Source: Geothrix paludis (lineage in GTDB: Bacteria > Acidobacteriota > Holophagae > Holophagales > Holophagaceae). Taken from it: 64,000 nucleotides of DNA. Below are positions 1 through 64,000 of the stretch, in pieces. How positions within the stretch are numbered: position 1 is the stretch's first letter; the number at the start of each line of letters is the position of its first letter. The notes below the pieces were generated by a model, which was not told where the DNA came from, made no database searches, and saw nothing but the letters and a program-made list of their open reading frames with translations. Where the stretch lies: positions 992,001-1,056,000 of the forward strand of contig NZ_JAKZLC010000001.1 in assembly GCF_022808815.1 (NCBI RefSeq). Direction: 5' to 3'. The position numbers were made by a program, and so were the translations under genes.

Positions 1-1
1 G

Positions 2-163
2 AACATGCTCCGCGTCCACGACGCCGGCGCCATCGTGATGCCCCTCATGCCCAGCTTCTACACCGCCCCCAAGGCCCTCGACGACCTCTACGACACCTTC
101 GCCACCCGTGTGCTGGACCAGCTGGGACTGCGGGAAAGCGATTCCCGCCGGTGGAAGGAATGA
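2..163 (+). CDS. ubiX: UbiX/Pad1-like flavin prenyltransferase, C-terminal fragment (5' end outside window)
   Basis: Only the last 53 codons are present; the gene enters from the left edge. The visible tail (MLRVHDAGAIVMPLMPSFY, then DLYDTFATRVLDQLGL) matches the conserved C-terminal end of UbiX/Pad1 flavin prenyltransferases. These enzymes attach a dimethylallyl group to FMN to make the prenylated FMN used by UbiD-type decarboxylases. The TGA overlaps the next start in an ATGA arrangement, suggesting co-transcription with the sugar kinase. The family call rests on a short tail, so the catalytic N-terminal part cannot be judged; a related flavoprotein decarboxylase is a less likely alternative. 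Confidence 0.75.
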   Translation, partial: NMLRVHDAGAIVMPLMPSFYTAPKALDDLYDTFATRVLDQLGLRESDSRRWKE

Positions 164-1056
164 TCCCCCCGGAGGTCGTCGTCGTCGGGTGCGCGGGCCT
201 CGACACCAACGTGTACCTTCCGCCGGAAGGCATCGACTGGACCGTGGAGGGGAACTTCACGGAGAACCTGGACTGCGTGGGCCAGGCCGGGGGCTATGCC
301 AGCCTGGGCTACGCGGCCCTGGGGCGGCGCGTGGGCTTCATCGGCCATGTGGGCGAGGACGCCGCGGGCGGGGCCGTCCGTCAGCGGCTCGCGGATGCCG
401 GCGTCGACCTGCGTGGCCTGGGCGTGGATCCGACGGGCACCGCCCGGAGCGTGAACCTGATGTATCCCGATGGCCGGCGGAAGAACTTCTACGACGGGAA
501 GGGGCGCACCGGCCTCGATCTGGACTTGCCGCTCTGCCGCGAGGTGATGTCCGGGGCCCGGCTGGCGCACCTGAACATCCCGGACTGGGCTCGCCGCCTG
601 CTGCCGATGGCGAAGGAACTGGGCCTCACCGTGGCCTGCGACCTCCAGGATGTCCTCGACCCGGCGGATTCCTATCGGCGCGACTTCATCGAGCAGGCGG
701 ACATCCTCTTCTTCTCCGCCGCCAATCACGGGGATCCCTCCACGCTCATCCGGGCCTTCCTGGCGGGTCATCCGGACCGCATCGTGGTGTCGGGCATGGG
801 CGCGCAGGGCTGCGCCCTGGGTACCCGCGGCGGCATCGCCTTCTTCCCGCCCGTGGCCAACGAGCGGCCCGTGGTGGACACCAACGGCGCCGGCGACGCC
901 CTCGCCGTCGGGTTCCTCACCAGCTACGTGCTGGAAGGGCGATCGCTGGAGGCGTCCATCCGGCGGGGTCAGATCGCCGCCCGCCACACCTGCACCCTGC
1001 GGGGAACCTCCTCCGGCCTCATCACGGCCCGGGAGTTGGACGCCCGGTCCCGCTGA
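160..1056 (+). CDS. PfkB-family carbohydrate kinase (ribokinase-like)
   Basis: 298 residues, the usual size for PfkB/ribokinase kinases, which phosphorylate a sugar or nucleoside with ATP. The C-terminal signature DTNGAGDALAVGF (about residues 246-258) carries the catalytic Asp of the GAGD anion hole. An N-terminal Gly-rich strand (VVVVGCAGLDTNVYLP) and GQAGGYASLGYAALG match the family's substrate-binding lobe. I chose ATG at 160, which overlaps the upstream TGA and follows GGAAGGA; an in-frame GTG at 151 is possible. The substrate cannot be read from the sequence. The neighbour is a UbiX-like gene, which gives no hint of the sugar. Confidence 0.88.
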   Translation: MIPPEVVVVGCAGLDTNVYLPPEGIDWTVEGNFTENLDCVGQAGGYASLGYAALGRRVGFIGHVGEDAAGGAVRQRLADAGVDLRGLGVDPTGTARSVNLMYPDGRRKNFYDGKGRTGLDLDLPLCREVMSGARLAHLNIPDWARRLLPMAKELGLTVACDLQDVLDPADSYRRDFIEQADILFFSAANHGDPSTLIRAFLAGHPDRIVVSGMGAQGCALGTRGGIAFFPPVANERPVVDTNGAGDALAVGFLTSYVLEGRSLEASIRRGQIAARHTCTLRGTSSGLITARELDARSR

Positions 1057-1065
1057 GGCCCGGAA

Positions 1066-1995
1066 TCAGCCTGCGCTCTCCATCAGCGCGGCCTCAGCGC
1101 GCTGGGCCCGGCGGGTGCTCCAGAAGGCCCAGAGCGCGCCCAGGGCGCCGGTGACGGCTCCCACGAAGGCGAGCAGCGCCATGCTTCCGGCGGAGAAGAA
1201 GCCCAGGCGGGCCAGGTCCACCAGGAGCGGCGAGAGGCCGCCCATGCCCCGGGAGACGGGCAGCCACAGGCCGAACAGGCCCAGCAAGGCCAGGATGCTG
1301 CCCCCGAAGCCCAGGGCCGCGCCTTCCAGCACCAGGGGCGTGCGGATGAAGCTCTCGGAGGCCCCCACCAGGCGCATGATGCTGATCTCCTCCTCCCGGG
1401 CCAGGATGCTCATGCGGATGACGTTCCCCGTGGCGAAGCCCGCGGCCACCAGGAGGAGCACGCCCAGGCTGGCCAGGGCCGAGCGCAGCATCCGGGCCAT
1501 GCGCTGGATCTGCTCCAGCCGTTCCTGGTCCGCCAGCACATCGCCCACGCCCGGAAGGTTCCGGAGGCTCGCGGCCACCTCCACCGCCTTGGCGCCTTCG
1601 GCGAGGTCCTGGCGGAGGCTCAGCTCCAGGCTCTCCGGAAGGGCGTCCTGGCCGGCGCTCTCCAGCAGCAGGCCCGCTTCGCGCGTGGCCGACTGGAAGC
1701 GCTTGCGGTTCTCCACGGCGGTCACCCGGCGCACCTCCCGGAAGCGCGGATCCCGCCGGAGACGGGCCTCGGCCTCATCGAGGGTCTTGCCATCGGCGGC
1801 GTAGACCACCACCTTGGCCATGTCCTCCAGGCGCCCCACGAAGCGGTCGAGGCTCTCCACCAGGAGCAGGCCGCCGCCCGCCAGGAGGAGGCCCGACGCC
1901 AGGGTGAGCACGGCGAGGAAGTACTGGCCTCGGTGCCGGAAGAGGTCCCGCAGCACATCCTGGAGCAGCAATCCCAGGAGGCGGAGGGCGGTCAC
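1066..1995 (-). CDS. ftsX: FtsX-like ABC transporter permease (cell division protein FtsX family)
   Basis: 309 residues with the FtsX layout: a cytoplasmic N-terminus, TM1 at about residues 26-46, a periplasmic domain of roughly 120 residues, then three TM segments at the C-terminal end (FtsX/MacB permease domain). In the family, FtsX pairs with the ATPase FtsE and activates cell-wall hydrolases at the septum. I chose GTG at 1995 because it overlaps the TGA of the upstream lipoprotein gene (GTGA); a longer reading frame would run into that gene. No ftsE lies beside it, which is unusual. Family assignment is firm, exact role is inferred. Confidence 0.85.
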   Translation of the reverse strand: MTALRLLGLLLQDVLRDLFRHRGQYFLAVLTLASGLLLAGGGLLLVESLDRFVGRLEDMAKVVVYAADGKTLDEAEARLRRDPRFREVRRVTAVENRKRFQSATREAGLLLESAGQDALPESLELSLRQDLAEGAKAVEVAASLRNLPGVGDVLADQERLEQIQRMARMLRSALASLGVLLLVAAGFATGNVIRMSILAREEEISIMRLVGASESFIRTPLVLEGAALGFGGSILALLGLFGLWLPVSRGMGGLSPLLVDLARLGFFSAGSMALLAFVGAVTGALGALWAFWSTRRAQRAEAALMESAG

Positions 1996-3077
1996 GAGGC
2001 GTTCCCATCCACCGCCACGCCCTTGAAGAGGGCCGTGGTGGGCGAGGCTACGATGGTCTTGGCCGCGGTGCCGCCCATGGGCGACTTCCACAGGTCGATG
2101 GTGGCGAAGGCGGTGGAGCCGTTCCCGCGCAGGCCCACCAGCCAGTCCTTGGTGCCCGCGTGGGCGATGACGCGCAGGTTGGGCTGGTCCGTGGCGCTGC
2201 CCAGGGTCGCCGTCGGGGCCTGATCATAGGCCTGGCCGAACATCCCGGTGGTGAACACCAGGATCGGCGCCGTGGAAGCGCCGGCATCGGTGTTGTGGCG
2301 GGCCACGAAGAGGTAGCCGTTACCCGAGTCCAGGGCGAGGGCGCCGTACTGGCCGAGGAGCGTCGAGGGACCGATGATCGTGTTGGCGCTGACGAACCCC
2401 GAAGCGGTCCCCTTCCGGAGGCGGGGCCCCGTGTAGGTCGTCACGGTGCCCACGGTGTCGCCCGAGAGCATGAAGGCGTAGACCGAACCCGAGGCGGAGG
2501 CGACCCCGGTGCCGCCGGTGTCCCCGCTGGCCATCAGCGCCTGGAGCGTGATCGTGGCGCTCTGGGGCTGGGTGCTGGCGTTGCTGACGGCCCAGATCTG
2601 GGTGCCGCTGGTGCCGTTCTCGGTGATGTAGAGGGTGTCGGTCTGGGGGTCCAGGCTGGCCTGCCCGAACGTCGAGCTGGAGAGCCGACCCGTGCTGGAC
2701 AGGCTGAAGGAGACCACGTCGGAGCTGGCCACGTCGCCGCTCTGCGTCCGGATGTTGCTCACGCGCACGATGGTACCGGTGTCCGAGACCAGGTAGAGAT
2801 AGCCGTTCTGCCGGTCGAAGCAGAGGCCGCCCCAGGCCAGGCTGCCGATCTTGGTGCTGAACACCGAGGAGGTGATCGTCTTGGTGGGGGCCACCGAGGT
2901 GGCGGTGCTGTCGTACAGGGCGCTCAAGTCGCTCCAGACGAACACCGAACTCGTGGTGCTGTCGTAGGCGTACAGGGCCACGCCCGTGGTCCCGCCCGAA
3001 CTGCCATCGGGTTCCTTGCACCCCATGGCCACCAGCGAGAGGACTGCCGCAAGGCCTGCGAGAAGACGTCGGATCAT
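1992..3077 (-). CDS. Lipoprotein with predicted beta-propeller-like repeats, function unknown
   Basis: 361 residues. The N-terminus MIRRLLAGLAAVLSLVAMGC is a lipoprotein signal peptide with a somewhat degenerate lipobox (AMGC), predicting lipid attachment at Cys20. The mature protein is rich in Ser, Thr and Gly, with repeated short strands such as NGYLYLVSDTG, DTLYITENGTSGTQIW and NGYLFVARH. These suggest a beta-propeller with blade-like repeats, similar in feel to surface NHL or 6-bladed proteins; I do not recognise a named family. It overlaps ftsX by 4 bases and is probably co-transcribed with it. Its first codons lie inside a near-duplicated segment (see repeat entries), so its upstream region has been rearranged. 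Confidence 0.75.
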   Translation of the reverse strand: MIRRLLAGLAAVLSLVAMGCKEPDGSSGGTTGVALYAYDSTTSSVFVWSDLSALYDSTATSVAPTKTITSSVFSTKIGSLAWGGLCFDRQNGYLYLVSDTGTIVRVSNIRTQSGDVASSDVVSFSLSSTGRLSSSTFGQASLDPQTDTLYITENGTSGTQIWAVSNASTQPQSATITLQALMASGDTGGTGVASASGSVYAFMLSGDTVGTVTTYTGPRLRKGTASGFVSANTIIGPSTLLGQYGALALDSGNGYLFVARHNTDAGASTAPILVFTTGMFGQAYDQAPTATLGSATDQPNLRVIAHAGTKDWLVGLRGNGSTAFATIDLWKSPMGGTAAKTIVASPTTALFKGVAVDGNAS

Positions 3078-3145
3078 GGAAACCGCCTACGTGGTGGCGA
3101 GGGGCGCCTTGAGATGGATGCCCAGGGCGCGCGCGATGTTCCCGG
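3071..3145. repeat. Imperfect direct repeat, copy A
   Basis: About 75 bases resembling copy B at 3173-3248 at roughly 80% by eye, with a one-base indel. It begins with GGATCATG and continues through the stop codon and last codons of a DUF4388-type C-terminus read on the minus strand. It contains the ATG of the lipoprotein gene. Copy starts are 102 bases apart. Confidence 0.8.
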
Positions 3146-3179
3146 TGCCGGACACCGGTGCGGGTAGAGGTCGGATCAT
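3087..3179 (-). pseudogene. Vestigial chimeric fragment: duplicated start plus decayed DUF4388 C-terminus
   Basis: On the minus strand an ATG at 3179 opens a 30-codon frame. It begins MIRPLPAP, like the MIRR start of the lipoprotein, and ends NIARALGIHLKAPLATT before TAG. That tail aligns in register with the true end of the DUF4388 protein (DMVRTLNTHLKALFATK then TAG). I read it as a leftover of an unequal tandem duplication that joined the start of the downstream gene to the end of the upstream one. Whether the 30-residue peptide is made is unknown. Confidence 0.55.
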
Positions 3180-3248
3180 GGGAGACCGCCTACTTGGTGG
3201 CGAAGAGCGCCTTGAGGTGGGTGTTCAGGGTGCGCACCATGTCGGCAT
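3173..3248. repeat. Imperfect direct repeat, copy B (3' end of DUF4388 gene)
   Basis: Intact partner of copy A (3071-3145). It covers the last codons and stop of the DUF4388 gene and the GGATCATG motif just beyond. The two copies share the codon register and the stop codon position apart from one indel beyond the stop. Confidence 0.8.
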
Positions 3249-4239
3249 CGCAGCCCGCATCCACGGCTCCGCGGCTGATGGCCAGGGCGAGGTTCTTCAC
3301 CGCCTCCGGGCCGTCGCCGGAGATGATCTGCTGGGTGGCCTTGGCCTGGTAGCGGTGCACCATCTCGTGCTGGGCTTCGGGAAGCACCATCTTCGCCGCC
3401 TGGGCGATGCGCTGGGTGAAATTCATCAGCTTCACCATGCGCTGGGGATCGTCCGCCGGCGCGGGCTTGGCCGGGGCGGGAGCCGGCGTTCCGGCGACCC
3501 CTCCGCCCACGGTCTCCGGGAACGGCTCGGCGTTCTCCGGGAACCCTGCGGCGACGGGAGGAGGAGGAATGGACAGCCCGGCGGCATCCGCCTCCCGGAT
3601 GTCCGGAAGGGCTTGGGACGATCCGGGCGGGGGCCCAGGCTGAGGGGCGGCCTGGGGAGCGGCGGGAACATCGATCTTGGGGGGTTTGCCCGACCGGATG
3701 CCCTTCAGCGTCACGTGGCCGGCCATCACCAGGCCATAGAGATCCTTGGCGATGGTGAGCACGGGCTTCTGCATGGCCTCGGCCACCTCGGCGACGCTGT
3801 AGTACCCGGTGGAGAGCGCCAGGACCCGCGCCTCCCGGGCGTTCACGCCGTGGGGCGTCTCCCCGGGGAGCAGGGTGGAGGCGGGGTAGAGGTCCACCGA
3901 AGGGACCTTCTGGCTGATGACGCGCCATTCGTCCATGCGCCGACCCAACTCCATGAGAATGGAGGCGTTGGGTTTGGTGATGGTGGCCGGGACATCGGGC
4001 ACCAGCTCCTCGAACCGGTAGGTGCCGTCGAGCCACAGGGCCACTTCCATGAGGGCCTCGAAGCCTTCCCCGGCGTGGGTCACGGCGTGGATGATCCGCC
4101 CATCCTTGAGGTAGATGCGGGCGCGGGAGGCCTCCTGCTGCACGTGGAAGCACCCCGACTTCCCGCCCTGGCTCACGAGCTGGATGATGTCGGGCAGCGG
4201 CGCCTCACGCATGGAGCCTTGGATCACACCCTGGGACAT
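3190..4239 (-). CDS. DUF4388 (PatA N-terminal type) domain protein
   Basis: 349 residues. The N-terminal ~105 residues (SQGVIQGSMREAPLPDIIQL... GCFHVQ... ARIYLKDGRIIHAVTH... EALMEVALWLDGTYRFE) match DUF4388. That domain is common in Acidobacteria, Myxococci and Deltaproteobacteria, often joined to response-regulator or PilZ domains and linked to gliding and polarity. A middle section (about 150-215) looks like a winged-helix segment, followed by a Pro/Ala-rich linker (about 225-275) and a helical C-terminal region. ATG 4239 follows GAGAGGA. It is the first gene of the minus-strand run with the lipoprotein and ftsX. Its 3' end is partly duplicated downstream. Precise function unknown. Confidence 0.82.
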   Translation of the reverse strand: MSQGVIQGSMREAPLPDIIQLVSQGGKSGCFHVQQEASRARIYLKDGRIIHAVTHAGEGFEALMEVALWLDGTYRFEELVPDVPATITKPNASILMELGRRMDEWRVISQKVPSVDLYPASTLLPGETPHGVNAREARVLALSTGYYSVAEVAEAMQKPVLTIAKDLYGLVMAGHVTLKGIRSGKPPKIDVPAAPQAAPQPGPPPGSSQALPDIREADAAGLSIPPPPVAAGFPENAEPFPETVGGGVAGTPAPAPAKPAPADDPQRMVKLMNFTQRIAQAAKMVLPEAQHEMVHRYQAKATQQIISGDGPEAVKNLALAISRGAVDAGCDADMVRTLNTHLKALFATK

Positions 4240-4342
4240 GGGTCGTTCCTCTCGGGAAAATGAAGGCCTACAGAAGATGGTCAACCTTACCATGGAGTGC
4301 GCCCTTCCCCCCCGGGTCCTCCTGAGCGATCCTGATGGGTCT

Positions 4343-5443
4343 ATGAGCACCCGCCCCGACTCCCCCTTCGCCTCCATCGAGGAAGCCATCGACACCATCC
4401 GGCAGGGCCGCATGGTCGTGGTGGTCGATGACGAGGACCGGGAGAACGAGGGCGACCTCACCCTGGCCGCCGAGCATGTCACCCCGGAAGCCATCGCCTT
4501 CATGGCCACCCATGGGCGCGGCCTCATCTGCGCGGCCCTGGAAGGGCCGGTGCTGGACCGCCTCCAGATCCCCCTCATGGTCCGGGACAACACCAGCCCC
4601 TTCGAGACGGCCTTCTGCATCTCCGTGGAAGCCCGGGAAGGCACCACCACCGGCATCAGCGCCCAGGACCGGTCCCGCACCATCCAGGCCCTCATCGCTC
4701 CGGACGCCAAGCCCCAGCACTTCGTGAAGCCCGGCCACGTGTTCCCCCTGCGGGCCCGGCCCGGCGGGGTGCTCACGCGCACGGGCCAGACCGAGGCCAG
4801 CGTGGACCTGGCGCGCCTGGCGGGCCTGCATCCCAGCGGCGTCATCTGCGAGATCATGAAGGACGACGGCACCATGGCCCGGGTGCCGGACCTGGTTCCC
4901 TTCTGCAAACAGCACGGCCTGCCGCTGGTGACCGTGGCGGACCTGGTGGCCTATCGCCTTCGCCAGGAGCCCCTGGTGACGCACCTGGGAGCCCGCGACA
5001 TGGCGAGCCAGTGGGGGGCCCTCAAGGTCCACAGCTTCCGGAGCCTGCTGGATGGCGGCAGCCACCTGGCCTTTGTGCTGGGCGACCTGGGGGGCGACCC
5101 GCCCCTGGTGCGGGTGCACGTGGAGACGCTGCCCGACGACCTGCACGGCTTCGAGACCGGCCTCTTCCAGCGGGCCATGGCCGCCCTGGCAAAGGAAGGC
5201 CGCGGCGCCATGGTCTACCTGCGCCGCCATGCCCACACCCCGGGAGTGGCCGAGGAGGGCCACGCCCAGCTCCAGGCCATGAACGACCGGGATTTCGGTG
5301 TGGGCGCGCAGATCCTGCGCCAGCTGGGGGTTGGAAAAATGCGCCTGCTCAGCCGGCATGAAACCAAGTACATTGGACTCCGTGGCTTCGGCCTCGACAT
5401 CTGTGCCCACGTGCCCCTGGAACCTTCCTCGGATCCCCGGTGA
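4343..5443 (+). CDS. ribB: 3,4-dihydroxy-2-butanone 4-phosphate synthase fused to a degenerate GTP cyclohydrolase II domain
   Basis: 366 residues. The N-terminal ~205 residues are a RibB domain, which makes the four-carbon riboflavin precursor from ribulose 5-phosphate: VVVDDEDRENEGDLTLAAE, AREGTTTGISAQDR, EIMKDDGTMARVPDL. The C-terminal ~155 residues follow the GTP cyclohydrolase II fold (PLVRVHVETL, MNDRDFGVGAQILRQLGV, ICAHVPL). They lack the zinc cysteines: the positions of E. coli RibA Cys54, Cys65 and Cys67 are non-Cys, so GTP cyclohydrolase activity is unlikely. In RibB the metal-binding His of GHTEA is Gln here (TGQTEASVDL). ATG 4343 places the start where other RibB proteins begin; an upstream in-frame ATG at 4277 is less likely. 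The stop overlaps the next gene (GTGA). No FMN riboswitch is visible upstream. Confidence 0.85.
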   Translation: MSTRPDSPFASIEEAIDTIRQGRMVVVVDDEDRENEGDLTLAAEHVTPEAIAFMATHGRGLICAALEGPVLDRLQIPLMVRDNTSPFETAFCISVEAREGTTTGISAQDRSRTIQALIAPDAKPQHFVKPGHVFPLRARPGGVLTRTGQTEASVDLARLAGLHPSGVICEIMKDDGTMARVPDLVPFCKQHGLPLVTVADLVAYRLRQEPLVTHLGARDMASQWGALKVHSFRSLLDGGSHLAFVLGDLGGDPPLVRVHVETLPDDLHGFETGLFQRAMAALAKEGRGAMVYLRRHAHTPGVAEEGHAQLQAMNDRDFGVGAQILRQLGVGKMRLLSRHETKYIGLRGFGLDICAHVPLEPSSDPR

Positions 5444-5934
5444 TCGACGCCCGCTTCCTGACCCAGTCGCCCCTGTTCAGGAACCTGGACGAGGTCGAGC
5501 GCGCCCAGATCCTGATCATCGGCCAGAAGCGCCTGGTCGAGGCCGGCGAGGTGATCTTCCGGGAAGGCGATGCCGGCGACGGCCTCTTCATCGTGCTGAA
5601 GGGCTCGGTGCGGATCTCCAAACGCGGCGCCACGGGCGAAGAGGCCCTCGCGGTCCTGGCGCCCCCCGCCTACTTCGGCGAAATGGCCCTCATCGACCTG
5701 GCCTCTCGGGCGGCGGACGCCATCGCCAACGAGCCTTCCGAGCTGTTCTTCATCCCCCTGCAGGATCTCCGGTCCATCATCGAAACCCAGCACAAGATCG
5801 CGCTCAAGATCCTCTATGCCCTCTGCGAAGTGCTCGCGCAGCGCCTGCGGGAAACCAACGACCGCTACATGAGCATCTTCACCATCGCCCAGTGGGGCGG
5901 CGCCAATCCCGGCGGCCCCATTCCCGTACCCTGA
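5440..5934 (+). CDS. Single-domain cyclic nucleotide-binding protein
   Basis: 164 residues made of one Crp-type cNMP-binding beta-barrel (VEAGEVIFREGDAGDGLFIVL, then the cassette FGEMALIDLASRAADA) followed by a C-terminal helix. There is no helix-turn-helix, so it is not a DNA-binding Crp. It may sense a nucleotide and act on a partner, or the domain may be purely structural. GTG 5440 overlaps the ribB stop, so the two are translationally coupled. Thioredoxin follows 17 bases later, so the three may form one operon. Ligand and partner are unknown. Confidence 0.85.
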   Translation: MIDARFLTQSPLFRNLDEVERAQILIIGQKRLVEAGEVIFREGDAGDGLFIVLKGSVRISKRGATGEEALAVLAPPAYFGEMALIDLASRAADAIANEPSELFFIPLQDLRSIIETQHKIALKILYALCEVLAQRLRETNDRYMSIFTIAQWGGANPGGPIPVP

Positions 5935-5951
5935 ACTTGAAAGGAGTTCCC

Positions 5952-6272
5952 ATGTCCGACCTCGTCGCACACATCACCGACGCCGAGTTTCCCCAGGCCG
6001 TCGCCCAGGGCGTCACCCTCGTGGATTTCTGGGCCCCCTGGTGCGGCCCCTGCAAGATGATCGCCCCCGTCCTGGACGAGCTGGCCGCCGAGATGAAGGG
6101 CCAGGCCAAGTTCGTGAAGATGAACGTGGACGAGAACCCTCAGGTCGCCGGCCAGTTCGGCATCATGAGCATCCCCACGCTCATCGTGTTCAAGGACGGC
6201 AAGCCCGTGAACAAGCTCATCGGCGGCCAGCCCAAGCCCCAGCTCAAGGCGTTCGTGGAGAGTGCGTTCTAA
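5952..6272 (+). CDS. trxA: Thioredoxin
   Basis: 106 residues, typical thioredoxin size. The redox motif WCGPC is at residues 30-34 (cysteines 31 and 34), preceded by VTLVDFWAP and followed by the cis-proline segment MSIPTLIVFKDG. It reduces protein disulfides in the cytoplasm with electrons from thioredoxin reductase; no reductase gene is in the window. The ATG at 5952 follows a strong AAGGAG. It is the last gene of the plus-strand run and is followed by an intrinsic terminator. Confidence 0.97.
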   Translation: MSDLVAHITDAEFPQAVAQGVTLVDFWAPWCGPCKMIAPVLDELAAEMKGQAKFVKMNVDENPQVAGQFGIMSIPTLIVFKDGKPVNKLIGGQPKPQLKAFVESAF

Positions 6273-6289
6273 ACCAGCGCCGTTCCCTG

Positions 6290-6319
6290 CGAAAAACGCG
6301 GCTTCGGCCGCGTTTTTCG
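6290..6319. terminator. Bidirectional intrinsic terminator
   Basis: A perfect 13-bp stem (6290-6302 with 6307-6319) closes a TTCG tetraloop. The arms begin with CGAAAAA and end with TTTTTCG, giving a T-run on each strand. It sits between the convergent ends of trxA and the response-regulator gene and should serve both. Confidence 0.93.
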
Positions 6320-6324
6320 TATGG

Positions 6325-7236
6325 CTACTTCCTGCGCAGTACCAACCTCACCTGGTTCCCCTTCTCGTTGAAGTGGACTTCATCCATCACGAGGAGGATG
6401 AGGGGCAGGCCGCGCCCACAGTGGGAAGCCATCTCCGAATCGGGCGGAGGCGGGGAGAGCCGGCCGGCGTCGAAGCCGCGGCCTTCGTCGCTGATCTCCA
6501 CCTCGAACCGCTCCGTGTCCATGGCCAGGCGGACTTCGATCAGCCGCCCCGCGTATTCGGGATCCGCCATGCGCTTGGCGCGGAGCGCCGCGTAGGCATC
6601 CTCCTTGGCGAAGAGATCCCCCTTCAGCCGCGAGTCCAGGTCGAGGTTGCCGTGATCCAGGGCGTTCACCAGGGCCTCGTGCATGGCCATGGCGATGACG
6701 TCGATGTTGCCGGCGGAGGCGAACCCCATGGGCACCAGCCGGTCCGTGAGGTGGTGCGTGAGGCTCGGGATGTCCAGCTCGTCCGAGCGAAACAGGAAAT
6801 GCCGCCGCTCGTTCACCAGCCCGCGCAGGCCGTCGTCCGCCTTGCGGAGGTCCCGGTGCAGATCCACCAGGTGGAACACGCTGTGCACCAGGTCCTTCAT
6901 GGCGATGGGCTTCATGAACAGGTTGGAGGCGCCCAGCCGCATGGCCTGGATGGCGTAGTCCACCGAGGCCTGGCCGGTCATGAGCACCACGGGCAGGTGG
7001 GGATGCGACGCCTTCACCTTGTGGACCACCTCGAACCCGTCCATGCCCTCCATGTTGATGTCGCTGATGACCAGGTCGAAGGGCGGGGCCTTGGGATTCT
7101 GGAGGAGCTCCAGGGCCTGGGCGGCGTCCGGGTAGCCGTGGACCTCCATGCCGTAGTGGGCCAGGGCGGACTGGACCATCTCGAGCACCGAGGGGTCGTC
7201 ATCGATCAGGAGGATGTGCGTCCCACGGCGAGTCAT
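6325..7236 (-). CDS. Response regulator receiver fused to a serine-kinase-type (RsbW-like) ATPase domain
   Basis: 303 residues. Residues 1-125 form a CheY-like receiver with acidic pocket (IDDDPS), phospho-acceptor Asp59 (VISDINMEGMDGFE) and the conserved Lys-Pro (FMKPIAM). Residues about 165-303 form a GHKL ATPase with N-box MHEALVNALDHGN, G1 box ISDEGRGFD and a late Gly-rich stretch (GRGLPLILLVMDEV), as in anti-sigma-factor kinases of the RsbW/SpoIIAB type. There is no histidine phosphoacceptor domain, so it is not a classical sensor kinase. The likely role is a phospho-switched anti-sigma or partner-switching factor; no sigma factor or STAS partner is adjacent. ATG 7236 follows a GGAG motif. 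Confidence 0.87.
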   Translation of the reverse strand: MTRRGTHILLIDDDPSVLEMVQSALAHYGMEVHGYPDAAQALELLQNPKAPPFDLVISDINMEGMDGFEVVHKVKASHPHLPVVLMTGQASVDYAIQAMRLGASNLFMKPIAMKDLVHSVFHLVDLHRDLRKADDGLRGLVNERRHFLFRSDELDIPSLTHHLTDRLVPMGFASAGNIDVIAMAMHEALVNALDHGNLDLDSRLKGDLFAKEDAYAALRAKRMADPEYAGRLIEVRLAMDTERFEVEISDEGRGFDAGRLSPPPPDSEMASHCGRGLPLILLVMDEVHFNEKGNQVRLVLRRK

Positions 7237-7250
7237 GGCGGCTCCACGCT

Positions 7251-8534
7251 TCAGGATACTCGATGAGGTTCCAGCCGGCTGTCGGCCGGAAGGGCGGCCA
7301 GATAGGGCTCCACAAGTCCCAAGGTGCGGTCCAGCGTGCCCCTCATGGCCTCGGGCAGCGATGCCGGGCCCCCGGAGCGCAGCGGCGCGGCGGCCAGGGC
7401 GGCCTCCATCGCGGGGCCGAGTCCGGCGGCAGGAACCACCTGGAGCCGCCCCGCTTCGCGCAGGGGCGGCACCAGATCCTCGAAATTGGCGAAGCCCGGG
7501 CCCACCAGGGCCGGAACTCCCGCGCGGACCGGCTCCAGCGGGTTGTGCCCACCAGCCGCAGCCCAGCCGCCGGCCACCAGGGCCACGGTGCCTTCGGCAT
7601 AGGCGGCCGAGAGTTCGCCCAGGGTGTCCAGGAGCAGCACGTCCGTCCCCGACCAGGGGGCGCCCTCCGGCCATCCGCGGGAAGCGCGGTGGAAGGCCAG
7701 GCCCCGGGCCGTCATCAGATCCGCCGCGGCATCGAAGCGGCGGGGCTGACGCGGGGCCAGAATGAGCTTCAGGCCAAGGTGCTTCTCCCGGGCCGTGCGC
7801 CAAGCCTCGAGGATCAGGTCCTCCTCACCCTCCACCGTATTGCCCGCCACCACCACGGGCAGGCCCGCCCAAGCCTCGCGCAGGGCCGCCCAGCCTACAT
7901 GCAGGGGACGCGGGGGCGGAAGGTCGGCCTTGAGGTTGCCGCCCAGCCGCACCTCCGGAGCACCCAGGCGCCGGAAGGCCTCCGCGCTGGCCTCGTCCCG
8001 GGCCGCCACCAGGCTCAGCCGCGAGGCCGCCCGCCGCATCCAGGGGCCGCCCTTCCGGAGGGACTTCTCCGTGAGCCGCCCGTTCACGATGACGCGCGGG
8101 ATGCCGCGAACCTCCAGCGCCTGGAGCAGCCCAGGCCAGATCTCGGTCTCCAGTGCCAGGAACAGCCCCGGCGGGCGCCGCAGGAACGGCTCCAGACCCT
8201 CGGGATCATCCAGGGGGAAGGCCCCGCCGCTGATCCGCCCCGTGCCCGCGTCCCAACCCGGCAGCCGCTTCGCCATCAACGCCAACCCCGCCGGCGTGCC
8301 CGTGCTCAGGTGGACGCGGTGGCCGGCCTCGCGCAGGCGCCCCACCAGGCCGTCCGCCAGCAGCAGCTCACCCACGCTCACCGCGTGCAGCCAGATCCAG
8401 CGACCCTCGGGCAGGTCCGGCGCCTCCGCCTGCAGCCGGATCCGCCAGCCCTCCGGCAGCCCCCGGACGCAGGACCGGGCCACGGCTCCCGCCAGGGAGA
8501 CGGCCGCGAGGTAGCTCAGGTCCAGGACATCCAC
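7251..8534 (-). CDS. waaA: 3-deoxy-D-manno-octulosonic acid (Kdo) transferase
   Basis: 427 residues, the family's usual length. WaaA/KdtA moves Kdo from CMP-Kdo to lipid A at the inner membrane. Seen are the N-terminal motif LHAVSVGE with its catalytic Glu, the ALETEIWP segment, FVNGR-like VIVNGRL, and the C-terminal nucleotide-sugar motif GGHNPLEP. A short hydrophobic N-terminus (LSYLAAVSLAGAVA) suits its membrane anchoring. The start is GTG at 8534, with no strong ribosome site visible, so the start is less certain than the identity. It lies 14 bases upstream of the response-regulator gene and may share its transcript. It shows the organism makes Kdo-containing lipopolysaccharide. Confidence 0.93.
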   Translation of the reverse strand: MDVLDLSYLAAVSLAGAVARSCVRGLPEGWRIRLQAEAPDLPEGRWIWLHAVSVGELLLADGLVGRLREAGHRVHLSTGTPAGLALMAKRLPGWDAGTGRISGGAFPLDDPEGLEPFLRRPPGLFLALETEIWPGLLQALEVRGIPRVIVNGRLTEKSLRKGGPWMRRAASRLSLVAARDEASAEAFRRLGAPEVRLGGNLKADLPPPRPLHVGWAALREAWAGLPVVVAGNTVEGEEDLILEAWRTAREKHLGLKLILAPRQPRRFDAAADLMTARGLAFHRASRGWPEGAPWSGTDVLLLDTLGELSAAYAEGTVALVAGGWAAAGGHNPLEPVRAGVPALVGPGFANFEDLVPPLREAGRLQVVPAAGLGPAMEAALAAAPLRSGGPASLPEAMRGTLDRTLGLVEPYLAALPADSRLEPHRVS

Positions 8535-8574
8535 CCGTTTACGCTCTCACACTTGCCCGACGCAGGACAAAGAA

Positions 8575-8630
8575 GACCTTGAAAAGACCAACGCGAAGGG
8601 CATGTCTGCGGTCTTCGCGTTCCGCTGTTT
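8575..8630. repeat. Intergenic imperfect palindrome (GAAG-rich arms)
   Basis: Lies in the 116-base divergent gap between waaA and the CobW gene. AACGCGAAG (8590-8598) pairs with CTTCGCGTT (8613-8621) around a 14-base loop. The left flank has repeated AAGACC/GAAGG units, like the palindromes at 13788-13867 and near 41610-41730. No protein is encoded here. Confidence 0.55.
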
Positions 8631-8650
8631 CTCCAGGGCATCATGGAGGC

Positions 8651-9661
8651 ATGTCCGATCGCGCTCCGCTCGAAGTCCTCATCGTCACCGGCCCCCTGGG
8701 TGCCGGGAAGACCACCGCCGTGAACCGCCTGCTGAAGGCCGAGGTGACCGCTGGACGCCGCGTGGCGGTGCTCATCAACGAATTCGGCGCCATCAGCGTG
8801 GACGGCACGCTGGTGGATGCCGAGCGTCCCGAGCTGGCGGGCGTGGAGAACCTGGTGAACGGCTGCGTCTGCTGCAGCCTCCGCAACGACGTGGTGGCGA
8901 CGCTCCAGGCCTGGTGCGACCAGCCGGACGGCCAGCGGCCCGAGCGCGTGGTCCTGGAGACCACGGGCCTGGCGGACCCCACGGACCTGCTGGACCTCGA
9001 ACAGGAGCCGCCCCTGGCCGGACGCCTGCGGCTGGCGGGTCTGCTCACGGTGGTCTCCAGCCTAGCCCCCGTGGATCACCTGAGGACCAAGCCCCTGCTC
9101 CATCGGCAGGCGGCCCTGGCCAGCCTCATCCACCTCAGCAAGGGTGACCTGGATCCTTCGGCGGCCGTGGCCTGGGAGGGCGAGCTGCGCACAGCCTTCA
9201 AGCACATCCCCCTGATCCCCACGCGCCACGGGCTCGCCCCCGAGGGCAGTCCCGATCCCTGGCACGGGGACCTGCGTCCCGTGCCCGAGGGCTGGGAAGC
9301 GGTGAGCGGCCCCAGCTTCGCCGAGGCCCGATCCCTTACCCTGAACTGGGACCACCCCATCGACCCCGCGGCGCTGGAAGTCCTGCTGCTGGCGCCGCCG
9401 ACATCCGGCGAGCTCCTGCGCGCGAAGGGCGTCTGCGCCTTCGCGGGCTGGGCCGCGCGCAACGACGGCAGCGACCGCTGGGCCTTCCAGCTGGCGGACG
9501 GGCGCCTGGAGATCTCGCCCCTGCCCCTCCTCGCGGACGGCTCCGCTCCCGCCTGCGCGGCCGTGGTCATCGGCACCGGTCTGGATTCCGCCCACTGGAA
9601 GAAGTCCCTGCGGGACCTCGAGCGCGCCCCGGCGGGCGCGCGGCGCAAGGCCTTTCTCTAG
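8651..9661 (+). CDS. CobW/COG0523-family metal-chaperone GTPase
   Basis: 336 residues. The P-loop GPLGAGKTT (about residues 14-22), the metal-binding GCVCC motif (about 75-79), and the ETTGLADP segment identify a G3E/COG0523 GTPase. These load or traffic zinc, cobalt or other metals to target enzymes with GTP hydrolysis. The GTP-specificity SKxD motif appears as SKGD. A divergent C-terminal domain (about 235-336) matches the CobW C-terminal region in position. The ATG at 8651 is preceded by GGAGG almost directly. No metal-enzyme gene is next to it, and no Zur or cobalamin site was recognised. Confidence 0.9.
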   Translation: MSDRAPLEVLIVTGPLGAGKTTAVNRLLKAEVTAGRRVAVLINEFGAISVDGTLVDAERPELAGVENLVNGCVCCSLRNDVVATLQAWCDQPDGQRPERVVLETTGLADPTDLLDLEQEPPLAGRLRLAGLLTVVSSLAPVDHLRTKPLLHRQAALASLIHLSKGDLDPSAAVAWEGELRTAFKHIPLIPTRHGLAPEGSPDPWHGDLRPVPEGWEAVSGPSFAEARSLTLNWDHPIDPAALEVLLLAPPTSGELLRAKGVCAFAGWAARNDGSDRWAFQLADGRLEISPLPLLADGSAPACAAVVIGTGLDSAHWKKSLRDLERAPAGARRKAFL

Positions 9662-9742
9662 CGCGGATCTGGCTCATCACCGGATCCGCGTCGGGCTTGG
9701 TATCATCGCAGTTCGCCCGGACCCGGGATGCAAGGAGCAAGT

Positions 9743-12237
<2,495 letters not shown>

Positions 12238-12238
<1 letters not shown>

Positions 12239-12882
12239 TGCGTCCGCGCCTGTCCCTGCTGGCGCCCGCGGCCCTGCTGGCGCCTGCGGCCCTGGTGCTG
12301 GCGCTGGCCTGCCAGCCGCGTCCGGCCGCCCCCATCTACGGTCCCTGGGAAGAAGGGCTGACCCTGGCCTTCGAGGACCCGTCCCGGCCCCAGCCTGAGC
12401 GTTCCTCAGACCGCCTGCAGGTGCGCGTAGCCCGGTCGTCCATGGCGCCAGGCTCTCCCCGCGTGGTGCAGCTGGATCTCACCAACCTCCGCGGCCACAT
12501 GAGCCTGCTGGTCCGCCACCAGGACGGCGGTATCACCCTCCTGGGCGAGGATGGCCAGGTGCTGGCCCAGCCCCTGCCGCCGGGATTCCCTTCCACCGCC
12601 ACCTGGGAGGACCGCGGCACCCGGTTCCGGGTGGTGGGACGCGCCACCTGGGAGGGCGCCGCCCTCCTGCCGGCCACCTCGGATCCCGTCGGCGTGTGGG
12701 TGGAAGCCCAGCCGCCCCACGGGCTCCGGCGCCGCACCCTCTACCTGCCGAACCTCGGCGAGGTGGAGTCCCAGGAGGAACGCGACGGCGCCTGGGTGAC
12801 CACCAACCGGCTGGTGGCCCGCGGCTTCGTGGACCTGCCTGCCGCCCCCCTCTCCGGCCCGTTCCCCGGCCAACGTCCCTGA
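12238..12882 (+). CDS. Putative lipoprotein, function unknown
   Basis: 214 residues. A leucine/alanine-rich signal peptide ends in LALAC, a good lipobox, so the mature protein should start at about Cys24 and be membrane-anchored. The rest is predicted to be mostly beta strand, with no motif I recognise. The ATG overlaps the last base of the tex stop (TGATG), so it is translationally coupled to tex. Signal peptidase lepB follows 21 bases on. It may be a cell-envelope protein of narrow distribution. Confidence 0.75.
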
Positions 12883-12903
12883 TCGACCAATCCCGGAGCC
12901 GAC

Positions 12904-13782
12904 ATGGCCGCTGAACCCGCTTCCGACACCTCCACCGACCTCGAGATCGAGCTGCCCCCCGGCGCCGCCAAGGGCGCCGTACGGGACAACCTGGAAGTGA
13001 TCTGCTTCGCGATGATCCTGATCCTGTTCTTCAAGACCTTCGTGGGCCAGCAGTTCAAGATCCCCTCCGCCTCCATGCGCAACACGCTGATGATCGGGGA
13101 CCACCTGCTGGCCAACAAGTTCATCTTCGCCGAGCCCCAGTGGGCCTGGGAGGAGAAGCTCTTCCCCATGCGGAGCGTGAAGCGCGGCGACATCATCGTG
13201 TTCCGCTACCCCATCGACCGCGACCAGGACTACGTGAAGCGCTGCGTGGCCCTGGCGGGCGACACGGTGGAGATGCGCAACAAGCGGCTCTACGTGAACG
13301 ACAAGCTGGTCACCGGCCCCTTCGAGTTCCAGTTCGGCCGGAGCCCCGAGGGCCCCACGCCCGGCCCTTGGCCCCTGACCCGGAACGCCGGCGAGGCGGA
13401 GCATCCCGTGGGCCTCTGGCGCCATGCGGATCCGGAGGTGCTGGCCCTCCATGACCACAACCAGATGCAGGCCATGAACAGCCTCATCCAGGACGGCTTC
13501 AAGGACAACCTGGGCCCCATCACCGTGCCGCCGGGCCACATCTTCGCCATGGGCGACAACCGCGACAACAGCATGGACAGCCGCTACTGGGGCTTCCTGC
13601 CCATGGATCATCTGCGGGGCCGGCCCTTCATCGTGTGGTGGAGCTTCCGCGAGGGCGACACGGACAACGACAATGGCCGCGTGCCTGACGGCCCCACGGA
13701 CGTGGCCGCCGATTTCATCGACGCCGCCCGCCACTTCTTCACCCGCACCCGCTGGGAGCGCACCGGGACCATCCCCGAGTAA
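12904..13782 (+). CDS. lepB: Signal peptidase I
   Basis: 292 residues. One N-terminal membrane segment (about residues 31-48) is followed by the catalytic Ser57 in IPSASM and Lys112 in DYVKRCVALAGD. The late motif MGDNRDNSMDSRYWG is also present. The enzyme cleaves signal peptides from exported proteins on the outer face of the inner membrane. The region between the Lys box and the MGDNRDNS motif carries an insertion of about 70 residues, as in other large Gram-negative forms. ATG 12904 follows GGAG. It probably lies in one operon with tex and the lipoprotein gene. Confidence 0.96.
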   Translation: MAAEPASDTSTDLEIELPPGAAKGAVRDNLEVICFAMILILFFKTFVGQQFKIPSASMRNTLMIGDHLLANKFIFAEPQWAWEEKLFPMRSVKRGDIIVFRYPIDRDQDYVKRCVALAGDTVEMRNKRLYVNDKLVTGPFEFQFGRSPEGPTPGPWPLTRNAGEAEHPVGLWRHADPEVLALHDHNQMQAMNSLIQDGFKDNLGPITVPPGHIFAMGDNRDNSMDSRYWGFLPMDHLRGRPFIVWWSFREGDTDNDNGRVPDGPTDVAADFIDAARHFFTRTRWERTGTIPE

Positions 13783-13787
13783 CCCAG

Positions 13788-13867
13788 CCACAAAAGATCT
13801 CCACGAAGGGCACGAATAAATGCCTCCATATTCGTGTCCTTCACGTTTTTCTTAGTGTCCTTTGTGG
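13788..13867. repeat. Large imperfect palindrome, CACGAAGG type
   Basis: An A+T-richer 80-base structure between lepB and the nuclease gene. Outer arms CCACAAA (13788-13794) and TTTGTGG (13861-13867) enclose inner arms 13802-13818 and 13829-13845, which pair at about 14 of 17 positions around a 10-base loop. The repeat word CACGAAGG-CACGAA is typical of dispersed intergenic repeats seen in several high-GC phyla. It may act as a terminator-like or mRNA-protecting structure. Confidence 0.7.
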
Positions 13868-13896
13868 GGATCCTTTTCAGAGAGTCGCCGAACACC

Positions 13897-14730
13897 ATGA
13901 AGATCCCCCTGCTCGCGCTGCTCCTGGCGGCCCTTCCCCTCTCCGCCTGGGGCGACAAGGGCCACCGCGCCACCTGCACCCTGGCCCTGAAAGGCCTGCC
14001 GCCGGACCTTCGCGCCTGGTACGCGGGGCGCGAGGGCGAGGTGGAGGACCATGCTTCGGACCCGGACCACTGGCGCCAGGATCGCAAGGAGGGCCCTCGC
14101 CACTTCCTGGACATGGAGCCCTACGGGGGACCCGATCATCTCCCCCGCACCGTGGAAGAGGCCCAGACCCGTCTGGGCGGCGACTTCTACCGCACGGGCG
14201 TGGTGCCCTGGATCATCCAGGACCGCTGGCGGGACCTGGTGGATGCCTTCCGATCCGGCGACGCCGCCCGGGTGGCCATGGCCACGTCCATCCTGAGCCA
14301 CTACGTGGCGGACGCCCATGTGCCCCTGCACACCACCGCGAACCACGACGGCCAGGCCACGAACCAGCGCGGCGTCCACAGCCGCTGGGAGACCGGCCTG
14401 GTGGAGCGCTACGTCCAGCCGGAGACCCTGACCCCACTTCCCGCCGAGGTGGACCCGCGCTTCATGGAGCGGCCCTGGGAATGGCTCCGCGCCTCCCACG
14501 CGCTCATCCCCCAGCTCCTGGAGGACGACCGGACCGCAGACCGCACCACGCCCGCCGACACCCGCGGTCGGGCCATGCGCACCCCCGCCTTCTGGATGAT
14601 CTTCTGGGCCAGGCAGGGCCCCGTGGTGACCCGGCAGCTCCAGCTGGCGGGCAAGCACCTGGGAGACGCGGTGCTCAGCGCCTGGGTCGAGGCGGGCCGG
14701 CCTGCTCCCCCGGTGAAGCCGGCCCGCTGA
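13897..14730 (+). CDS. S1/P1-type (zinc phospholipase C superfamily) nuclease, secreted
   Basis: 277 residues. The signal peptide MKIPLLALLLAALPLSAWG is followed directly by W-G-D-K-G-H, the mature N-terminal Trp and His that bind zinc in this superfamily. Further ligands are suggested by DHASDPDHWR, HFLDMEP, ILSHYVADAHVPLHTT (the HxxxDxH-type core) and the HSRWETGLVE segment. S1/P1 enzymes hydrolyse single-stranded nucleic acids and 3'-nucleotides outside the cytoplasm. ATG 13897 has a weak ribosome site, but the signal peptide begins cleanly there. It is transcribed in the same direction as lepB but separated by a palindrome, so probably alone. Confidence 0.88.
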   Translation: MKIPLLALLLAALPLSAWGDKGHRATCTLALKGLPPDLRAWYAGREGEVEDHASDPDHWRQDRKEGPRHFLDMEPYGGPDHLPRTVEEAQTRLGGDFYRTGVVPWIIQDRWRDLVDAFRSGDAARVAMATSILSHYVADAHVPLHTTANHDGQATNQRGVHSRWETGLVERYVQPETLTPLPAEVDPRFMERPWEWLRASHALIPQLLEDDRTADRTTPADTRGRAMRTPAFWMIFWARQGPVVTRQLQLAGKHLGDAVLSAWVEAGRPAPPVKPAR

Positions 14731-14757
14731 AATCGCCGCGGACGCGGCGATTTCAGC
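14726..14757. terminator. Hairpin terminator, convergent genes
   Basis: Arms 14726-14740 and 14743-14757 are perfect complements (14-15 bp with a 2-4 base loop). The left arm includes the nuclease stop codon. There is no long T-run, only TTTCAG/CTGAAA ends, so termination may be of the weak or bidirectional type. It lies between convergent genes. Confidence 0.75.
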
Positions 14758-14768
14758 AGAGGACAGCT

Positions 14769-15239
14769 CTAGGGAGCTTCCTCCCATCTCTTCCGGTCCA
14801 GCCAGACCTGCTCGGCCTTGCCCTGGGGATCCCGGCCCTGCCAGTGGAGCTTCCGGGGTCCCGCGGCATCCTTCTTCAACACGGACACGCCCGGGCCTTC
14901 TCCCTGGCGGAGCATGCGCAGCAGGGCCTCGACGCTGGCCACCTGGGGCAGGAAGGGCAGCGGCAGCTCCGCCAGGGTGGCGGCCCGCTGATCGACCTTC
15001 TGCCGAGGCACCCGGAGCCGGTAGCCGGAGGCGCGATCGCCCTCCAGGAGCAGCAGGCGCTCGCCGAGCCCGTGGAGCTCGGCCACCAGGCGGCCGGAGA
15101 CCGGTTCCATGAGCAGGTTCAGGGTGCCGGTCCCCTCACCGCCGGAGCCTGAATACCCCCAGCCGTACTGGGCGCGCACGGGCGTCGCCGGGGCTGGCGC
15201 CACATCAGCGGGGGGAACCTGGAAAACCATCATGATCAT
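14769..15239 (-). CDS. Small uncharacterised protein, last gene of aroB/TPR operon
   Basis: 156 residues with no family that I recognise. It starts with MIMMVFQVPPADVAPAPATPV, possibly an unstructured or weakly hydrophobic N-terminus rather than a clear signal peptide. A predicted beta-rich core follows (GTLNLLMEPVSGRLVAELHGL, LLLLEGDRASGYRLRVP). The ATG at 15239 overlaps the TPR gene stop by four bases (ATGA), after a GACGAGGA ribosome site, which fixes it in the operon. In-frame ATGs at 15233 and 15230 are alternatives. Its role probably relates to the TPR protein, but that is only context. Confidence 0.7.
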   Translation of the reverse strand: MIMMVFQVPPADVAPAPATPVRAQYGWGYSGSGGEGTGTLNLLMEPVSGRLVAELHGLGERLLLLEGDRASGYRLRVPRQKVDQRAATLAELPLPFLPQVASVEALLRMLRQGEGPGVSVLKKDAAGPRKLHWQGRDPQGKAEQVWLDRKRWEEAP

Positions 15240-17095
15240 TCCTCGTCGTCATCATCCGGGGCGGCATCCGGCGCGGGCGCCTGGGCCTCTCCCACCTTCC
15301 GTGCCTGCTCCCGGGCCAGGCGGACGCGGAGTTCCCCCAGCCGCTTCTCCAGTGCAGGACGGTCCGGGAAGACGAAGGCCAGGGCCCGTTCCCACTGCTC
15401 GGCCGCCTCGGCCAGCTTGCCCTGCTTCACCAGCACTTCACCCAGGTGCTTCCGCACTTCGGGGCTGAAGGGGCTCAGCTCCGCCGCACGGCGGAGGGTG
15501 GCCTCCGCCTCCGCGATCTTCCCCAGCTTGAACTGGGCCCACCCCAGGCTGTCGATGACATTGCCGTTGTCCGGGGTGGCCTTGGCGCTGGCCTCGATGA
15601 GCGAGGCGGCCTCCTCCAGGTTCTGCCCCTGCTCCAGCAGCTGGTATCCCAGGTTGTTCTGCACCATGGGATTGCCCGGATTCGTCTTCTGCGCCTCCCG
15701 GAGCACGCGGAGGGAATCGTCGGCCCGCCCAAGCTGGTCATAGGCGCTGCTCTGCATGATCAGGATGTCCACGTTCTTCACAGGCCCCAGGCTGCGGGCC
15801 CGCTCCAGCGCCTCCAGGCACTTGTCCCAGCGGCGGAACTCGGACCAGATGGCCGCCATGCCCTCCAGGTGGAGCTGCTCCAGGGCGGCGCGGGTCTCCT
15901 TCCGCGAGAAGAAGCGGTATTCCAGGCACTCGGGCGGAAGCTCCGCGGCCTGCTGGAAGAAGGGCACCTTGGGGAACCGCGTGATGCCGTCCTTCAGCGC
16001 GGCCAGGGCGCTCTTCCAGTCGTTGCGGCTGATGAGGGCCTGGCAGGTGAACACCTGCAGCTCGCCCGCGACCTGCTCCCGCCCCGGGTGCTCCTTGAGG
16101 TAGGTCAGCAGTGCGCCGCCCTTGCCCTGGAGGAGGAGCGTCTCCGCATAGAGGGCCTGCGATCCGTCGGCGATCCAGTCCTCCTGGATCTTGCCGGCGA
16201 GGAGCGTCGCGAGCCGGGCCTCGGCCTCCTGGAAGCGCCCCAGGTTCATGAGGGCCCGGGCCGTGTTGAAGGTCGTCCGGGGCGTCACCTTCAGGGCCTC
16301 CGCCTTGGCCAGGCTATCCAGCGCCTCCTCGAACCGCGAAGTCTGGAGGCGCACCAGGGCGACGTTCTCCCAGAGGCCCGCCTCCCGGGGAAGGTGCTGG
16401 GCGAGCAGGAGGAAGCTCTCCTCGGCGTGGGCCAGGTAGCCCGCCTGGATCTGATCCCGGGCCAGCTCTTCCAGCATGCGGAGTTGGCGCTCGTCGGGGT
16501 TGCGGGCATTGAGGGCGAGCACTGACTCGCGCCGTCCCTCGTAGTTCTGGAGGGCCCGCGCGTGGATGGCCGCCCGCTCCCAGGCCGCTTGGAAACTGGG
16601 ACGGAGCCGGCCCAGATGCAGCCAGGCCTGGAGGGCCCCCTCGTTATCCTTCAGCTTCTCGGACACCTCGCCCAGCCGGGCCCACAGTTCCGGATCCTGG
16701 GGCAGCAGGGCCGTGGCGGCCCGCAGTTCCTTCGCGGCCTCCGCCGCCATGGCCTCATCCGACTGGGAGAGCTGGTACAGGAGCAGGCCCAGGTGGGCCC
16801 GCGCCTCCGCGTTCCGGGGCGCCAGGGCCACGGCCTTGCGGGCCGGCGCCAAGGCGCCTTGGGGGTCCTGGGCCTCCTGGAGGGCCTCGGACAGCCTCAG
16901 GTGGACCTCCGCGCTCTCGGGCACCTGGGCCGCCACCCGCCGGTAGATCGCCACCGCGGCGGCGGGATCCGAACCGCCGCCGCGCAGCTGCAGGGCGCGG
17001 GCCTGGAGCATCAGGGCCCGGACGTCTTCCGGCGGCGCCGCGGCCAGGCTGGCCGCCAGCAGAACGGCGAGGAGGGGAAGGCGGACATCAGGCAC
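15236..17095 (-). CDS. Exported TPR-repeat protein
   Basis: 619 residues. The N-terminus (VPDVRLPLLAVLLAASLAAAPPEDV) is a signal peptide, so it likely works in the periplasm or at the outer membrane. The rest consists of tetratricopeptide repeats from about residue 45 to 590, for example PESAEVHLRLSEALQEAQDPQGAL, NPMVQNNLGYQLLEQGQN and PFSPEVRKHLGEVLVKQGK. It ends in an acidic tail (DAAPDDDDEE). TPRs mediate protein contacts; no catalytic domain is seen. GTG 17095 follows GGGAGG and overlaps aroB by 8 bases. It sits in one operon with aroB and the M28 peptidase. Confidence 0.87.
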   Translation of the reverse strand: MPDVRLPLLAVLLAASLAAAPPEDVRALMLQARALQLRGGGSDPAAAVAIYRRVAAQVPESAEVHLRLSEALQEAQDPQGALAPARKAVALAPRNAEARAHLGLLLYQLSQSDEAMAAEAAKELRAATALLPQDPELWARLGEVSEKLKDNEGALQAWLHLGRLRPSFQAAWERAAIHARALQNYEGRRESVLALNARNPDERQLRMLEELARDQIQAGYLAHAEESFLLLAQHLPREAGLWENVALVRLQTSRFEEALDSLAKAEALKVTPRTTFNTARALMNLGRFQEAEARLATLLAGKIQEDWIADGSQALYAETLLLQGKGGALLTYLKEHPGREQVAGELQVFTCQALISRNDWKSALAALKDGITRFPKVPFFQQAAELPPECLEYRFFSRKETRAALEQLHLEGMAAIWSEFRRWDKCLEALERARSLGPVKNVDILIMQSSAYDQLGRADDSLRVLREAQKTNPGNPMVQNNLGYQLLEQGQNLEEAASLIEASAKATPDNGNVIDSLGWAQFKLGKIAEAEATLRRAAELSPFSPEVRKHLGEVLVKQGKLAEAAEQWERALAFVFPDRPALEKRLGELRVRLAREQARKVGEAQAPAPDAAPDDDDEE

Positions 17096-18152
17096 GGGGA
17101 GCCTCCCGGTGGAGCAGATCGACAAGACGGGCATGGGGCGACTCCCAGACCTCGGGAGCCAGGGCGCGCTGGATCGCGGGCTCCCCGAAGCGGGGAAGGA
17201 TGCAGTGGATCTCCGTGGCCGGCGCGTCCTCGGTGGCCCCGGGAGCGTGCCTGGCCTTCTTGTCCCGGTGCAGCAGGGGAAGGCAGGCCGACCAGGGAGC
17301 GACCATGGGCGCCAGCGGGGCGAGCCGCCGGGCGAGGGAAGCGAGGAACGCCGGGGGAAAAGGCTTGAGGCCGAGGTCCTCCGCCAGGAGGCAGGAGCCC
17401 AGCAGACCGAGGCCCACGGCCTCCCCGTGGAGCAGGTCGTAGCCCGACGCCGCCTCGAGGGCGTGACCGAGGGTGTGGCCGAGGTTCAGCAGCCGACGCT
17501 CGCCCGCCTCCCGGGGATCCCGGTGCACCACGCCAGCCTTGTAGGCCAGGGCCCGCTCCACCCAGGGGACCTTCACGGGCCCGTCCTGCAGCATCTCCGC
17601 GGCCCAGGGCGTCTCCCCCTGGATGAGGGCGGTCTTGACCAGCTCCCAGCGGCCATTCTCCAGGTGCCGCTCGGGCAGGCTGGCCAGGAAGGACGTGCAG
17701 GCCACCAGGCGCCTGGGGGAGTGGAAGGCCCCCACCAGATTCTTGCCCGCGGCGAGGTCCACGGCAGTCTTGCCGCCCAGGGCCGCGTCCGCCATGGCCA
17801 GCAGGGAGGTTGGCCAGACCTGCCAGGCGATGCCCCGCAGGTAAAGGGCCGAGGCCAGGCCAGCCATGTCCGACAGGACACCGCCGCCCAGGGCCACCAC
17901 GGTGGCGTCCCGGTGCAGGGGCACCCGGGCCCAGTGCTCCAGCCAGGGGAGGATGGTCCGCAGCTTCTTCTCCTCCTCGGACACCGCCACCCACAGGGCG
18001 TGGCTGGGCTCGGGGAGGCCCGCGCGGGTCCAGGCCTCCCTCAGGTGCAGGTCGCCCACCAGCGTCCAGGGCCCCTCGGGCAGCAGGGCCGGATCCGGCG
18101 CCTCCTGCAAGAAGACCTCGGTGGCGAACCCGATGGGGGTGGCGAGTCTCAT
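17088..18152 (-). CDS. aroB: 3-dehydroquinate synthase
   Basis: 354 residues. AroB closes DAHP into 3-dehydroquinate, the second step of the shikimate pathway, using NAD and a divalent metal. Visible motifs are the NAD-binding ALGGGVLSDMAG, TSLLAMADAALGGKTAVD, KNLVGAFHSP, and the metal-binding LNLGHTLGHALE and LLHGEAVGLG. ATG 18152 overlaps the stop of the upstream peptidase gene by four bases (ATGA). A shikimate kinase domain is encoded about 4 kb away on the other strand (21817-22968). The rest of the shikimate pathway is not in the window. Confidence 0.95.
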   Translation of the reverse strand: MRLATPIGFATEVFLQEAPDPALLPEGPWTLVGDLHLREAWTRAGLPEPSHALWVAVSEEEKKLRTILPWLEHWARVPLHRDATVVALGGGVLSDMAGLASALYLRGIAWQVWPTSLLAMADAALGGKTAVDLAAGKNLVGAFHSPRRLVACTSFLASLPERHLENGRWELVKTALIQGETPWAAEMLQDGPVKVPWVERALAYKAGVVHRDPREAGERRLLNLGHTLGHALEAASGYDLLHGEAVGLGLLGSCLLAEDLGLKPFPPAFLASLARRLAPLAPMVAPWSACLPLLHRDKKARHAPGATEDAPATEIHCILPRFGEPAIQRALAPEVWESPHARLVDLLHREAPRA

Positions 18153-19900
18153 GAGCGGCCTTTCAGGGTGGCCTCGGCCTGCATGGTCTGATCTCCCCGG
18201 AGCCATCGAACCACGGCCTTGTCACCGGGCTTGTGGGCGCCGAGGGCGTCCATGAAATCGTAGATGTTCTTCACCGGCCGGCCACCGAAACTGATGATGA
18301 TGTCGCCGGCCTGGAGCCCGATGGCCTCGGCCGTGGAGCCGGGGGACACCCCGTTGATGCGGAAACCCCGTGGATTGTCCGCGTAGTCAGGGAGGGTGCC
18401 GAAAGCCACCCGCATGGGGCCGCCATCGCCCCGCAGGACCACCTTGGCGGTATCTGGATCGAAGGCCGGCGTCGTGTCCGCATTGGCGAGATCCAGCGCC
18501 ACCGCGCGTCCGTAAGCCGCCAGGGCCGCCATGCCGGCGACGTTGATGCGGTCCGCCGTGTCCGTGGGCCGGTGGTACTCGCCGTGGACTCCGGTGAAGA
18601 AGAAGAACGTGGGGATCTTCGCCTGGGAGAAGACCATGTGGTCCGAGCCGCCCACGGCCGCCCCCACGTCCCCGCTGATGGAGAAGCCCTCCGGCGCCAG
18701 CTTCTTCGCGGCCTCCAGGGCGGCTTTGGGCGCGCCCAGCCCCCCCATCAGCAGTTTCGGGGCCGCGGGATCCAGCCGGCCCACCATGTCGAAGTTGAGC
18801 ATGACCTTCACGGATTCCAGCGGGTGGGTGGGGTGCTGAATCCAATAGCTGGAGCCCAGCAGGCCCTCTTCCTCACCGCCGAAGTGCATCAGCAGGATGG
18901 AGCGTCGCGGGCGGGCCCGCTTCAGCTCCCGGCCCAGCTCCACCACCAGGGCCGCGCCCGAGGCATTGTCGTCGGCGCCGGGATGCACCTGCCCCCGCGA
19001 TTCCGCGCCCCCCAGGCTGTGGCGCTCGCCCAGGCCCAGGTGGTCCAGATGCGCGCCGATGACGATGTATTCCTTCCGCAGTTTGGGATCGCGACCGGGG
19101 ATCACGGCCACCACGTTGGGCACCTGGGCCTCTTCGCGGCGGAGCCTCAGCTTCAGCGTGAGTGTGGTCCAGGGAGCGTAGATGAAGTCCTGGCTGGCAG
19201 GCTTCCCGGTATCCCGGATGGCCTTGAGGCGCGCAGGGAGGTCGCCGCAGGCGTCCCCGAGGGCGCCCGCCGAGAGGCTAAGCACGGGGATGTCCAGCTT
19301 CATCGGCCCCTCTTCCCGCTGCAGGGGCCGGGCCGGGCCATCCTCCAGCACGAGGACCGCAGCAGCCCTCCCTGCCTGCAGGCGCTTCACGCGGGCCAGC
19401 AGGCTCCGCTCGCCTCGCGGCAGGTGGGCGAAGGCGTCCGTATCCGGCAGGGTGCGGACGATGACCACCACGTGATCCTTCACCTCGAGACCCGCGAGAT
19501 CGTCGTAGCCGCCGGGAATCTGCACGCCATAGCCGGCGAAGGCGAGGGGCTTCATGCGGAAGTCCGCGTCCCCGCTGTAGCCGACGGCCTCGATGTCCCG
19601 GCCCCAGACCAGCGGCCGGGCCTCCTCGCCGTGGGTCAGGAGGGCGCCCTGCGCCTCCCGGACCACTTTGGCGACGAACGGGAACCGCTGGATCTGAGCC
19701 TTCAGGCCCAGGTTCTTCCACTCCCGCAGGACATGCGCGGCGGCCTGGTCGAGCCCCGGGTACCCGTTGCCCCGGCCCTGGAGGGCCGGCGAGGCCAGGA
19801 AGGCCACATCCCGGCGCAGCCGGCCCTCGACCGCGGATCCGGAGGGCGGAACCTGCGCCACGAGGGCGACGGCGAGGAAGGCGGGAATCCAGGGGCCCAT
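18149..19900 (-). CDS. M28-family zinc aminopeptidase with PA-type insert and C-terminal PDZ domain
   Basis: 583 residues. A signal peptide (MGPWIPAFLAVALVAQ) implies export. A protease-associated domain lies at about residues 100-230. The M28 core has the zinc ligands His (IVIGAHLDHLG), Asp (GADDNASG), Glu-Glu (HFGGEEEGLLGS), Asp (NFDMVGRLD) and His (HGEYHRPTDT). A PDZ domain ends the protein (RINGVSPGSTAEAIGLQAGDIIISFGG). It should trim N-terminal residues from peptides in the periplasm. It is the first gene of the aroB operon, with a divergent ABC exporter 90 bases away. Confidence 0.93.
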   Translation of the reverse strand: MGPWIPAFLAVALVAQVPPSGSAVEGRLRRDVAFLASPALQGRGNGYPGLDQAAAHVLREWKNLGLKAQIQRFPFVAKVVREAQGALLTHGEEARPLVWGRDIEAVGYSGDADFRMKPLAFAGYGVQIPGGYDDLAGLEVKDHVVVIVRTLPDTDAFAHLPRGERSLLARVKRLQAGRAAAVLVLEDGPARPLQREEGPMKLDIPVLSLSAGALGDACGDLPARLKAIRDTGKPASQDFIYAPWTTLTLKLRLRREEAQVPNVVAVIPGRDPKLRKEYIVIGAHLDHLGLGERHSLGGAESRGQVHPGADDNASGAALVVELGRELKRARPRRSILLMHFGGEEEGLLGSSYWIQHPTHPLESVKVMLNFDMVGRLDPAAPKLLMGGLGAPKAALEAAKKLAPEGFSISGDVGAAVGGSDHMVFSQAKIPTFFFFTGVHGEYHRPTDTADRINVAGMAALAAYGRAVALDLANADTTPAFDPDTAKVVLRGDGGPMRVAFGTLPDYADNPRGFRINGVSPGSTAEAIGLQAGDIIISFGGRPVKNIYDFMDALGAHKPGDKAVVRWLRGDQTMQAEATLKGRS

Positions 19901-19925
19901 GACGTCTCCGGCAGTCTTCTACTTT

Positions 19926-19976
19926 ACAGGCGCAGCCCCGATCCGTCCTGCTCACGACGGGAATCGGGGCGCCTGT
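19926..19976. other. Long stem-loop in divergent intergenic region
   Basis: Three stacked stems: ACAGGCGC/GCGCCTGT (19926-19933 with 19969-19976), CCCCGAT/ATCGGGG (19936-19942 with 19963-19969) and CCGTC/GACGG (19943-19947 with 19956-19960), with an 8-base loop. The first two share base 19969, so one pair is lost. It ends 14 bases before the exporter start and 25 bases after the peptidase start in the other direction. It could be an operator or a structured leader. Confidence 0.7.
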
Positions 19977-19990
19977 GGGAGAATGGCCCC

Positions 19991-21778
19991 ATGTCCGAAC
20001 AGGAAGCCTACTTTCAATCCGACCGGATGGACCAGCGGCCCATGCGCCACACGCTGCTCTGGCGCCTGGCCGGCTACCTCCGCCCGCAGTGGACCGCCCT
20101 CCTGGCCCTGCTATTCCTGATGGCCCTGGGCGCCTTCCTGGAGGTCATGCCCTCGGAGCTGACGCTCCGGCTCATCAACCGGTTCATGGCCCAGGGCAGT
20201 CTCAGCGGCGCGGCCCCCATGATCGCCGGGTTCTTCGGGGTGCTCATCGCCGGGTTCCTCGTGAGCTTCGCGCGCTACTTCCTGCTGGCCCGGGTGGGCC
20301 AGAAGGCCATGCTCGACTTGCGGGTGCAGCTCTTCGAGCACCTCATGGGCCGCAGCACGGACTTCTTCCACCGTAACCCCGTGGGCCGCCTCATGACGCG
20401 GGTCACCAGCGACGTCCAGAACCTCAACGAGATGTTCGCCTCGGGCTTCGTGGCCATCGTGGGGGACGCGCTCTCCCTGCTGGCCATCGTGGCCTGGATG
20501 TTCTGGACCCACCCGGGCATGGCCCTGGTGGCCCTGGGGATTCTGCCCTTCCTGCTGGTGGCCACGGAGATCTTCCGTCGCCGGGCCGGCGAGGCCTTCC
20601 GGGAGACCCAGCGCCGTTACGCGAGCATCAACGCCTTCCTCCAGGAGCAGATCTCCGGCATGGGTCTGGTTCAGGTGAACGCCCAGGAGGCACGCAGCGA
20701 CGCGCAGTTCAAGGGCCTGAACGAGGACTACTTCCAGGCCTTCCTCCGCACCATCTTCGCCTACGCCGTGTTCTTCCCCGTGGTGGAGTTCATCACCTCC
20801 GGCACCCTCGCGGCGCTCATCTTCTACGCGGGCTTCAAGCTCCAGGCCGGGGCCATCACCTGGGGCCTGCTCCTGGCCTTCATCCAGCAGTCGGGGCGGT
20901 TCTTCCGGCCCATCCGGGAACTGGCCGAGCGCTACAACGTGATGCAGACGGCCCTGGCCTCCAGCGAGCGCATCTTCCGCCTCCTGGACAACCAGGAGGA
21001 GATCCCGGAAGCCGCCAACGCCAAACCCGCCGCCTTCGCCGGCGAAGTGCGCCTGGAGAACGTCTCCTTCGCCTACGAGGAGGGCGGCCGGAAGGTGGTC
21101 CGCGAACTGAGCGGCGTCATCCCCAAGGGCCGCCGCGTGGCCGTGGTGGGTCACACCGGCGCCGGCAAGAGCACGCTCATCAACCTGCTCATGCGCTTCT
21201 ATGACGTGCACGAGGGCCGCATCACCGTGGACGGCGTGGATGTGCGGGAGCTGAAGATCCGCAGCCTGCGGGACCTCTTCGGGCTGGTGCTCCAGGATGT
21301 CTTCGTCTTCTCCGGCACCCTGCGCGACAACATCGTGCTGGACCGCGCCCTCGACGAGGCCCGCCTGGCCTCGGTACTGGAGCAGAGCCAGCTGAAGGAC
21401 CTGGTGTCCCGACTGCCCCAGGGCCTGGAGACCCAGGTGGGGGAGCGGGGCCAGAAGCTCAGCGCCGGGGAGCGGCAGCTCCTGGCCTTCGCCCGCATGC
21501 TCTACCTGGAGCCCGCCGTGCTGCTGCTGGACGAGGCCACCGCCAACATCGACTCCGAGACCGAGGCCAAGATCCAGAACGTCATCGAGCACGTGAGCCA
21601 CCGCCTGACCACCTTCACCATCGCCCACCGCCTCTCCACCATCCGGGACGCGGACGAGATCTGGGTCATGGACCAGGGCGTCCTCGTGGAGCGCGGCAAC
21701 CACGACGCCCTCATCGCCCAGGACGGCGTCTACGCCAAGCTCGTGCGGCTGCAGTTCGCGGAGGGCGAGGCGGCCTAG
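19991..21778 (+). CDS. ABC exporter, fused permease and ATPase (MsbA/multidrug type)
   Basis: 595 residues, a half-transporter that should act as a homodimer. Residues about 30-320 hold six membrane segments (ABC type 1 transmembrane domain). The nucleotide-binding domain at about 350-590 has Walker A GHTGAGKST, signature LSAGERQLLAFARM, Walker B AVLLLDEATANID and the H-loop TIAHRLSTI. Such exporters move lipids, lipid A or drugs. Kdo transferase elsewhere in the window makes an MsbA-like role possible, but nothing here proves the substrate. ATG 19991 lies just after the hairpin at 19926-19976. Confidence 0.93.
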   Translation: MSEQEAYFQSDRMDQRPMRHTLLWRLAGYLRPQWTALLALLFLMALGAFLEVMPSELTLRLINRFMAQGSLSGAAPMIAGFFGVLIAGFLVSFARYFLLARVGQKAMLDLRVQLFEHLMGRSTDFFHRNPVGRLMTRVTSDVQNLNEMFASGFVAIVGDALSLLAIVAWMFWTHPGMALVALGILPFLLVATEIFRRRAGEAFRETQRRYASINAFLQEQISGMGLVQVNAQEARSDAQFKGLNEDYFQAFLRTIFAYAVFFPVVEFITSGTLAALIFYAGFKLQAGAITWGLLLAFIQQSGRFFRPIRELAERYNVMQTALASSERIFRLLDNQEEIPEAANAKPAAFAGEVRLENVSFAYEEGGRKVVRELSGVIPKGRRVAVVGHTGAGKSTLINLLMRFYDVHEGRITVDGVDVRELKIRSLRDLFGLVLQDVFVFSGTLRDNIVLDRALDEARLASVLEQSQLKDLVSRLPQGLETQVGERGQKLSAGERQLLAFARMLYLEPAVLLLDEATANIDSETEAKIQNVIEHVSHRLTTFTIAHRLSTIRDADEIWVMDQGVLVERGNHDALIAQDGVYAKLVRLQFAEGEAA

Positions 21779-21816
21779 CAGGCAGGTCGGGAGTCCGGTC
21801 TGTAGACTGGTGTCCC

Positions 21817-22968
21817 ATGCTCCATCTTCCGCCCCTCTACCCGATCACGGACGCCTCGCGTCCCGAGCCGCTGTCCGCCCAGATCCGCCGCCTGGGCGAG
21901 GCGGGGTTCCCGCTGGTGCAGTTCCGGGGCAAGCCCCTGGATGCGAGATCCCAGTGGCTGGAGCTGCGCGCCGCCCTGGCGGACGCGGCGGCGAACGGCG
22001 GCTGGCCCTTCATCTGCGTGAACGACCGGGCGGACCTGGCCCTGCTCGCGGCCCAGGAGGGGCTCGTCCCCTGGGGCCTGCACCTGGGCCAGGGCGACCT
22101 GCCCGCGGCCGAGGCGCTCCGCCTCCCGGGTCTGGGAAGCTGCCATGTCGGCGCCTCGACCCACGGCCCCGCGGAGTGGGAGGCCGTCGACCCGGCCTGT
22201 GACCATGCCGGCGTGGGCCCCTTCCGCGGCACGGCCACGAAATCCGATCACGCCGCACCCATCGGCCTCGAAGGGCTCCGCGCGGGTTGCGCGGCCCTGC
22301 GAGACCAGGACCTCGCGCCCATCGCCATCGGCGGCCTCGGGCCCGCGGACGCCACCGCCTGCTTCGAGGCCGGGGCCGAATCCCTGGCCATGGTGGGCGA
22401 GGTCCACCGCAGCGCCGATCCCGCCGCCCTGGGCTGGGAGGTCCAGCAGGCGCGGTGGCGGGCCCGGCCACCCTTCCGGCGGGGCCAGGGCGTGGTGCTC
22501 CTGGGCGGCAGCGGCGCCGGGAAGAGCACCCTCGGCCAGCTTCTGGCCCGCCAGCTGGACCTGGCCTTCCAGGATCTAGACGAGGTGATCGAGGCGGATC
22601 AGCGCCTTCCGGTGAGCACCATCTTCGCCGAAAGGGGCGAAAGCGCCTTCCGGGCCCTGGAAACCGCCCTGCTGCCCACCCTCATGACCCGGCCCGCCGT
22701 AGTGGCCCTGGGGGGCGGCGCCTGGGAGGCCCCGGCCAACCGGGAGGCCGTCGCCGCCGCCGGCTTCGCCCCGCTCTGGCTGGCGGAGCCGCCGGCCCGG
22801 TTCTGGGAGCGGGTGGGGCGGGATCCCCTGCGCCCCCTGGCCCAGGATCGGAGCGCCTTCATGGCCCGGTGCGCGGCCCGCGCCTCGGCCTGGTCCCTCG
22901 CCCCCGCCCTGCTCTCCTTCGGCCGAAATCCCGAGGATCTTGTCTCCGCCCTGTTGAGGGCTTGTTAG
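21817..22968 (+). CDS. Fusion of thiamine-phosphate synthase-like domain and shikimate kinase
   Basis: 383 residues. Residues 1-205 match ThiE/TenI: QFRGK at 35-39, the VNDRADLAL segment, LHLGQGDLP, VGASTHGP, GVGPFRGTATKSD and IAIGGLGP, so most substrate- and phosphate-binding residues of ThiE are kept. Residues about 222-383 match shikimate kinase: Walker A LGGSGAGKST at 229-238, DLDEVIEA, the FR motif in GESAFRALE, GGG at 299-301 and RPLAQD. ThiE joins the thiamine pyrimidine and thiazole phosphates; shikimate kinase phosphorylates shikimate. The ATG follows the ABC exporter by 38 bases, leaving no room for a TPP riboswitch. I do not know this fusion from elsewhere. Confidence 0.9.
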   Translation: MLHLPPLYPITDASRPEPLSAQIRRLGEAGFPLVQFRGKPLDARSQWLELRAALADAAANGGWPFICVNDRADLALLAAQEGLVPWGLHLGQGDLPAAEALRLPGLGSCHVGASTHGPAEWEAVDPACDHAGVGPFRGTATKSDHAAPIGLEGLRAGCAALRDQDLAPIAIGGLGPADATACFEAGAESLAMVGEVHRSADPAALGWEVQQARWRARPPFRRGQGVVLLGGSGAGKSTLGQLLARQLDLAFQDLDEVIEADQRLPVSTIFAERGESAFRALETALLPTLMTRPAVVALGGGAWEAPANREAVAAAGFAPLWLAEPPARFWERVGRDPLRPLAQDRSAFMARCAARASAWSLAPALLSFGRNPEDLVSALLRAC

Positions 22969-22969
22969 A

Positions 22970-23737
22970 ATGGGGGTCTCCCCCAGGAATATCCCATTGG
23001 ATTTGATCCTTTCCGATCTGCATTCGAACCTGCACGCCCTCCGGGCCGTGCTGCGGTTCGCGCGGCGGAGGGCCATCCACCGCTTCGTGCTCCTGGGTGA
23101 CCTGGTGGGCTACGGGGCCCATCCGAACCAGCTGCTGGACAAGGTCCGCGAGCTGCGGCCCCGGTTCATGGTCCGGGGCAACCACGACAAGGTCTGCGCG
23201 GGCCTCGAGCCCGACGGCACCTTCAGCCTGCCCGCCCACATGGCCGCGGACTGGACCCGGGAGAAGCTGCGGCAGGACAACTGGCGCTTCCTGGCGGACC
23301 TCCCGGTGGGGCCCCAGTGGGTGGGGGACGACTACCAGATCGCCCACGGGTCCCCCGTGGATGAGGACGCCTACCTCCTGCACATGCGCGAAATCAGCCA
23401 GGCCTTCGACGCCTTCCAGGGGCCCCTCTGCTTCTTCGGCCACACCCACCTGCCGGGCTGCTTCGAGCTCGACGAGACCCAGGGCCGGTTGAACTGGATC
23501 TGCCTCGATCCCGGCGTCTGGTTCGAGATGCAGCCGCACTGCCGGTACCTGGTGAACCCCGGCTCCGTGGGCCAGCCCCGGGATCGCGATCCGAGGGTAT
23601 CCTTCATGACCTTCGACCCCAGGCGGAAGCGGCTCCGCCTCCACCGCATCGAGTACGACGTGAAGGGCGCGGCCAAGGCCATCCTGGAGGCGGGACTGCA
23701 CCGCACCCTGGCCGAACGGCTGAGCCAGGGCATTTGA
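22970..23737 (+). CDS. Metallophosphoesterase (YfcE/calcineurin-like family)
   Basis: 255 residues. The dimetal motifs are all present: SDLHSN (about 12-17), LLGDLVGYG, RGNHD and FGHTHLP, with late LVNPGSVGQPRD. Such enzymes hydrolyse phosphomonoesters or diesters, or cyclic nucleotides. The ATG at 22970 begins one base after the preceding stop, indicating translational coupling. A PilZ protein follows, so a signalling-nucleotide substrate is conceivable but not shown. Confidence 0.9.
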   Translation: MGVSPRNIPLDLILSDLHSNLHALRAVLRFARRRAIHRFVLLGDLVGYGAHPNQLLDKVRELRPRFMVRGNHDKVCAGLEPDGTFSLPAHMAADWTREKLRQDNWRFLADLPVGPQWVGDDYQIAHGSPVDEDAYLLHMREISQAFDAFQGPLCFFGHTHLPGCFELDETQGRLNWICLDPGVWFEMQPHCRYLVNPGSVGQPRDRDPRVSFMTFDPRRKRLRLHRIEYDVKGAAKAILEAGLHRTLAERLSQGI

Positions 23738-23750
23738 AAGGCATCACCCC

Positions 23751-24446
23751 ATGGGACACTCCACCTTGTCGGCCCCCGTCCTGGAACAGTTCCTCATCCA
23801 GGCCCGCCTCACCAAGGCGGTGGCCAGCCTGAGGCTCCAGGGCCTCAGTTCCCGGCTGCTGGGGGACCTCCGCCTCCGCAGCTTTCGCCCCGGTTCGACC
23901 CTGGAGCTGTCCGGCCTGCATGCCCGGGATGCGATGCCCGCCGAGGGCACCGCCGTCACCCTCACCGTGCTGCTGGGCGAGGAGGTGCTCACCCTGGACT
24001 CCATCCTGCTGGCGCCCCTCCAGGACGAGGCCGGTGATCCGCTCCTGCGCCTGGATTGGCCCCACGAGTCCGCGCAGCTGCACCGGCGGCGGGACATGCG
24101 CGTGGCCGCGCCGGAGCAGGCGCCGCTGAAGGTTCGGGTGGGCCTGGGGGGGCGCACCCTGGACGCCCTGCTGGTGAACCTCACCGAGACCGGCGTGGGG
24201 CTCGCCCTCGACGAGCCCCTGATGGTAGACCTCCACGCCCCGGTGGAGATCGACGCGAAACTGCCAGACGGTTCGGTCCTCCACTGTCCCGGCGAGGTCC
24301 GCCACCTCGCCTACCTCGAAGGCCAGGACTACCCCACGCGTCTCGGCGTGGTGCTGCACCCGGGCCCGGATATGGACCTGGAGCCCATCCACCGCTTCAT
24401 CCAGGCGCGGCGCACGGACCGCTCCCAGGGGTTCCGGCAGAGCTGA
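23751..24446 (+). CDS. PilZ-domain protein (candidate c-di-GMP effector)
   Basis: 231 residues. The C-terminal half (about 115-225) is a PilZ domain, with an RRDMR arginine motif and NLTETGVGL matching the second (D/N)xSxxG-like c-di-GMP motif, though Ser is Thr. The N-terminal ~110 residues resemble a flagellar-brake-like beta-barrel in position but not clearly in sequence. PilZ proteins usually alter motility, secretion or exopolysaccharide output. It follows the phosphoesterase by 13 bases and likely shares its transcript. Confidence 0.86.
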   Translation: MGHSTLSAPVLEQFLIQARLTKAVASLRLQGLSSRLLGDLRLRSFRPGSTLELSGLHARDAMPAEGTAVTLTVLLGEEVLTLDSILLAPLQDEAGDPLLRLDWPHESAQLHRRRDMRVAAPEQAPLKVRVGLGGRTLDALLVNLTETGVGLALDEPLMVDLHAPVEIDAKLPDGSVLHCPGEVRHLAYLEGQDYPTRLGVVLHPGPDMDLEPIHRFIQARRTDRSQGFRQS

Positions 24447-24462
24447 GCCCCGGAACGAGGTT

Positions 24463-25935
24463 TCAGCCCTTGCGGAGGCTGACCACCGTTCCGCCCGCGC
24501 CCAGGGCCAGCATGATCACCGCCTGGACCAGGGTCTTGTAGGAGACGGAGGGGCCGGCCACCGCCGACCAGACGAACGCCACGCCCGCGGCGAGGAGCAG
24601 GATGTAGATCCCCAGCATGATCTTGCGGGCCTTCTCATTGGTCTCCGGCGTGTCCATGGCGAAGAAGCGGTCGTAGAGGACGAGGCCGACGGCGGCCACC
24701 ACGTTGAGCGCCACGAAGAACAGCCAGAAGGCGCGCGCCGCGGCGGGGCCGCCGGGCTGGCCAACCATGGGCTTCAGCATGGCGCCGTAGAGGGCGCCGC
24801 CCAGGCTGGAGCCGATGAGGCTGCCGATGACGCCGTAGAGGAAGGCATAGCCCATGTAGACAGCCTTCTTGTCCGCCGGCGCCACTAGGCCCACATAGCT
24901 GTAGTACTTCGGATGGGCCGTCATCTCGCCGATGGAGAAGACCGAGATGCCCAGGATGAACACCCACACGTTGGTGGAGGCGGCCAGACACAGGAAGCCG
25001 AGGGTGCCGATGACGATGCCCGAGACCATGGTGGGCAGGGGCCGGATCTTCTTCACGATGCGGCTGACGAGCACCTGCAGCAGGATGATGGTGCCGCCGT
25101 TGACCACGGTGACGTGCTCGGCGTCGAACTTGAGGGGCACGCCGAAGGACGCGAAGAAGCGGTTCACGGGCGTGGCGTCCACGAAGTCGCGCAGGTACCA
25201 GAGCACGGATCCGAAGTTCTGGAAGTAGAGGATCCAGAAGCCGGAATACACCACGATCATCAGCATGAAGCGCGCGTCACCCAGCACGAGGGCCGCCCCG
25301 TGGGCCACCTCCTTCAGGCTCTTCGTGTTCTCGGGTTTCGGCGGGTCCTTGAACAGGAAGACCGTGGGCACCAGCATGGCCGCGCAGTAGAGGGCCGAAG
25401 CGATGAACACGTAGCGCCAGGAGAAACCCTTCAGCACGCTCACCACAAGGGGCGCCAGGAAGGCGCCGATGTTGATCATCCAGTAGTAGATGCCGAATCC
25501 GAATCCGGAGTTCTCCTCCGTGGTGGTGCGGGCCAGGGTGCCCGAGATGATGGGCTTGAACAGGCCGGCGCCGGTCGCCATCACGAGCAGCCCCGCGAAG
25601 ACGGCGCCGTACGAGGTGACATTCCCCGCCACGAAATAGCCCGCCGTGAGGATCGAGAAGGCGAAGAGCAGCATGCGCCGGTAGCCGTAGCGATCCGCCA
25701 GGGCCCCGCCGGCGATGGGGATGACGTAGGTGAACGCGTAGATCAGGCTCTGGAGGAAGCCCACGGACTGTTCCGTGAAGCCCAGGCCACCCCTCACGAC
25801 TTCGTTCGTGAGGTAGACCGCGAGCACCGAGTTGAGGCCGTAGTAGGCCGCCCGCTCGAAGAGCTCCATGACGTTCGCCAGCCAGAAAACAGGCGGGAAG
25901 GAGCGGAGGATTCCGGAGGAGCGCTGGGTGGGCAT
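24463..25935 (-). CDS. POT/PTR-family proton-dependent oligopeptide transporter
   Basis: 490 residues of the MFS fold with about 12-14 membrane segments. The N-terminal MELFERAAYYG matches the POT ExxERxxYYG motif needed for proton coupling, and ADRYGYRRMLL is the MFS loop 2-3 motif. It likely imports di- and tripeptides with protons at the inner membrane. It is convergent with the PilZ gene (16 bases between the stops). On its own strand it begins about 30 bases after the end of the aldehyde oxidoreductase operon and may be part of its transcript. Confidence 0.9.
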   Translation of the reverse strand: MPTQRSSGILRSFPPVFWLANVMELFERAAYYGLNSVLAVYLTNEVVRGGLGFTEQSVGFLQSLIYAFTYVIPIAGGALADRYGYRRMLLFAFSILTAGYFVAGNVTSYGAVFAGLLVMATGAGLFKPIISGTLARTTTEENSGFGFGIYYWMINIGAFLAPLVVSVLKGFSWRYVFIASALYCAAMLVPTVFLFKDPPKPENTKSLKEVAHGAALVLGDARFMLMIVVYSGFWILYFQNFGSVLWYLRDFVDATPVNRFFASFGVPLKFDAEHVTVVNGGTIILLQVLVSRIVKKIRPLPTMVSGIVIGTLGFLCLAASTNVWVFILGISVFSIGEMTAHPKYYSYVGLVAPADKKAVYMGYAFLYGVIGSLIGSSLGGALYGAMLKPMVGQPGGPAAARAFWLFFVALNVVAAVGLVLYDRFFAMDTPETNEKARKIMLGIYILLLAAGVAFVWSAVAGPSVSYKTLVQAVIMLALGAGGTVVSLRKG

Positions 25936-25964
25936 CCGGGGATTATACGGGACCTTGAGGTTTT

Positions 25965-26249
25965 CTAGCCCCCGCCCCGCATGAAGCCGCGCAGGAGCCG
26001 GGCCAGGAAGGCCTGGGCCGCCTCCGCCGGACAGCCGGCGAGTCGGACTTCCACACGGTGTCGGGGCAGGACGACGCTGCCCAGGCGGAGATCCGCCAGG
26101 GGCACGAGCCGGATGGTCCAGGGCCCGGCCCCGTCGGCGCCTCGGAAGAGCCCTTCCTCCCCTTCGGCGAAGTACCCCACAGCCCCGGGCAGCAGGCGCA
26201 GGAACTCCTCCCGGGAGATGGCCATCTCCAGATCCAGGCGGTGATCCAT
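25965..26249 (-). CDS. Small protein of the aldehyde oxidoreductase operon, function unknown
   Basis: 94 residues, no family recognised. It begins MDHRLDLEMAISREEFLRLLPGAVGYF and ends in a helical segment closed by RGFMRGGG. Its ATG at 26249 overlaps the last base of the MoaD-like stop (TGATG), so translation is coupled. Its place at the end of the aor operon suggests a role in cofactor maturation or enzyme assembly, which is inference only. The Gly-rich end recalls sulfur-carrier tails, but the fold is not evidently ubiquitin-like. Confidence 0.72.
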   Translation of the reverse strand: MDHRLDLEMAISREEFLRLLPGAVGYFAEGEEGLFRGADGAGPWTIRLVPLADLRLGSVVLPRHRVEVRLAGCPAEAAQAFLARLLRGFMRGGG

Positions 26250-26503
26250 CAGCCGCCGGCCACCGGTGGCCAGATGGCCAGAGCCTGTCCTTCGGTCAAG
26301 CGGCGGGAGTCCCACTCCGAGGCGGCCACCCAGGCGCCGTCCACCAGCACGATGGCACACTGGGCGGGCGGAACGCCCTGGCGGCGGATCACCTCGCCCA
26401 CCGTGCAGCCCGGATCCACCTCCAGGTCGATGCGATGCCGCCTTCGCGCCTCCATCGGCAGATGGACGGCGAGGGAGGCGAAGAGCTTGAAGGTGATCTT
26501 CAT
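26249..26503 (-). CDS. MoaD/ThiS-family sulfur carrier of the aor operon
   Basis: 84 residues with the small beta-grasp pattern of MoaD (MKITFKLFASLAVHLP... CTVGEVIRRQGVP... IVLVDG... EGQALAIWPPVAGG). The C-terminal Gly-Gly is the group that is adenylated and turned into a thiocarboxylate to donate sulfur to pyranopterin. Its position next to a tungsten aldehyde oxidoreductase suggests that it makes the tungsten-pterin dithiolene. The start overlaps the FAD-subunit stop by four bases (ATGA). Confidence 0.88.
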   Translation of the reverse strand: MKITFKLFASLAVHLPMEARRRHRIDLEVDPGCTVGEVIRRQGVPPAQCAIVLVDGAWVAASEWDSRRLTEGQALAIWPPVAGG

Positions 26504-27744
26504 GCCACCCGGTGCGCGGCCGCGAGGTAGGCCTGCATGATCCGCGTCGGATCCTCCAGGAGGCGCTGCTTCCAGATGCCCAGGCGGACCCGGCCTTCGA
26601 TGAGCCCGCGGAAGGCGCCCACATGGTCGGCGAACCCCACGCAATTGGCGCCCACCAGCCGGTCCCCGTCGAACTGGAGGTTCAGGTAGCGGTAGTGGAC
26701 CTCGTCGAGCACCTCGGTGGATTCCCCGCCCGGAACCCCCTGCCATTCCCCGAAGGAGGAGGACACCAGGCCGAGGGTGGTCAGCACGTTGAAGACGAAG
26801 CTGCCGCGGAACTGGGCGGGCTTCCCGGCCATGTTCAGCGCGGCGATCCGGCCCTGCTCCACCGCGTTGGGCTGGATGGCGTTGATCCGCCGCTGGCCCG
26901 TGAGGCAGTCGGTCGCCTCGGCCACATCCCCCGCCGCGTAGATGCCGGGGGCGCTGGTCTGCATGGCCGCATCCACCAGGATGCCGTGGCCCACCTCGAT
27001 GCCGCTGCCTTCCAGGAAGCCCAGGGTGGGATCCACGCCCACCACGCTGAGGTAGAGGTCCGCCGGCAGCGTGCGCCCTTCACCCAGAGCCACCTGGAGG
27101 ACGCCCTCCTTGATCGAGAGGCCCTGGGGCTGGGTGTGGGTGAGGACCTTCACACCCTTGGCCTCGCACCACTTGCGGATCAGGCCGCTGGCGGTGGGGT
27201 TCATCATGCGGCGCACCATGTAGCCGCTGCGGACGAGGATGGTGAGGTCCACGCCACGGGAGAGCAGGCCCTCCATGATGATGCAGCCCACGAAGCCCGC
27301 GCCCATCTGGACGATGCGGGTGCCGGGGCGGGCCTCGGCCAGGATGGTGCGGGCGTCCTCGAGGGTCCAGCAGCTGTGCACGCCCGGAAGGTCCATGCCC
27401 GGGATCTTCTCCAGGCTGGGGTGGGAGCCGGTGGCGATGAGCAGCCGGTCGAAGGGGAGCTGGCGGCCGCCGCCCAGGTCGACGGTGCGGCGGGCGGTAT
27501 CGATGCCCTTCGCCCGGGCCTGCACGAGCTGGATCCGCAGGCGGTCGTAGTGGTCGGCGTCCTTCCGGATGCGGGTGCCCGCCTCCTCGATCTCCCCCTT
27601 CAGCAGGTAGGGAATGGCCATGCGGGCGTAGGGCGGCTCCCCCTCGCCGCAGAGCAGGGTGATCTCCGCGGCGGGGTCGGCCTTGCGCAGGGTCTCCGCC
27701 GCGACCACCCCGGCGGGTCCGCTTCCGATGATGAGGTGTTTCAT
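26500..27744 (-). CDS. FAD/NAD(P)-dependent oxidoreductase, likely aldehyde oxidoreductase electron-transfer subunit
   Basis: 414 residues. Two dinucleotide-binding folds are present: FAD motif LIIGSGPAGVVAAETL at the N-terminus and a second Gly-rich motif VQMGAGFVGCIIMEGLL mid-chain. The late FAD motif GIYAAGDVAEA is also seen. It belongs to the class of NADH oxidase/ferredoxin reductase-like flavoproteins. In characterised three-subunit tungsten aldehyde oxidoreductases (AorABC) the FAD subunit passes electrons to NAD. ATG 27744 lies 13 bases after the AOR gene, and the stop overlaps the MoaD-like start. Confidence 0.87.
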   Translation of the reverse strand: MKHLIIGSGPAGVVAAETLRKADPAAEITLLCGEGEPPYARMAIPYLLKGEIEEAGTRIRKDADHYDRLRIQLVQARAKGIDTARRTVDLGGGRQLPFDRLLIATGSHPSLEKIPGMDLPGVHSCWTLEDARTILAEARPGTRIVQMGAGFVGCIIMEGLLSRGVDLTILVRSGYMVRRMMNPTASGLIRKWCEAKGVKVLTHTQPQGLSIKEGVLQVALGEGRTLPADLYLSVVGVDPTLGFLEGSGIEVGHGILVDAAMQTSAPGIYAAGDVAEATDCLTGQRRINAIQPNAVEQGRIAALNMAGKPAQFRGSFVFNVLTTLGLVSSSFGEWQGVPGGESTEVLDEVHYRYLNLQFDGDRLVGANCVGFADHVGAFRGLIEGRVRLGIWKQRLLEDPTRIMQAYLAAAHRVA

Positions 27745-27757
27745 GGGAGACCTTCGT

Positions 27758-29608
27758 TCAGACGCCGAGGCGCTTGCGTGTTTCAGCGGTGGGGACGCCA
27801 TCCTTGGTCCAGCCGCGCACCTGGTAGTACTCGGGCAGCATGACGTCGAGCTTGGACACGGCGCCTTTCTGGGGGCCCGTCTTGGCTGGCTCCTTCATCA
27901 GGCGCGGCGGGAGGTTGTCATCCTTGGCCGTGAAGCCGGCAGCGAGGTTGAACTCGCGCTCCATGTTCCAGATGCGCTCGCCCACCAGCAGCAGCCGCTC
28001 CTCGGACCAGTCGCCTTCGCAGGCGGCCTGGATCTGCGGCTGGATGTCCGACAGGCCCCAGGCGAAGGTGGTGAAGAGGCAGATGCCGGCGGAATCCACC
28101 ACGGCGGTGAGGTCCTGGAAGGCCTTCAGCATGGCGGGTTTCCCTTCGGTGGCCTGGGGTTCCATCTTCACGGGGATGCCCAAGACCTCGGGGGACACCA
28201 TGTAGCCGCGCAGGTGGCAGGCCCCGCGGTTGTTGGTGGCGTAGGCCAGGCCCATGCCCTGCAGGGCGCGCCCGTCGTAGGCCGGGAACTCCTGGCTCTT
28301 GACGGTCATGGACAGCTCGGGATGGCCGTACTTCGTGCAGAGCCGCTTGGAGCCCAGGCCCATGATCTTGCCGAAGCCCTCTCCCTTGGCAGTCATCTCG
28401 GCGAGCTTGACCAGGGCTTCCGTGGAACCGAAGGGCATCTTGAGGCCGGTCTCCTTCTCCGTGAGGACGCCCATCTCGTAGAGTTCCATGGCCGCGCCCA
28501 CGGTGGCCCCGAAGGTGATGGGATCGAAGCCGTCCTCGTTGCAGAGGAAGTTGGCGTAGGTCAGGGCCTCCAGGTCGTTCACACCATTGGCGGCGCCCAG
28601 GGCCCAGGCGGCTTCGTACTCCACGCCGCCGGAAGCGCCGTGGTACTGGGGCTTGTCCTTGATGCTGAAGTGGCCGGGATCCATGCGGGAGATGCGCCCG
28701 CAGGCGATGGTGCAGCCGAAGCAGGCGCCGTTAGTGACGAGGTTGGCCTTGCCGTCCGTGGGCCGCTTCTCGTGCATGGCCTCGCCGGAGATGTCGTGGG
28801 CGCCCTCGAACTGCACCTCGCGATGGTTGCGCGTGGGCAGCGCCCCCAGCTCGTTGATGACGTTCATCAGCACCTGGGTGCCGTAGGTGGGGAGTCCCTG
28901 CCCCGTCACGCCGTTGGCCGCCAGCACCTTCTTGCCGGCCTCGGTGGCGGCGAAGAAGGCCTCCGGGTTGGCCATCTGGTAGGCGTCGGTGCGCGTGCCG
29001 CGCACGGCGACGGCCTTGAGGTTCTTGGAGCCCATGACGGCGCCGACACCGGAGCGGCCCGCGGCACGGTGCAGGTCGTTCACGATGGCCGCGTAGAGCA
29101 CGCGGTTCTCACCGGCCCGGCCGATGGCGGCCACGCGGATCTGGGGATCCTGGTGCTGGGTCTTGATGGTCTCCTCGGTCTCCCAGACGGTCTTGCCCCA
29201 GAGGTGGGAGGCGTCCACCAGCTCGGCCTTGCCGTCGTTGATGAGGAGGTAGACGGGCTTCGGGGCAGCCCCTTCGAAGATTACCATGTCCCAGCCCGCG
29301 AACTTCAGCTCGGCGCCGAAGTAGCCGCCGGAGTTCGAGCAGGCGATGGCGCCCGTGAGCGGGCCCTTGGTCACCACGGAATAGCGTCCACCCGTGGCGG
29401 CCATGGTGCCCGTGAGCGGGCCCGTCACGAAGATGAGCTTGTTCTTGGGCGAGAAGGGATCAACCTTCGGGTCGATCTCGGACACGAGGTACTTGGTGGC
29501 GAGGCCCCGCTGGCCCAGGTAGTCCTGCGCCCACTGCATGTTCAGCGGCTCCGTGGTGCAGGTGCCGGCCTCGAGGTTCACGCGGAGAACGTTCTTGGTC
29601 CATGCCAT
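27758..29608 (-). CDS. Tungsten-containing aldehyde ferredoxin oxidoreductase
   Basis: 616 residues, the usual AOR length. The tungsten-pterin binding segment is RSGVGAVMGSKNLKAVAV. The [4Fe-4S] ligands are CFGCTIACG and the late Cys in FLCNEDGFDP. It oxidises aldehydes to acids (or the reverse) at low potential in the cytoplasm. The gene follows the four-cluster Fe-S subunit and precedes the FAD subunit, matching the AorABC arrangement of bacterial three-subunit AORs. A benzoyl-type or acetaldehyde substrate cannot be told apart from sequence. Confidence 0.95.
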   Translation of the reverse strand: MAWTKNVLRVNLEAGTCTTEPLNMQWAQDYLGQRGLATKYLVSEIDPKVDPFSPKNKLIFVTGPLTGTMAATGGRYSVVTKGPLTGAIACSNSGGYFGAELKFAGWDMVIFEGAAPKPVYLLINDGKAELVDASHLWGKTVWETEETIKTQHQDPQIRVAAIGRAGENRVLYAAIVNDLHRAAGRSGVGAVMGSKNLKAVAVRGTRTDAYQMANPEAFFAATEAGKKVLAANGVTGQGLPTYGTQVLMNVINELGALPTRNHREVQFEGAHDISGEAMHEKRPTDGKANLVTNGACFGCTIACGRISRMDPGHFSIKDKPQYHGASGGVEYEAAWALGAANGVNDLEALTYANFLCNEDGFDPITFGATVGAAMELYEMGVLTEKETGLKMPFGSTEALVKLAEMTAKGEGFGKIMGLGSKRLCTKYGHPELSMTVKSQEFPAYDGRALQGMGLAYATNNRGACHLRGYMVSPEVLGIPVKMEPQATEGKPAMLKAFQDLTAVVDSAGICLFTTFAWGLSDIQPQIQAACEGDWSEERLLLVGERIWNMEREFNLAAGFTAKDDNLPPRLMKEPAKTGPQKGAVSKLDVMLPEYYQVRGWTKDGVPTAETRKRLGV

Positions 29609-29620
29609 GGCAGTCGCTCC

Positions 29621-30097
29621 TCACACCGTCGCCGGGTTGGTGTCGGTCTTGCCGGCCCACTGGCGCATCTTCCCGAGCCCTGTCCAGTCGGCATCCACGT
29701 AGGTGATGGCTCCGGTCGGACAGGCCTTGGCGCAGGCCGGCTCGCCGTCGCAGAGGTCGCACTTCTGCACCTTGCCGGTGGAGGCCACGTAGTTGATGGT
29801 GCCGAAGGGGCAGGCGATCGTGCAGACCTTGCAGCCCACGCAGGTGGGCTCCAGCACGATCTTCGCGCCGGTGACGGGATCCAACCGGATGGCGTCCACC
29901 GGGCAGGCCGTCATGCACCAGGCCTCATCGCACTGCGTGCAGGTGTAGGGCACGAAGCGCCCTTCCTTGTGGAAGGTGAACACCTTGATCCGCGACTTCG
30001 CGATGGTGAAGCTGCGGTGGTTCTCCCAGGCGCAGGCCATCTCGCACTGGAGACAGGCCGTGCACTTGTTGGGGTCGATGTGGAGGGACTTCTGCAT
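29621..30097 (-). CDS. Four-cluster ferredoxin-like Fe-S subunit of the aldehyde oxidoreductase
   Basis: 158 residues with 16 cysteines in four [4Fe-4S] motifs: CTACLQCEMAC, CTQCDEAWCMTAC, CVGCKVCTIAC and CDLCDGEPACAKAC. This is the layout of the electron-transfer subunits of molybdenum and tungsten enzymes. It is the first gene of the aor operon and should shuttle electrons between the tungsten subunit and the flavoprotein. ATG 30097 has AGGAGG upstream. A possible promoter lies at about 30144-30149. Confidence 0.93.
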   Translation of the reverse strand: MQKSLHIDPNKCTACLQCEMACAWENHRSFTIAKSRIKVFTFHKEGRFVPYTCTQCDEAWCMTACPVDAIRLDPVTGAKIVLEPTCVGCKVCTIACPFGTINYVASTGKVQKCDLCDGEPACAKACPTGAITYVDADWTGLGKMRQWAGKTDTNPATV

Positions 30098-30143
30098 GGC
30101 GGAACCTCCTATGTGATGGCGCTGTCAGGAATGGATCGCGATG

Positions 30144-30149
30144 ATCATA
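30144..30149 (-). promoter_or_regulatory. Candidate -10 box for the aor operon
   Basis: TATGAT read on the minus strand, about 47 bases before the ATG at 30097. The -35 region 17-18 bases upstream (TCACCC) is poor, so an activator may be needed. The box overlaps ATGATCAT, a short palindrome. Confidence 0.3.
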
Positions 30150-30200
30150 GATCGGATAACGGTGGAGGGTGATGCCCATTTTTACGGCCGGGCTGAAAGG

Positions 30201-30226
30201 AAAAGGGCGCCTCGAGGCGCCCTTTT
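30201..30226. terminator. Bidirectional terminator hairpin
   Basis: A perfect 26-base palindrome, AAAAGGGCGCCTC and its complement, giving a strong G+C stem with T-run ends on both strands. It ends transcription from the minus-strand gene at 30229-31212 and shields the aor operon start. Confidence 0.9.
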
Positions 30227-30228
30227 CT

Positions 30229-31212
30229 TCAGCCCAAAGGCTCGTATTTCACCTGGAATTTCGGCGGACGGTTCACGTAGAGGATGTAACCCGCGCCGAT
30301 CAGGGCAAATAGGAGGCTCACGTAACCTGATCCCTCCTGGAAATCCGCCTCGAAGAAATGCTGCGCCGCCACGAGGGCGAGACGGAGGCTCAGTCCACCT
30401 TCCACCTCCCTCGCGGCCGAGAACAGGATGAACAGGTAGTCGCCCGCCAGGACCGTGGCCACGGTCAGCAGCACCGTCAGGGCCCGGCCGACGTGGTTCA
30501 CCTTCTCCATGCCCCGGTTGATGGCCCACGCCAGGGCCACGCCGATGCCGATGGCTCCCCACAGGAAGATGCGGTGGATCAGGTACGCGAGGCCGCCCCA
30601 CAGGACCGCCAGCACCGCTCCGGTGACAGCGCCGTAGAGGAGCCCGGCCATGGGATTGGACACGAGACCGTCGTAGGCCTCCTTGGCCCGTCGCGCCTGC
30701 TCATCCTGCGAGGCACGGCAGGGCGTGCAGATCCGCACCGGGACGCCATCCGCCGTCCAGAGTCCCTCGCGAGTCTCCCGTCCACAGCCTTCGCACTGCT
30801 CCGCCACGGGTTTCGCAGCCTTCGCCGCGAACCCCACCAGGACCTTCAGCACGGCAGCGACGGCCTCGGGCTTGGGGGCGAACAGCGAAAAAGGCCAGTG
30901 GCAGACGATGCCATCTTCCATCAGCGTCAGCGACTTCAGGAGGGCCTTGGGCACGGCCTTCTTGCCCGTGGCTTGCCGGAGATCCTCGGAACCCGCGGCG
31001 AAGGCGGCGAGCCCGTCGGGCCCCGCCGACCAGGAGCCCTTGGCGAACCGCACCAGGAACGAAACCTGTGAATGGTTCTGGTTCCTGCTCCAGGCGGCCG
31101 CCACGGGATATCCCTGCATGGACCCCACCGCGGCGGCGTTCTGCCAGGGGCCCTTGGCGACGGCTTTCAGGCCGGTGAGTTCCGCCAGGCGTACGAGACG
31201 TTTCTGGGTCAT
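30229..31212 (-). CDS. Zinc-ribbon membrane protein, function unknown
   Basis: 327 residues. The N-terminal ~140 residues are soluble and unlike any family I know. Two CxxC pairs (CEGCGRET and CTPCRAS, about residues 140-166) make a zinc ribbon. About four membrane segments follow (GLLYGAVTGAVLAVLWGGLA, the next LWGAIGIGVALAWAI, then two more), giving a short cytoplasmic C-terminal end (PPKFQVKYEPLG). It is divergent from arnD. The zinc ribbon may be regulatory or structural. No function is offered. Confidence 0.72.
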   Translation of the reverse strand: MTQKRLVRLAELTGLKAVAKGPWQNAAAVGSMQGYPVAAAWSRNQNHSQVSFLVRFAKGSWSAGPDGLAAFAAGSEDLRQATGKKAVPKALLKSLTLMEDGIVCHWPFSLFAPKPEAVAAVLKVLVGFAAKAAKPVAEQCEGCGRETREGLWTADGVPVRICTPCRASQDEQARRAKEAYDGLVSNPMAGLLYGAVTGAVLAVLWGGLAYLIHRIFLWGAIGIGVALAWAINRGMEKVNHVGRALTVLLTVATVLAGDYLFILFSAAREVEGGLSLRLALVAAQHFFEADFQEGSGYVSLLFALIGAGYILYVNRPPKFQVKYEPLG

Positions 31213-31334
31213 GATTTCCTCATATTCAGGGTGGGGTCGACTCAGGATACCTGGGCATCGCCATTCCTGGAACCACCCGCGCGCCTTGCCTCTGCCCAGG
31301 TTCGCGGGTGCAATGGGAGCGGGAAGGAACCCTC

Positions 31335-32225
31335 ATGAAAGCCATCTCCCTCCGTGTGGACGTCGACACCCTGGAAGGCTCGGTCACGGGCATCCCCACC
31401 CTGCTGCGCCTGCTGGACAAGCACCAGATGCGGGCCAGCTTCTACTTCAGCTTCGGCCCCGACAACAGCGGCAAGGCCATCCGGCGCATCTTCCGCAAGG
31501 GCTTCCTGGCCAAGATGCGGCGCACGAACGCCACCAAGCTCTACGGCTTCAAGACCATGATGTACGGCGTGCTGCTGCCGGCGCCCATCATCTGGAAGCG
31601 CGCCGCCGCCGAGATGCGGGCCGCCAAGGCCGCCGGTCACGAGGTGGGCATCCACGCCTGGGACCACGTGCAGTACCACGACCTGCTGGACCGCAAGTCG
31701 CGGAAGTGGCTGTCGGACTGGTACGCGAACGCCCACGAGGCCTTCGGCACGGTCTTCGGCGAGAAGCCCCTAGGCGCCGTGAGCCCCGCCTGGCGGTGCA
31801 ATGACACCACGCTGGAGCTGCAGGAGGCCTACGGCCTGGCCTATGCCGGGGACTGCCGGGGCCTCGCGCCCTTCTACCCCATCGTGAAGGGGCGCACGCT
31901 CCGCACCCTCCAGATCCCCACCACCCTGCCCACCCTGGACGAGCTGCTGGGCCTGGAGGGCCGCACGCCAGACCAGGTCAACCGCGAGGTCTGGGATCTG
32001 GTGCGGGAGGACGCCCTGAACGTCTACGCCCTGCACACGGAGGTCGAAGGAGGGGCCCTGTTCGAGACCTTCGACGCCTTCCTGGGCGGCCTGCGGGAGC
32101 GCAGTGTGGTGGCCCGCACCCACGCGGACTGGCTGCCGGAGCTGAAGGCGGCGAATCCGCCGGCCAAGGCCGTCTCCCGCCGGGAGATCCCGGGCCGGGC
32201 GGGCTGGGTGAGCTGGGAAGGCTGA
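31335..32225 (+). CDS. ArnD-like polysaccharide deacetylase (undecaprenyl-phosphate aminoarabinose deformylase family)
   Basis: 296 residues. The NodB-type catalytic Asp-Asp and metal His motifs appear as LRVDVDT near the start and HEVGIHAWDHVQYHD near residue 107. SFYFSFGPDNSGKAIRR and YAGDCRGLAPFYPIV match ArnD closely. ArnD removes formyl from aminoarabinose linked to undecaprenyl phosphate, for lipid A modification. No other arn gene lies here, so it may use another lipid-linked amino sugar. ATG 31335 follows GGAAGGA. Confidence 0.85.
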   Translation: MKAISLRVDVDTLEGSVTGIPTLLRLLDKHQMRASFYFSFGPDNSGKAIRRIFRKGFLAKMRRTNATKLYGFKTMMYGVLLPAPIIWKRAAAEMRAAKAAGHEVGIHAWDHVQYHDLLDRKSRKWLSDWYANAHEAFGTVFGEKPLGAVSPAWRCNDTTLELQEAYGLAYAGDCRGLAPFYPIVKGRTLRTLQIPTTLPTLDELLGLEGRTPDQVNREVWDLVREDALNVYALHTEVEGGALFETFDAFLGGLRERSVVARTHADWLPELKAANPPAKAVSRREIPGRAGWVSWEG

Positions 32226-32283
32226 TCATCGCAAGACGATGTCTGTTGCAGTAACCTTCGGGATAGCTCATCCCGAGGTCCCC

Positions 32284-33300
32284 ATGCGCCTTCCGGCCCC
32301 GCTTCTGCTCTCCGCCCTGGCCCTGCCCCCGCTCGTGGCCCAGGCTCCCGAAGAGGCGCGCCTGAAGCGGGTGGAATCCCGCGTGAACGGCCTCAACTGG
32401 GAACTGGATGCGGTGCGAAAGGCCGCGGACGACCAGCTCTGGTTCCTGCGGTTGTCGGATGTGGCCGTGGTGGACAAGGTGACCTACACCGGGCCCCCGA
32501 ACCCCCGGGGCGAGGAGACCTATGGCATCAAGAACCAGCGGCACCCCCTGAAGATCCAGCAGTACGTCTTCGTCCCTCGCAAGGCCGAGAAGGGCCGGAA
32601 GCTGCCCCTCATCGTGCTGCCCCACGGGGGCGTCCACGGCGACTTCGGCACCTACCACGTCCACATCGTGCGGGAGATGATCGAGCGGGGCTACATCGTG
32701 GTGGCGCCCGACTACCGGGGCTCCACGGGCTACGGCAAGGGGCTGTACGACGCCATCGACTACGGCGGCCTGGAGATCGACGACGTGGTGGCCGGCCGCG
32801 ACTGGGCCGTGGAGCACCTCTCCGTGGACCCGCAGCGCTGCGCCATGGTGGGCTGGAGCCACGGCGGCCTCATCGCCCTCATGGCCGTCTTCGACCATCC
32901 GGAGAAGTTCGCCGCCTGCTACGCCGGCGTGCCCGTCTCCGACCTCCTGATGCGGGTGGGCTACGCCGGCGAGGAGTATCGGGACGACGCCGTCGTCCGC
33001 ACCATGTTCGCCGGCAAGACCCCTAGCGAGGACGTGGAGATGGTGCGGCGGCGCAGCCCCGTGTGGAACGTCCAGAAGCTGCGCACCCCCCTGCTCATCC
33101 ACACCAACACCAATGACCGGGACGTGAACGTGGTGGAGGTCGAGACCCTCATCAACGCCCTCAAGGCCGCCGGCAAGACCTTCGAGAGCAGGATCTACCA
33201 GGACGCCCCCGGCGGCCACAGCTTCAACCGCATCGACACCACGGTGGCCCAGGAGTCGCGGAAAGAGATCTACGCCTTTCTTGAGAAGCACCTCAAGTAG
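32284..33300 (+). CDS. Secreted S9-family prolyl oligopeptidase-like hydrolase
   Basis: 338 residues. A signal peptide (MRLPAPLLLSALALPPLVAQ) leads into an alpha/beta-hydrolase of the S9/dipeptidyl peptidase type. The triad is Ser192 (GWSHGG), an Asp in NTNDRDV (278 or 280) and His312 (GGHSF). It lacks the N-terminal beta-propeller of full-length prolyl oligopeptidases. It likely cleaves short peptides or esters outside the cytoplasm. ATG 32284 has GAGGT before it and gives a clean signal peptide; ATG 32239 in the same frame would be a less likely start. Confidence 0.88.
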   Translation: MRLPAPLLLSALALPPLVAQAPEEARLKRVESRVNGLNWELDAVRKAADDQLWFLRLSDVAVVDKVTYTGPPNPRGEETYGIKNQRHPLKIQQYVFVPRKAEKGRKLPLIVLPHGGVHGDFGTYHVHIVREMIERGYIVVAPDYRGSTGYGKGLYDAIDYGGLEIDDVVAGRDWAVEHLSVDPQRCAMVGWSHGGLIALMAVFDHPEKFAACYAGVPVSDLLMRVGYAGEEYRDDAVVRTMFAGKTPSEDVEMVRRRSPVWNVQKLRTPLLIHTNTNDRDVNVVEVETLINALKAAGKTFESRIYQDAPGGHSFNRIDTTVAQESRKEIYAFLEKHLK

Positions 33301-33307
33301 TTCCATA

Positions 33308-33341
33308 CGAAAATCGTGGCCCGAACGGGCCACGATTTTCG
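33308..33341. terminator. Bidirectional intrinsic terminator
   Basis: A perfect 16-bp inverted repeat (33308-33323 with 33326-33341), the arms ending in CGAAAAT and ATTTTCG. It lies between the convergent S9 hydrolase and secDF genes and can serve both. Confidence 0.93.
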
Positions 33342-33354
33342 CAAGGTGGAACCG

Positions 33355-36201
33355 CTACGCGTGCTGTTTTAATTTGTCTTTCCCGCCGAACCACTGATCC
33401 CAGTACACCACCACGGGGCTGGCGATGTAGATGGACGAGTAGGTGCCGGTGATGACGCCGATGACCAGCGGGAAGGCCAGGTCCTTGAGGGCCGGGCCAC
33501 CGAAGAGCCAGAGACAGACGGAGACGAACAGCACGGACATGGAGGTGAGGATCGTCCGGCCGAGGGTCTGGTTGATGGAATCGTTTACCAGCTTGGTCAC
33601 CGTGGCACGGCGGTACTCCGGTCGGTGGCTGTTCTCCCGGATGCGGTCGAACACCACGATGGTGTCGGCCATGGAGTAGCCCATCAATGTGAGGAAGCTG
33701 GCCACCACGGGCACGTTGAACTCATAGCCGAAGGCCGCGAAGAGGGCCAGGGCCATGAGCATGTCGTGGACCAGGGACACGATGCCGCCCACGGCGTAGC
33801 TCGCCGTGAACCGGAACATCACGTAGACGAGGATGGCTCCCAGGGCCCAGGCCACGGCCGTGAGGGTCTTGCGGGTCCACTCGCCGGAGATGCTGGGAGA
33901 GAAGCTCTCGTCCTTGAGGATGCCCACCGCGCCCAGCCGGTAGCTCTTCTGGACCGTGTCCCGCACGACCTGGGGCAGATCCTGCGGCAGCTCGGCAAAG
34001 CCCTGATAGAGGCCCGAGGGCAGCCGGTCGCGGCTGGCGATGATCTTCTCCGCGAAGGGGGTGTAGGCGGCCTGAAGCGCCATCTCGTCCCCACCGATGC
34101 CGGCGGGATTGGCCTTCACCAGCGTGTCCGTCAGCGTCTTGGAGCCTTCGAGGTTGAGGGCCGGCAGCGCGCTGGTCGCGCCTTCGGGATCCAGCTGCTT
34201 GAAGATGGCCCGCAGGGCGTTGGCCTGGATGGTGCTGTCCTTCTGGTCCCCCTCCTTCTTGGCCTTCACCTTCACCGAGAAGTCATGGATCGACTTGTCG
34301 GGGTTCTCATAGGCCACCACGGAGGCGTCGGCATAACCCTGCCGGGCGAGGGCCGCCCGGATGGTCTCGGGCTCCATGGCGCCGCGGAACCGCACGGTCA
34401 TGTCGTTGCCGCCCACGAACTGCATGCCCAGGTGGATGCGGTTGCTGTGGGTGAGATTCCAAGGCCGCACATAGAGGAGCGAGATCAGGATGATGCCCCA
34501 GCTGATGGCGATGGCCGTGCCCTTGTACTTCATGAAGTCGTAGGACGAACCCTTGAAGAAGGTATGGGTGCCCACGGAGAGGGTCTTGGTGCCGGGGTGG
34601 TGCTCGAGCACCCAGTCGTAGATGTAGCGGCTGATGTAGATGCTGGTGAACAGCGAGGCCACGACGCCCACGGTGAGGGTCACGGCGAAGCCCTTCACGG
34701 GGCCCGTGCCGAAGATGAAGAGCAGCAGGGCCGCGAAGAGCTGGGTCACGTGGCTGTCCACGATGGTCCAGAACACCCGGTCGAAACCCGCGTCGATGGC
34801 GCCGGGCACGCTCTTGCCGAGGCCCAGTTCCTCCTTGATGCGCTCGAAGATGAGGATGTTCGCGTCCACCGCCATGCCCAGGGTGAGCACGAAGCCCGCG
34901 ATGCCTGGCAGGGTGAGCGTGGCGCGGAAAGAGCCCAGCAGGCCCATCATCACGATCACGTTCACGGTGAGGGCCACGATCGCGTTGACACCCGACCAGT
35001 GATAGAAGATGACCATGAAGCCGATGATGGCGGCGAAGCCGATGACGGCCGCCCGCACGCCGGCGTGGATGGAGTCGCGGCCCAGGCCGGGGCCCACGAC
35101 GCGCTCCTCAAGGAACTTCATGGGGGCGCGGAGGGCGCCGCTGCGGAGCTGGCTGGCCAGGTCGTCGGCCTCCTGGGCGGTGAAGCTGCCGCTGATGCGG
35201 ACGGCGCCGCCGATGATCTTCTCCTTGGCCGTCAGCTCGGTGACGATCTTCCGGTCGAGCACGATGGCGATGTAGCGGCTCTCCTCCGAGGCGATGCCCG
35301 TGAGGCGGGCGAAGTCGTCATCCCCCTTCTTGTTGAGGGTGAAGTTGACCTCGTTGGCCTCGGTCTGGGAGTTGGACGCGCGGTGCGAATCGATGATGTC
35401 GGCGCCGTCCACGGCCACGCGGCTCTCCAGGAGGACCCACTTACTGATCCTCTCCTCGCCGGGCTTGGCCTTCTCCACGGGCTGGCCCGTGCGGCGGGCC
35501 TGGCGCTCGCTCTCGATCTCCGGGAACAGCTCGAATTCAGGCGGGATGGTCCCCTTGAAGAAGGCCAGGGCCTCCTCCTTGGTGTTGAAGTAGACCTGGG
35601 GGGCCTTGGCCACCAGGCGCTGCTCCAGGTGGCCCGGCGTGGCCAGCAGCTTCTTGATACGCTCGCGGTCACCTTCCTCGATGCCGGGGATCTCCACCAC
35701 GATGCGGTTGCCTTCGGCGCCGCTGGCGGTGATCTCGGGCTCCAGCACGTTGGCGGGGTCGATGTCGCGGATGCGCTTCTCGATGACCTCCAGGGCGCGC
35801 TTGTTGGCGTCGTCCTTCAGCTGCTTCTGGTAGGAGTCGCGCTGGGTGAGCCGGAAGACGTCCCCATCGGCGCTGAAGGTGTAGCCCGAGAAGTAGTCCT
35901 TGGCGACCTTCTCCACCGTGGCCTTCTGGTCCGCGCCCACGCCGTCGACCCGGAGGGCGCTGCCGTCCACCTGCACCACCGCGCCGGGGAGGCCCTTCTC
36001 CTTGAGGCGGGCGGTGAGGCGATCCCGGCTGTCGCGCAGGTCGGCCGCAAGGGCCTCCTGGCCCTGGACCTCCAGCTCGAAGTGGACGCCGCCCCGGAGA
36101 TCGAGGCCCAGCTTCACCTTCGAGAGGGGCGTGAAGAAGTAGCCGCAGCCGAACAGCACGGCGAGAACAATGGCGAGGCGCCAGAGGCTCCGCTTGGTCA
36201 C
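33355..36201 (-). CDS. secDF: SecD-SecF fusion, protein translocase accessory subunit
   Basis: 948 residues. The SecD half (about 1-560) has an N-terminal membrane segment, the GLDLRGGVHFELEV motif, a large periplasmic region and five further membrane segments (GFAVTLTVGVVASLF among them). The SecF half begins near residue 570 with LTHSNRIHLGMQFVGGNDM and ends with a second RND-like membrane bundle (YSMADTIVVFDRIREN). SecDF uses the proton gradient to pull exported proteins through SecYEG. The fusion is like that of Bacillus; many Gram-negatives have two genes. GTG 36201 follows TAGGAG. yajC and tgt precede it. Confidence 0.95.
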   Translation of the reverse strand: MTKRSLWRLAIVLAVLFGCGYFFTPLSKVKLGLDLRGGVHFELEVQGQEALAADLRDSRDRLTARLKEKGLPGAVVQVDGSALRVDGVGADQKATVEKVAKDYFSGYTFSADGDVFRLTQRDSYQKQLKDDANKRALEVIEKRIRDIDPANVLEPEITASGAEGNRIVVEIPGIEEGDRERIKKLLATPGHLEQRLVAKAPQVYFNTKEEALAFFKGTIPPEFELFPEIESERQARRTGQPVEKAKPGEERISKWVLLESRVAVDGADIIDSHRASNSQTEANEVNFTLNKKGDDDFARLTGIASEESRYIAIVLDRKIVTELTAKEKIIGGAVRISGSFTAQEADDLASQLRSGALRAPMKFLEERVVGPGLGRDSIHAGVRAAVIGFAAIIGFMVIFYHWSGVNAIVALTVNVIVMMGLLGSFRATLTLPGIAGFVLTLGMAVDANILIFERIKEELGLGKSVPGAIDAGFDRVFWTIVDSHVTQLFAALLLFIFGTGPVKGFAVTLTVGVVASLFTSIYISRYIYDWVLEHHPGTKTLSVGTHTFFKGSSYDFMKYKGTAIAISWGIILISLLYVRPWNLTHSNRIHLGMQFVGGNDMTVRFRGAMEPETIRAALARQGYADASVVAYENPDKSIHDFSVKVKAKKEGDQKDSTIQANALRAIFKQLDPEGATSALPALNLEGSKTLTDTLVKANPAGIGGDEMALQAAYTPFAEKIIASRDRLPSGLYQGFAELPQDLPQVVRDTVQKSYRLGAVGILKDESFSPSISGEWTRKTLTAVAWALGAILVYVMFRFTASYAVGGIVSLVHDMLMALALFAAFGYEFNVPVVASFLTLMGYSMADTIVVFDRIRENSHRPEYRRATVTKLVNDSINQTLGRTILTSMSVLFVSVCLWLFGGPALKDLAFPLVIGVITGTYSSIYIASPVVVYWDQWFGGKDKLKQHA

Positions 36202-36255
36202 GGGGCGCTCCTACAAGAAGCGGGCCGGCGGGGGCCGGCCCGGAAGGTCAGGGGG

Positions 36256-36570
36256 TCAGTTCTGCTGCTGTTCAGGTTCGGAGGCCAGAGCCGCCACGGC
36301 CGCGCGCCGGGCCTTGACCACGGAGCCGCCAAGCTTGATCCAGATGTGCTTGTCCTCGACGCGGTCGATGGTGGCGTAGAGGCCGGAGGTCAGCACGACT
36401 TCGTCGCCGGCCTTCAGCTTGGACAGGCGGGTCTCCATCTCCTTGCGGGCCTTGCTCTGGGGCCGGATGAGGAGGAAGTAGAACATCAGGGCCATGCCGC
36501 CGATGAACACGAACTGGATCCAAGCGGGCCCGCCGCCGGCCTGGGTCTGCTGAAGAAGGGCGTACATCAT
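36256..36570 (-). CDS. yajC: Preprotein translocase subunit YajC
   Basis: 104 residues. One N-terminal membrane segment (WIQFVFIGGMALMFYFLLI), then RPQSKARKEMETRLSKLKAGDEVVLTSGLYATI, the YajC signature. It is a small partner of SecDF. The ATG at 36570 directly follows the tgt stop, with GAGGAG inside tgt's last codons as ribosome site. Order tgt-yajC-secDF is the classic one. Confidence 0.95.
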   Translation of the reverse strand: MMYALLQQTQAGGGPAWIQFVFIGGMALMFYFLLIRPQSKARKEMETRLSKLKAGDEVVLTSGLYATIDRVEDKHIWIKLGGSVVKARRAAVAALASEPEQQQN

Positions 36571-37728
36571 CTAGGGCTCCTCGGTCTGCCATCGGGCGCG
36601 CGCGATCTGGGCGAACGCCGGAAATCGGTTTTCCAGCAGGGCCTGCCGCGCGTCGCGGGTGAGCCCCACAGTGTAGCTCAGGTTGTGGATCGTGTTCAGC
36701 GTGAAGCCCAGCAGCTCGCCGCAGCGGAAGAGGTGGTGGAGGTAGGCCCGGCTGAAGGTCCGGCAGGTGTAGCAGCCGCAGTCCGGATCCAGCGGCAGGT
36801 CGGTCTCCCGGTGCCGGGCGTTCTTGAGGTTGAGCTTGCCGCGGCTGGTGAGGATGCGGCCGTGGCGGGCCTCCCGGCTGGGCAGCACGCAATCGAAGAG
36901 ATCCACCCCCTGCTCGATGCCGAAGAGCAGGTCCTCTGGCGTGCCCACGCCCATGAGGTACCGCGGCCGGTCCGCGGGGAGCTCCTTCACGAACTCCGCC
37001 AGGACGGCGTTCATCTCGTCCTTGGGCTCCCCCACGCTGAGGCCGCCAACGGCGAAGCCCTGGAAGGGGGTCTTCGCATCAAGCTCCATCGCCTCCGCCA
37101 GGTGGCGCCGGCGCAGGTCCAGGTGGGTCCCGCCCTGGTTGATGGCGAAGAGCCCCTGGTGCGGCTGGAGCGGCACGGCCCGGCTGCGGGCCAGCCACCG
37201 CGTGGTGCGGGCCATGCTCACTTCAAGCTTGGTGCGCTCCATGCGGCCTGGCGGGCACTCGTCCAGGGCCATGCAGATGTCCGAGCCCAGGTTCCGCTGG
37301 ATCTCCAGGCTCCGCTCGGGAGACAGGAACTGCGGGCTGCCGTCGACGTGGCTCTGGAAGGTGACGCCGTCCTCGGTCATCTTCCGGAGCGAGGCCAGGG
37401 AGAAGACCTGGAACCCGCCTGAATCCGTGAGGATGGGCCCATCCCACCCCATGAACCGGTGGAGGCCCCCCAGGCGCGCCACCAGGCTGTCTCCGGGGCG
37501 CAGCCCCAGATGATAGGTGTTGCCGAGGATCACCTGGGGCCCCACCTCCCGGAGCTGGACCGGCGTGATGCCCTTGACCGTCCCCTGGGTCCCGACGGGC
37601 ATGAAAGCCGGGGTCAGAACCTCGCCATGCGAGGTGTAAAACCCACCCGCCCTCGCGGCCCCGGAGGGGGGGGTGGAGGCGGGGGTAAATGAAAAATATG
37701 GGGTTGTGACCTTCGACATGGGACGCAT
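36571..37728 (-). CDS. tgt: tRNA-guanine transglycosylase (queuosine synthesis)
   Basis: 385 residues. Tgt swaps guanine 34 of GUN-anticodon tRNAs for preQ1. The active-site Asp is in LTDSGGFQVFSL, with the second Asp region in FDCVLPSREARHG. The zinc Cys cluster DPDCGCYTCRTF and a late His (TLNTIHN) are present. ATG 37728 follows AAGAAGG at good spacing; an in-frame ATG at 37719 is the alternative. A 40-base structured hairpin lies about 30 bases upstream of the start. Confidence 0.95.
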   Translation of the reverse strand: MRPMSKVTTPYFSFTPASTPPSGAARAGGFYTSHGEVLTPAFMPVGTQGTVKGITPVQLREVGPQVILGNTYHLGLRPGDSLVARLGGLHRFMGWDGPILTDSGGFQVFSLASLRKMTEDGVTFQSHVDGSPQFLSPERSLEIQRNLGSDICMALDECPPGRMERTKLEVSMARTTRWLARSRAVPLQPHQGLFAINQGGTHLDLRRRHLAEAMELDAKTPFQGFAVGGLSVGEPKDEMNAVLAEFVKELPADRPRYLMGVGTPEDLLFGIEQGVDLFDCVLPSREARHGRILTSRGKLNLKNARHRETDLPLDPDCGCYTCRTFSRAYLHHLFRCGELLGFTLNTIHNLSYTVGLTRDARQALLENRFPAFAQIARARWQTEEP

Positions 37729-37758
37729 AGACCTTCTTAACAAAAATTAACAATTTCA

Positions 37759-37798
37759 TTTGCTTGGGTCGCAGACGGGTGTTGCGAAACCAAGCAAA
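37759..37798 (-). other. Structured element upstream of tgt
   Basis: Outer stem TTTGCTTGG/CCAAGCAAA (37759-37767 with 37790-37798) and inner stem TCGCA/TGCGA (37769-37773 with 37783-37787), loop of 9 bases, with a small internal bulge. It lacks a following T-run on either strand, so it is not an ordinary terminator. It could be an operator or a leader RNA; it does not match the preQ1 riboswitch forms I know. Confidence 0.6.
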
Positions 37799-37845
37799 AA
37801 ACAGCGAAAGACAGATATGGCGGGGATCAGGCCCGTCTTTCGAGC

Positions 37846-37874
37846 TTGACCATCGGTTCGCCCTTTGCCATCTT
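37846..37874 (+). promoter_or_regulatory. Candidate promoter for tonB-exbB-exbD operon
   Basis: TTGACC at 37846-37851 and CATCTT at 37869-37874 with a 17-base spacer. The -35 is good, the -10 matches the consensus at 3 of 6 bases. It lies about 110 bases before tonB. Confidence 0.3.
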
Positions 37875-37981
37875 AGCCGTTGGGCCAGCCCCAGCTCTTT
37901 ATCCTCACCTTTCGTTGCCGGACCGAAGTTCCCATGGGTCCGGCGCGCTGTTTTTTCCCCTGGATTTTTCAAGGGAGTCGC

Positions 37982-38782
37982 ATGAGCAAAGATCCCAAGA
38001 AATCACCCCCCGCCAAGCCGGTGGCTCCCGTGGAGACGCTAGAGGACGCTGTATACAAGTCCTCACTCGTCGCCGGGAATGAGGCGATCAAGCGGGGCAA
38101 CCCCAAGGTCACCATTCCCACGACGATCACCATGTACGCGCTCTTCGCGTTCATCGGGTTCCAGCTGGCGAAGCACACCGAGGCCGGGAAGAAGGTGATC
38201 AAGACGGTGGGCATCGACCTGGCCGAGCAGGTGGAAGCCGCTCCGCCTCCGCCTCCGCCGCCTCCTCCGCCGCCACCACCGCCGCCGCCGCCGCCGATGG
38301 CCGTGTCCGCCGGCAAGGTGGACACGACTCCCATCGATCCGCGTCAGGAAGTGGTGCCTGAGCAGGCGCCCAAGGAGCTTCCGAAGCAGGATCACTCCCT
38401 CGGCGGCGTCCCCGGCGGCGTTCCCGGTGGTGTTCCAGGCGGCGTCATCGGTGGCGTGGTCGGCGGTGTGGTCGGCGGCGTGGTCGGCGGCACCGGCAAG
38501 GTGGTGGACTTCGACTTCAGCCAGATCAAGGTGAAGTACCAGCCCCCCGCCCCGCCCTATCCTCCTCTCGCCAAGATCGCCAAGATCCAGGGCACGGTGG
38601 TCGTGGAGATCGTGGTCGGCCCCGATGGTGTGCCCACCTCGGCCGTCGCGAAGGAAGGACCTCCCCAGCTGCGGCCCACGGCTGAAGCCTACGCCATGCA
38701 GTGGAAGTTCGAGCCCGCCCTCCTGAACGGCGCACCCCAGTACGCGCGATTCAAGCTCACCATGCCGTTCCGGCTCCGGTAG
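37982..38782 (+). CDS. tonB: TonB-like energy transducer with polyproline and GGV-repeat linker
   Basis: 266 residues. A 43-residue cytoplasmic N-terminus precedes one membrane segment (about 44-63). The linker has a run of 17 prolines, then further on a run of seven GGVP/GGVV units (38401-38492). The C-terminal domain (YPPLAKIAKIQGTVVVEIVVGPDG, QWKFEPALL) is TonB-type. TonB links the inner-membrane proton motive force to outer-membrane receptors. ATG 37982 follows GGGAG. exbB and two exbD genes follow. Confidence 0.93.
   Translation: MSKDPKKSPPAKPVAPVETLEDAVYKSSLVAGNEAIKRGNPKVTIPTTITMYALFAFIGFQLAKHTEAGKKVIKTVGIDLAEQVEAAPPPPPPPPPPPPPPPPPPMAVSAGKVDTTPIDPRQEVVPEQAPKELPKQDHSLGGVPGGVPGGVPGGVIGGVVGGVVGGVVGGTGKVVDFDFSQIKVKYQPPAPPYPPLAKIAKIQGTVVVEIVVGPDGVPTSAVAKEGPPQLRPTAEAYAMQWKFEPALLNGAPQYARFKLTMPFRLR
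38401..38492 (+). repeat. 12-base tandem repeat inside tonB
   Basis: Imperfect copies of GGCGGCGTxxxC encode the GGVP/GGVI/GGVV units of the linker. It is coding and in frame. Confidence 0.8.
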
Positions 38783-38833
38783 CCCGCGCCCCTTCCCACG
38801 TCCAATCCTCTCTCCATTCCATAAGGAAACCTC

Positions 38834-39562
38834 ATGAACCTGTTCACCACCCCCCTGATGCTCGGTCTTGCCGAAGGCGGCCACGACAGCTTCTCCGCCG
38901 CCGAGATCTGGCGTTCGGCCTCCATCGCCAACAAGTTCATCATCTCCGTCCTCTTCATCCTGATGGCCTATCAGATCTACGTGGCCATCGAGCGCTTCGT
39001 GACCTACGCGCAGAGCAAGCAGGCCTCCGACAAGTTCCTCAAGCTCTTCATGGACACGCTCCGCCGCGGCGACTTCGAGGCCGCCAAGCGTGCCGCCACC
39101 ACCCACAACAAGAGCCACATCGCCCTGGTGCTGAAGCACGGCCTGGACATCTTCCAGTACGAGAAGCAGCTCAAGACCATGAACCCCAACCACGACGCCA
39201 TCCAGCCCGTGGAGCGTGCCATCCAGCGCGGCACCGCCGAAGTGGTCGAGCTCCTCAAGAAGGGCATGAGCGGCCTGGGCACCATCGGCGCCCTGGCCCC
39301 CTTCATCGGCCTGCTCGGCACCGTGATCGGCATCATCAAGGTCTTCTCCGACCTGAAGACCAAGGGCGCCGGCGACATCAACGCCCTGGCCGGCTCCATC
39401 GGTGAGGCCCTGGCCACCACCGCCCTCGGCCTGTTCGTCGCCATCCCGGCCGTGTGGATCTACAACCTGCTGACCAACAAGCAGGACGTTGTCGTCACCA
39501 ACATCAACAACGCGGCCTCCCAGATGATCGACGAGTTCATCCGCCGCGAGAGCCAGAGCTAA
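38834..39562 (+). CDS. exbB: ExbB/TolQ-family proton channel
   Basis: 242 residues with three membrane segments (about 33-52, the GTIGALAPFIGLLGTVIGIIKVF stretch and ALATTALGLFVAIPAVWIY). It forms the pentameric channel that drives TonB or TolA. ATG 38834 follows AAGGAA. It lies between tonB and exbD. Confidence 0.94.
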   Translation: MNLFTTPLMLGLAEGGHDSFSAAEIWRSASIANKFIISVLFILMAYQIYVAIERFVTYAQSKQASDKFLKLFMDTLRRGDFEAAKRAATTHNKSHIALVLKHGLDIFQYEKQLKTMNPNHDAIQPVERAIQRGTAEVVELLKKGMSGLGTIGALAPFIGLLGTVIGIIKVFSDLKTKGAGDINALAGSIGEALATTALGLFVAIPAVWIYNLLTNKQDVVVTNINNAASQMIDEFIRRESQS

Positions 39563-39621
39563 GGAACCGCCACCCAGCCCGGGGGCGCGAGCTCCCGGGC
39601 TATTTCTAAGGAGAACACACC

Positions 39622-40122
39622 ATGGATACAGGTGGTTCCAAGGGTGGGATGAAGTCCGACATCAACGTCACGCCACTTGTGGACATCGTGCTGGTGCTGT
39701 TGATCATCTTCATCGTGATCACCCCCGCCGTGAACAACGCTGTGAAGCTGCCGTTGTCCAAGCATGCCCCGAAGGTGGATCAGCAGCAGGACGCGGGCCA
39801 GAAATACCTGACCCTCATGCTCACCTCGAAGCGCAACGACAAGTACGAAGTGATCGGCCCCGGCGCCGTCCTCATCGACGACAAAGACGCGAAGGACATG
39901 CGGTTCTACATCAATGACGAAGGCCAGCGCCAGCAGCTGGAGGACTTCATCAACAAGAACGTCTCGATGCTGAACGACAAGCGCGTGTTCGTGAAGGCCG
40001 ATGCCGACCTGCCCTTCAAGTACATCAACGAGCTGTTCCAGTCCTGCCGGAAGGGTGGCGCCGACGAGGCGTCCATCGTGACCAGCGAGGACAAGGACAC
40101 CAAGAAGGAAGGGGGTAACTGA
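39622..40122 (+). CDS. exbD: ExbD/TolR-family protein, first copy
   Basis: 166 residues. The N-terminal INVTPLVDIVLVLLIIFIV holds the proton-carrying Asp in its one membrane segment. A periplasmic domain follows. The stop overlaps the next ATG (TGATG). The ribosome site is AAGGAG. Confidence 0.93.
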   Translation: MDTGGSKGGMKSDINVTPLVDIVLVLLIIFIVITPAVNNAVKLPLSKHAPKVDQQQDAGQKYLTLMLTSKRNDKYEVIGPGAVLIDDKDAKDMRFYINDEGQRQQLEDFINKNVSMLNDKRVFVKADADLPFKYINELFQSCRKGGADEASIVTSEDKDTKKEGGN

Positions 40123-40616
40123 TGGATACCGGCGGCGCCAAGGGTAAAGCCAAAACCGATATCAACGTCACCCCGCTGATCGACATCGTGCTGGTGCTCC
40201 TCATCGTCTTCATCGTGATGGTGCCCGGTCTCAGCAAGGCCATGAAGGTGGTGGTGCCCCAGGTCGTCCAGACCGCCACCCCTCCCAAGGCCGATCCGAA
40301 CAACATCCTGATCCAGGTGGACCAGGACGGCACGATGACCCTCCAGCAGGACAAGATCGACGCCCAGGGTCTCAAGGACAAGCTTCCTGATGCGGTGATG
40401 CTGCAGCCCCTCAACTACCGGAAGGTCTTCCTGAAGGTGGACGAGGACGTGAAGTTCCAGGCCATGGTGGACGTGCTCGATGCCGTCCGCGTCGCCTCGG
40501 AAACCGCCAAGAAGAAGTCCCTCGAGAACCTCGACAAGTTCCAGGGCCAGGATGGCGGCGACGTGAAAGTGGCCGTCTCCCTCAAGAAGCGCATCGTGGC
40601 CGCACCCGTCAGCTAG
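40122..40616 (+). CDS. exbD: ExbD/TolR-family protein, second copy
   Basis: 164 residues. N-terminal INVTPLIDIVLVLLIVFIVM resembles the first copy, but the periplasmic part is quite different (QVDQDGTMTLQQDKIDAQGL). The two copies may form a heteromer, as in some two-ExbD systems. It is coupled to the first copy by the TGATG overlap. Confidence 0.93.
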   Translation: MDTGGAKGKAKTDINVTPLIDIVLVLLIVFIVMVPGLSKAMKVVVPQVVQTATPPKADPNNILIQVDQDGTMTLQQDKIDAQGLKDKLPDAVMLQPLNYRKVFLKVDEDVKFQAMVDVLDAVRVASETAKKKSLENLDKFQGQDGGDVKVAVSLKKRIVAAPVS

Positions 40617-40631
40617 GTGCTCCCCGATCCA

Positions 40632-40664
40632 CATGAAAAGGGCCCTCCGGGGCCCTTTTTCATG
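40632..40664. terminator. Intrinsic terminator after exbD
   Basis: CATGAAAAGGGCCC (40632-40645) pairs with GGGCCCTTTTTCATG (40650-40664) with one bulged T and a TCCG loop. It ends the TonB operon, and its right side overlaps the end of the convergent EamA gene. Confidence 0.9.
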
Positions 40665-41574
40665 CCCGTGCCCGGTGCCCCAGCACGGTGCCGTAGGCCA
40701 CTCCGGCCACGGTGATCAGGACCCCCGCCAGCCCGGCTACCGTGGCGCGCTCGCCCAGCAGGGGCATGGCCAGGAGATACTGGACGATGGGCAGCAGCTG
40801 GAGCCACACCGCCGCCTCGGATACGGACAGGGCCCCGTAGGCCTCCGACATCAGCATCTGCCCGCCAAGCGCCAGCAAGCTCATGAGAATCGCCAGCCCC
40901 CAGGCGCCCAGGCCCCCATGGAGGAGGCGGGGCCAGGGCGAGAGGGCGAAAGGAAGCACCACGGGCAGGCCCGCCAGGCAGAAGTAGAAGAAGATGGTCG
41001 CGGCGTTCTCCGTGTGGCGCGCCGCCCGTATGGCGTTGGCGCTGGTGGCCGCGAACACCGCCGCTGCCAGGGCCGCCAGTTCCCCCCTGCCCAATCCCAG
41101 GCCCAGCCCCAAGTGCCCCTGGCTGAGCACCAGGACCACGCCCAGGGAGGCTGCCAGGATCGCCAGCCAGAGGTGGATGGTGGGACGTTCCTTGAAGATC
41201 GCCAGCGACATCGCCACCGCGATCACCGGGAAGACGTTGTAGAGGATGCCTGCCTCACCCGCCGGGATGTGGGCCAGGGCGTAGAAATAGAGCACCACCA
41301 CCGCGCCGCCCGAAAGGCCGCGGGTCACCAGCAGCCGGTAGTTGCTGGGCCGGTAGAGCCCCGGAATCAGGGCGAAAGCCACGAGACTCGCCAGAGCGCC
41401 CACCACGAAGCGCAGGACGGCCAGGTGGCCCGCCGAGAACCCCATGCCCGGCATCGTGAGCTTCCGCGCCAGGATGGCCATGAGGCCGAAGCAGAGCGCG
41501 GAACCCGCCAGCTCGGCGCGGGCCACCATGCGGCGGTGGGAGTGGAGGGGGATCGAGGCTGGCATGCCTTCCAT
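40660..41574 (-). CDS. EamA/DMT-family transporter (RhaT/YdcZ-like exporter)
   Basis: 304 residues, about ten membrane segments in two EamA repeats (first GSALCFGLMAILARKL, second ELAALAAAVFAATSANAIRAAR). Such proteins export amino acids, metabolites or drugs. The substrate is unknown. The start is taken as ATG 41574, with ATG 41529 (RMVARAELAG) a shorter alternative. Its end overlaps the exbD terminator. Confidence 0.88.
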   Translation of the reverse strand: MEGMPASIPLHSHRRMVARAELAGSALCFGLMAILARKLTMPGMGFSAGHLAVLRFVVGALASLVAFALIPGLYRPSNYRLLVTRGLSGGAVVVLYFYALAHIPAGEAGILYNVFPVIAVAMSLAIFKERPTIHLWLAILAASLGVVLVLSQGHLGLGLGLGRGELAALAAAVFAATSANAIRAARHTENAATIFFYFCLAGLPVVLPFALSPWPRLLHGGLGAWGLAILMSLLALGGQMLMSEAYGALSVSEAAVWLQLLPIVQYLLAMPLLGERATVAGLAGVLITVAGVAYGTVLGHRARA

Positions 41575-41609
41575 CCTGCCGGGACTGACAGAGGTGGGGC
41601 CTGAAAAGC

Positions 41610-41730
41610 TTCAACCACGCTCGCGGAGGGGCGCGGAGACAGCAGAGGGCAAGGAAGCTGCATCAGCTCCCCTCTTTTCTCAGCACCCTCCGCTCCCTCA
41701 GCATTCCTCTGCGTGCGTTTCCCGCACCAG
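41610..41730. repeat. Intergenic imperfect palindrome, GCGGAGG type
   Basis: Left arm CGCGGAGGGGCGCGGAG... and right arm CCCTCCGCTCCCTCAG... CCTCTGCGTGCG are loosely complementary. The centre is a good AGCTG-CAT-CAGCT hairpin (41656-41668). It belongs to the style of the other two intergenic palindromes. The 160-base gap between the EamA and DUF512 genes holds nothing else that I see. Confidence 0.5.
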
Positions 41731-41735
41731 GAGAA

Positions 41736-43271
41736 TCAGGGGTTGTAGGCGCCCTGCGGCAGGTTCAGGCCCGCGGTGTGGAAGGCCGAACTCAGGGCCC
41801 CGCCCCGGAAGGCGCCGCGGTCTGCGGCCTCGAGATGATCCAGCAGGTGGGACAGATTCGCCCCGCTGGGCACCGTGGGCACACCCAGATCCAGGGCCAG
41901 CTCAGGCAAGGTGAGGTCGTCCAGGAAGGTGCCCTCCTCGCGGACCACCTGCCCCCGCAGGGTGTACTGGTCCGTGGGGCCCGTATGAGTGCGGAGGCTG
42001 GCGGATGGCACCACCACCGCATCCACCCAGTCGGTCCGGCCGCCCTTCTGATCCCGGTCCGCGTGGGCGGCGTACTTCAGATCCTCGCCGCAAAGCAGGC
42101 CCGCCACGGTGACGCTGTCGCCGAAGCTGAAGTTCCGGGCCGGCACCACGCGCAGGTGGCTGCCCACCGCGCGGTTCAGCTCCGCGGCCACCCGCGAGAG
42201 CGTGGGCGCGAAGCTCGAGCCCGTCAGCAGCAGCACGCGGCGTCCGGCGAACCCCCTGGCGCGGGGGCTCTTGATGAAGCGCCGGCTGTGCTCCAGGAAG
42301 CGGCGCACCAGGCCCACGCCATTCTCCAGCTGGGCCCAGGAGCGCGAATAGAAGGCCCGGCCGGGAACTTCGATCCCGGCGCGGGTGAACCACTCGTCCG
42401 CCAGGAGCAGCCAGGGCTCGCCGTCGTTGGCCCTGGCAAAGGTCCGGACCTCCGGCGTCCAGCGGGCCACCCACTCCCGGGCGAAGGCCAGGTCGACGTC
42501 CTGTACCGAGGGGAGGTTCTCCCGGTGGGCCGTGAGCCCCACGGGGACGCAGGAAAGGCTGAGGACGCTGCCGCGCCCCTCCTTCCGGCGTGCCCAGAGG
42601 TCGTCTACCGTCTGCTGCCAGACGGCCCCATCGTTGAGCCCCGGGGCCACCACGGCCTGGGTGTGGACATCGATGCCGCCCGCCAGCAGCCGGTCAATCT
42701 TCTCCAGGATGTGGCCCTCGCGAGGATTGCCCACCACCTTCACCCGGGCCTCGGGGTCCGTGGCGTGGACGGAGACGTGGATGGGGCTCAGGCGCTCGCG
42801 GATGATGCGGTCCAGTTCGGCCTCGTCGCTGCTGGAGAGGGTCGTGAAATGGCCGTAGAGGAAGGAGAGGCGAACATCCTCGTCCTTGAGGTAGAGCGAC
42901 TTCCGGAAGCCCTTGGGCATCTGGTGCACGAAGCAGAACACGCAGTTCTGCTTGCAGACCTTCACCTCGTCCTGGGCGAGGTCCACGCCGAGCCCTTCCC
43001 CGCCGTTCTCCACGGAGGCCTCGAAGGTGCTGCCGTCCGGCCGCTGGAGGCGCAGGTCCGTCTCGTCCCGCTGGGTCACCAGGAATTGGTAGTTCAGCTG
43101 GTCCAGTACGGCCTCGCCGTTGATGGCCAGAAGGGTGTCGCCCGGGCGGATCCCCGCTTCCTCGGCCAGGCTGCCGGGTTCCACCGCGATGATCTGCACG
43201 CCTTTCTGGGCCAAGGGACGCTCCGTCTGCTCCGGAATTCCTGCGGAATTCCGGAGTATGGATTGTCTCAT
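41736..43271 (-). CDS. DUF512-family protein with PDZ and radical SAM-like domains
   Basis: 511 residues. An N-terminal PDZ-like domain (GVQIIAVEPGSLAEEAGIRPGDTLLAING, about 24-70) precedes a radical-SAM-like core with the Cys motif CKQNCVFCFVHQMPKGFRKS. DUF512 forms the C-terminal part (RVLLLTGSSFAPTL). The family is thought to be iron-sulfur enzymes of unknown substrate. The start is taken as ATG 43271, but residues 1-23 lie over a palindrome and are not family-like. GTG at about 43202 is an alternative start. Confidence 0.85.
   Translation of the reverse strand: MRQSILRNSAGIPEQTERPLAQKGVQIIAVEPGSLAEEAGIRPGDTLLAINGEAVLDQLNYQFLVTQRDETDLRLQRPDGSTFEASVENGGEGLGVDLAQDEVKVCKQNCVFCFVHQMPKGFRKSLYLKDEDVRLSFLYGHFTTLSSSDEAELDRIIRERLSPIHVSVHATDPEARVKVVGNPREGHILEKIDRLLAGGIDVHTQAVVAPGLNDGAVWQQTVDDLWARRKEGRGSVLSLSCVPVGLTAHRENLPSVQDVDLAFAREWVARWTPEVRTFARANDGEPWLLLADEWFTRAGIEVPGRAFYSRSWAQLENGVGLVRRFLEHSRRFIKSPRARGFAGRRVLLLTGSSFAPTLSRVAAELNRAVGSHLRVVPARNFSFGDSVTVAGLLCGEDLKYAAHADRDQKGGRTDWVDAVVVPSASLRTHTGPTDQYTLRGQVVREEGTFLDDLTLPELALDLGVPTVPSGANLSHLLDHLEAADRGAFRGGALSSAFHTAGLNLPQGAYNP
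43230..43256. repeat. Perfect 12-bp inverted repeat at the 5' end of the DUF512 gene
   Basis: CTCCGGAATTCC (43230-43241) and GGAATTCCGGAG (43245-43256) with a TGC spacer. It sits inside the first codons as annotated, encoding NSAGIPEQ. It may be an operator or a leader hairpin if the start is downstream. Confidence 0.75.
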
Positions 43272-43435
43272 CGCAACGGCTTTATGGCTTTTCCTATTCT
43301 CCGGCCCGCCAGGGCCGGGGCTCCGGTGGGCCTGGCGTGATTACCAAAGACCGAGCCCGGCTTGGCCGGGCTCGGTCGCGGGGGTCCGGGGGTATTCGCG
43401 CAGCGGAGCGAGGCGAGGAACCCCCGGAGAAATGA
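43272..43435. other. Intergenic region with two hairpins after the EF-G-like gene
   Basis: GACCGAGCCCGG/CCGGGCTCGGTC (43349-43360 with 43366-43377) is a 12-bp stem with a CTTGG loop. TCCGGGGGT/ACCCCCGGA (43385-43393 with 43420-43428) has a 26-base loop. The first may terminate transcription from the EF-G-like gene (minus strand), though the T-run after it is weak. No gene is seen here. Confidence 0.7.
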
Positions 43436-45475
43436 TCAGGCCGTCGTTTTTGCCTGCTTCCGGGCCTCCACCACCTTGTCGGCGTCGCGGCCCACGAGTT
43501 CCTGCAGGTGGTGGAAGGACCAGGTGAAGGAGCCGACGCCCATGGTGAGGCTCCGGAGTTCCACGATGACATCGCTCATCTCGGCCTGGGGGATGTAGGC
43601 GGAGACCACGTCCCAGCCCTTCCAGCCGGGCTTGGCGTCGAAGCCGAGGACTTGGCCTCCACGCCTTCCGGTCACCAGGCGCTGGGCCTTGGGTGTGTAC
43701 TCGCTGGGGACGCTGATGTGCACCTCGGAGATGGGCTCCAGTAGCACGGGGTGGCAGACGGGCGCGGCTTCGGTCATGCCGATGCGGGCGGCGGTCTTGA
43801 AGGCCATGTCGGAGCTGTCCACGGTGTGGTAGCTGCCGTCCACCAGCGCCACGTGGATGTCCACCACGGGGAAGCCCAGGGGGCCGCGCTTCATCCAGTC
43901 CACGACGCCGTGCTCGATGGCGCCGAAGAAGTTCTTGGGTACCACGCCACCGACGATGCGCTCCTCGAACTGGAAGCCCGTGCCGCGCGGCAGGGGCTTG
44001 ATCTCGAACCACACATCGCCGAACTGGCCGTGGCCGCCGGTCTGGTGCTTGTGGCGCCCGTGGACCTTGGCGGCCTTCGTGAAGGTCTCGCGGTAGGGGA
44101 CCATGGGCGGGTTGGCCTGCACGTCCAGGCCGAAGCGGCTCTTGAGGCGGTCCAGCGCACACTTGAGGTGCACCTCGCCCTGGCCCCAGAGGATGCGCTC
44201 CTGGGTCTCGGCGTTCTGCTCCACCTGGAGGGAGGCATCCTCCTCGCAGAGCTTCTGGAGGGCCAGCGACAGCTTCACGTCGTCGCCGCTCTTGGTGGTG
44301 TGCAGGCTGAGGGCCAGCATGGGCTGGAGGGGCTCCGGCCAATCCAGGGCCAGCTTCGCGGCGGGGGTCAGGGCTTCCCGCGTGCGCACTTCGTCCATGC
44401 GGCCCAGCGCCACCACCTCGCCGGCGGAGGCCTTCGTCTGCTTGATCTGCTGAGAGCCGAAGAGCCTGTTGATGCCGCTCACGCGGTTGCCCGCCAGGAT
44501 GACGCCATCGGCCACTTCGCCCCGCCACACGCGGGAGATGCTCAGCTTGCCCACATGCTGGGCGTGAACGCTCTTGAACACCTGCACCAGCGTGTCCTTG
44601 CCTTCGGGAATGCCCAGGCGGGCCGCCGTGGCGTCCACCCGGGGAGCCTCGTCGCACAGGGCCTGGAAGAGGCGGCGCACACCCGCGTCCTTGTCGGCGG
44701 AACCGAAATAGACCGGCACCAGCAGGTCGTCGCGGACGTCCTTGGCCAGATCCTCGGAGACTTCCTCGAGGGAGGGCACCACATCGCCCAGCAGCTCTTC
44801 CATGAGGTGGTCGTCGAAGTCGGCGAGCTTCTCCAGCATGAGCTGGCGGGCCTCGTGCTCCTCGGGCAGCACGGATTCGGGCATCTGCTTGAGGTCGGCA
44901 TCCTTGCCCGCTTCGTACTTGTAGGCGTGCTCGCTGATGAGGTCCACATAGCCGGTGACCTGATCCCCCTCCTTGATGGGGATCTCCACCAGCACCAGTG
45001 GGCGCTCGGAGATCTGCTGGAGGGCGTTGAGCACGTCCTTCAGCTTCCCGGCGCTGCCCGCCGCCTCCAGCTTGTTGATGAACATCACGTGGGGGATCTT
45101 GTGGTCATCGAGGAACTTCAGGGCCGGGGCCGCCATCAGGGCACGGGCGGGATCGGGGTCGCACACCACCACGGCGACATCCGCCGCCATGAGGGCATGC
45201 ACCGCCTCCTGGCGGAACTCGACCGAGCCCGGGCAGTCGATGAGGGTCCAGGCCTCGCCCTGGTACTCACAGGAGGCCAGGCTGGCCTCGACGCTCATCT
45301 GGCGGGCCTTGGCTTCCATGGAGGCGTCGCCGACGGTGGTCCCCTCCTTGACGGAGCCCTTGCGCGGCAGGGCGCCCGCCACGAAGAGAAGGCTCTCCAT
45401 CAAGGAGGTCTTTCCGGAGAGGTAGGGGCCCACGATGGCCGCTACGCGTGGAGTTGACTGAGAATTTCCGCTCAC
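43436..45475 (-). CDS. Elongation factor G-like translational GTPase (EF-G paralogue)
   Basis: 679 residues with EF-G domains I-V. P-loop GPYLSGKT is at 16-23. The switch II motif is DCPGSVEF (80-87), where canonical EF-G has DTPGHVDF, so the catalytic His is Ser84. G4 is NKLE (134-137) rather than NKxD. Domain IV (TGGHGQFGDVWFEIKPLP) and the C-terminal domain are intact. EF-G paralogues may act in ribosome recycling, stress or antibiotic resistance. GTG 45475 has AGGAGG upstream, so earlier codons are not used. Its partner is the ribosome; its role is not certain. Confidence 0.92.
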   Translation of the reverse strand: MSGNSQSTPRVAAIVGPYLSGKTSLMESLLFVAGALPRKGSVKEGTTVGDASMEAKARQMSVEASLASCEYQGEAWTLIDCPGSVEFRQEAVHALMAADVAVVVCDPDPARALMAAPALKFLDDHKIPHVMFINKLEAAGSAGKLKDVLNALQQISERPLVLVEIPIKEGDQVTGYVDLISEHAYKYEAGKDADLKQMPESVLPEEHEARQLMLEKLADFDDHLMEELLGDVVPSLEEVSEDLAKDVRDDLLVPVYFGSADKDAGVRRLFQALCDEAPRVDATAARLGIPEGKDTLVQVFKSVHAQHVGKLSISRVWRGEVADGVILAGNRVSGINRLFGSQQIKQTKASAGEVVALGRMDEVRTREALTPAAKLALDWPEPLQPMLALSLHTTKSGDDVKLSLALQKLCEEDASLQVEQNAETQERILWGQGEVHLKCALDRLKSRFGLDVQANPPMVPYRETFTKAAKVHGRHKHQTGGHGQFGDVWFEIKPLPRGTGFQFEERIVGGVVPKNFFGAIEHGVVDWMKRGPLGFPVVDIHVALVDGSYHTVDSSDMAFKTAARIGMTEAAPVCHPVLLEPISEVHISVPSEYTPKAQRLVTGRRGGQVLGFDAKPGWKGWDVVSAYIPQAEMSDVIVELRSLTMGVGSFTWSFHHLQELVGRDADKVVEARKQAKTTA

Positions 45476-45551
45476 AGTGCCTCCTGATTGTGGGTGTTGG
45501 ATATCGACCGCCCCAAGTGTTCCGATCTGCCCATGCCCTGGCAACCCAAAA

Positions 45552-45577
45552 AAAAGCCGCCCGGGAAAAGGCGGCTT
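45552..45577 (-). terminator. Intrinsic terminator after fadN
   Basis: Stem AAGCCGCC/GGCGGCTT (45554-45561 with 45570-45577), loop of 8 bases. On the minus strand it is followed by a run of about nine T residues, so it ends the fadA-fadN operon before the EF-G-like gene. Confidence 0.9.
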
Positions 45578-45603
45578 AAGTCACAAAATAGCGGCAGTTC
45601 AGG

Positions 45604-47967
45604 CTAGTTGCGGAGGGGTTTTCCCGTTTTCAGGATGGCGTCCATGCGGGCCTGGGTCTTCTCGTAGCTGCAGAGGCGGGCGAAGGCCTGCCGCTCCAGT
45701 TCGAGGATCCGCTCTTCGGTGATCTCCTGGACGAGGCTCACGTCCCCGCCGCAGAGAATGTTGGCCAGCTCGCCCATGATCACGGCGTCGTGCTCGCTGG
45801 CCAGCCCCTGGAGCTGGAAGTCCTTGACCGCCAGCTTGAGGGCCTCGCTGCCGCCCAGGCCCGGCAGGCGCAGGGTGCGCTCCTTCACGGGCTGGAAGTC
45901 CGCGGCCATCTTCAGGACCTCCTGCTTGGCCTCGTGGAGCAGGAAGGCCTTGTTCATCACGCGGCGGTCCGTGCGGCGCAAGTAACCATTGCGCTGGGCC
46001 TCGTCGAAGCTGGTGTTCACGTTGGCCGTGCCGATGGCCTGGAAGGCGGCCTTCACCTTGGGCATGGGGCCCAGCTGGCCCTTGGCGGCCAGGGCGTCCT
46101 CCATGCGGAGCAGCATCTGGAGACAGCCGCCGCCGGCGGGAATGACGCCCACGCCCACTTCCACCAGGCCCATGTAGAGCTCGGCGTGGCCCACGGCCCG
46201 CTGACAGGCCATGGTCATCTCGCAGCCACCGCCCAGGGCCAGGTTGAAGGGGGCCGCCACCGTCGGGAACGGCGCGTAGGTGAGCATGCGGCCGGCGTAC
46301 TGCAGGCGCCGCGCCACCTCCTCGATCTGGTCGAACTGCTTGTCTTTGGCCGCGTTCAGTACCATCACCAGGTTGGCGCCGGCGCTGAAGTGCTGGCCCT
46401 GGTTGCCCACCACCAGGCCCTTGAAGCGGCCAGGCACGTGCTTCTGGACCGTGTCCTCCATCAGCATGATGATGCCGTCGTCGAGGGCGTTCATCTTGCT
46501 GTGGAAGCTCAGGCAGGCCACATCGTCGCCCAGGTCGTAGAGCTGGCAGCTCCCGTTCTCGGCGATCACCTTGCCGCGGCCCTCCTCGCGCTTGAGGATG
46601 ATGATGCGCTTGTCTTCGAGGATGGGATCGTAGGCCAGGGTCTTGGGGTTGAGCTGCGCCACAGGGACGCCGTGCTCCCAGCGGTAGAAGCTGGTGATGC
46701 CCTTGGCCAGCATCTGCTCCACGAGGGGCGGTACGGGCAATTCCTCGAATTTCATGCGGGCCACGACCCGCTCGACGCCCAGGGTGTCCCAGGTCTCGAA
46801 GGGCCCCAGCTCAAAGGCGAAGCCGTTCTTGATGGCGCGGTCCACGTTCAGGGGCCCGTCCGTCACTTCGCCCAGGCGGTTCACGGCGTAGGTCAGGTTC
46901 GGCGCAATACAGCGCCAGGCCAGGCGTCCGGCCTCGCTGTCGCTGGTGAGCAGCGTCTTCACCTTCTCGGCGGGGTCGTCGATGCCCTTCAGTTCCTTCA
47001 GGATCGGCCAGTCCCGCTTCACCTGGGGCACGTACTCGCGGGTGGCGGGATCGAGGGCCAGGAAGGTCTTCTTGCCCTTGGCGTCCTTGGGGCCCTTCTT
47101 GAAGAAGCCCTGCTTGGTCTTGTTGCCCAGGAGCTTGTTGTCCAGCATGTACTGCAGGAACTCCGGGAACTTGAAGACGTCGCGCACCTCGTCGTTCGGG
47201 CACAGATCGTAGACGTTCTTCGCCGTGGCGGCGAGGATGTCCACGCCCGCAAGATCCGCGGTGCGGAAGGCCGCGCTCTTGGCCCGGGCGGCGGCGTCGC
47301 CCAGCACCGAGTCCAGCACCTCGAAGGGGATCTTCTCCTTCAGGGCCAGCTGCAGGGTGGCCATGATGCTGTGGATGCCGATGCGGTTGCCGATGAAGGT
47401 GGGGCTGTCGTAGGCCGGCACCACTTCCTTGCCGAGGGCCTCCTCCAGCCAGGTGCGGAAGGCCTGGGCCTCCTTCTCATCCACCTCGGGGCCCTTCACG
47501 AACTCCAGCAGACGCAGGTAGCGCACCGGATTGAAGAAGTGCGTGATGACGAAGTGCTTGCGGAAGGCGTCCCCGCGGCCCTCCACGAGGAGCTTGAGCG
47601 GGATGCCCGAGGTGTTGGAGCTCACCCAGGCGCCAGGCTTGAGATGGGCCTCCAGGCGGCCGTAGAGCTCGCGCTTGATGGCCAGGTCTTCCTTGACCAC
47701 TTCCACCACCCAGTCGCAATCGGCCAAGCGGTCGAGGTGGTCGCGCAGGTTGCCGGGCCGGATCTTCTTGAGGAACGAGGCGTGCATGGCGAGGGCCGGC
47801 TTGGACTTCGCCAGGCCCGCCAGGGCCCCTTCCGCCAGCTTGTCCGGCGCCGCCTCGTCGATGACGATGTCCAGCAGCTCCACCTGGCAGCCCGCCGAGG
47901 CTACATGCGCCGCGATGCCCGAGCCCATCACGCCGGACCCGAGGACTCCGATCTTCTTGATGTTCAT
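45604..47967 (-). CDS. fadN: FadN-type 3-hydroxyacyl-CoA dehydrogenase/enoyl-CoA hydratase
   Basis: 787 residues. The dehydrogenase comes first (GVLGSGVMGSGIAAHVASAG NAD motif; SSNTSGIPL; HFFNPVRYLRLLEFV), and the enoyl-CoA hydratase-like part is C-terminal (about 480-720, with LALGGGCEMTMACQ). This is the FadN order (Bacillus, about 789 residues), opposite to FadB/FadJ. It runs the hydration and dehydrogenation steps of fatty-acid beta-oxidation. ATG 47967 follows AGGAGG. fadA lies just upstream. Confidence 0.93.
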   Translation of the reverse strand: MNIKKIGVLGSGVMGSGIAAHVASAGCQVELLDIVIDEAAPDKLAEGALAGLAKSKPALAMHASFLKKIRPGNLRDHLDRLADCDWVVEVVKEDLAIKRELYGRLEAHLKPGAWVSSNTSGIPLKLLVEGRGDAFRKHFVITHFFNPVRYLRLLEFVKGPEVDEKEAQAFRTWLEEALGKEVVPAYDSPTFIGNRIGIHSIMATLQLALKEKIPFEVLDSVLGDAAARAKSAAFRTADLAGVDILAATAKNVYDLCPNDEVRDVFKFPEFLQYMLDNKLLGNKTKQGFFKKGPKDAKGKKTFLALDPATREYVPQVKRDWPILKELKGIDDPAEKVKTLLTSDSEAGRLAWRCIAPNLTYAVNRLGEVTDGPLNVDRAIKNGFAFELGPFETWDTLGVERVVARMKFEELPVPPLVEQMLAKGITSFYRWEHGVPVAQLNPKTLAYDPILEDKRIIILKREEGRGKVIAENGSCQLYDLGDDVACLSFHSKMNALDDGIIMLMEDTVQKHVPGRFKGLVVGNQGQHFSAGANLVMVLNAAKDKQFDQIEEVARRLQYAGRMLTYAPFPTVAAPFNLALGGGCEMTMACQRAVGHAELYMGLVEVGVGVIPAGGGCLQMLLRMEDALAAKGQLGPMPKVKAAFQAIGTANVNTSFDEAQRNGYLRRTDRRVMNKAFLLHEAKQEVLKMAADFQPVKERTLRLPGLGGSEALKLAVKDFQLQGLASEHDAVIMGELANILCGGDVSLVQEITEERILELERQAFARLCSYEKTQARMDAILKTGKPLRN

Positions 47968-48001
47968 GTCCAACCTCCTGGTGTCGTGTCGCGTGGTTGG
48001 A

Positions 48002-49150
48002 TCAGAGCTTCTCGATGATCGACGCGATGCCCTGCCCGCCGCCGATGCACATGGTGGCGATGCCGTACTTGCCGCCATCGGTCTCGAGGCGGTTCAGCAG
48101 GGTGGTCAGGATGCGGGCGCCGCTGGCACCGAGGGGGTGGCCCACGGCAATGGCGCCGCCCCAGGCGTTCACCTTGGCCATGTCGTAACCGCCCTCGCGG
48201 ATGACCGCCAGACTCTGAGCGGCGAAGGCCTCGTTCAGCTCCATGGCGTCGATCTGGTCGAGCTTGAGGCCGAAGCGGTCCAGCACCTTCTTCACGGCGG
48301 GTACGGGGCCGATGCCCATGCGGTCCGGCTCCACGCCGGCGACGGCCCCGCCGATGATGCGGGCGCGGGCCTTGAGGCCCAGGGACTTCGCCAGCCCCTC
48401 CTCCATCACCAGCAGGAAGGCCGCGCCATCCGTGACCGGGGAACTGTTGCCGGCGGTGACGCACCCGTCGGCCAGGAAGGCGGCCTTCAGCTCGCCCAGC
48501 TTCTCCAGGCTAGTGTCGGCGCGCACGCACTCGTCCTGCTGCAGGGTGACGGGCTTGCCGTCCAGGCCCTTGGTCTCGAAGCGGACGATCTCCTTCTCGA
48601 ACTTCCCGGCCTTCCAGGCGGCCGCGGCCTTCTGGTGGCTCTGGTAGGAGAACTCGTCCTGGTCCTTGCGGCTGATCTTGTACTCCTTGGCCAGGTTCTC
48701 GGCCGTGATGCCCATGGAGCAGTAGGCCTCGGGGTAGTGCTCGGTGAGGTAGGGATCCACGCTGGGGTTGAAGCCCATCATGGGCACCTTGGACATGCTC
48801 TCCACGCCGCCGGCGAGGAAGAGGTCGCCCTGGTTCGCCATGATGGCCCGGGCGGCCATGAGCATGGTCTCCTGGCTGCTGCCGCAGAACCGGTTGATGG
48901 TGGCGGCGCCAGCGGTGATGGGCAGCCCCGCACGGAAGCTGATGAGGCGGGCCATGTTCATGCCCTGCTCGCCCTCCGGCATGGCACAGCCGACCAGCAC
49001 ATCCTCCAGACCGGACCAGTCCTTCAGCAGGGGCTTGATGGCCTCGATGACCACCGACCCGAGCTGCTCGGGTCGGGTGGCGGCGTAGGCGCCCTTGACG
49101 CCCCGGCCGATGGGCGTGCGCTTGGCTTCGACGATGACTGCGGATCGCAT
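48002..49150 (-). CDS. fadA: Acetyl-CoA acyltransferase (3-ketoacyl-CoA thiolase)
   Basis: 382 residues. The nucleophile Cys is in RFCGSSQETM, the His in VGHPLGASGAR and the second Cys in ATMCIGGGQG, the three thiolase signatures. It performs the last step of beta-oxidation, releasing acetyl-CoA. ATG 49150 follows GGAGG. It forms an operon with fadN. Two palindromes lie upstream at 49224-49258. Confidence 0.95.
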   Translation of the reverse strand: MRSAVIVEAKRTPIGRGVKGAYAATRPEQLGSVVIEAIKPLLKDWSGLEDVLVGCAMPEGEQGMNMARLISFRAGLPITAGAATINRFCGSSQETMLMAARAIMANQGDLFLAGGVESMSKVPMMGFNPSVDPYLTEHYPEAYCSMGITAENLAKEYKISRKDQDEFSYQSHQKAAAAWKAGKFEKEIVRFETKGLDGKPVTLQQDECVRADTSLEKLGELKAAFLADGCVTAGNSSPVTDGAAFLLVMEEGLAKSLGLKARARIIGGAVAGVEPDRMGIGPVPAVKKVLDRFGLKLDQIDAMELNEAFAAQSLAVIREGGYDMAKVNAWGGAIAVGHPLGASGARILTTLLNRLETDGGKYGIATMCIGGGQGIASIIEKL

Positions 49151-49399
49151 GGAACCTCCGGATGGGGACTCTCTGAAGAGCTGGGTTTTGGTGAGCCTAG
49201 CAGCCATGTGCGCCAGAGAAAGCACCTACCGTAGGTCGGGAATGGCCCTACCGTGGGTCGGATGATGAGAGGGTCGCCAATCTCATCCCGTCTCCTTGAC
49301 GGGGTTTGACGATGGACCGACCTTTCCCTGCCGCCGATCACTCGCCATGAGGGGTCTGCCCCGCGATGGCTTGTGCAGGTTCGCTCCCGGGGAGACCTC
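49151..49399. other. Divergent intergenic region between fadA and glgC
   Basis: 249 bases. The tandem palindromes at 49224-49258 lie here. The rest shows two TTGAC words (around 49297-49311), possible -35 boxes, but no matching -10 that I trust. No protein is seen. Confidence 0.5.
49224..49258. promoter_or_regulatory. Tandem palindromic operator candidate
   Basis: ACCTACCGTAGGT (49224-49236) is a perfect palindrome around a central C. CCCTACCGTGGGT (49246-49258) is a near copy. The centres are 22 bases apart, two DNA turns, as for a cooperative dimer repressor. It sits about 74 bases before fadA. A TetR-type fatty-acid regulator is possible but no such gene is in the window. Confidence 0.55.
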
Positions 49400-50659
49400 A
49401 TGCCCCTGAAGGAGTCGTACCTCAGCCCCCGCCGCATCCTGACCGTGATCCTGGCCGGCGGGAGGGGGCGGCGCCTCCACGACCTCACGGACTGGCTCTC
49501 CAAACCCGGCCTCGATTTCGGCGGCCGGTTCAAGATCATCGACTTCGCCCTCTCGAACTGCGTGAACTCGGGCTTCCGGAAGATCGCCATCCTCACGCAG
49601 TACAACTCCCACCGGCTGCTGGAGCACCTCCACTTCGCCTGGAGCTTCCTCCCCGGGTCCCTCCAGGAGTTCGTCCACGTCTGGCCGGCCCAGCAGGACA
49701 TGTCCAAGGAGGCCTGGTACAACGGCACCGCGGACGCCGTCTTCCGGAACCTGGACAACATCCGCCGCTACGACCCGCTGAATGTCCTCATCCTGGCGGG
49801 CGACCACGTCTACCGGATGGACTACAAGTACTTCCTGGCGGACCACCTGGACCACGACGCGGACATGACCATCGCCTGCCTGGAGGTGCCCCGCATCTCA
49901 GCCAAAGGCTTCGGCATCGTCCAAGTGGACGAGGACGATCGGGTTCGCGCCTTCGTCGAGAAGCCGGCGGAGCCGCCGTGCATTCCGCACAATCCCTCCC
50001 AATGCCTGGCGAGCATGGGGATCTACCTGTTCAAGGCCCCCTTCCTCTTCGAGGAGTTGGAACGCGGCGCGCAGGAGGAGACTGGCCACGACTTCGGCCA
50101 CGACCTGATTCCGAATCTCGTGAACCGCGCGAAGGTGTTCGCCCACCGGTTCGAGCGCAGCTGCGTGCCCAACGAGGCCAGCCCGGAACCCTACTGGCGG
50201 GACGTGGGCACGGTGGATTCCTACTGGGAGGCCAACATGGACCTGGTCTCCGTCCGTCCCGCCTTGAACCTGTACGATGACTGCTGGCCCATCTTCACCC
50301 GCCAGGAGCAGCTGCCTCCGGCCAAGTTCGTCCTCAGTGGCGCCGCCCGGCAGGGCTATGCCATCGGAAGCCTGGTCTCCACCGGCTGCATCATCTCCGG
50401 CGCCCACGTCCGCAACTCCCTGATCTCCACCCAGGTCCGGATCCACTCGAACAGCCGCGTCGACGAATCCGTGATCCTCCCCTTGGCCGACATCGGTCAT
50501 CGCGCGCACCTCAGGCGGGTGGTGGTGGACCGCGGCTGCCGCATCCCGGCGGGTCTGGCCGTCGGGTTCGACCCGGAAGCGGATGGTCGCCGGTTCTACC
50601 GGACTCCCAACGGCGTCACCCTCGTCTCCCAGGCGATGATCGAGCGGCTCGGAACCTGA
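49400..50659 (+). CDS. glgC: Glucose-1-phosphate adenylyltransferase (ADP-glucose pyrophosphorylase)
   Basis: 419 residues. The nucleotide-binding N-terminus (LTVILAGGRGRRLHDLTD), the glucose-1-phosphate Lys in FVEKPAEPP and the substrate motif LAGDHVYRMDY are present. A left-handed beta-helix domain ends the chain. It makes ADP-glucose for glycogen. ATG 49400 follows GGGGAGA. glgA follows 3 bases after its stop, so they are coupled. Confidence 0.96.
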   Translation: MPLKESYLSPRRILTVILAGGRGRRLHDLTDWLSKPGLDFGGRFKIIDFALSNCVNSGFRKIAILTQYNSHRLLEHLHFAWSFLPGSLQEFVHVWPAQQDMSKEAWYNGTADAVFRNLDNIRRYDPLNVLILAGDHVYRMDYKYFLADHLDHDADMTIACLEVPRISAKGFGIVQVDEDDRVRAFVEKPAEPPCIPHNPSQCLASMGIYLFKAPFLFEELERGAQEETGHDFGHDLIPNLVNRAKVFAHRFERSCVPNEASPEPYWRDVGTVDSYWEANMDLVSVRPALNLYDDCWPIFTRQEQLPPAKFVLSGAARQGYAIGSLVSTGCIISGAHVRNSLISTQVRIHSNSRVDESVILPLADIGHRAHLRRVVVDRGCRIPAGLAVGFDPEADGRRFYRTPNGVTLVSQAMIERLGT

Positions 50660-50662
50660 CGC

Positions 50663-52093
50663 ATGCGCATCCTCTTCGCGGGCACGGAGCTCTATCCCCA
50701 CGTGACGGTCGGTGGGTTGGCGGACGTGATGGCCGCCCTTCCCTTGGCCCTGAGAGCCCGGGGCGCCGACCTGCGCCTGCTGCTCCCGGGCTTCCCGGCC
50801 CTCCTCCAGGCGGCGGCTCCGCTGGCCCCGGTCCGCCAGCTGCCGGATCTCATGGGCGGCGGCGCGCGCCTGCTTCTCGGCCGTACCCCCGCGGGCGTCC
50901 CCGTCTACCTGCTGGATCAGCCCGCCTTCTTCGGGAGCGGACCGCCCTACGAGGACCGCGTGGACACGCCCCGGCGGTTCGCCGCGCTGTCCTGGGTCGC
51001 GGCCCGGCTCGCGAAGGAGGGCGACGACGGCTGGCGCCCGGACATCCTGCACGTCCATGACTGGCCGGTCGCCCTCGCCCCGGCCTACCTGGCCTTTGAA
51101 CCCGGCCCTCGCCCCGCCGCCCTGCTCACGATCCACAACCTGGCCTATCAGGGCATCTTCCCCAAGAGCCTCCTCCCGGACCTGCGGCTGCCCCTGGAGC
51201 ATTTCACTCCGGCCGACCTCGAGTACTACGACCAGATCTGCTTCCTGAAGGCCGGACTGGTCCACGCCGACCGCATCAGCACCGTGAGCCCCACCTACGC
51301 CCGGGAGATCCAGGATCCCTCGAAGGGCGGGCTCCACGGCCTCCTCGCCGCGCGGGGGCGGGATCTGGCGGGCATCCTGAACGGCGTGGACGCCGGCGTG
51401 TGGACCCCTTCCGGCAACCTCCACCTGGCCTTCCCCTACGATCTGGACCGCCTAGACCGCCGGACGCTCAACAAGGCGGCCCTCCAGCGGGAACTGGGGC
51501 TGCGGGAGGATCCGGAGGCGCTCCTCTTCGCCATCGTGAGCCGCTTCGCGCCCCAGAAAGGCCTCGACCTCGTGCTGGAGGTCCTGCCTCACCTGGCGCG
51601 CCTCGGCGCCCAGCTGGCGGTCCTGGGCCAGGGTGACGGGGCTCTAGAGACTGCTTTCCGCGCCGCGCCACGCCGGTATCCGGGGCGCGTGGCGTCGCGG
51701 ATCGGCTACGACACCGGCCTCTCCCACCGCTGCTATGGCGGCGCCGATGTGATCCTCGTCCCCAGCCGTGAGGAACCCTGCGGCCTCACCCAGCTCTACG
51801 CCCAGGCCTACGGGGCCCTGCCCCTGGTGCGGCGCACGGGTGGCCTGGCCGACACCGTCCTGGATCCAGACGACTCGCAACCCGGGAGCCCTCCCGCCAC
51901 GGGCTTCGTGTTCGAGGAGGCCACGGCCGCGGACCTGGCCGGTGCCCTGGACCGCGCCTGCGCCCGGTACCGGAGCGATCCAGCCGCGTGGCGGACCATG
52001 CAGCGCGCGGCCATGGGCCAGGATAGGGGCTGGGACCGCCCGGCCCAGGCCTACCTCGGTCTCTACGGCGAAATGGCGGGGCGGAGAGGCTGA
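50663..52093 (+). CDS. glgA: Glycogen synthase (GT5)
   Basis: 476 residues. It adds glucose from ADP-glucose to glycogen. The C-terminal GT-B motif PSREEPCGLTQLYAQAYG and RTGGLADTV are as in E. coli GlgA, as are HNLAYQGIFP and SAVSPTYARE-like TVSPTYAREI. The N-terminal KTGGLADV motif is TVGGLADV here (residues about 15-22), so the Lys15 that binds ADP-glucose in E. coli is Thr. The rest looks fully functional. ATG 50663. Its end is 4 bases from the convergent glgP stop. Confidence 0.94.
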   Translation: MRILFAGTELYPHVTVGGLADVMAALPLALRARGADLRLLLPGFPALLQAAAPLAPVRQLPDLMGGGARLLLGRTPAGVPVYLLDQPAFFGSGPPYEDRVDTPRRFAALSWVAARLAKEGDDGWRPDILHVHDWPVALAPAYLAFEPGPRPAALLTIHNLAYQGIFPKSLLPDLRLPLEHFTPADLEYYDQICFLKAGLVHADRISTVSPTYAREIQDPSKGGLHGLLAARGRDLAGILNGVDAGVWTPSGNLHLAFPYDLDRLDRRTLNKAALQRELGLREDPEALLFAIVSRFAPQKGLDLVLEVLPHLARLGAQLAVLGQGDGALETAFRAAPRRYPGRVASRIGYDTGLSHRCYGGADVILVPSREEPCGLTQLYAQAYGALPLVRRTGGLADTVLDPDDSQPGSPPATGFVFEEATAADLAGALDRACARYRSDPAAWRTMQRAAMGQDRGWDRPAQAYLGLYGEMAGRRG

Positions 52094-52097
52094 GCCC

Positions 52098-54221
52098 TCA
52101 GACCGGAGGCATCTGGCAGGAGGCGGCCACCGCGGCGGGGAGATAGCAGTTCCGCACGTAGTCCATCACCATGCGATCGGAGTTGAAGCGCCAGGCCAGC
52201 GTCCGGATGGAGCGCTTCACCCGCTTCACCCAGGCCCGGGGCACACCGGCGGCGTCGCGGTCGTAGTAGCAGGGGACCACCTCCTCCTCCAGCACCCGGA
52301 AGAGCGCCTCGGTGTCCCGCCGGTTCTGGATCTCCCCATCGGCGTGGGACTCCCCGCTTCCGATCGCGAAGCCATTCTTCCCGTCGAACGCCTCCGCCCA
52401 CCATCCGTCGAGCACCGAGATGTGAAGCGCCCCGTTCATGGCCGCCTTCATGCCGCTGGTGCCGCAGGCCTCCAGGGGACGCACGGGGTTGTTGAGCCAG
52501 GCGTCCACGCCCTGGTAGAGGTTGCGGCCCACGTGGATGTTGTAGTTCTCCACGAACACGATCCGGTTCCGGAAGCGCGGGTCCTCCAGCAGGCGGTTGA
52601 CCTTCTGGATGAGGCCCTTGCCGCGCTGGTCCGCGGGGTGGGCGCGCCCGGCGAAGATGAGGTTCACCGGCCGGGTCGGGTGGTTCACCAGGGCGGCGAG
52701 GCGGTCCAGGTCCGTGAAGAGGAGGTCCGGGCGCTTGTAGGAGACGAACCTGCGGGCGAAGCCGATGGTGAGCGCGTCGGAATCCAGCGGCGGCGGATCC
52801 ACGGGTGGGAGGCCTAGGCGCGCGCGCGTGGCGGCCACCCGCTCCCGGACGAAACGCAGCGTCCGGGCCTTCAGCACCTGCTTGATCTCCCAGATCTCCG
52901 CCGAATCCACGGATTCGATCTTCGTCCACAGGTCGTGGTGGACCATGCCCTCCAGCCAGTTGATGCCGATGCGCGACTCGAAGAGCTGCTCCATCTCCGT
53001 GGCCAGCCACGTGGAGACGTGCACGCCGTTCGTGATGTGCCCGATGGGGACCTGGGCCTCGGGCCGGCCGGGCCAGAGGCCCGTCCACATGGCCCGCGAC
53101 ACCACGCCATGGAGGGCCGACACGCCGTTGGCCCGGCTGGACTGCCGGAGGGCCAGCACCGTGGGCATGAAGGGCGACCCATGGTCCCCGGGGTTCACGC
53201 GGCCCAGGTTCGCCACCTCCTGGACCGGGAGCTTCAGCCCGTCCGCCAGGGGGCGCAGGTGCTCTTCCGCCAGCTCCACCGGGAACCGGTCGTGGCCTGC
53301 GTCCACCGAGGTGTGGGTGGTGAACACCGTGGCCGCAGCCGCTTCCTTCAGCGCCGTCCAGGGCTCCAGGCCATCGGCCTGCACCCTGTGCCGGGCCCGC
53401 TCCAGGATGGCGAAGGCGGTGTGCCCCTCGTTGAGGTGGAACACGCTGGCGGTGATGCCCAGCTCCCGCAGCGCCCGCGCGCCCCCCACACCGAGCATCA
53501 GCTCCTGCTGGATGCGCGTGCGCTGGTCGCCGCCGTAGAGGCGGGCCGCGAGGGCCTGGTCCGCCTCGCTGTTCTGGGGATCCCGGGTGTCCAGCAGGAT
53601 GAGGCGCACGCGACCCACGCAGGCCTCCAGCACCTGGGCCCAGACGGTCCGTCCCGGCATCTCCACCCCCACCCGGGCGGGCTCGCCCCGGGAGGTTAGC
53701 GCGGGCCGCAGGGGCAGGTCCTTCAGGTCGAAGGGCTCCAGCACGTCCTGCTGCCAGAAGGACGGATCCAGCACCTGGTTGGTGTAGCCCTGGTGGTACA
53801 GGAGGCCGACCCCCACCAGGGGGACGCCCAGGTCGGAGGCGCCTTTCAGGTGATCCCCGGCCAGGATGCCGAGGCCGCCCGAGTAGATGGGAATGCACTC
53901 GTGGATGCCGAACTCCATGCAGAAGTAGGCCACTGGCCGCGTGCTCAGAGGGCCCGCGTGGAAGAGGCCCCAGGTGGTCACGGGATGCAGGAACTCGTCC
54001 AGCTGGCGCAGGGCACGGTCGATCCGCGCCGGCACGTCCACCTCCATGGCCCGGTTCTCCATCTGCCGCGTGTCGATCTGGCGCAGCACGGAGATGGGGT
54101 TGCGGTGAGCGCGCTGGTACAGGTCCAGGTCCAGGTCCCGGAAGATGGAGCGTACCTCGGGCCGCCAAGTCCACCAGAGGTTCTGGGTGAGTCGTTCGAG
54201 CTTCTGCCGCAGGATCTCCAT
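52098..54221 (-). CDS. glgP: Alpha-glucan (glycogen) phosphorylase, short GT35 type
   Basis: 707 residues. An N-terminal DUF3417-type region (LWWTWRPEVRSIF) is followed by the GT35 core. The pyridoxal-phosphate Lys is in CGTSGMKAAMNG, then DGWWAEAF. CMEFGIHECIPIYSGGLGILAGDHLK is conserved. This shorter class (as in Thermotoga and other bacteria) releases glucose-1-phosphate from alpha-glucan. It lies 30 bases after glgB, probably in one operon with it. Confidence 0.95.
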   Translation of the reverse strand: MEILRQKLERLTQNLWWTWRPEVRSIFRDLDLDLYQRAHRNPISVLRQIDTRQMENRAMEVDVPARIDRALRQLDEFLHPVTTWGLFHAGPLSTRPVAYFCMEFGIHECIPIYSGGLGILAGDHLKGASDLGVPLVGVGLLYHQGYTNQVLDPSFWQQDVLEPFDLKDLPLRPALTSRGEPARVGVEMPGRTVWAQVLEACVGRVRLILLDTRDPQNSEADQALAARLYGGDQRTRIQQELMLGVGGARALRELGITASVFHLNEGHTAFAILERARHRVQADGLEPWTALKEAAAATVFTTHTSVDAGHDRFPVELAEEHLRPLADGLKLPVQEVANLGRVNPGDHGSPFMPTVLALRQSSRANGVSALHGVVSRAMWTGLWPGRPEAQVPIGHITNGVHVSTWLATEMEQLFESRIGINWLEGMVHHDLWTKIESVDSAEIWEIKQVLKARTLRFVRERVAATRARLGLPPVDPPPLDSDALTIGFARRFVSYKRPDLLFTDLDRLAALVNHPTRPVNLIFAGRAHPADQRGKGLIQKVNRLLEDPRFRNRIVFVENYNIHVGRNLYQGVDAWLNNPVRPLEACGTSGMKAAMNGALHISVLDGWWAEAFDGKNGFAIGSGESHADGEIQNRRDTEALFRVLEEEVVPCYYDRDAAGVPRAWVKRVKRSIRTLAWRFNSDRMVMDYVRNCYLPAAVAASCQMPPV

Positions 54222-54251
54222 GGCGCCGGCCTCGATTCTCTGGCGGGTATT

Positions 54252-56168
54252 CTACGCTTCATCTCCAGCCTCGGCCGCCAGGAAGACCGCGCCGAGGGGT
54301 GGAAGGGTCAAGGCCAGCGAGCGGCCGTGCCCGTGCCGCGGGATGGGTTCCGGACGCAGTCTCCCCGGGTTTACAAACTCTTGGCCGCCGTAGGCCTGGG
54401 CATCCGTGTTCAAGATCTCCCGGCAATCCGCCTGGAAGGGGACGCCCACGCGGTAGTCCCGGTGGACCATCGCCGTGAAATTGAGGATCGCGACGGTGGC
54501 ATCGCGGGAATCAGCGCCCCTCCGGAGCAGGGAGAGCACACTGTTGGCGCGGTCACCGCAATCAATCCAGGCGAAGCCCCAGGGTTCGCAGTCGCCCTCG
54601 TGGAGGGACGGACGCGCCCGGTGCAGCGCGTTCAGGTCCCGGAGCAGATCGTGGATGCCCTTGGGCTCCGGCTGGTCGAGCCGCTCCCACTCCAGCGCCG
54701 TCGAGTGGTTCCACTCCCGCGTCTGGCCCAGCTCCGTCCCCATGAAGACCAGCTTCTTGCCCGGGTGGGCGAAGGCCCAGGCCAGCAGGAGCCGCAGGTT
54801 CGCCAGTCGCTCCCACTCGCTGCCCGGCATGCGGCCGAGCAGGCTCCGCTTGCCGTAGACCACCTCGTCATGGGAGAGCGGCAGCACGTGGTTCTCCGTG
54901 CCGTGGTAGAGCATGCTGAAGGTCAGCTCATCCTGGTGGTACCGCCGGTGGAGCATGGTGCGGGCGAAATAGCCCAACGTGTCGTGCATCCAGCCCATGT
55001 TCCACTTGAAGCCGAATCCCAGGCCGCCGACGGACGTGGGCCGGGAGACCATGGGCCAGGCCGTCGATTCCTCGGCAACGGTGAAGGTGTCCGGGTGTTC
55101 CGCGTAGATCGTCTCGTTGAAGCGGCGGAGGAAGGACACCGCCTCCAGGTTCTCCCGACCTCCGTAGCGGTTGGGGATCCACTGGCCCGGCTTCCGGCTG
55201 TAGTCCAGGTAGAGCATGGAGGCCACCGCGTCCACGCGCAGGCCATCGATGTGGAAGCGGTCCAGCCAGTACAGGGCGTTGGAGATGAGGAAGGTCTGCA
55301 CCTCCCGACGCCCGTAGTTGTAGATCAGGGTGCCCCAGTCCATGTGACGGCCCTGGCGGGGATCGGCATGCTCGTAGAGGTGCGTCCCGTCGAAGAAGGC
55401 CAGGCCATGCGCGTCCCCCGGGAAATGGGCGGGCACCCAGTCCAGCACCACCCCGAGACCCGCCTGGTGGAAGGCGTCCACGAAGGCCTTGAAGTCCTCC
55501 GGCGTGCCGTAGCGCCCCGTGGGCGCGAAGAGGCCCAGCGGCTGGTAGCCCCAGGAGCCGTAGAAGGGGTGCTCGCCGACCGGTAGCAGCTCCACGTGGG
55601 TGAAGCCCAGGTAGCGCACGTAGGGGATGAGCTGTTCGGCGATCTCGCGGTAGCTCATGTAGCGGCCGTCCGGGCGGCGGCGCCAGGAGCCCAGGTGCAC
55701 CTCGTAGGCGCTGAATGGTGCCCGGTGGATGGGGACGCGGCCCCGGGCCGCCATCCACTCGGCATCGCCCCAGGCGTAGTCGCCCAGGCCGTGCACCACG
55801 GAGGCCGTGCCGGGCGGAACTTCGCAGCGGAACGCGTACGGGTCCGCCTTCAGGGGCAGCAGGTTCCCCCGCGGGCCGTGCAGCTCGAACTTGTAGAGCT
55901 CGCCCGGCCCCACCTCCGGGATGAAGCACTCCCACACGCCGGCGTCGCTGGGCCGCATGGGATGCCGGCGGCCGTCCCAGGCGTTGAAGGGCCCCACCAC
56001 GCTCACCCGGCGGGCGTTGGGCGCCCAGACCGTGAAGGCCGTCCCCGCCACGCCGTCCAGGACCATCGGATGGGCGCCCAGCTTCTCGTAGGCCCGGCGG
56101 TGCGTGCCCTCGGCGAGCAGGTGGTGGTCCAGCGGCCCCAGCCGCGACGGGAACGGGTTCCGTGGCAT
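54252..56168 (-). CDS. glgB: 1,4-alpha-glucan branching enzyme (GH13)
   Basis: 638 residues. A CBM48-type N-terminal domain ([15 protein letters not shown]) comes before the GH13 barrel. The nucleophile Asp is in [16 protein letters not shown], the acid Glu in TVAEEST and the third Asp in [10 protein letters not shown]. It makes alpha-1,6 branches in glycogen. ATG 56168 overlaps the debranching enzyme stop (TGATG) after GGAGG. Confidence 0.96.
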
Positions 56169-59100
56169 CAGCGTCCTCCGCTCCAGAGGCCTCCGGACAG
56201 CTGGATCCACACCCGCAGCGCCTCCGTGGCGCTCCAGGCCTGGGCGTCGCAGCCCCGCTGGGCGTGCGGGGCGTCGCCGTCCAGCAGCTCGGGCAGGTGG
56301 CCCACGCAGCCCTCCGCGAGCGGCGTCTCAAGGGTTCCCAGGATGGCCCGGGCCGCGGCCACGGCCTCGGGCGCCTGGTCCCAGGCGGCGGCGAGGGCCT
56401 CGCAGAACGTGGGCAGCAGCCACACCCAGGCCGTGCCGTTGTGGTAGGCGGGCTTGCGCCGGGTGTCCTCGTCGCCCTCGTAGCGGCCCCAGTACGGGTG
56501 CCGCGGGTCGTTCAGCAGGTGGCCCGCGGCGTCGCGGATCTCCAGCGGCGAGGCCACGGGAAGCGGCGCCAGGCTCCGCAGCGCGCCGGGCACCAGCAGG
56601 TGACGCTGGGCCGCTTCCACGACCCGGCGGGCGCGGGCCCCCTGCAGGAGTCCCAGGCTCACGAGGAAGAGCTGGTTCGGGCGCAGGTGTTCCTGGGGGA
56701 CGCCCTGGGCCGCAGGCAGCCCCGCCGGCGCGGCCAGCAGGTCCGCGTACCAGCCGGAGGCGGGCAGCCAGAAGCGGTCCAGCGAGGCCTCCGCCTGGAG
56801 GGCCAGGGTGTCCCAGCGCCCGGAAGCCTCGCCATCGAGCCGCGCCAGCTGGCGCAGCAGGCGGATCCAGAGGGCCTGCAGCTCCACCGGGTAGCCCTCG
56901 CGCGGCGTGCCGGCGGGATGGGCCGTGTCCATCCAGGTGAAGTGGGCGGGGCTCCAGACCAGGGCGGAAGCCGGATCCACGCGGATGCCGTTGGGCGTGC
57001 CCGCCAAGTTGCCCGCCGCTATGCTGTGCAGCACTGACCCCAGGGGCCGCCCTCCCGCGTCGGCCGCATAGACATCGGGACCCAAAACGGCGGCGGCCTC
57101 CGCCAGGGCGAGGGCGAACCAGAGCGGCGCGTCGGAGGTGTCGCGGTCCCCGTCCTCCGAGGCCGCCAGGCGGTTGGGCAGCGTGCCCTGCCGCTCCAGG
57201 GCGCCGAAGGTCCGGAGGATCTCCAGGGACTCGCGGATCCAGCCCCCGGCCAGCAGTCCGCGCACAGCGATGAAGGTGTCGCGGCCCCAGTCGAGGAACC
57301 AGGGATAGCCCGCGATGACCGTGGTCCCCGCCCCCCGGCGTGCCAGGAAGGCCGCGCAGGCGGTCTCCAGCTGCCGGCCGAAGCTGTCCGCCCCGGGCCT
57401 GTTGGAGAGGGGCGGTTCCAGGGTGATCCTCGCGGACCGCTCCCGCGGATCCGCATCCACGGTGATCGACAGGCTGCCGCCCGGAGGAAGGGGCAGCTCG
57501 AACCAGCCGGGACTCCAGGCATCCCCCTGAGCCCGCATCCCCCGGCCAGCCTCCACCGGATGCGGGATGCCCCGGCACCACTCGGGCTCGGGGTGGTAGG
57601 CCCCCCCTTCGCTCCAGGCGCGCAGCTCGCGGTTCGGCGCCAGACGGACCTGGAAGCCCGGCCGGCCGCTCAGCGGAGTGGTGGCTGCGACGAAGTGGCG
57701 GTCCAGCTCCGGGCTCCAGGAGGTCTCCTCGTGGAAGCTGCGGTCCTCCAGGTCCAGCCGCACCGTGAGGTCCACGCGGACCTCTCCGGAGATCTCCTCC
57801 TCCACCCCGCGGCTGAACCGCAGCACCACGGCGTTCCGGCCCTCCGGCATCTCGGCCTCGAGGTGGACGGGCACCGTGCGCCCGTCCCCGGCGTGGGCCC
57901 GGAAGCGCCAGCGGACCGGCGGACCGGGCTCGAAGCGCTCGAGGTTGTCCGCCCCGAGGGCCGAGAGGAACCCGTCGGCGATGACCCAGGCCCGGAGCCG
58001 CTTCGCCAGCACCTGGCGGTCGCAGGGCAGGTCCGGGTGCAGGTTCGCGCCCAGCAGGCAGTCGTACTTCGAGGCGATGGCCCCCAGGTCCGCGTGCAGC
58101 CTGGCCATACCACCGCGGCCATTGGTGAGCAGGGCCAGCCCCTGTTCCCCGTGGCCGGAGAAGCGCGGGAGCGTCGGGCAGAACCGGAGCTGGCCCCGGA
58201 TCGGGGGCCCTTCCTCGCCGAAGCGGTCCAGGTGGAGGTCCGCCAGGCCGGCCGCGTCGCCGGACCGCGGGGGCAGCGCGGCGAGGTGCCGGCCGCCGGC
58301 CGGGATCGAGCGCAGGTTCAGATCCAGGGCCCCCGCCCTGCGGAGGGTCGCGGAGAACGGCAGGGCATCCTCGATGAGGACCCAGTGTCCCGGCGGCACG
58401 GGCAGGATACGGGCGGCATCCCCGGGTCCCCAGCGGACCACGGCGGGATAGCGTTCCCCGCTCGCCGCCGCGTCCAGGGCGCCAAGCAGGTCCGCCGAGG
58501 CCCGCACCGGGTCCAGGCGCGGCAGGGCTGCCAGGAAGGCCGCGGGATCCCGGTCCACCCACGCCGCCAGCAGGCGCCAGTCACAGGGCCCGATGGCCTC
58601 GGCGGGGATGGCCTCAGCCAGCCGCTGGAAGCCCCAGGCGGCCTGGGCCCGCCGGGCGCGATAGGCCTCGCCGGAGAGCCCTGCGGGGGCAGGCCGGTCC
58701 GCCAGGCAGTGGGCCGCGCCGGGGTGGAGGACGACCCGCACGCGACCGTCGGAGCGCCGGATCTCCGGCGGAGAGCCCAACAGGTCCCGAGCGGGCGCGC
58801 CCAGGCCGGTCCAGACCGCCTCCGCCAGGACCAGCTCCCGGGGCTCGCGCACATCCAGGTTCACAAGCACCAGGCAGCGGTCCTGGCCCTCGGCGGAGCG
58901 GCGGGCCAGGGCCAGCACCGGCGAATCCTCCGGGCTCAGGCGCGCCACCGCCGCGCCGTCGAAGAAGCAGGGATGCTCCGCCAGCAGGCGATGGAGGGCC
59001 GCCAGCTCCGGCACAAGGTTCGGCTCGGCGCCCCAGGCCAAGCCCCGGGCCTCATGGACATCCAGCTTTTCAGCCGCCAGCCACTCGACGCCGGCGGTGA

Positions 59101-60448
59101 AGCCGTAGGCCCCGCTGTGGCTCGCCAGGCCGCAGAGCCGGGTGCGCATCAAAGACCAGGCGGCCCCTTGCGCGGCCAGGCGGTCGTTGTCGTGGGTTTC
59201 GCTGTAGTGCACCAGGGGGCCCATCCGCGAGGCCTGGCGGATGCAGTGGTCCAGGTAGGCTGCCACGGCGCGCGGCTCGTAGTTCTGGAACAGCTCCGAG
59301 TAGGCCCACTGCAGGCCGCCCTCGCCCAGGAGTCGCTCCGTGTCCTCCCAGCTTCCACCCAGGCCCTCGAGGAGGAACGCGCAGTCGGGGAATTCCCGCC
59401 GGACCCGGGCGCCGAGGTACTGCCAGACAGGCATGGGCACCAGGTACCCGGCATCGCAGCGGAAGCCGTCCACCCCGCGGCGGCACCAGGTGAGCAGGGA
59501 CTCGGCGACGGTCTCCCAGAAGGCCGGCGGACCGCCCTCCAGCTCCGCCAGGTCACCCCAGGTGACGCCCCAGGCGCCGGGGCTGTGGAAGCTCCCGTCC
59601 GGCTCGCGGCGGAACCATTCCGGACGAGTCTCCATCAGCCGGGAGCCCCAGCCCGTGTGGTTCACCACGATGTCCAGGAAGAGGCTTCCGCCACGGAGGT
59701 GCACACCGTCCGCCAGCTCCCGGAACTGGTCCACGGCCGTGGTGCGCCGGTCGAAGACCACCAGGGCCGGGTCGATGGCCGTCAGGTCCAGCTGGGCGTA
59801 GGGGCTGCCGAAGCGCCCCATGCGGGCGAAGGTGGTGGGCACCGGCCCCACCGGCAGCAGGTGCAGGATGCGGCAGCCCAGCGTGTCGAAGATGTGGGGC
59901 AGGCAGGCCGTGAGGTCCCGCAGGGTGCCCGAGGGCGGGATCACCGTCATCCCCTGCCCGTCGAGCTCCGCCCAGGCGGCCTCCCGGGCGGGATCCCGCG
60001 TCTCCCGGAAGGCGCGGGCGGGACCGAACATGCGGGGGAAGGCGCAGTAGACGAGGTTGGCCGTGCGCAGCCGGTCCGGCAGGACGCTCACGCCCAGGTC
60101 GTCCCCCGCCGGCCAGTGCTGGTAGCCGGCGGAGTCCACCGCGTAGGCCTTGGCACGGAAGGGGCCCGGCTCCGTGAGGGCCAGGTCCAGGGACCAGCCG
60201 CCCTCTTCGGCCTGGAGGGGCAGGTCCCGCCAGGCGGCCCCGGCGAAGGTGCGGGCCTCGCCCGGGAGGGTGCCGGCCCGCGCCAGGATCTCCTCCCGGG
60301 CGCGGTCGCCCCGGGTGAGGTTCGTGCGGAGGAAGGCCCGCCAGCCGGCCTGCCCCGGCGCGGGGTGGGCCAGGTCCACGCGCAAACGGTCGCCCACGTA
60401 GCGCACGACGTGGTCCCCAGGCGCGGGTGTCATGGCGGGTCGGAGCAT
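56168..60448 (-). CDS. Bifunctional glycogen debranching enzyme: GH13 glucanotransferase-like domain fused to GH133 amylo-1,6-glucosidase
   Basis: 1426 residues. Residues about 130-600 form a GH13 barrel: DIVVNHTG (259-266), nucleophile Asp332 in [13 protein letters not shown], acid Glu361 in FLLEGLGG, and ETHDND (417-422). A middle region (about 620-1000) is less clear. The C-terminal part is GH133: [19 protein letters not shown] at about 1046-1064 and [15 protein letters not shown] near 1333. The build matches eukaryotic AGL (about 1,500 residues), which does both debranching steps. Start ATG 60448 follows GGGGAG; ATGs at 60475 and 60433 are alternatives. It overlaps glgB. Confidence 0.92.
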
Positions 60449-60558
60449 CGCTCCCCCGGGCGGACGTGCCCCCATGGTACGCCCGACCAGGCCCCTCTGC
60501 CGGATCCTCCGATTGCGGGTTCCCAGGCCCTGAGGGGGCCGGTCAGAATGGTCGCACC

Positions 60559-61509
60559 ATGTCCAACGCCTCCGCCGCCCTCGAACCCCTGCTCGCCGAA
60601 TGCCGCAAGGTGATCGTGGGCCAGCCCCAGCTGCTCAACCGCCTCGTGGTGGCCCTGCTCTGCCGAGGCCACGTGCTGCTGGAGGGCCTGCCGGGCCTGG
60701 CGAAGACGCGCACCATCAAGACCCTGGCCTCGGCCAGCCACACCAGCTTCCACCGCATCCAGTTCACGCCGGACCTGCTGCCCAGCGACGTGGTGGGCAC
60801 CCTGGTGTTCGATCCCAAGCAGCTCACCTTCACGCCCAAGCGCGGCCCCATCTTCGCCAACCTGGTGCTGGCGGACGAGATCAACCGGGCCCCCTCCAAG
60901 GTGCAGGCCGCCCTGCTGGAGGCCATGGAGGAGCGGCAGGTCACGCTGGGCGAGGAGAGCTTCCGCCTGCCGGATCCCTTCCTGGTGCTGGCCACCCAGA
61001 ACCCCCTGGAGCAGGAGGGCACCTTCCCCCTGCCCGAGGCCCAGATGGACCGCTTCCTCTTCAAGCTCCGGGTGGACTACCCCAAGGCCGAGGAGGAAGT
61101 GGAGGTCCTGCGCCGCGCCCACCTGAACGGCGACGAGGTGAACCCCGTGGTGGACGCCGCCAGCCTGCTGGCCGCAGGCCGCGAAGCCCAGAAGGTGCGG
61201 CTGGACGACGCCATCCGCACCTACATCGTGAAGCTGGTGCAGGCCACGCGGCCCGGCCACGGCAAGGTGTGGAAGGGCAAGGAGCTGCTGCGCTGCGGCG
61301 CCAGTCCCCGGGCCTCGCTCTCGCTCCAGGCCTCCACCCGCGCCCTGGCCTACCTCCAGGGCCGCGACCACGTGCTGCCCCAGGACGTGGTGGACCTGGC
61401 GCCAGACGTGCTGCGCCACCGCCTGCTGCTCACCTTCGAGAGCGAGGCCGACGGCGCCACCACGGACCAGGTCATCGCCCAGCTGCTCCAAGCCGTGCCC
61501 CGCCCCTGA
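60559..61509 (+). CDS. MoxR-family AAA+ ATPase
   Basis: 316 residues. Walker A is GLPGLAKT and Walker B LVLADEINR, then the MoxR segment APSKVQAALLEAMEE. The C-terminal lid is of the usual MoxR type (LRCGASPRASLSL). MoxR ATPases act with von Willebrand factor A proteins in metal-cofactor or protein assembly. No such partner is downstream here, which is unusual. It is divergent from the debranching enzyme. Confidence 0.93.
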   Translation: MSNASAALEPLLAECRKVIVGQPQLLNRLVVALLCRGHVLLEGLPGLAKTRTIKTLASASHTSFHRIQFTPDLLPSDVVGTLVFDPKQLTFTPKRGPIFANLVLADEINRAPSKVQAALLEAMEERQVTLGEESFRLPDPFLVLATQNPLEQEGTFPLPEAQMDRFLFKLRVDYPKAEEEVEVLRRAHLNGDEVNPVVDAASLLAAGREAQKVRLDDAIRTYIVKLVQATRPGHGKVWKGKELLRCGASPRASLSLQASTRALAYLQGRDHVLPQDVVDLAPDVLRHRLLLTFESEADGATTDQVIAQLLQAVPRP

Positions 61510-61552
61510 GCCGGACCGAGCCCACCCTCCGGCTCATCCCACAGGAGGTCCC

Positions 61553-61906
61553 ATGCCCACCGCACCCCGGCCCAAAATCACCGGCATCACCCTGGACGTG
61601 CTCATGCCCGACGGCACGACGCAGGCCCACGTCATCGATCCCACCACCTCCGATGCGCTCGTGTGGAGCGACCGGGCCGTGCAGGTGTTCCGCAAGTTCT
61701 ACGACAAGGGCGGTCCGGCGGAAGGCAAGCGCATGACCCGGGAGGATTTCCTCCAGCACTTTCCCCAGGCCGTGAGCCTCATCGGCGACCAGCCCGACAT
61801 CCTGATAAACCCTGCCGTGGTGGACCAGCTCTGGACCCTGCCCAAACCCGATGGCACGACCCCGGCGTTCCTCTGCAAGAGCACCATGAACCCGACGAAC
61901 GGCTAG
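61553..61906 (+). CDS. Uncharacterised small protein
   Basis: 117 residues, no known family. It begins MPTAPRPKITGITLDVLMPDG and is soluble, with no signal peptide. ATG 61553 follows AGGAGG, an excellent ribosome site, which makes it a real gene. It lies 43 bases after the MoxR gene. Its stop overlaps that of the kinase gene on the other strand (CTAG). Confidence 0.78.
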   Translation: MPTAPRPKITGITLDVLMPDGTTQAHVIDPTTSDALVWSDRAVQVFRKFYDKGGPAEGKRMTREDFLQHFPQAVSLIGDQPDILINPAVVDQLWTLPKPDGTTPAFLCKSTMNPTNG

Positions 61907-64000
61907 AAGAACCGGCCCTTCGGATTCAGGGCCCTGCCCCGGGCCCGGGCCTGGGCCGCGGCATCGGCGTCGCCGCAGGCATCCCGGAACTCGGCCAGGG
62001 TCATCCAGAAGGACGGGTTCACAGGCCGGAGCCGGACCAGCGACCGGGCCACGGCCTCCCCCGACCCACGAAGGTCCGTCGAACCCGAGCGCAGCATGAG
62101 CACGATGTAGTGGAGCCGGATGGTGCCCAGCTCCACCGGATCCTCCGTGGTCGATTCCAGGTGGGGGAGCAGCTGGCTGGCCTCATCCAGGTAGCCCCGG
62201 CCATTCCGGCCCTGCGTCTGAGCCCTGGTGGCGGCAGAAAGCAGGGCGTCCATGACATAAGGCGCCAGGGTAGCCAACGGGAGTTGAGCTTCCCTGGCCC
62301 GCTGGAACTCGGTTCGCGCCTGGGCCAGCACAACCTCGGGATCTCGCCCGTCCCAGGTCATCGCCCGGGCCTGGGCGGCGCGGGCCATGAGGATGCCCCG
62401 GTGGAATCCCACATGGCGGGGCTGGGTCTTCAGGGCGGCCTCGTAGGCCAGGACCGCCTCTTCGGCATCCGCCGAGGGATCTCCGCCGGAATCCACCTCG
62501 GCCCTAGCGACGGCCAGGGCCACACCCCCGAGGTTCGCCTGGAAGTACGCATCGCCGGGGTGCGCCTTCGCCTCCGCCCGGGCCTGCTGAAGGTACGGCA
62601 GCGCGGCGGCGCGCTGGTACGTGCCCCTCAGGCGGGCATGGTCGATCCAGGCCAGCAGGGCGGAGTTGCGGATGTTCATGAGGACGATGTGCGCCGGATC
62701 CTGGCGGAGGCCCTGATCGGCGGCGGCCATGGCCTCCTGCAGCCGCGGCGAGGGATCCTCCCCCTGGCTCATCAGGCGGAAGCCCTCGGTCCGGAGCACG
62801 GAGGCCCGGGCCGCGGAGGCCTCGACTTCGCCGGGATCCCTGCGGAGAGCCTCTTCCGCGTCCATCTTGGCCCGGATCAGCCAGGCTCCGGGATCCTTGT
62901 CCCGGAAGGCCAGGAACCGCGCCATCTCCCCGCGAGCCCGGGCCCGCCAGGCCAAGGGCGCGGCCGCGGTGGGCTCGAGCCGGGCCCAGCGGTCGGCCAC
63001 GGCCACCTGGGCCAGGACCGGGATCTCCGGGTCCGCCCCGGTCTGCCAGCCCTGCGCCACCGCCTCCTGCCAGCGCCGCAGATCCAGCTCGAGGAGGTCC
63101 ACGTCGCAGGGGGCCCTGAGCTCAGCCTCCGCGAGGGCCCTGCCTGCGGCCTCCAGGGCCGGGCTGGCCACCGCCGCTTCTTGGGCGAAGCGGGCCTGGA
63201 CCAGCCAGGCCTCAGCCTCCAGGCGCAGGGCCTCGTAGAACCAGGGAGCCTGCGCCTGGGCCTCCCGCGCCAGCCGGATCGCCTCCTGGGGCTGGCCCTC
63301 CATCAGCATGAGCAGGCCCGTCCGGAAGGCCTGGGGCTCGAGGCTGGCGCTGGCGCCCCGGCGCAGCCAATCCGCGGCGGGCATCCTCAGCGTCTCCTTT
63401 AGCTCATCGAGCCGGCGCCGGCGCAGCTCCGGATCCGGAAGGGCCGAGGCCTTGCCCAGCTCGATCTGGTAGATCGCGGCCAGGGCCCGGCCCTCGGCAT
63501 GGGCCGCCTCCGGCGTCCGGAACCCCAGGGCCCAGGCCCGTTCCAACTGGGTCCGGGCCCCGGCGGGATCGTCCAGGGCCAGGCGCGCCCGCCCCAGGGC
63601 GTAGGCGCCCGGCGGCGCGGCCAGCGATCCCGCGGCCTGGACCTCCTGGGATAGCGCCTCGACCCGGGATCGGAGATCCGCCTGGTCCCGGGTCAGGTCC
63701 CTAGTCGGCTGGATGCGCAGGTAGCGGGCCAGGGCCTCGATCCGTTCCGCGGCCTGGGCGAACCGCTGGGCGTAGGCGGCCTGGGCCTGGGCGCGCAGCC
63801 GCTCCCTCAGGGCGAATCCGCCGAAGACGGCGGCGGTGAGGAGGATCGCCGCCGAAGCCGTCACCAGGGCCTTGTGCTTCCGAATCCAGCGCCCCAGCTG
63901 CTCCAGGCGCGTGGCCGCGCGGGCCTGGATGGGCTCGCCGTCCAGGATGCGCTGCAAGTCATCTCCCAGGGCCCGGGCCGTGGAGTACCGGCGGCGCGGA
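61903..64000 (-). CDS. Ser/Thr protein kinase with membrane anchor and helical-repeat sensor, 5' truncated by window edge
   Basis: About 698 codons visible; the start lies beyond 64000. The first residues (RRRYSTARALGDDLQRILDGEPIQAR) are the end of a bacterial Hanks-type kinase domain. A membrane segment (about 45-65 of the visible part: ALVTASAAILLTAAVFGGFAL) follows. Then comes a long stretch of TPR-like helices to the end, presumably extracytoplasmic. Such kinases are abundant in Acidobacteria. The ligand is unknown. Confidence 0.88.
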   Translation of the reverse strand, partial: PRRRYSTARALGDDLQRILDGEPIQARAATRLEQLGRWIRKHKALVTASAAILLTAAVFGGFALRERLRAQAQAAYAQRFAQAAERIEALARYLRIQPTRDLTRDQADLRSRVEALSQEVQAAGSLAAPPGAYALGRARLALDDPAGARTQLERAWALGFRTPEAAHAEGRALAAIYQIELGKASALPDPELRRRRLDELKETLRMPAADWLRRGASASLEPQAFRTGLLMLMEGQPQEAIRLAREAQAQAPWFYEALRLEAEAWLVQARFAQEAAVASPALEAAGRALAEAELRAPCDVDLLELDLRRWQEAVAQGWQTGADPEIPVLAQVAVADRWARLEPTAAAPLAWRARARGEMARFLAFRDKDPGAWLIRAKMDAEEALRRDPGEVEASAARASVLRTEGFRLMSQGEDPSPRLQEAMAAADQGLRQDPAHIVLMNIRNSALLAWIDHARLRGTYQRAAALPYLQQARAEAKAHPGDAYFQANLGGVALAVARAEVDSGGDPSADAEEAVLAYEAALKTQPRHVGFHRGILMARAAQARAMTWDGRDPEVVLAQARTEFQRAREAQLPLATLAPYVMDALLSAATRAQTQGRNGRGYLDEASQLLPHLESTTEDPVELGTIRLHYIVLMLRSGSTDLRGSGEAVARSLVRLRPVNPSFWMTLAEFRDACGDADAAAQARARGRALNPKGRFF

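Follow-up and report, generated by a model that had tools for sequence, protein, structure and literature searches.

Known AOR operons and their accessory genes

Among the aldehyde oxidoreductases (AORs), those of the aorABC type are designated class III (PMC13328260). The best point of comparison for the locus described here is the aorABCDE operon of A. aromaticum, whose last two products, AorD and AorE, are said to resemble MoaD and are regarded as putative maturation factors; both are absent from the purified enzyme (PMC6365974). For recombinant aorABC, an activity of 4.5 U/mg and a content of 1.06 W are given; for aorABCDE the values are 16 U/mg and 0.39 W, for aorABCDE with added tungstate 85 U/mg and 1.52 W, and for the native enzyme 23.6 U/mg and 1.46 W (PMC9295118, Table 1). 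Our own division of these figures yields activities per W of 4.2, 41, 56 and 16, respectively. Activity per W rises with aorDE, and the quality of the cofactor therefore seems to be improved, rather than only the amount of W, which is what a step acting on sulfur or the pterin would do; this effect is that of D and E jointly, the unsupplemented aorABCDE preparation held less W, and no replicate errors were seen. The name aorE also appears in a plasmid description (PMC10413684).

Small sulfur-carrier-like proteins have been linked to such enzymes more widely. WorX is a ThiS-like protein encoded beside tungsten oxidoreductases (PMC13328260), and for AOR-linked MoaD proteins a role in making the pterin has been predicted (Iyer et al., 2006; PMC1779556). 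A second Gly-tailed protein is mentioned in neither the WorX nor the Iyer et al. passages available to us. In T. kodakarensis, the two end glycines of the MoaD-family protein UblB are required for a tungsten enzyme (PMC11323500). Deinococcus radiodurans provides a case of MoaD fused to its working partner, MoaE, in which JAMM cleavage frees the C-terminal Gly (PMC8832034). Our literature search found in the texts it reached no description of a second, non-ubiquitin, Gly-tailed AOR protein, and no paper using the term DUF1952.

An aorABC-type operon in Geothrix paludis

We analysed a window of 64,000 nucleotides from the Geothrix paludis assembly (3.4 Mb in 9 contigs); all positions below are those of the window. 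ORFs and Pfam matches lay out a five-gene run on the minus strand from 30097 to 25965: polyferredoxin, AOR, FAD/NAD oxidoreductase, MoaD-like protein and small protein. A first-pass annotation had reported here an AOR operon with its own MoaD ending in GG, overlapped by a small protein ending in GGG, and both of these ORFs are indeed present (26503-25965, minus strand).

The first gene of the operon, aorA-like (29621..30097, minus), follows an AGGAGG ribosome site in the upstream sequence and encodes a polyferredoxin subunit of 158 aa with Pfam Fer4 families; its best PDB match, at E 5.7e-77, is 8c0z_C, the iron-sulfur subunit of the AOR of A. aromaticum. The aorB-like gene (27758..29608, minus) encodes the AOR large subunit, 616 aa, with AFOR_N and AFOR_C both above the Pfam cut-off and with 8c0z_A as best PDB match (1050.9 bits across residues 1-616). 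The aorC-like gene (26500..27744, minus), whose start at MKHLIIG was picked by position, encodes a FAD/NAD(P) oxidoreductase subunit of 414 aa (Pfam Pyr_redox_2), and 8c0z_E is its sole PDB match at E <= 1e-40 (E 8.9e-141). A single operon accordingly holds an AorB with both AFOR domains, a polyferredoxin AorA and a FAD subunit AorC, and because the best PDB match of each enzyme subunit is A. aromaticum 8c0z, the sequences identify it as an aorABC-type (class III) AOR of the tungsten family; a tungsten bis-pterin cofactor and NAD-linked oxidation of aldehydes are predicted.

The likeness to A. aromaticum aorABCDE extends to what follows the three enzyme genes, namely two small putative maturation genes of which the first is MoaD-like. 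The second holds the aorE position as last gene of the operon, after the MoaD-like gene, with the D/E order in A. aromaticum taken from its lettering. A. aromaticum AorE is described as resembling MoaD, whereas the second Geothrix protein is unlike MoaD, a comparison made with the published description of AorE (WP_041646407).

The moaD-like gene in the aorD position (26249..26503, minus) encodes 84 aa ending in WPPVAGG, the Gly-Gly codons lying at 26252-26257. Pfam ThiS at 28.6 bits (cut-off 22.5) and Ub-Mut7C at 28 bits (cut-off 23), together with the C-terminal Gly-Gly, place the product in the MoaD/ThiS family of beta-grasp sulfur carriers, alike to both WorX and the AOR-linked MoaD. The GG end is kept in eight of eight aligned sequences and in each of the 29 distinct Geothrix loci where moaD is complete. 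Each of the three AOR genes of the host genome has a ThiS/MoaD-family neighbor, and the genome holds in all one MoaE match, three ThiF-family places and six ThiS-family places, one of the six sitting in a long frame unlike a ThiS gene. Given this number of ThiF- and ThiS-family places, a shared enzyme might load the tails of both small proteins.

Successive genes at the end of the operon overlap, aorC-like and moaD by ATGA, moaD and the small gene by TGATG (26247..26251, minus), in which the moaD stop shares one base with the small-gene start; from the latter overlap we infer that moaD and the small gene may be translationally coupled. The spacing between these two genes ranges from -8 to +6 bases across 18 genomes. 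Rfam at gathering scores had no match in the whole window.

Several neighbors may be recorded. An MFS/POT transporter gene (24463-25935), on the same minus strand, begins 29 nt past the small gene; TATAAT directly precedes its start and hints at a separate promoter. Upstream of aorA, positions 30229-31212 (minus) encode a 327-aa protein without Pfam match at E <= 1e-5. At 21817-22968 (plus), a single 383-aa ORF combines thiamine monophosphate synthase (residues 7-195) and shikimate kinase (233-347), an unusual-looking fusion.

A selected gene with a conserved RGGG end

The small gene (25965..26249, minus) encodes 94 aa ending in FMRGGG, followed by TAG; the codons of the conserved C-terminal RGGG are at 25968..25979 (minus). 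Our family-wide profile search matched 36 genomes, of which one (G005) has the gene interrupted by a contig end, leaving 35 homologues with a complete C-terminus (32 of one translated set and three of another genus). All 35 end in GGG and a stop codon. Within the set of 32, all four Gly codons are seen at each of the three tail positions and the stop codon varies (27 TAG, 5 TGA), hence it is the protein end itself that is conserved. The residue before GGG is R, replaced by K in one of the 32; the third G and this preceding residue are also kept, which extends the motif from GG to RGGG.

Homologues share as little as 34% identity with the copy in the window, and dN/dS is 0.11-0.46 in 15 pairs (Nei-Gojobori). 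The most conserved features are the tail, one Trp and, in the last helix, Phe and Arg positions. Judged by these sequence comparisons, the second protein is the product of a selected gene and not a chance ORF. Gly tails occur in 2 of 39 window ORFs from a crude ORF picker; a second picker omitted both genes, and this count was not used as evidence.

Predicted fold and the Thermus fusion protein

The first-pass annotation had assigned the second protein to no known family. At Pfam and NCBIfam thresholds this stands, with nothing above threshold in either; at the level of fold it does not, as the protein resembles one half of a solved structure (below). An RskA_N match (E 0.052) was under the cut-off, covered 22 residues, and was dismissed as chance. 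ThiS/MoaD or other beta-grasp domains were absent from Pfam/NCBIfam matches at E <= 1, and from those of 30 family members at E <= 10. The AlphaFold2 model, built with 30 sequences, has a mean pLDDT of 86.3 and a pTM of 0.74, the last four residues averaging 54, and gives the order strand, helix, three strands, long C-terminal helix, tail. With no beta-grasp match and a different predicted fold, the idea of a second MoaD was ruled out; as modelled, the small protein is not a ubiquitin fold.

The top Foldseek match among 350,542 PDB chains is 1v8c, the MoaD related protein of Thermus thermophilus HB8 (E 2.1e-3, prob 1.00); no chain reaches E 0.001. The tail probably plays no part in this rank, because 165 of the 168 residues of 1v8c have coordinates and the aligned stretch stops at residue 165. 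VIA aligns 79 residues with 1v8c residues 85-165 (Z 9.3, rmsd 2.0, 22% identity), that is, with its C-terminal domain, which we take to be Pfam PF09189 (DUF1952). Four kinase-associated or AMPK domain chains outscore 1v8c in VIA (Z 9.4-11.1, 7-10% identity), and the fold is therefore not specific by itself. The model thus appears to share the fold of the 1v8c C-terminal domain, which does not by itself prove kinship.

Sequence comparison leads to the same protein, at scores that taken singly are not significant. With the small-protein profile, 1v8c ranks first among 177,635 sequences (E 0.17; 0.29 with alignment A2), and the alignment pairs RGGG with RGGG. For a tail-less control profile, from which the last four residues were removed, 1v8c comes second with E 1.4. 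The tail supplies much of the sequence score, and therefore the fold, the module order and both tails must be weighed together. Module order is the same in 1v8c as in the operon, with a second module of similar fold; 1v8c carries GGG at the MoaD-module junction and RGGG at its very end, while in Geothrix these tails are on two separate proteins. It is one chain where Geothrix has two genes, and the sequence likeness is weak. A joined moaD-plus-small profile aligns collinearly to 1v8c, from the junction (Thermus FPPVAGGG, Geothrix MoaD end WPPVAGG) through the final RGGG, with a whole-sequence E of 0.016 at rank 5 and a single-stretch E of 0.31; with the moaD profile by itself, 1v8c is missing from the matches at E <= 10. 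Taken together, the model and the alignments suggest that the small protein is a separate half of what in Thermus is a fused protein. The comparison differs from the MoaD-MoaE fusion of D. radiodurans in the partner, MoaE there and a Gly-tailed, DUF1952-like domain in Geothrix and Thermus.

By Pfam's own cut-off the small protein is DUF1952-like and not a DUF1952 member: one of 30 family members matches PF09189, at E 0.042, short of the gathering cut-off, and the host genome has no match at E <= 10. In other Acidobacteriota 16 of 396 genomes match, two of them above the cut-off; these two matches lie antisense to a long ORF reading (by eye) like aspartate carbamoyltransferase and were set aside as chance. 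Among 14 control genomes only Thermus composti matched; at E <= 10 there were six, one above the cut-off.

Iyer et al. place Tth among the AOR-linked MoaD (PMC1779556). At the one Thermus locus inspected, the plasmid AOR locus of HB27, no MoaD fusion lies beside the AOR, and no AOR link was seen. An ORF in the gap upstream of this AOR was considered for the fusion and reads, by eye, like a transposase. The 1v8c fragment had no credible match among plasmids.

Distribution and gene neighborhoods

Whole-genome searches covered the phylum of the window. The small protein was found by profile search in 36 of the 77 genomes of the family, and in a phylum sample 16 of 297 genomes matched, all within this same family. 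Stop-containing matches (G082 and G014:C253) were not counted; G022, with two matches of which one is partial, was counted once, as were L004, L005 and L006, which duplicate L008, L009 and L013. One of the 16 matches of the phylum sample, in G001 (profile A1, E 4.6e-4), was left out as weak and lying within a 1493-aa frame. Named relatives that have the protein are Geothrix sp. SG200, G. terrae and a Geothrix MAG. The host genome has it in a single place, at this operon.

Presence of the small gene follows that of aorB. Twenty-seven of the 28 Geothrix genomes with aorB have it, as do 2 of the 16 without detected aorB (Fisher p 1.5e-8 with kinship ignored, for the 44 Geothrix genomes in which both statuses are known, a set without G038, G039 and G046). 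In the latter two genomes (G010 and G035), contig extent and gene positions indicate that the contigs end before aorB or just inside it. Among 30 distinct Geothrix loci, 29 have the moaD-like gene adjoining the small gene, and the exception, G022, carries moaD on a different contig. By tblastn the order aorA-B-C-moaD-small holds in five of eight neighborhoods, and the ORF of L062 adds a sixth; the remaining two are that of G009, where the gene is lost, and a distant AOR without moaD match. The tblastn used one query sequence and missed the L062 homologue; the profile recovers every one of the nine known copies in the loci searched. Outside Geothrix, G048 and G050 have the same order, and G438 has it from aorB onward, its stretch starting inside aorB. 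In G436 and G439 the small gene is 1.4 and 2.9 kb from moaD, respectively, beside a second AOR-like gene, which we counted against the reading as a maturation pair.

G009 provides a natural comparison strain. Its aorABC and moaD are intact-looking, and its small gene (L060, G009:C66, about 2290-2200, minus) stops after 17 residues through an internal deletion, as judged against relatives. Either the small gene or the enzyme is thus not needed in G009, or the assembly contains an error.

Conservation beside AOR genes, a point raised by the first-pass annotation, was borne out within Geothrix; genus g3 has the small gene in one of its two genomes, and genus g5 in four of its six. It did not extend to more distant Acidobacteriota or to plasmids. 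None of 18 more distant Acidobacteriota AOR loci has the small gene, by tblastn and profile, and a GG-tailed MoaD-like gene lies near 11 of these 18 (by eye). More distant AOR operons with MoaD manage without the small protein, and this too was counted against the maturation pair. The profile found no small gene in L070-L087 or L037-L045, with one chance-level score (L083, E 0.033). All eight plasmid AOR loci inspected have an annotated MoaD/ThiS-family gene, and none has the small gene. The small protein had no match among plasmids at E <= 1 and no credible one among phages and viral contigs (a phage match had E 0.9); AorB was not found in viral contigs, and the P0001 query had no credible match in plasmids.

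Other arrangements were seen among these loci. Inserted frames of 331 aa in L121 (G439) and 418 aa in L122 (G436), alike at their starts, separate moaD from the small gene, which in both genomes is convergent with the second, longer AOR-like gene. In the Acidobacteriota loci L070, L071, L074 and L075 (by eye), and in the Azospirillum plasmid loci L037-L041 (as annotated), AorA-AorB is followed by hydrogenase-4/complex-I-like membrane genes, with a MoaD gene between the two groups in Azospirillum and L070; such a cluster possibly encodes a membrane-bound, aldehyde-oxidising, ion-pumping complex. L073 (G259:C28, 2793-5022) has enzyme, E1 and carrier in a row: an aorC-like gene, an ORF that reads like an adenylating enzyme of the ThiF type, and a MoaD with the tail PPVAGG.

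A putative maturation pair and its alternatives

We favor, with moderate confidence, the reading of this locus as an aorABCDE-type operon, in which a three-subunit AOR of the tungsten family is encoded with two dedicated cofactor-maturation proteins, the small protein partnering the AOR-specific MoaD. We infer the partnership from the aorDE literature, the AOR-linked MoaD, UblB and the MoaD-MoaE fusion. The first-pass annotation had also proposed a dedicated tungsten-pterin maturation set; gene position and the published effect of aorDE (from 4.5 to 16 U/mg, and to 85 U/mg with extra tungstate; PMC9295118) speak for it. Both the operon type and the maturation idea are already known, the latter not being new because addition of aorDE has already been published to raise AOR activity.

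The proposed pathway would have three steps. A ThiF/MoeB-type enzyme of the genome would adenylate the Gly-Gly end of the MoaD-like protein, whose thiocarboxylate would then supply sulfur for the pterin dithiolene of the AOR cofactor, as expected from what is known of the family. The DUF1952-like small protein would bind the MoaD-like protein as its partner, as the Thermus fusion hints. The RGGG tail, absolutely conserved and modelled with low confidence at its end, may for these reasons insert into a groove or active site in the machinery that transfers sulfur or loads the cofactor.

An assembly chaperone for AorABC, or a factor that stabilises the MoaD-like protein, is the alternative that we take most seriously, while considering it unlikely; here the Gly tail would act purely as a docking peptide, and neither sulfur nor cofactor chemistry would be involved. 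The small protein has no conspicuous catalytic residues, and the lack of AorD and AorE in the purified A. aromaticum enzyme (PMC6365974) would fit such a role, but the Thermus fusion joins the domain to MoaD, not to an AOR subunit, and the change in activity per W with aorDE (our division of PMC9295118 values) suggests an effect on the cofactor.

It is improbable, in our judgment, that the likeness to 1v8c reflects no more than a common alpha/beta architecture and that the small protein belongs to a new family without kinship to it and with a chance Gly end, perhaps binding a hydrophobic ligand or an aldehyde. KA1, AMPK, abscisic-acid receptor and AHSA1-like domains do fill the VIA list, some with higher Z; the tail-less profile reaches 1v8c at E 1.4; and DUF1952 matches a lone member of 30 (E 0.042) and nothing in the host genome at E <= 10. 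Against these points, 1v8c tops the Foldseek search of 350,542 chains, is the only MoaD protein by title among the best 50 VIA rows, and has an end that matches RGGG residue for residue. That the pair is a small ubiquitin-like conjugation system, tagging proteins and not making cofactor, is highly improbable: in the archaeon T. kodakarensis, ubiquitin-like proteins from these families serve both purposes (PMC11323500), but the link to the aor operon is close, the window neighbors inspected (ORFs and Pfam) include no adjoining ThiF-type or peptidase gene, and the excerpts on AorDE give no hint of it.

The reading as a maturation pair has a bolder form, which we regard as a long shot: the small protein would itself be a sulfur carrier without a ubiquitin fold, its RGGG adenylated and thiocarboxylated, docked with MoaD so that the two carriers deliver both dithiolene sulfurs, and the Thermus pair would be the same thing in one chain. 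To our knowledge, sulfur carriers of the MoaD kind are all ubiquitin folds, a rule that would be broken if the RGGG tail carries sulfur. The maturation pair bears on how a tungsten, as against a molybdenum, cofactor is made and loaded into AORs, enzymes that are useful in that they reduce acids to aldehydes. A partner candidate with a conserved Gly tail and with a solved structure of a natural fusion makes of the vague "maturation factor" a testable pair.
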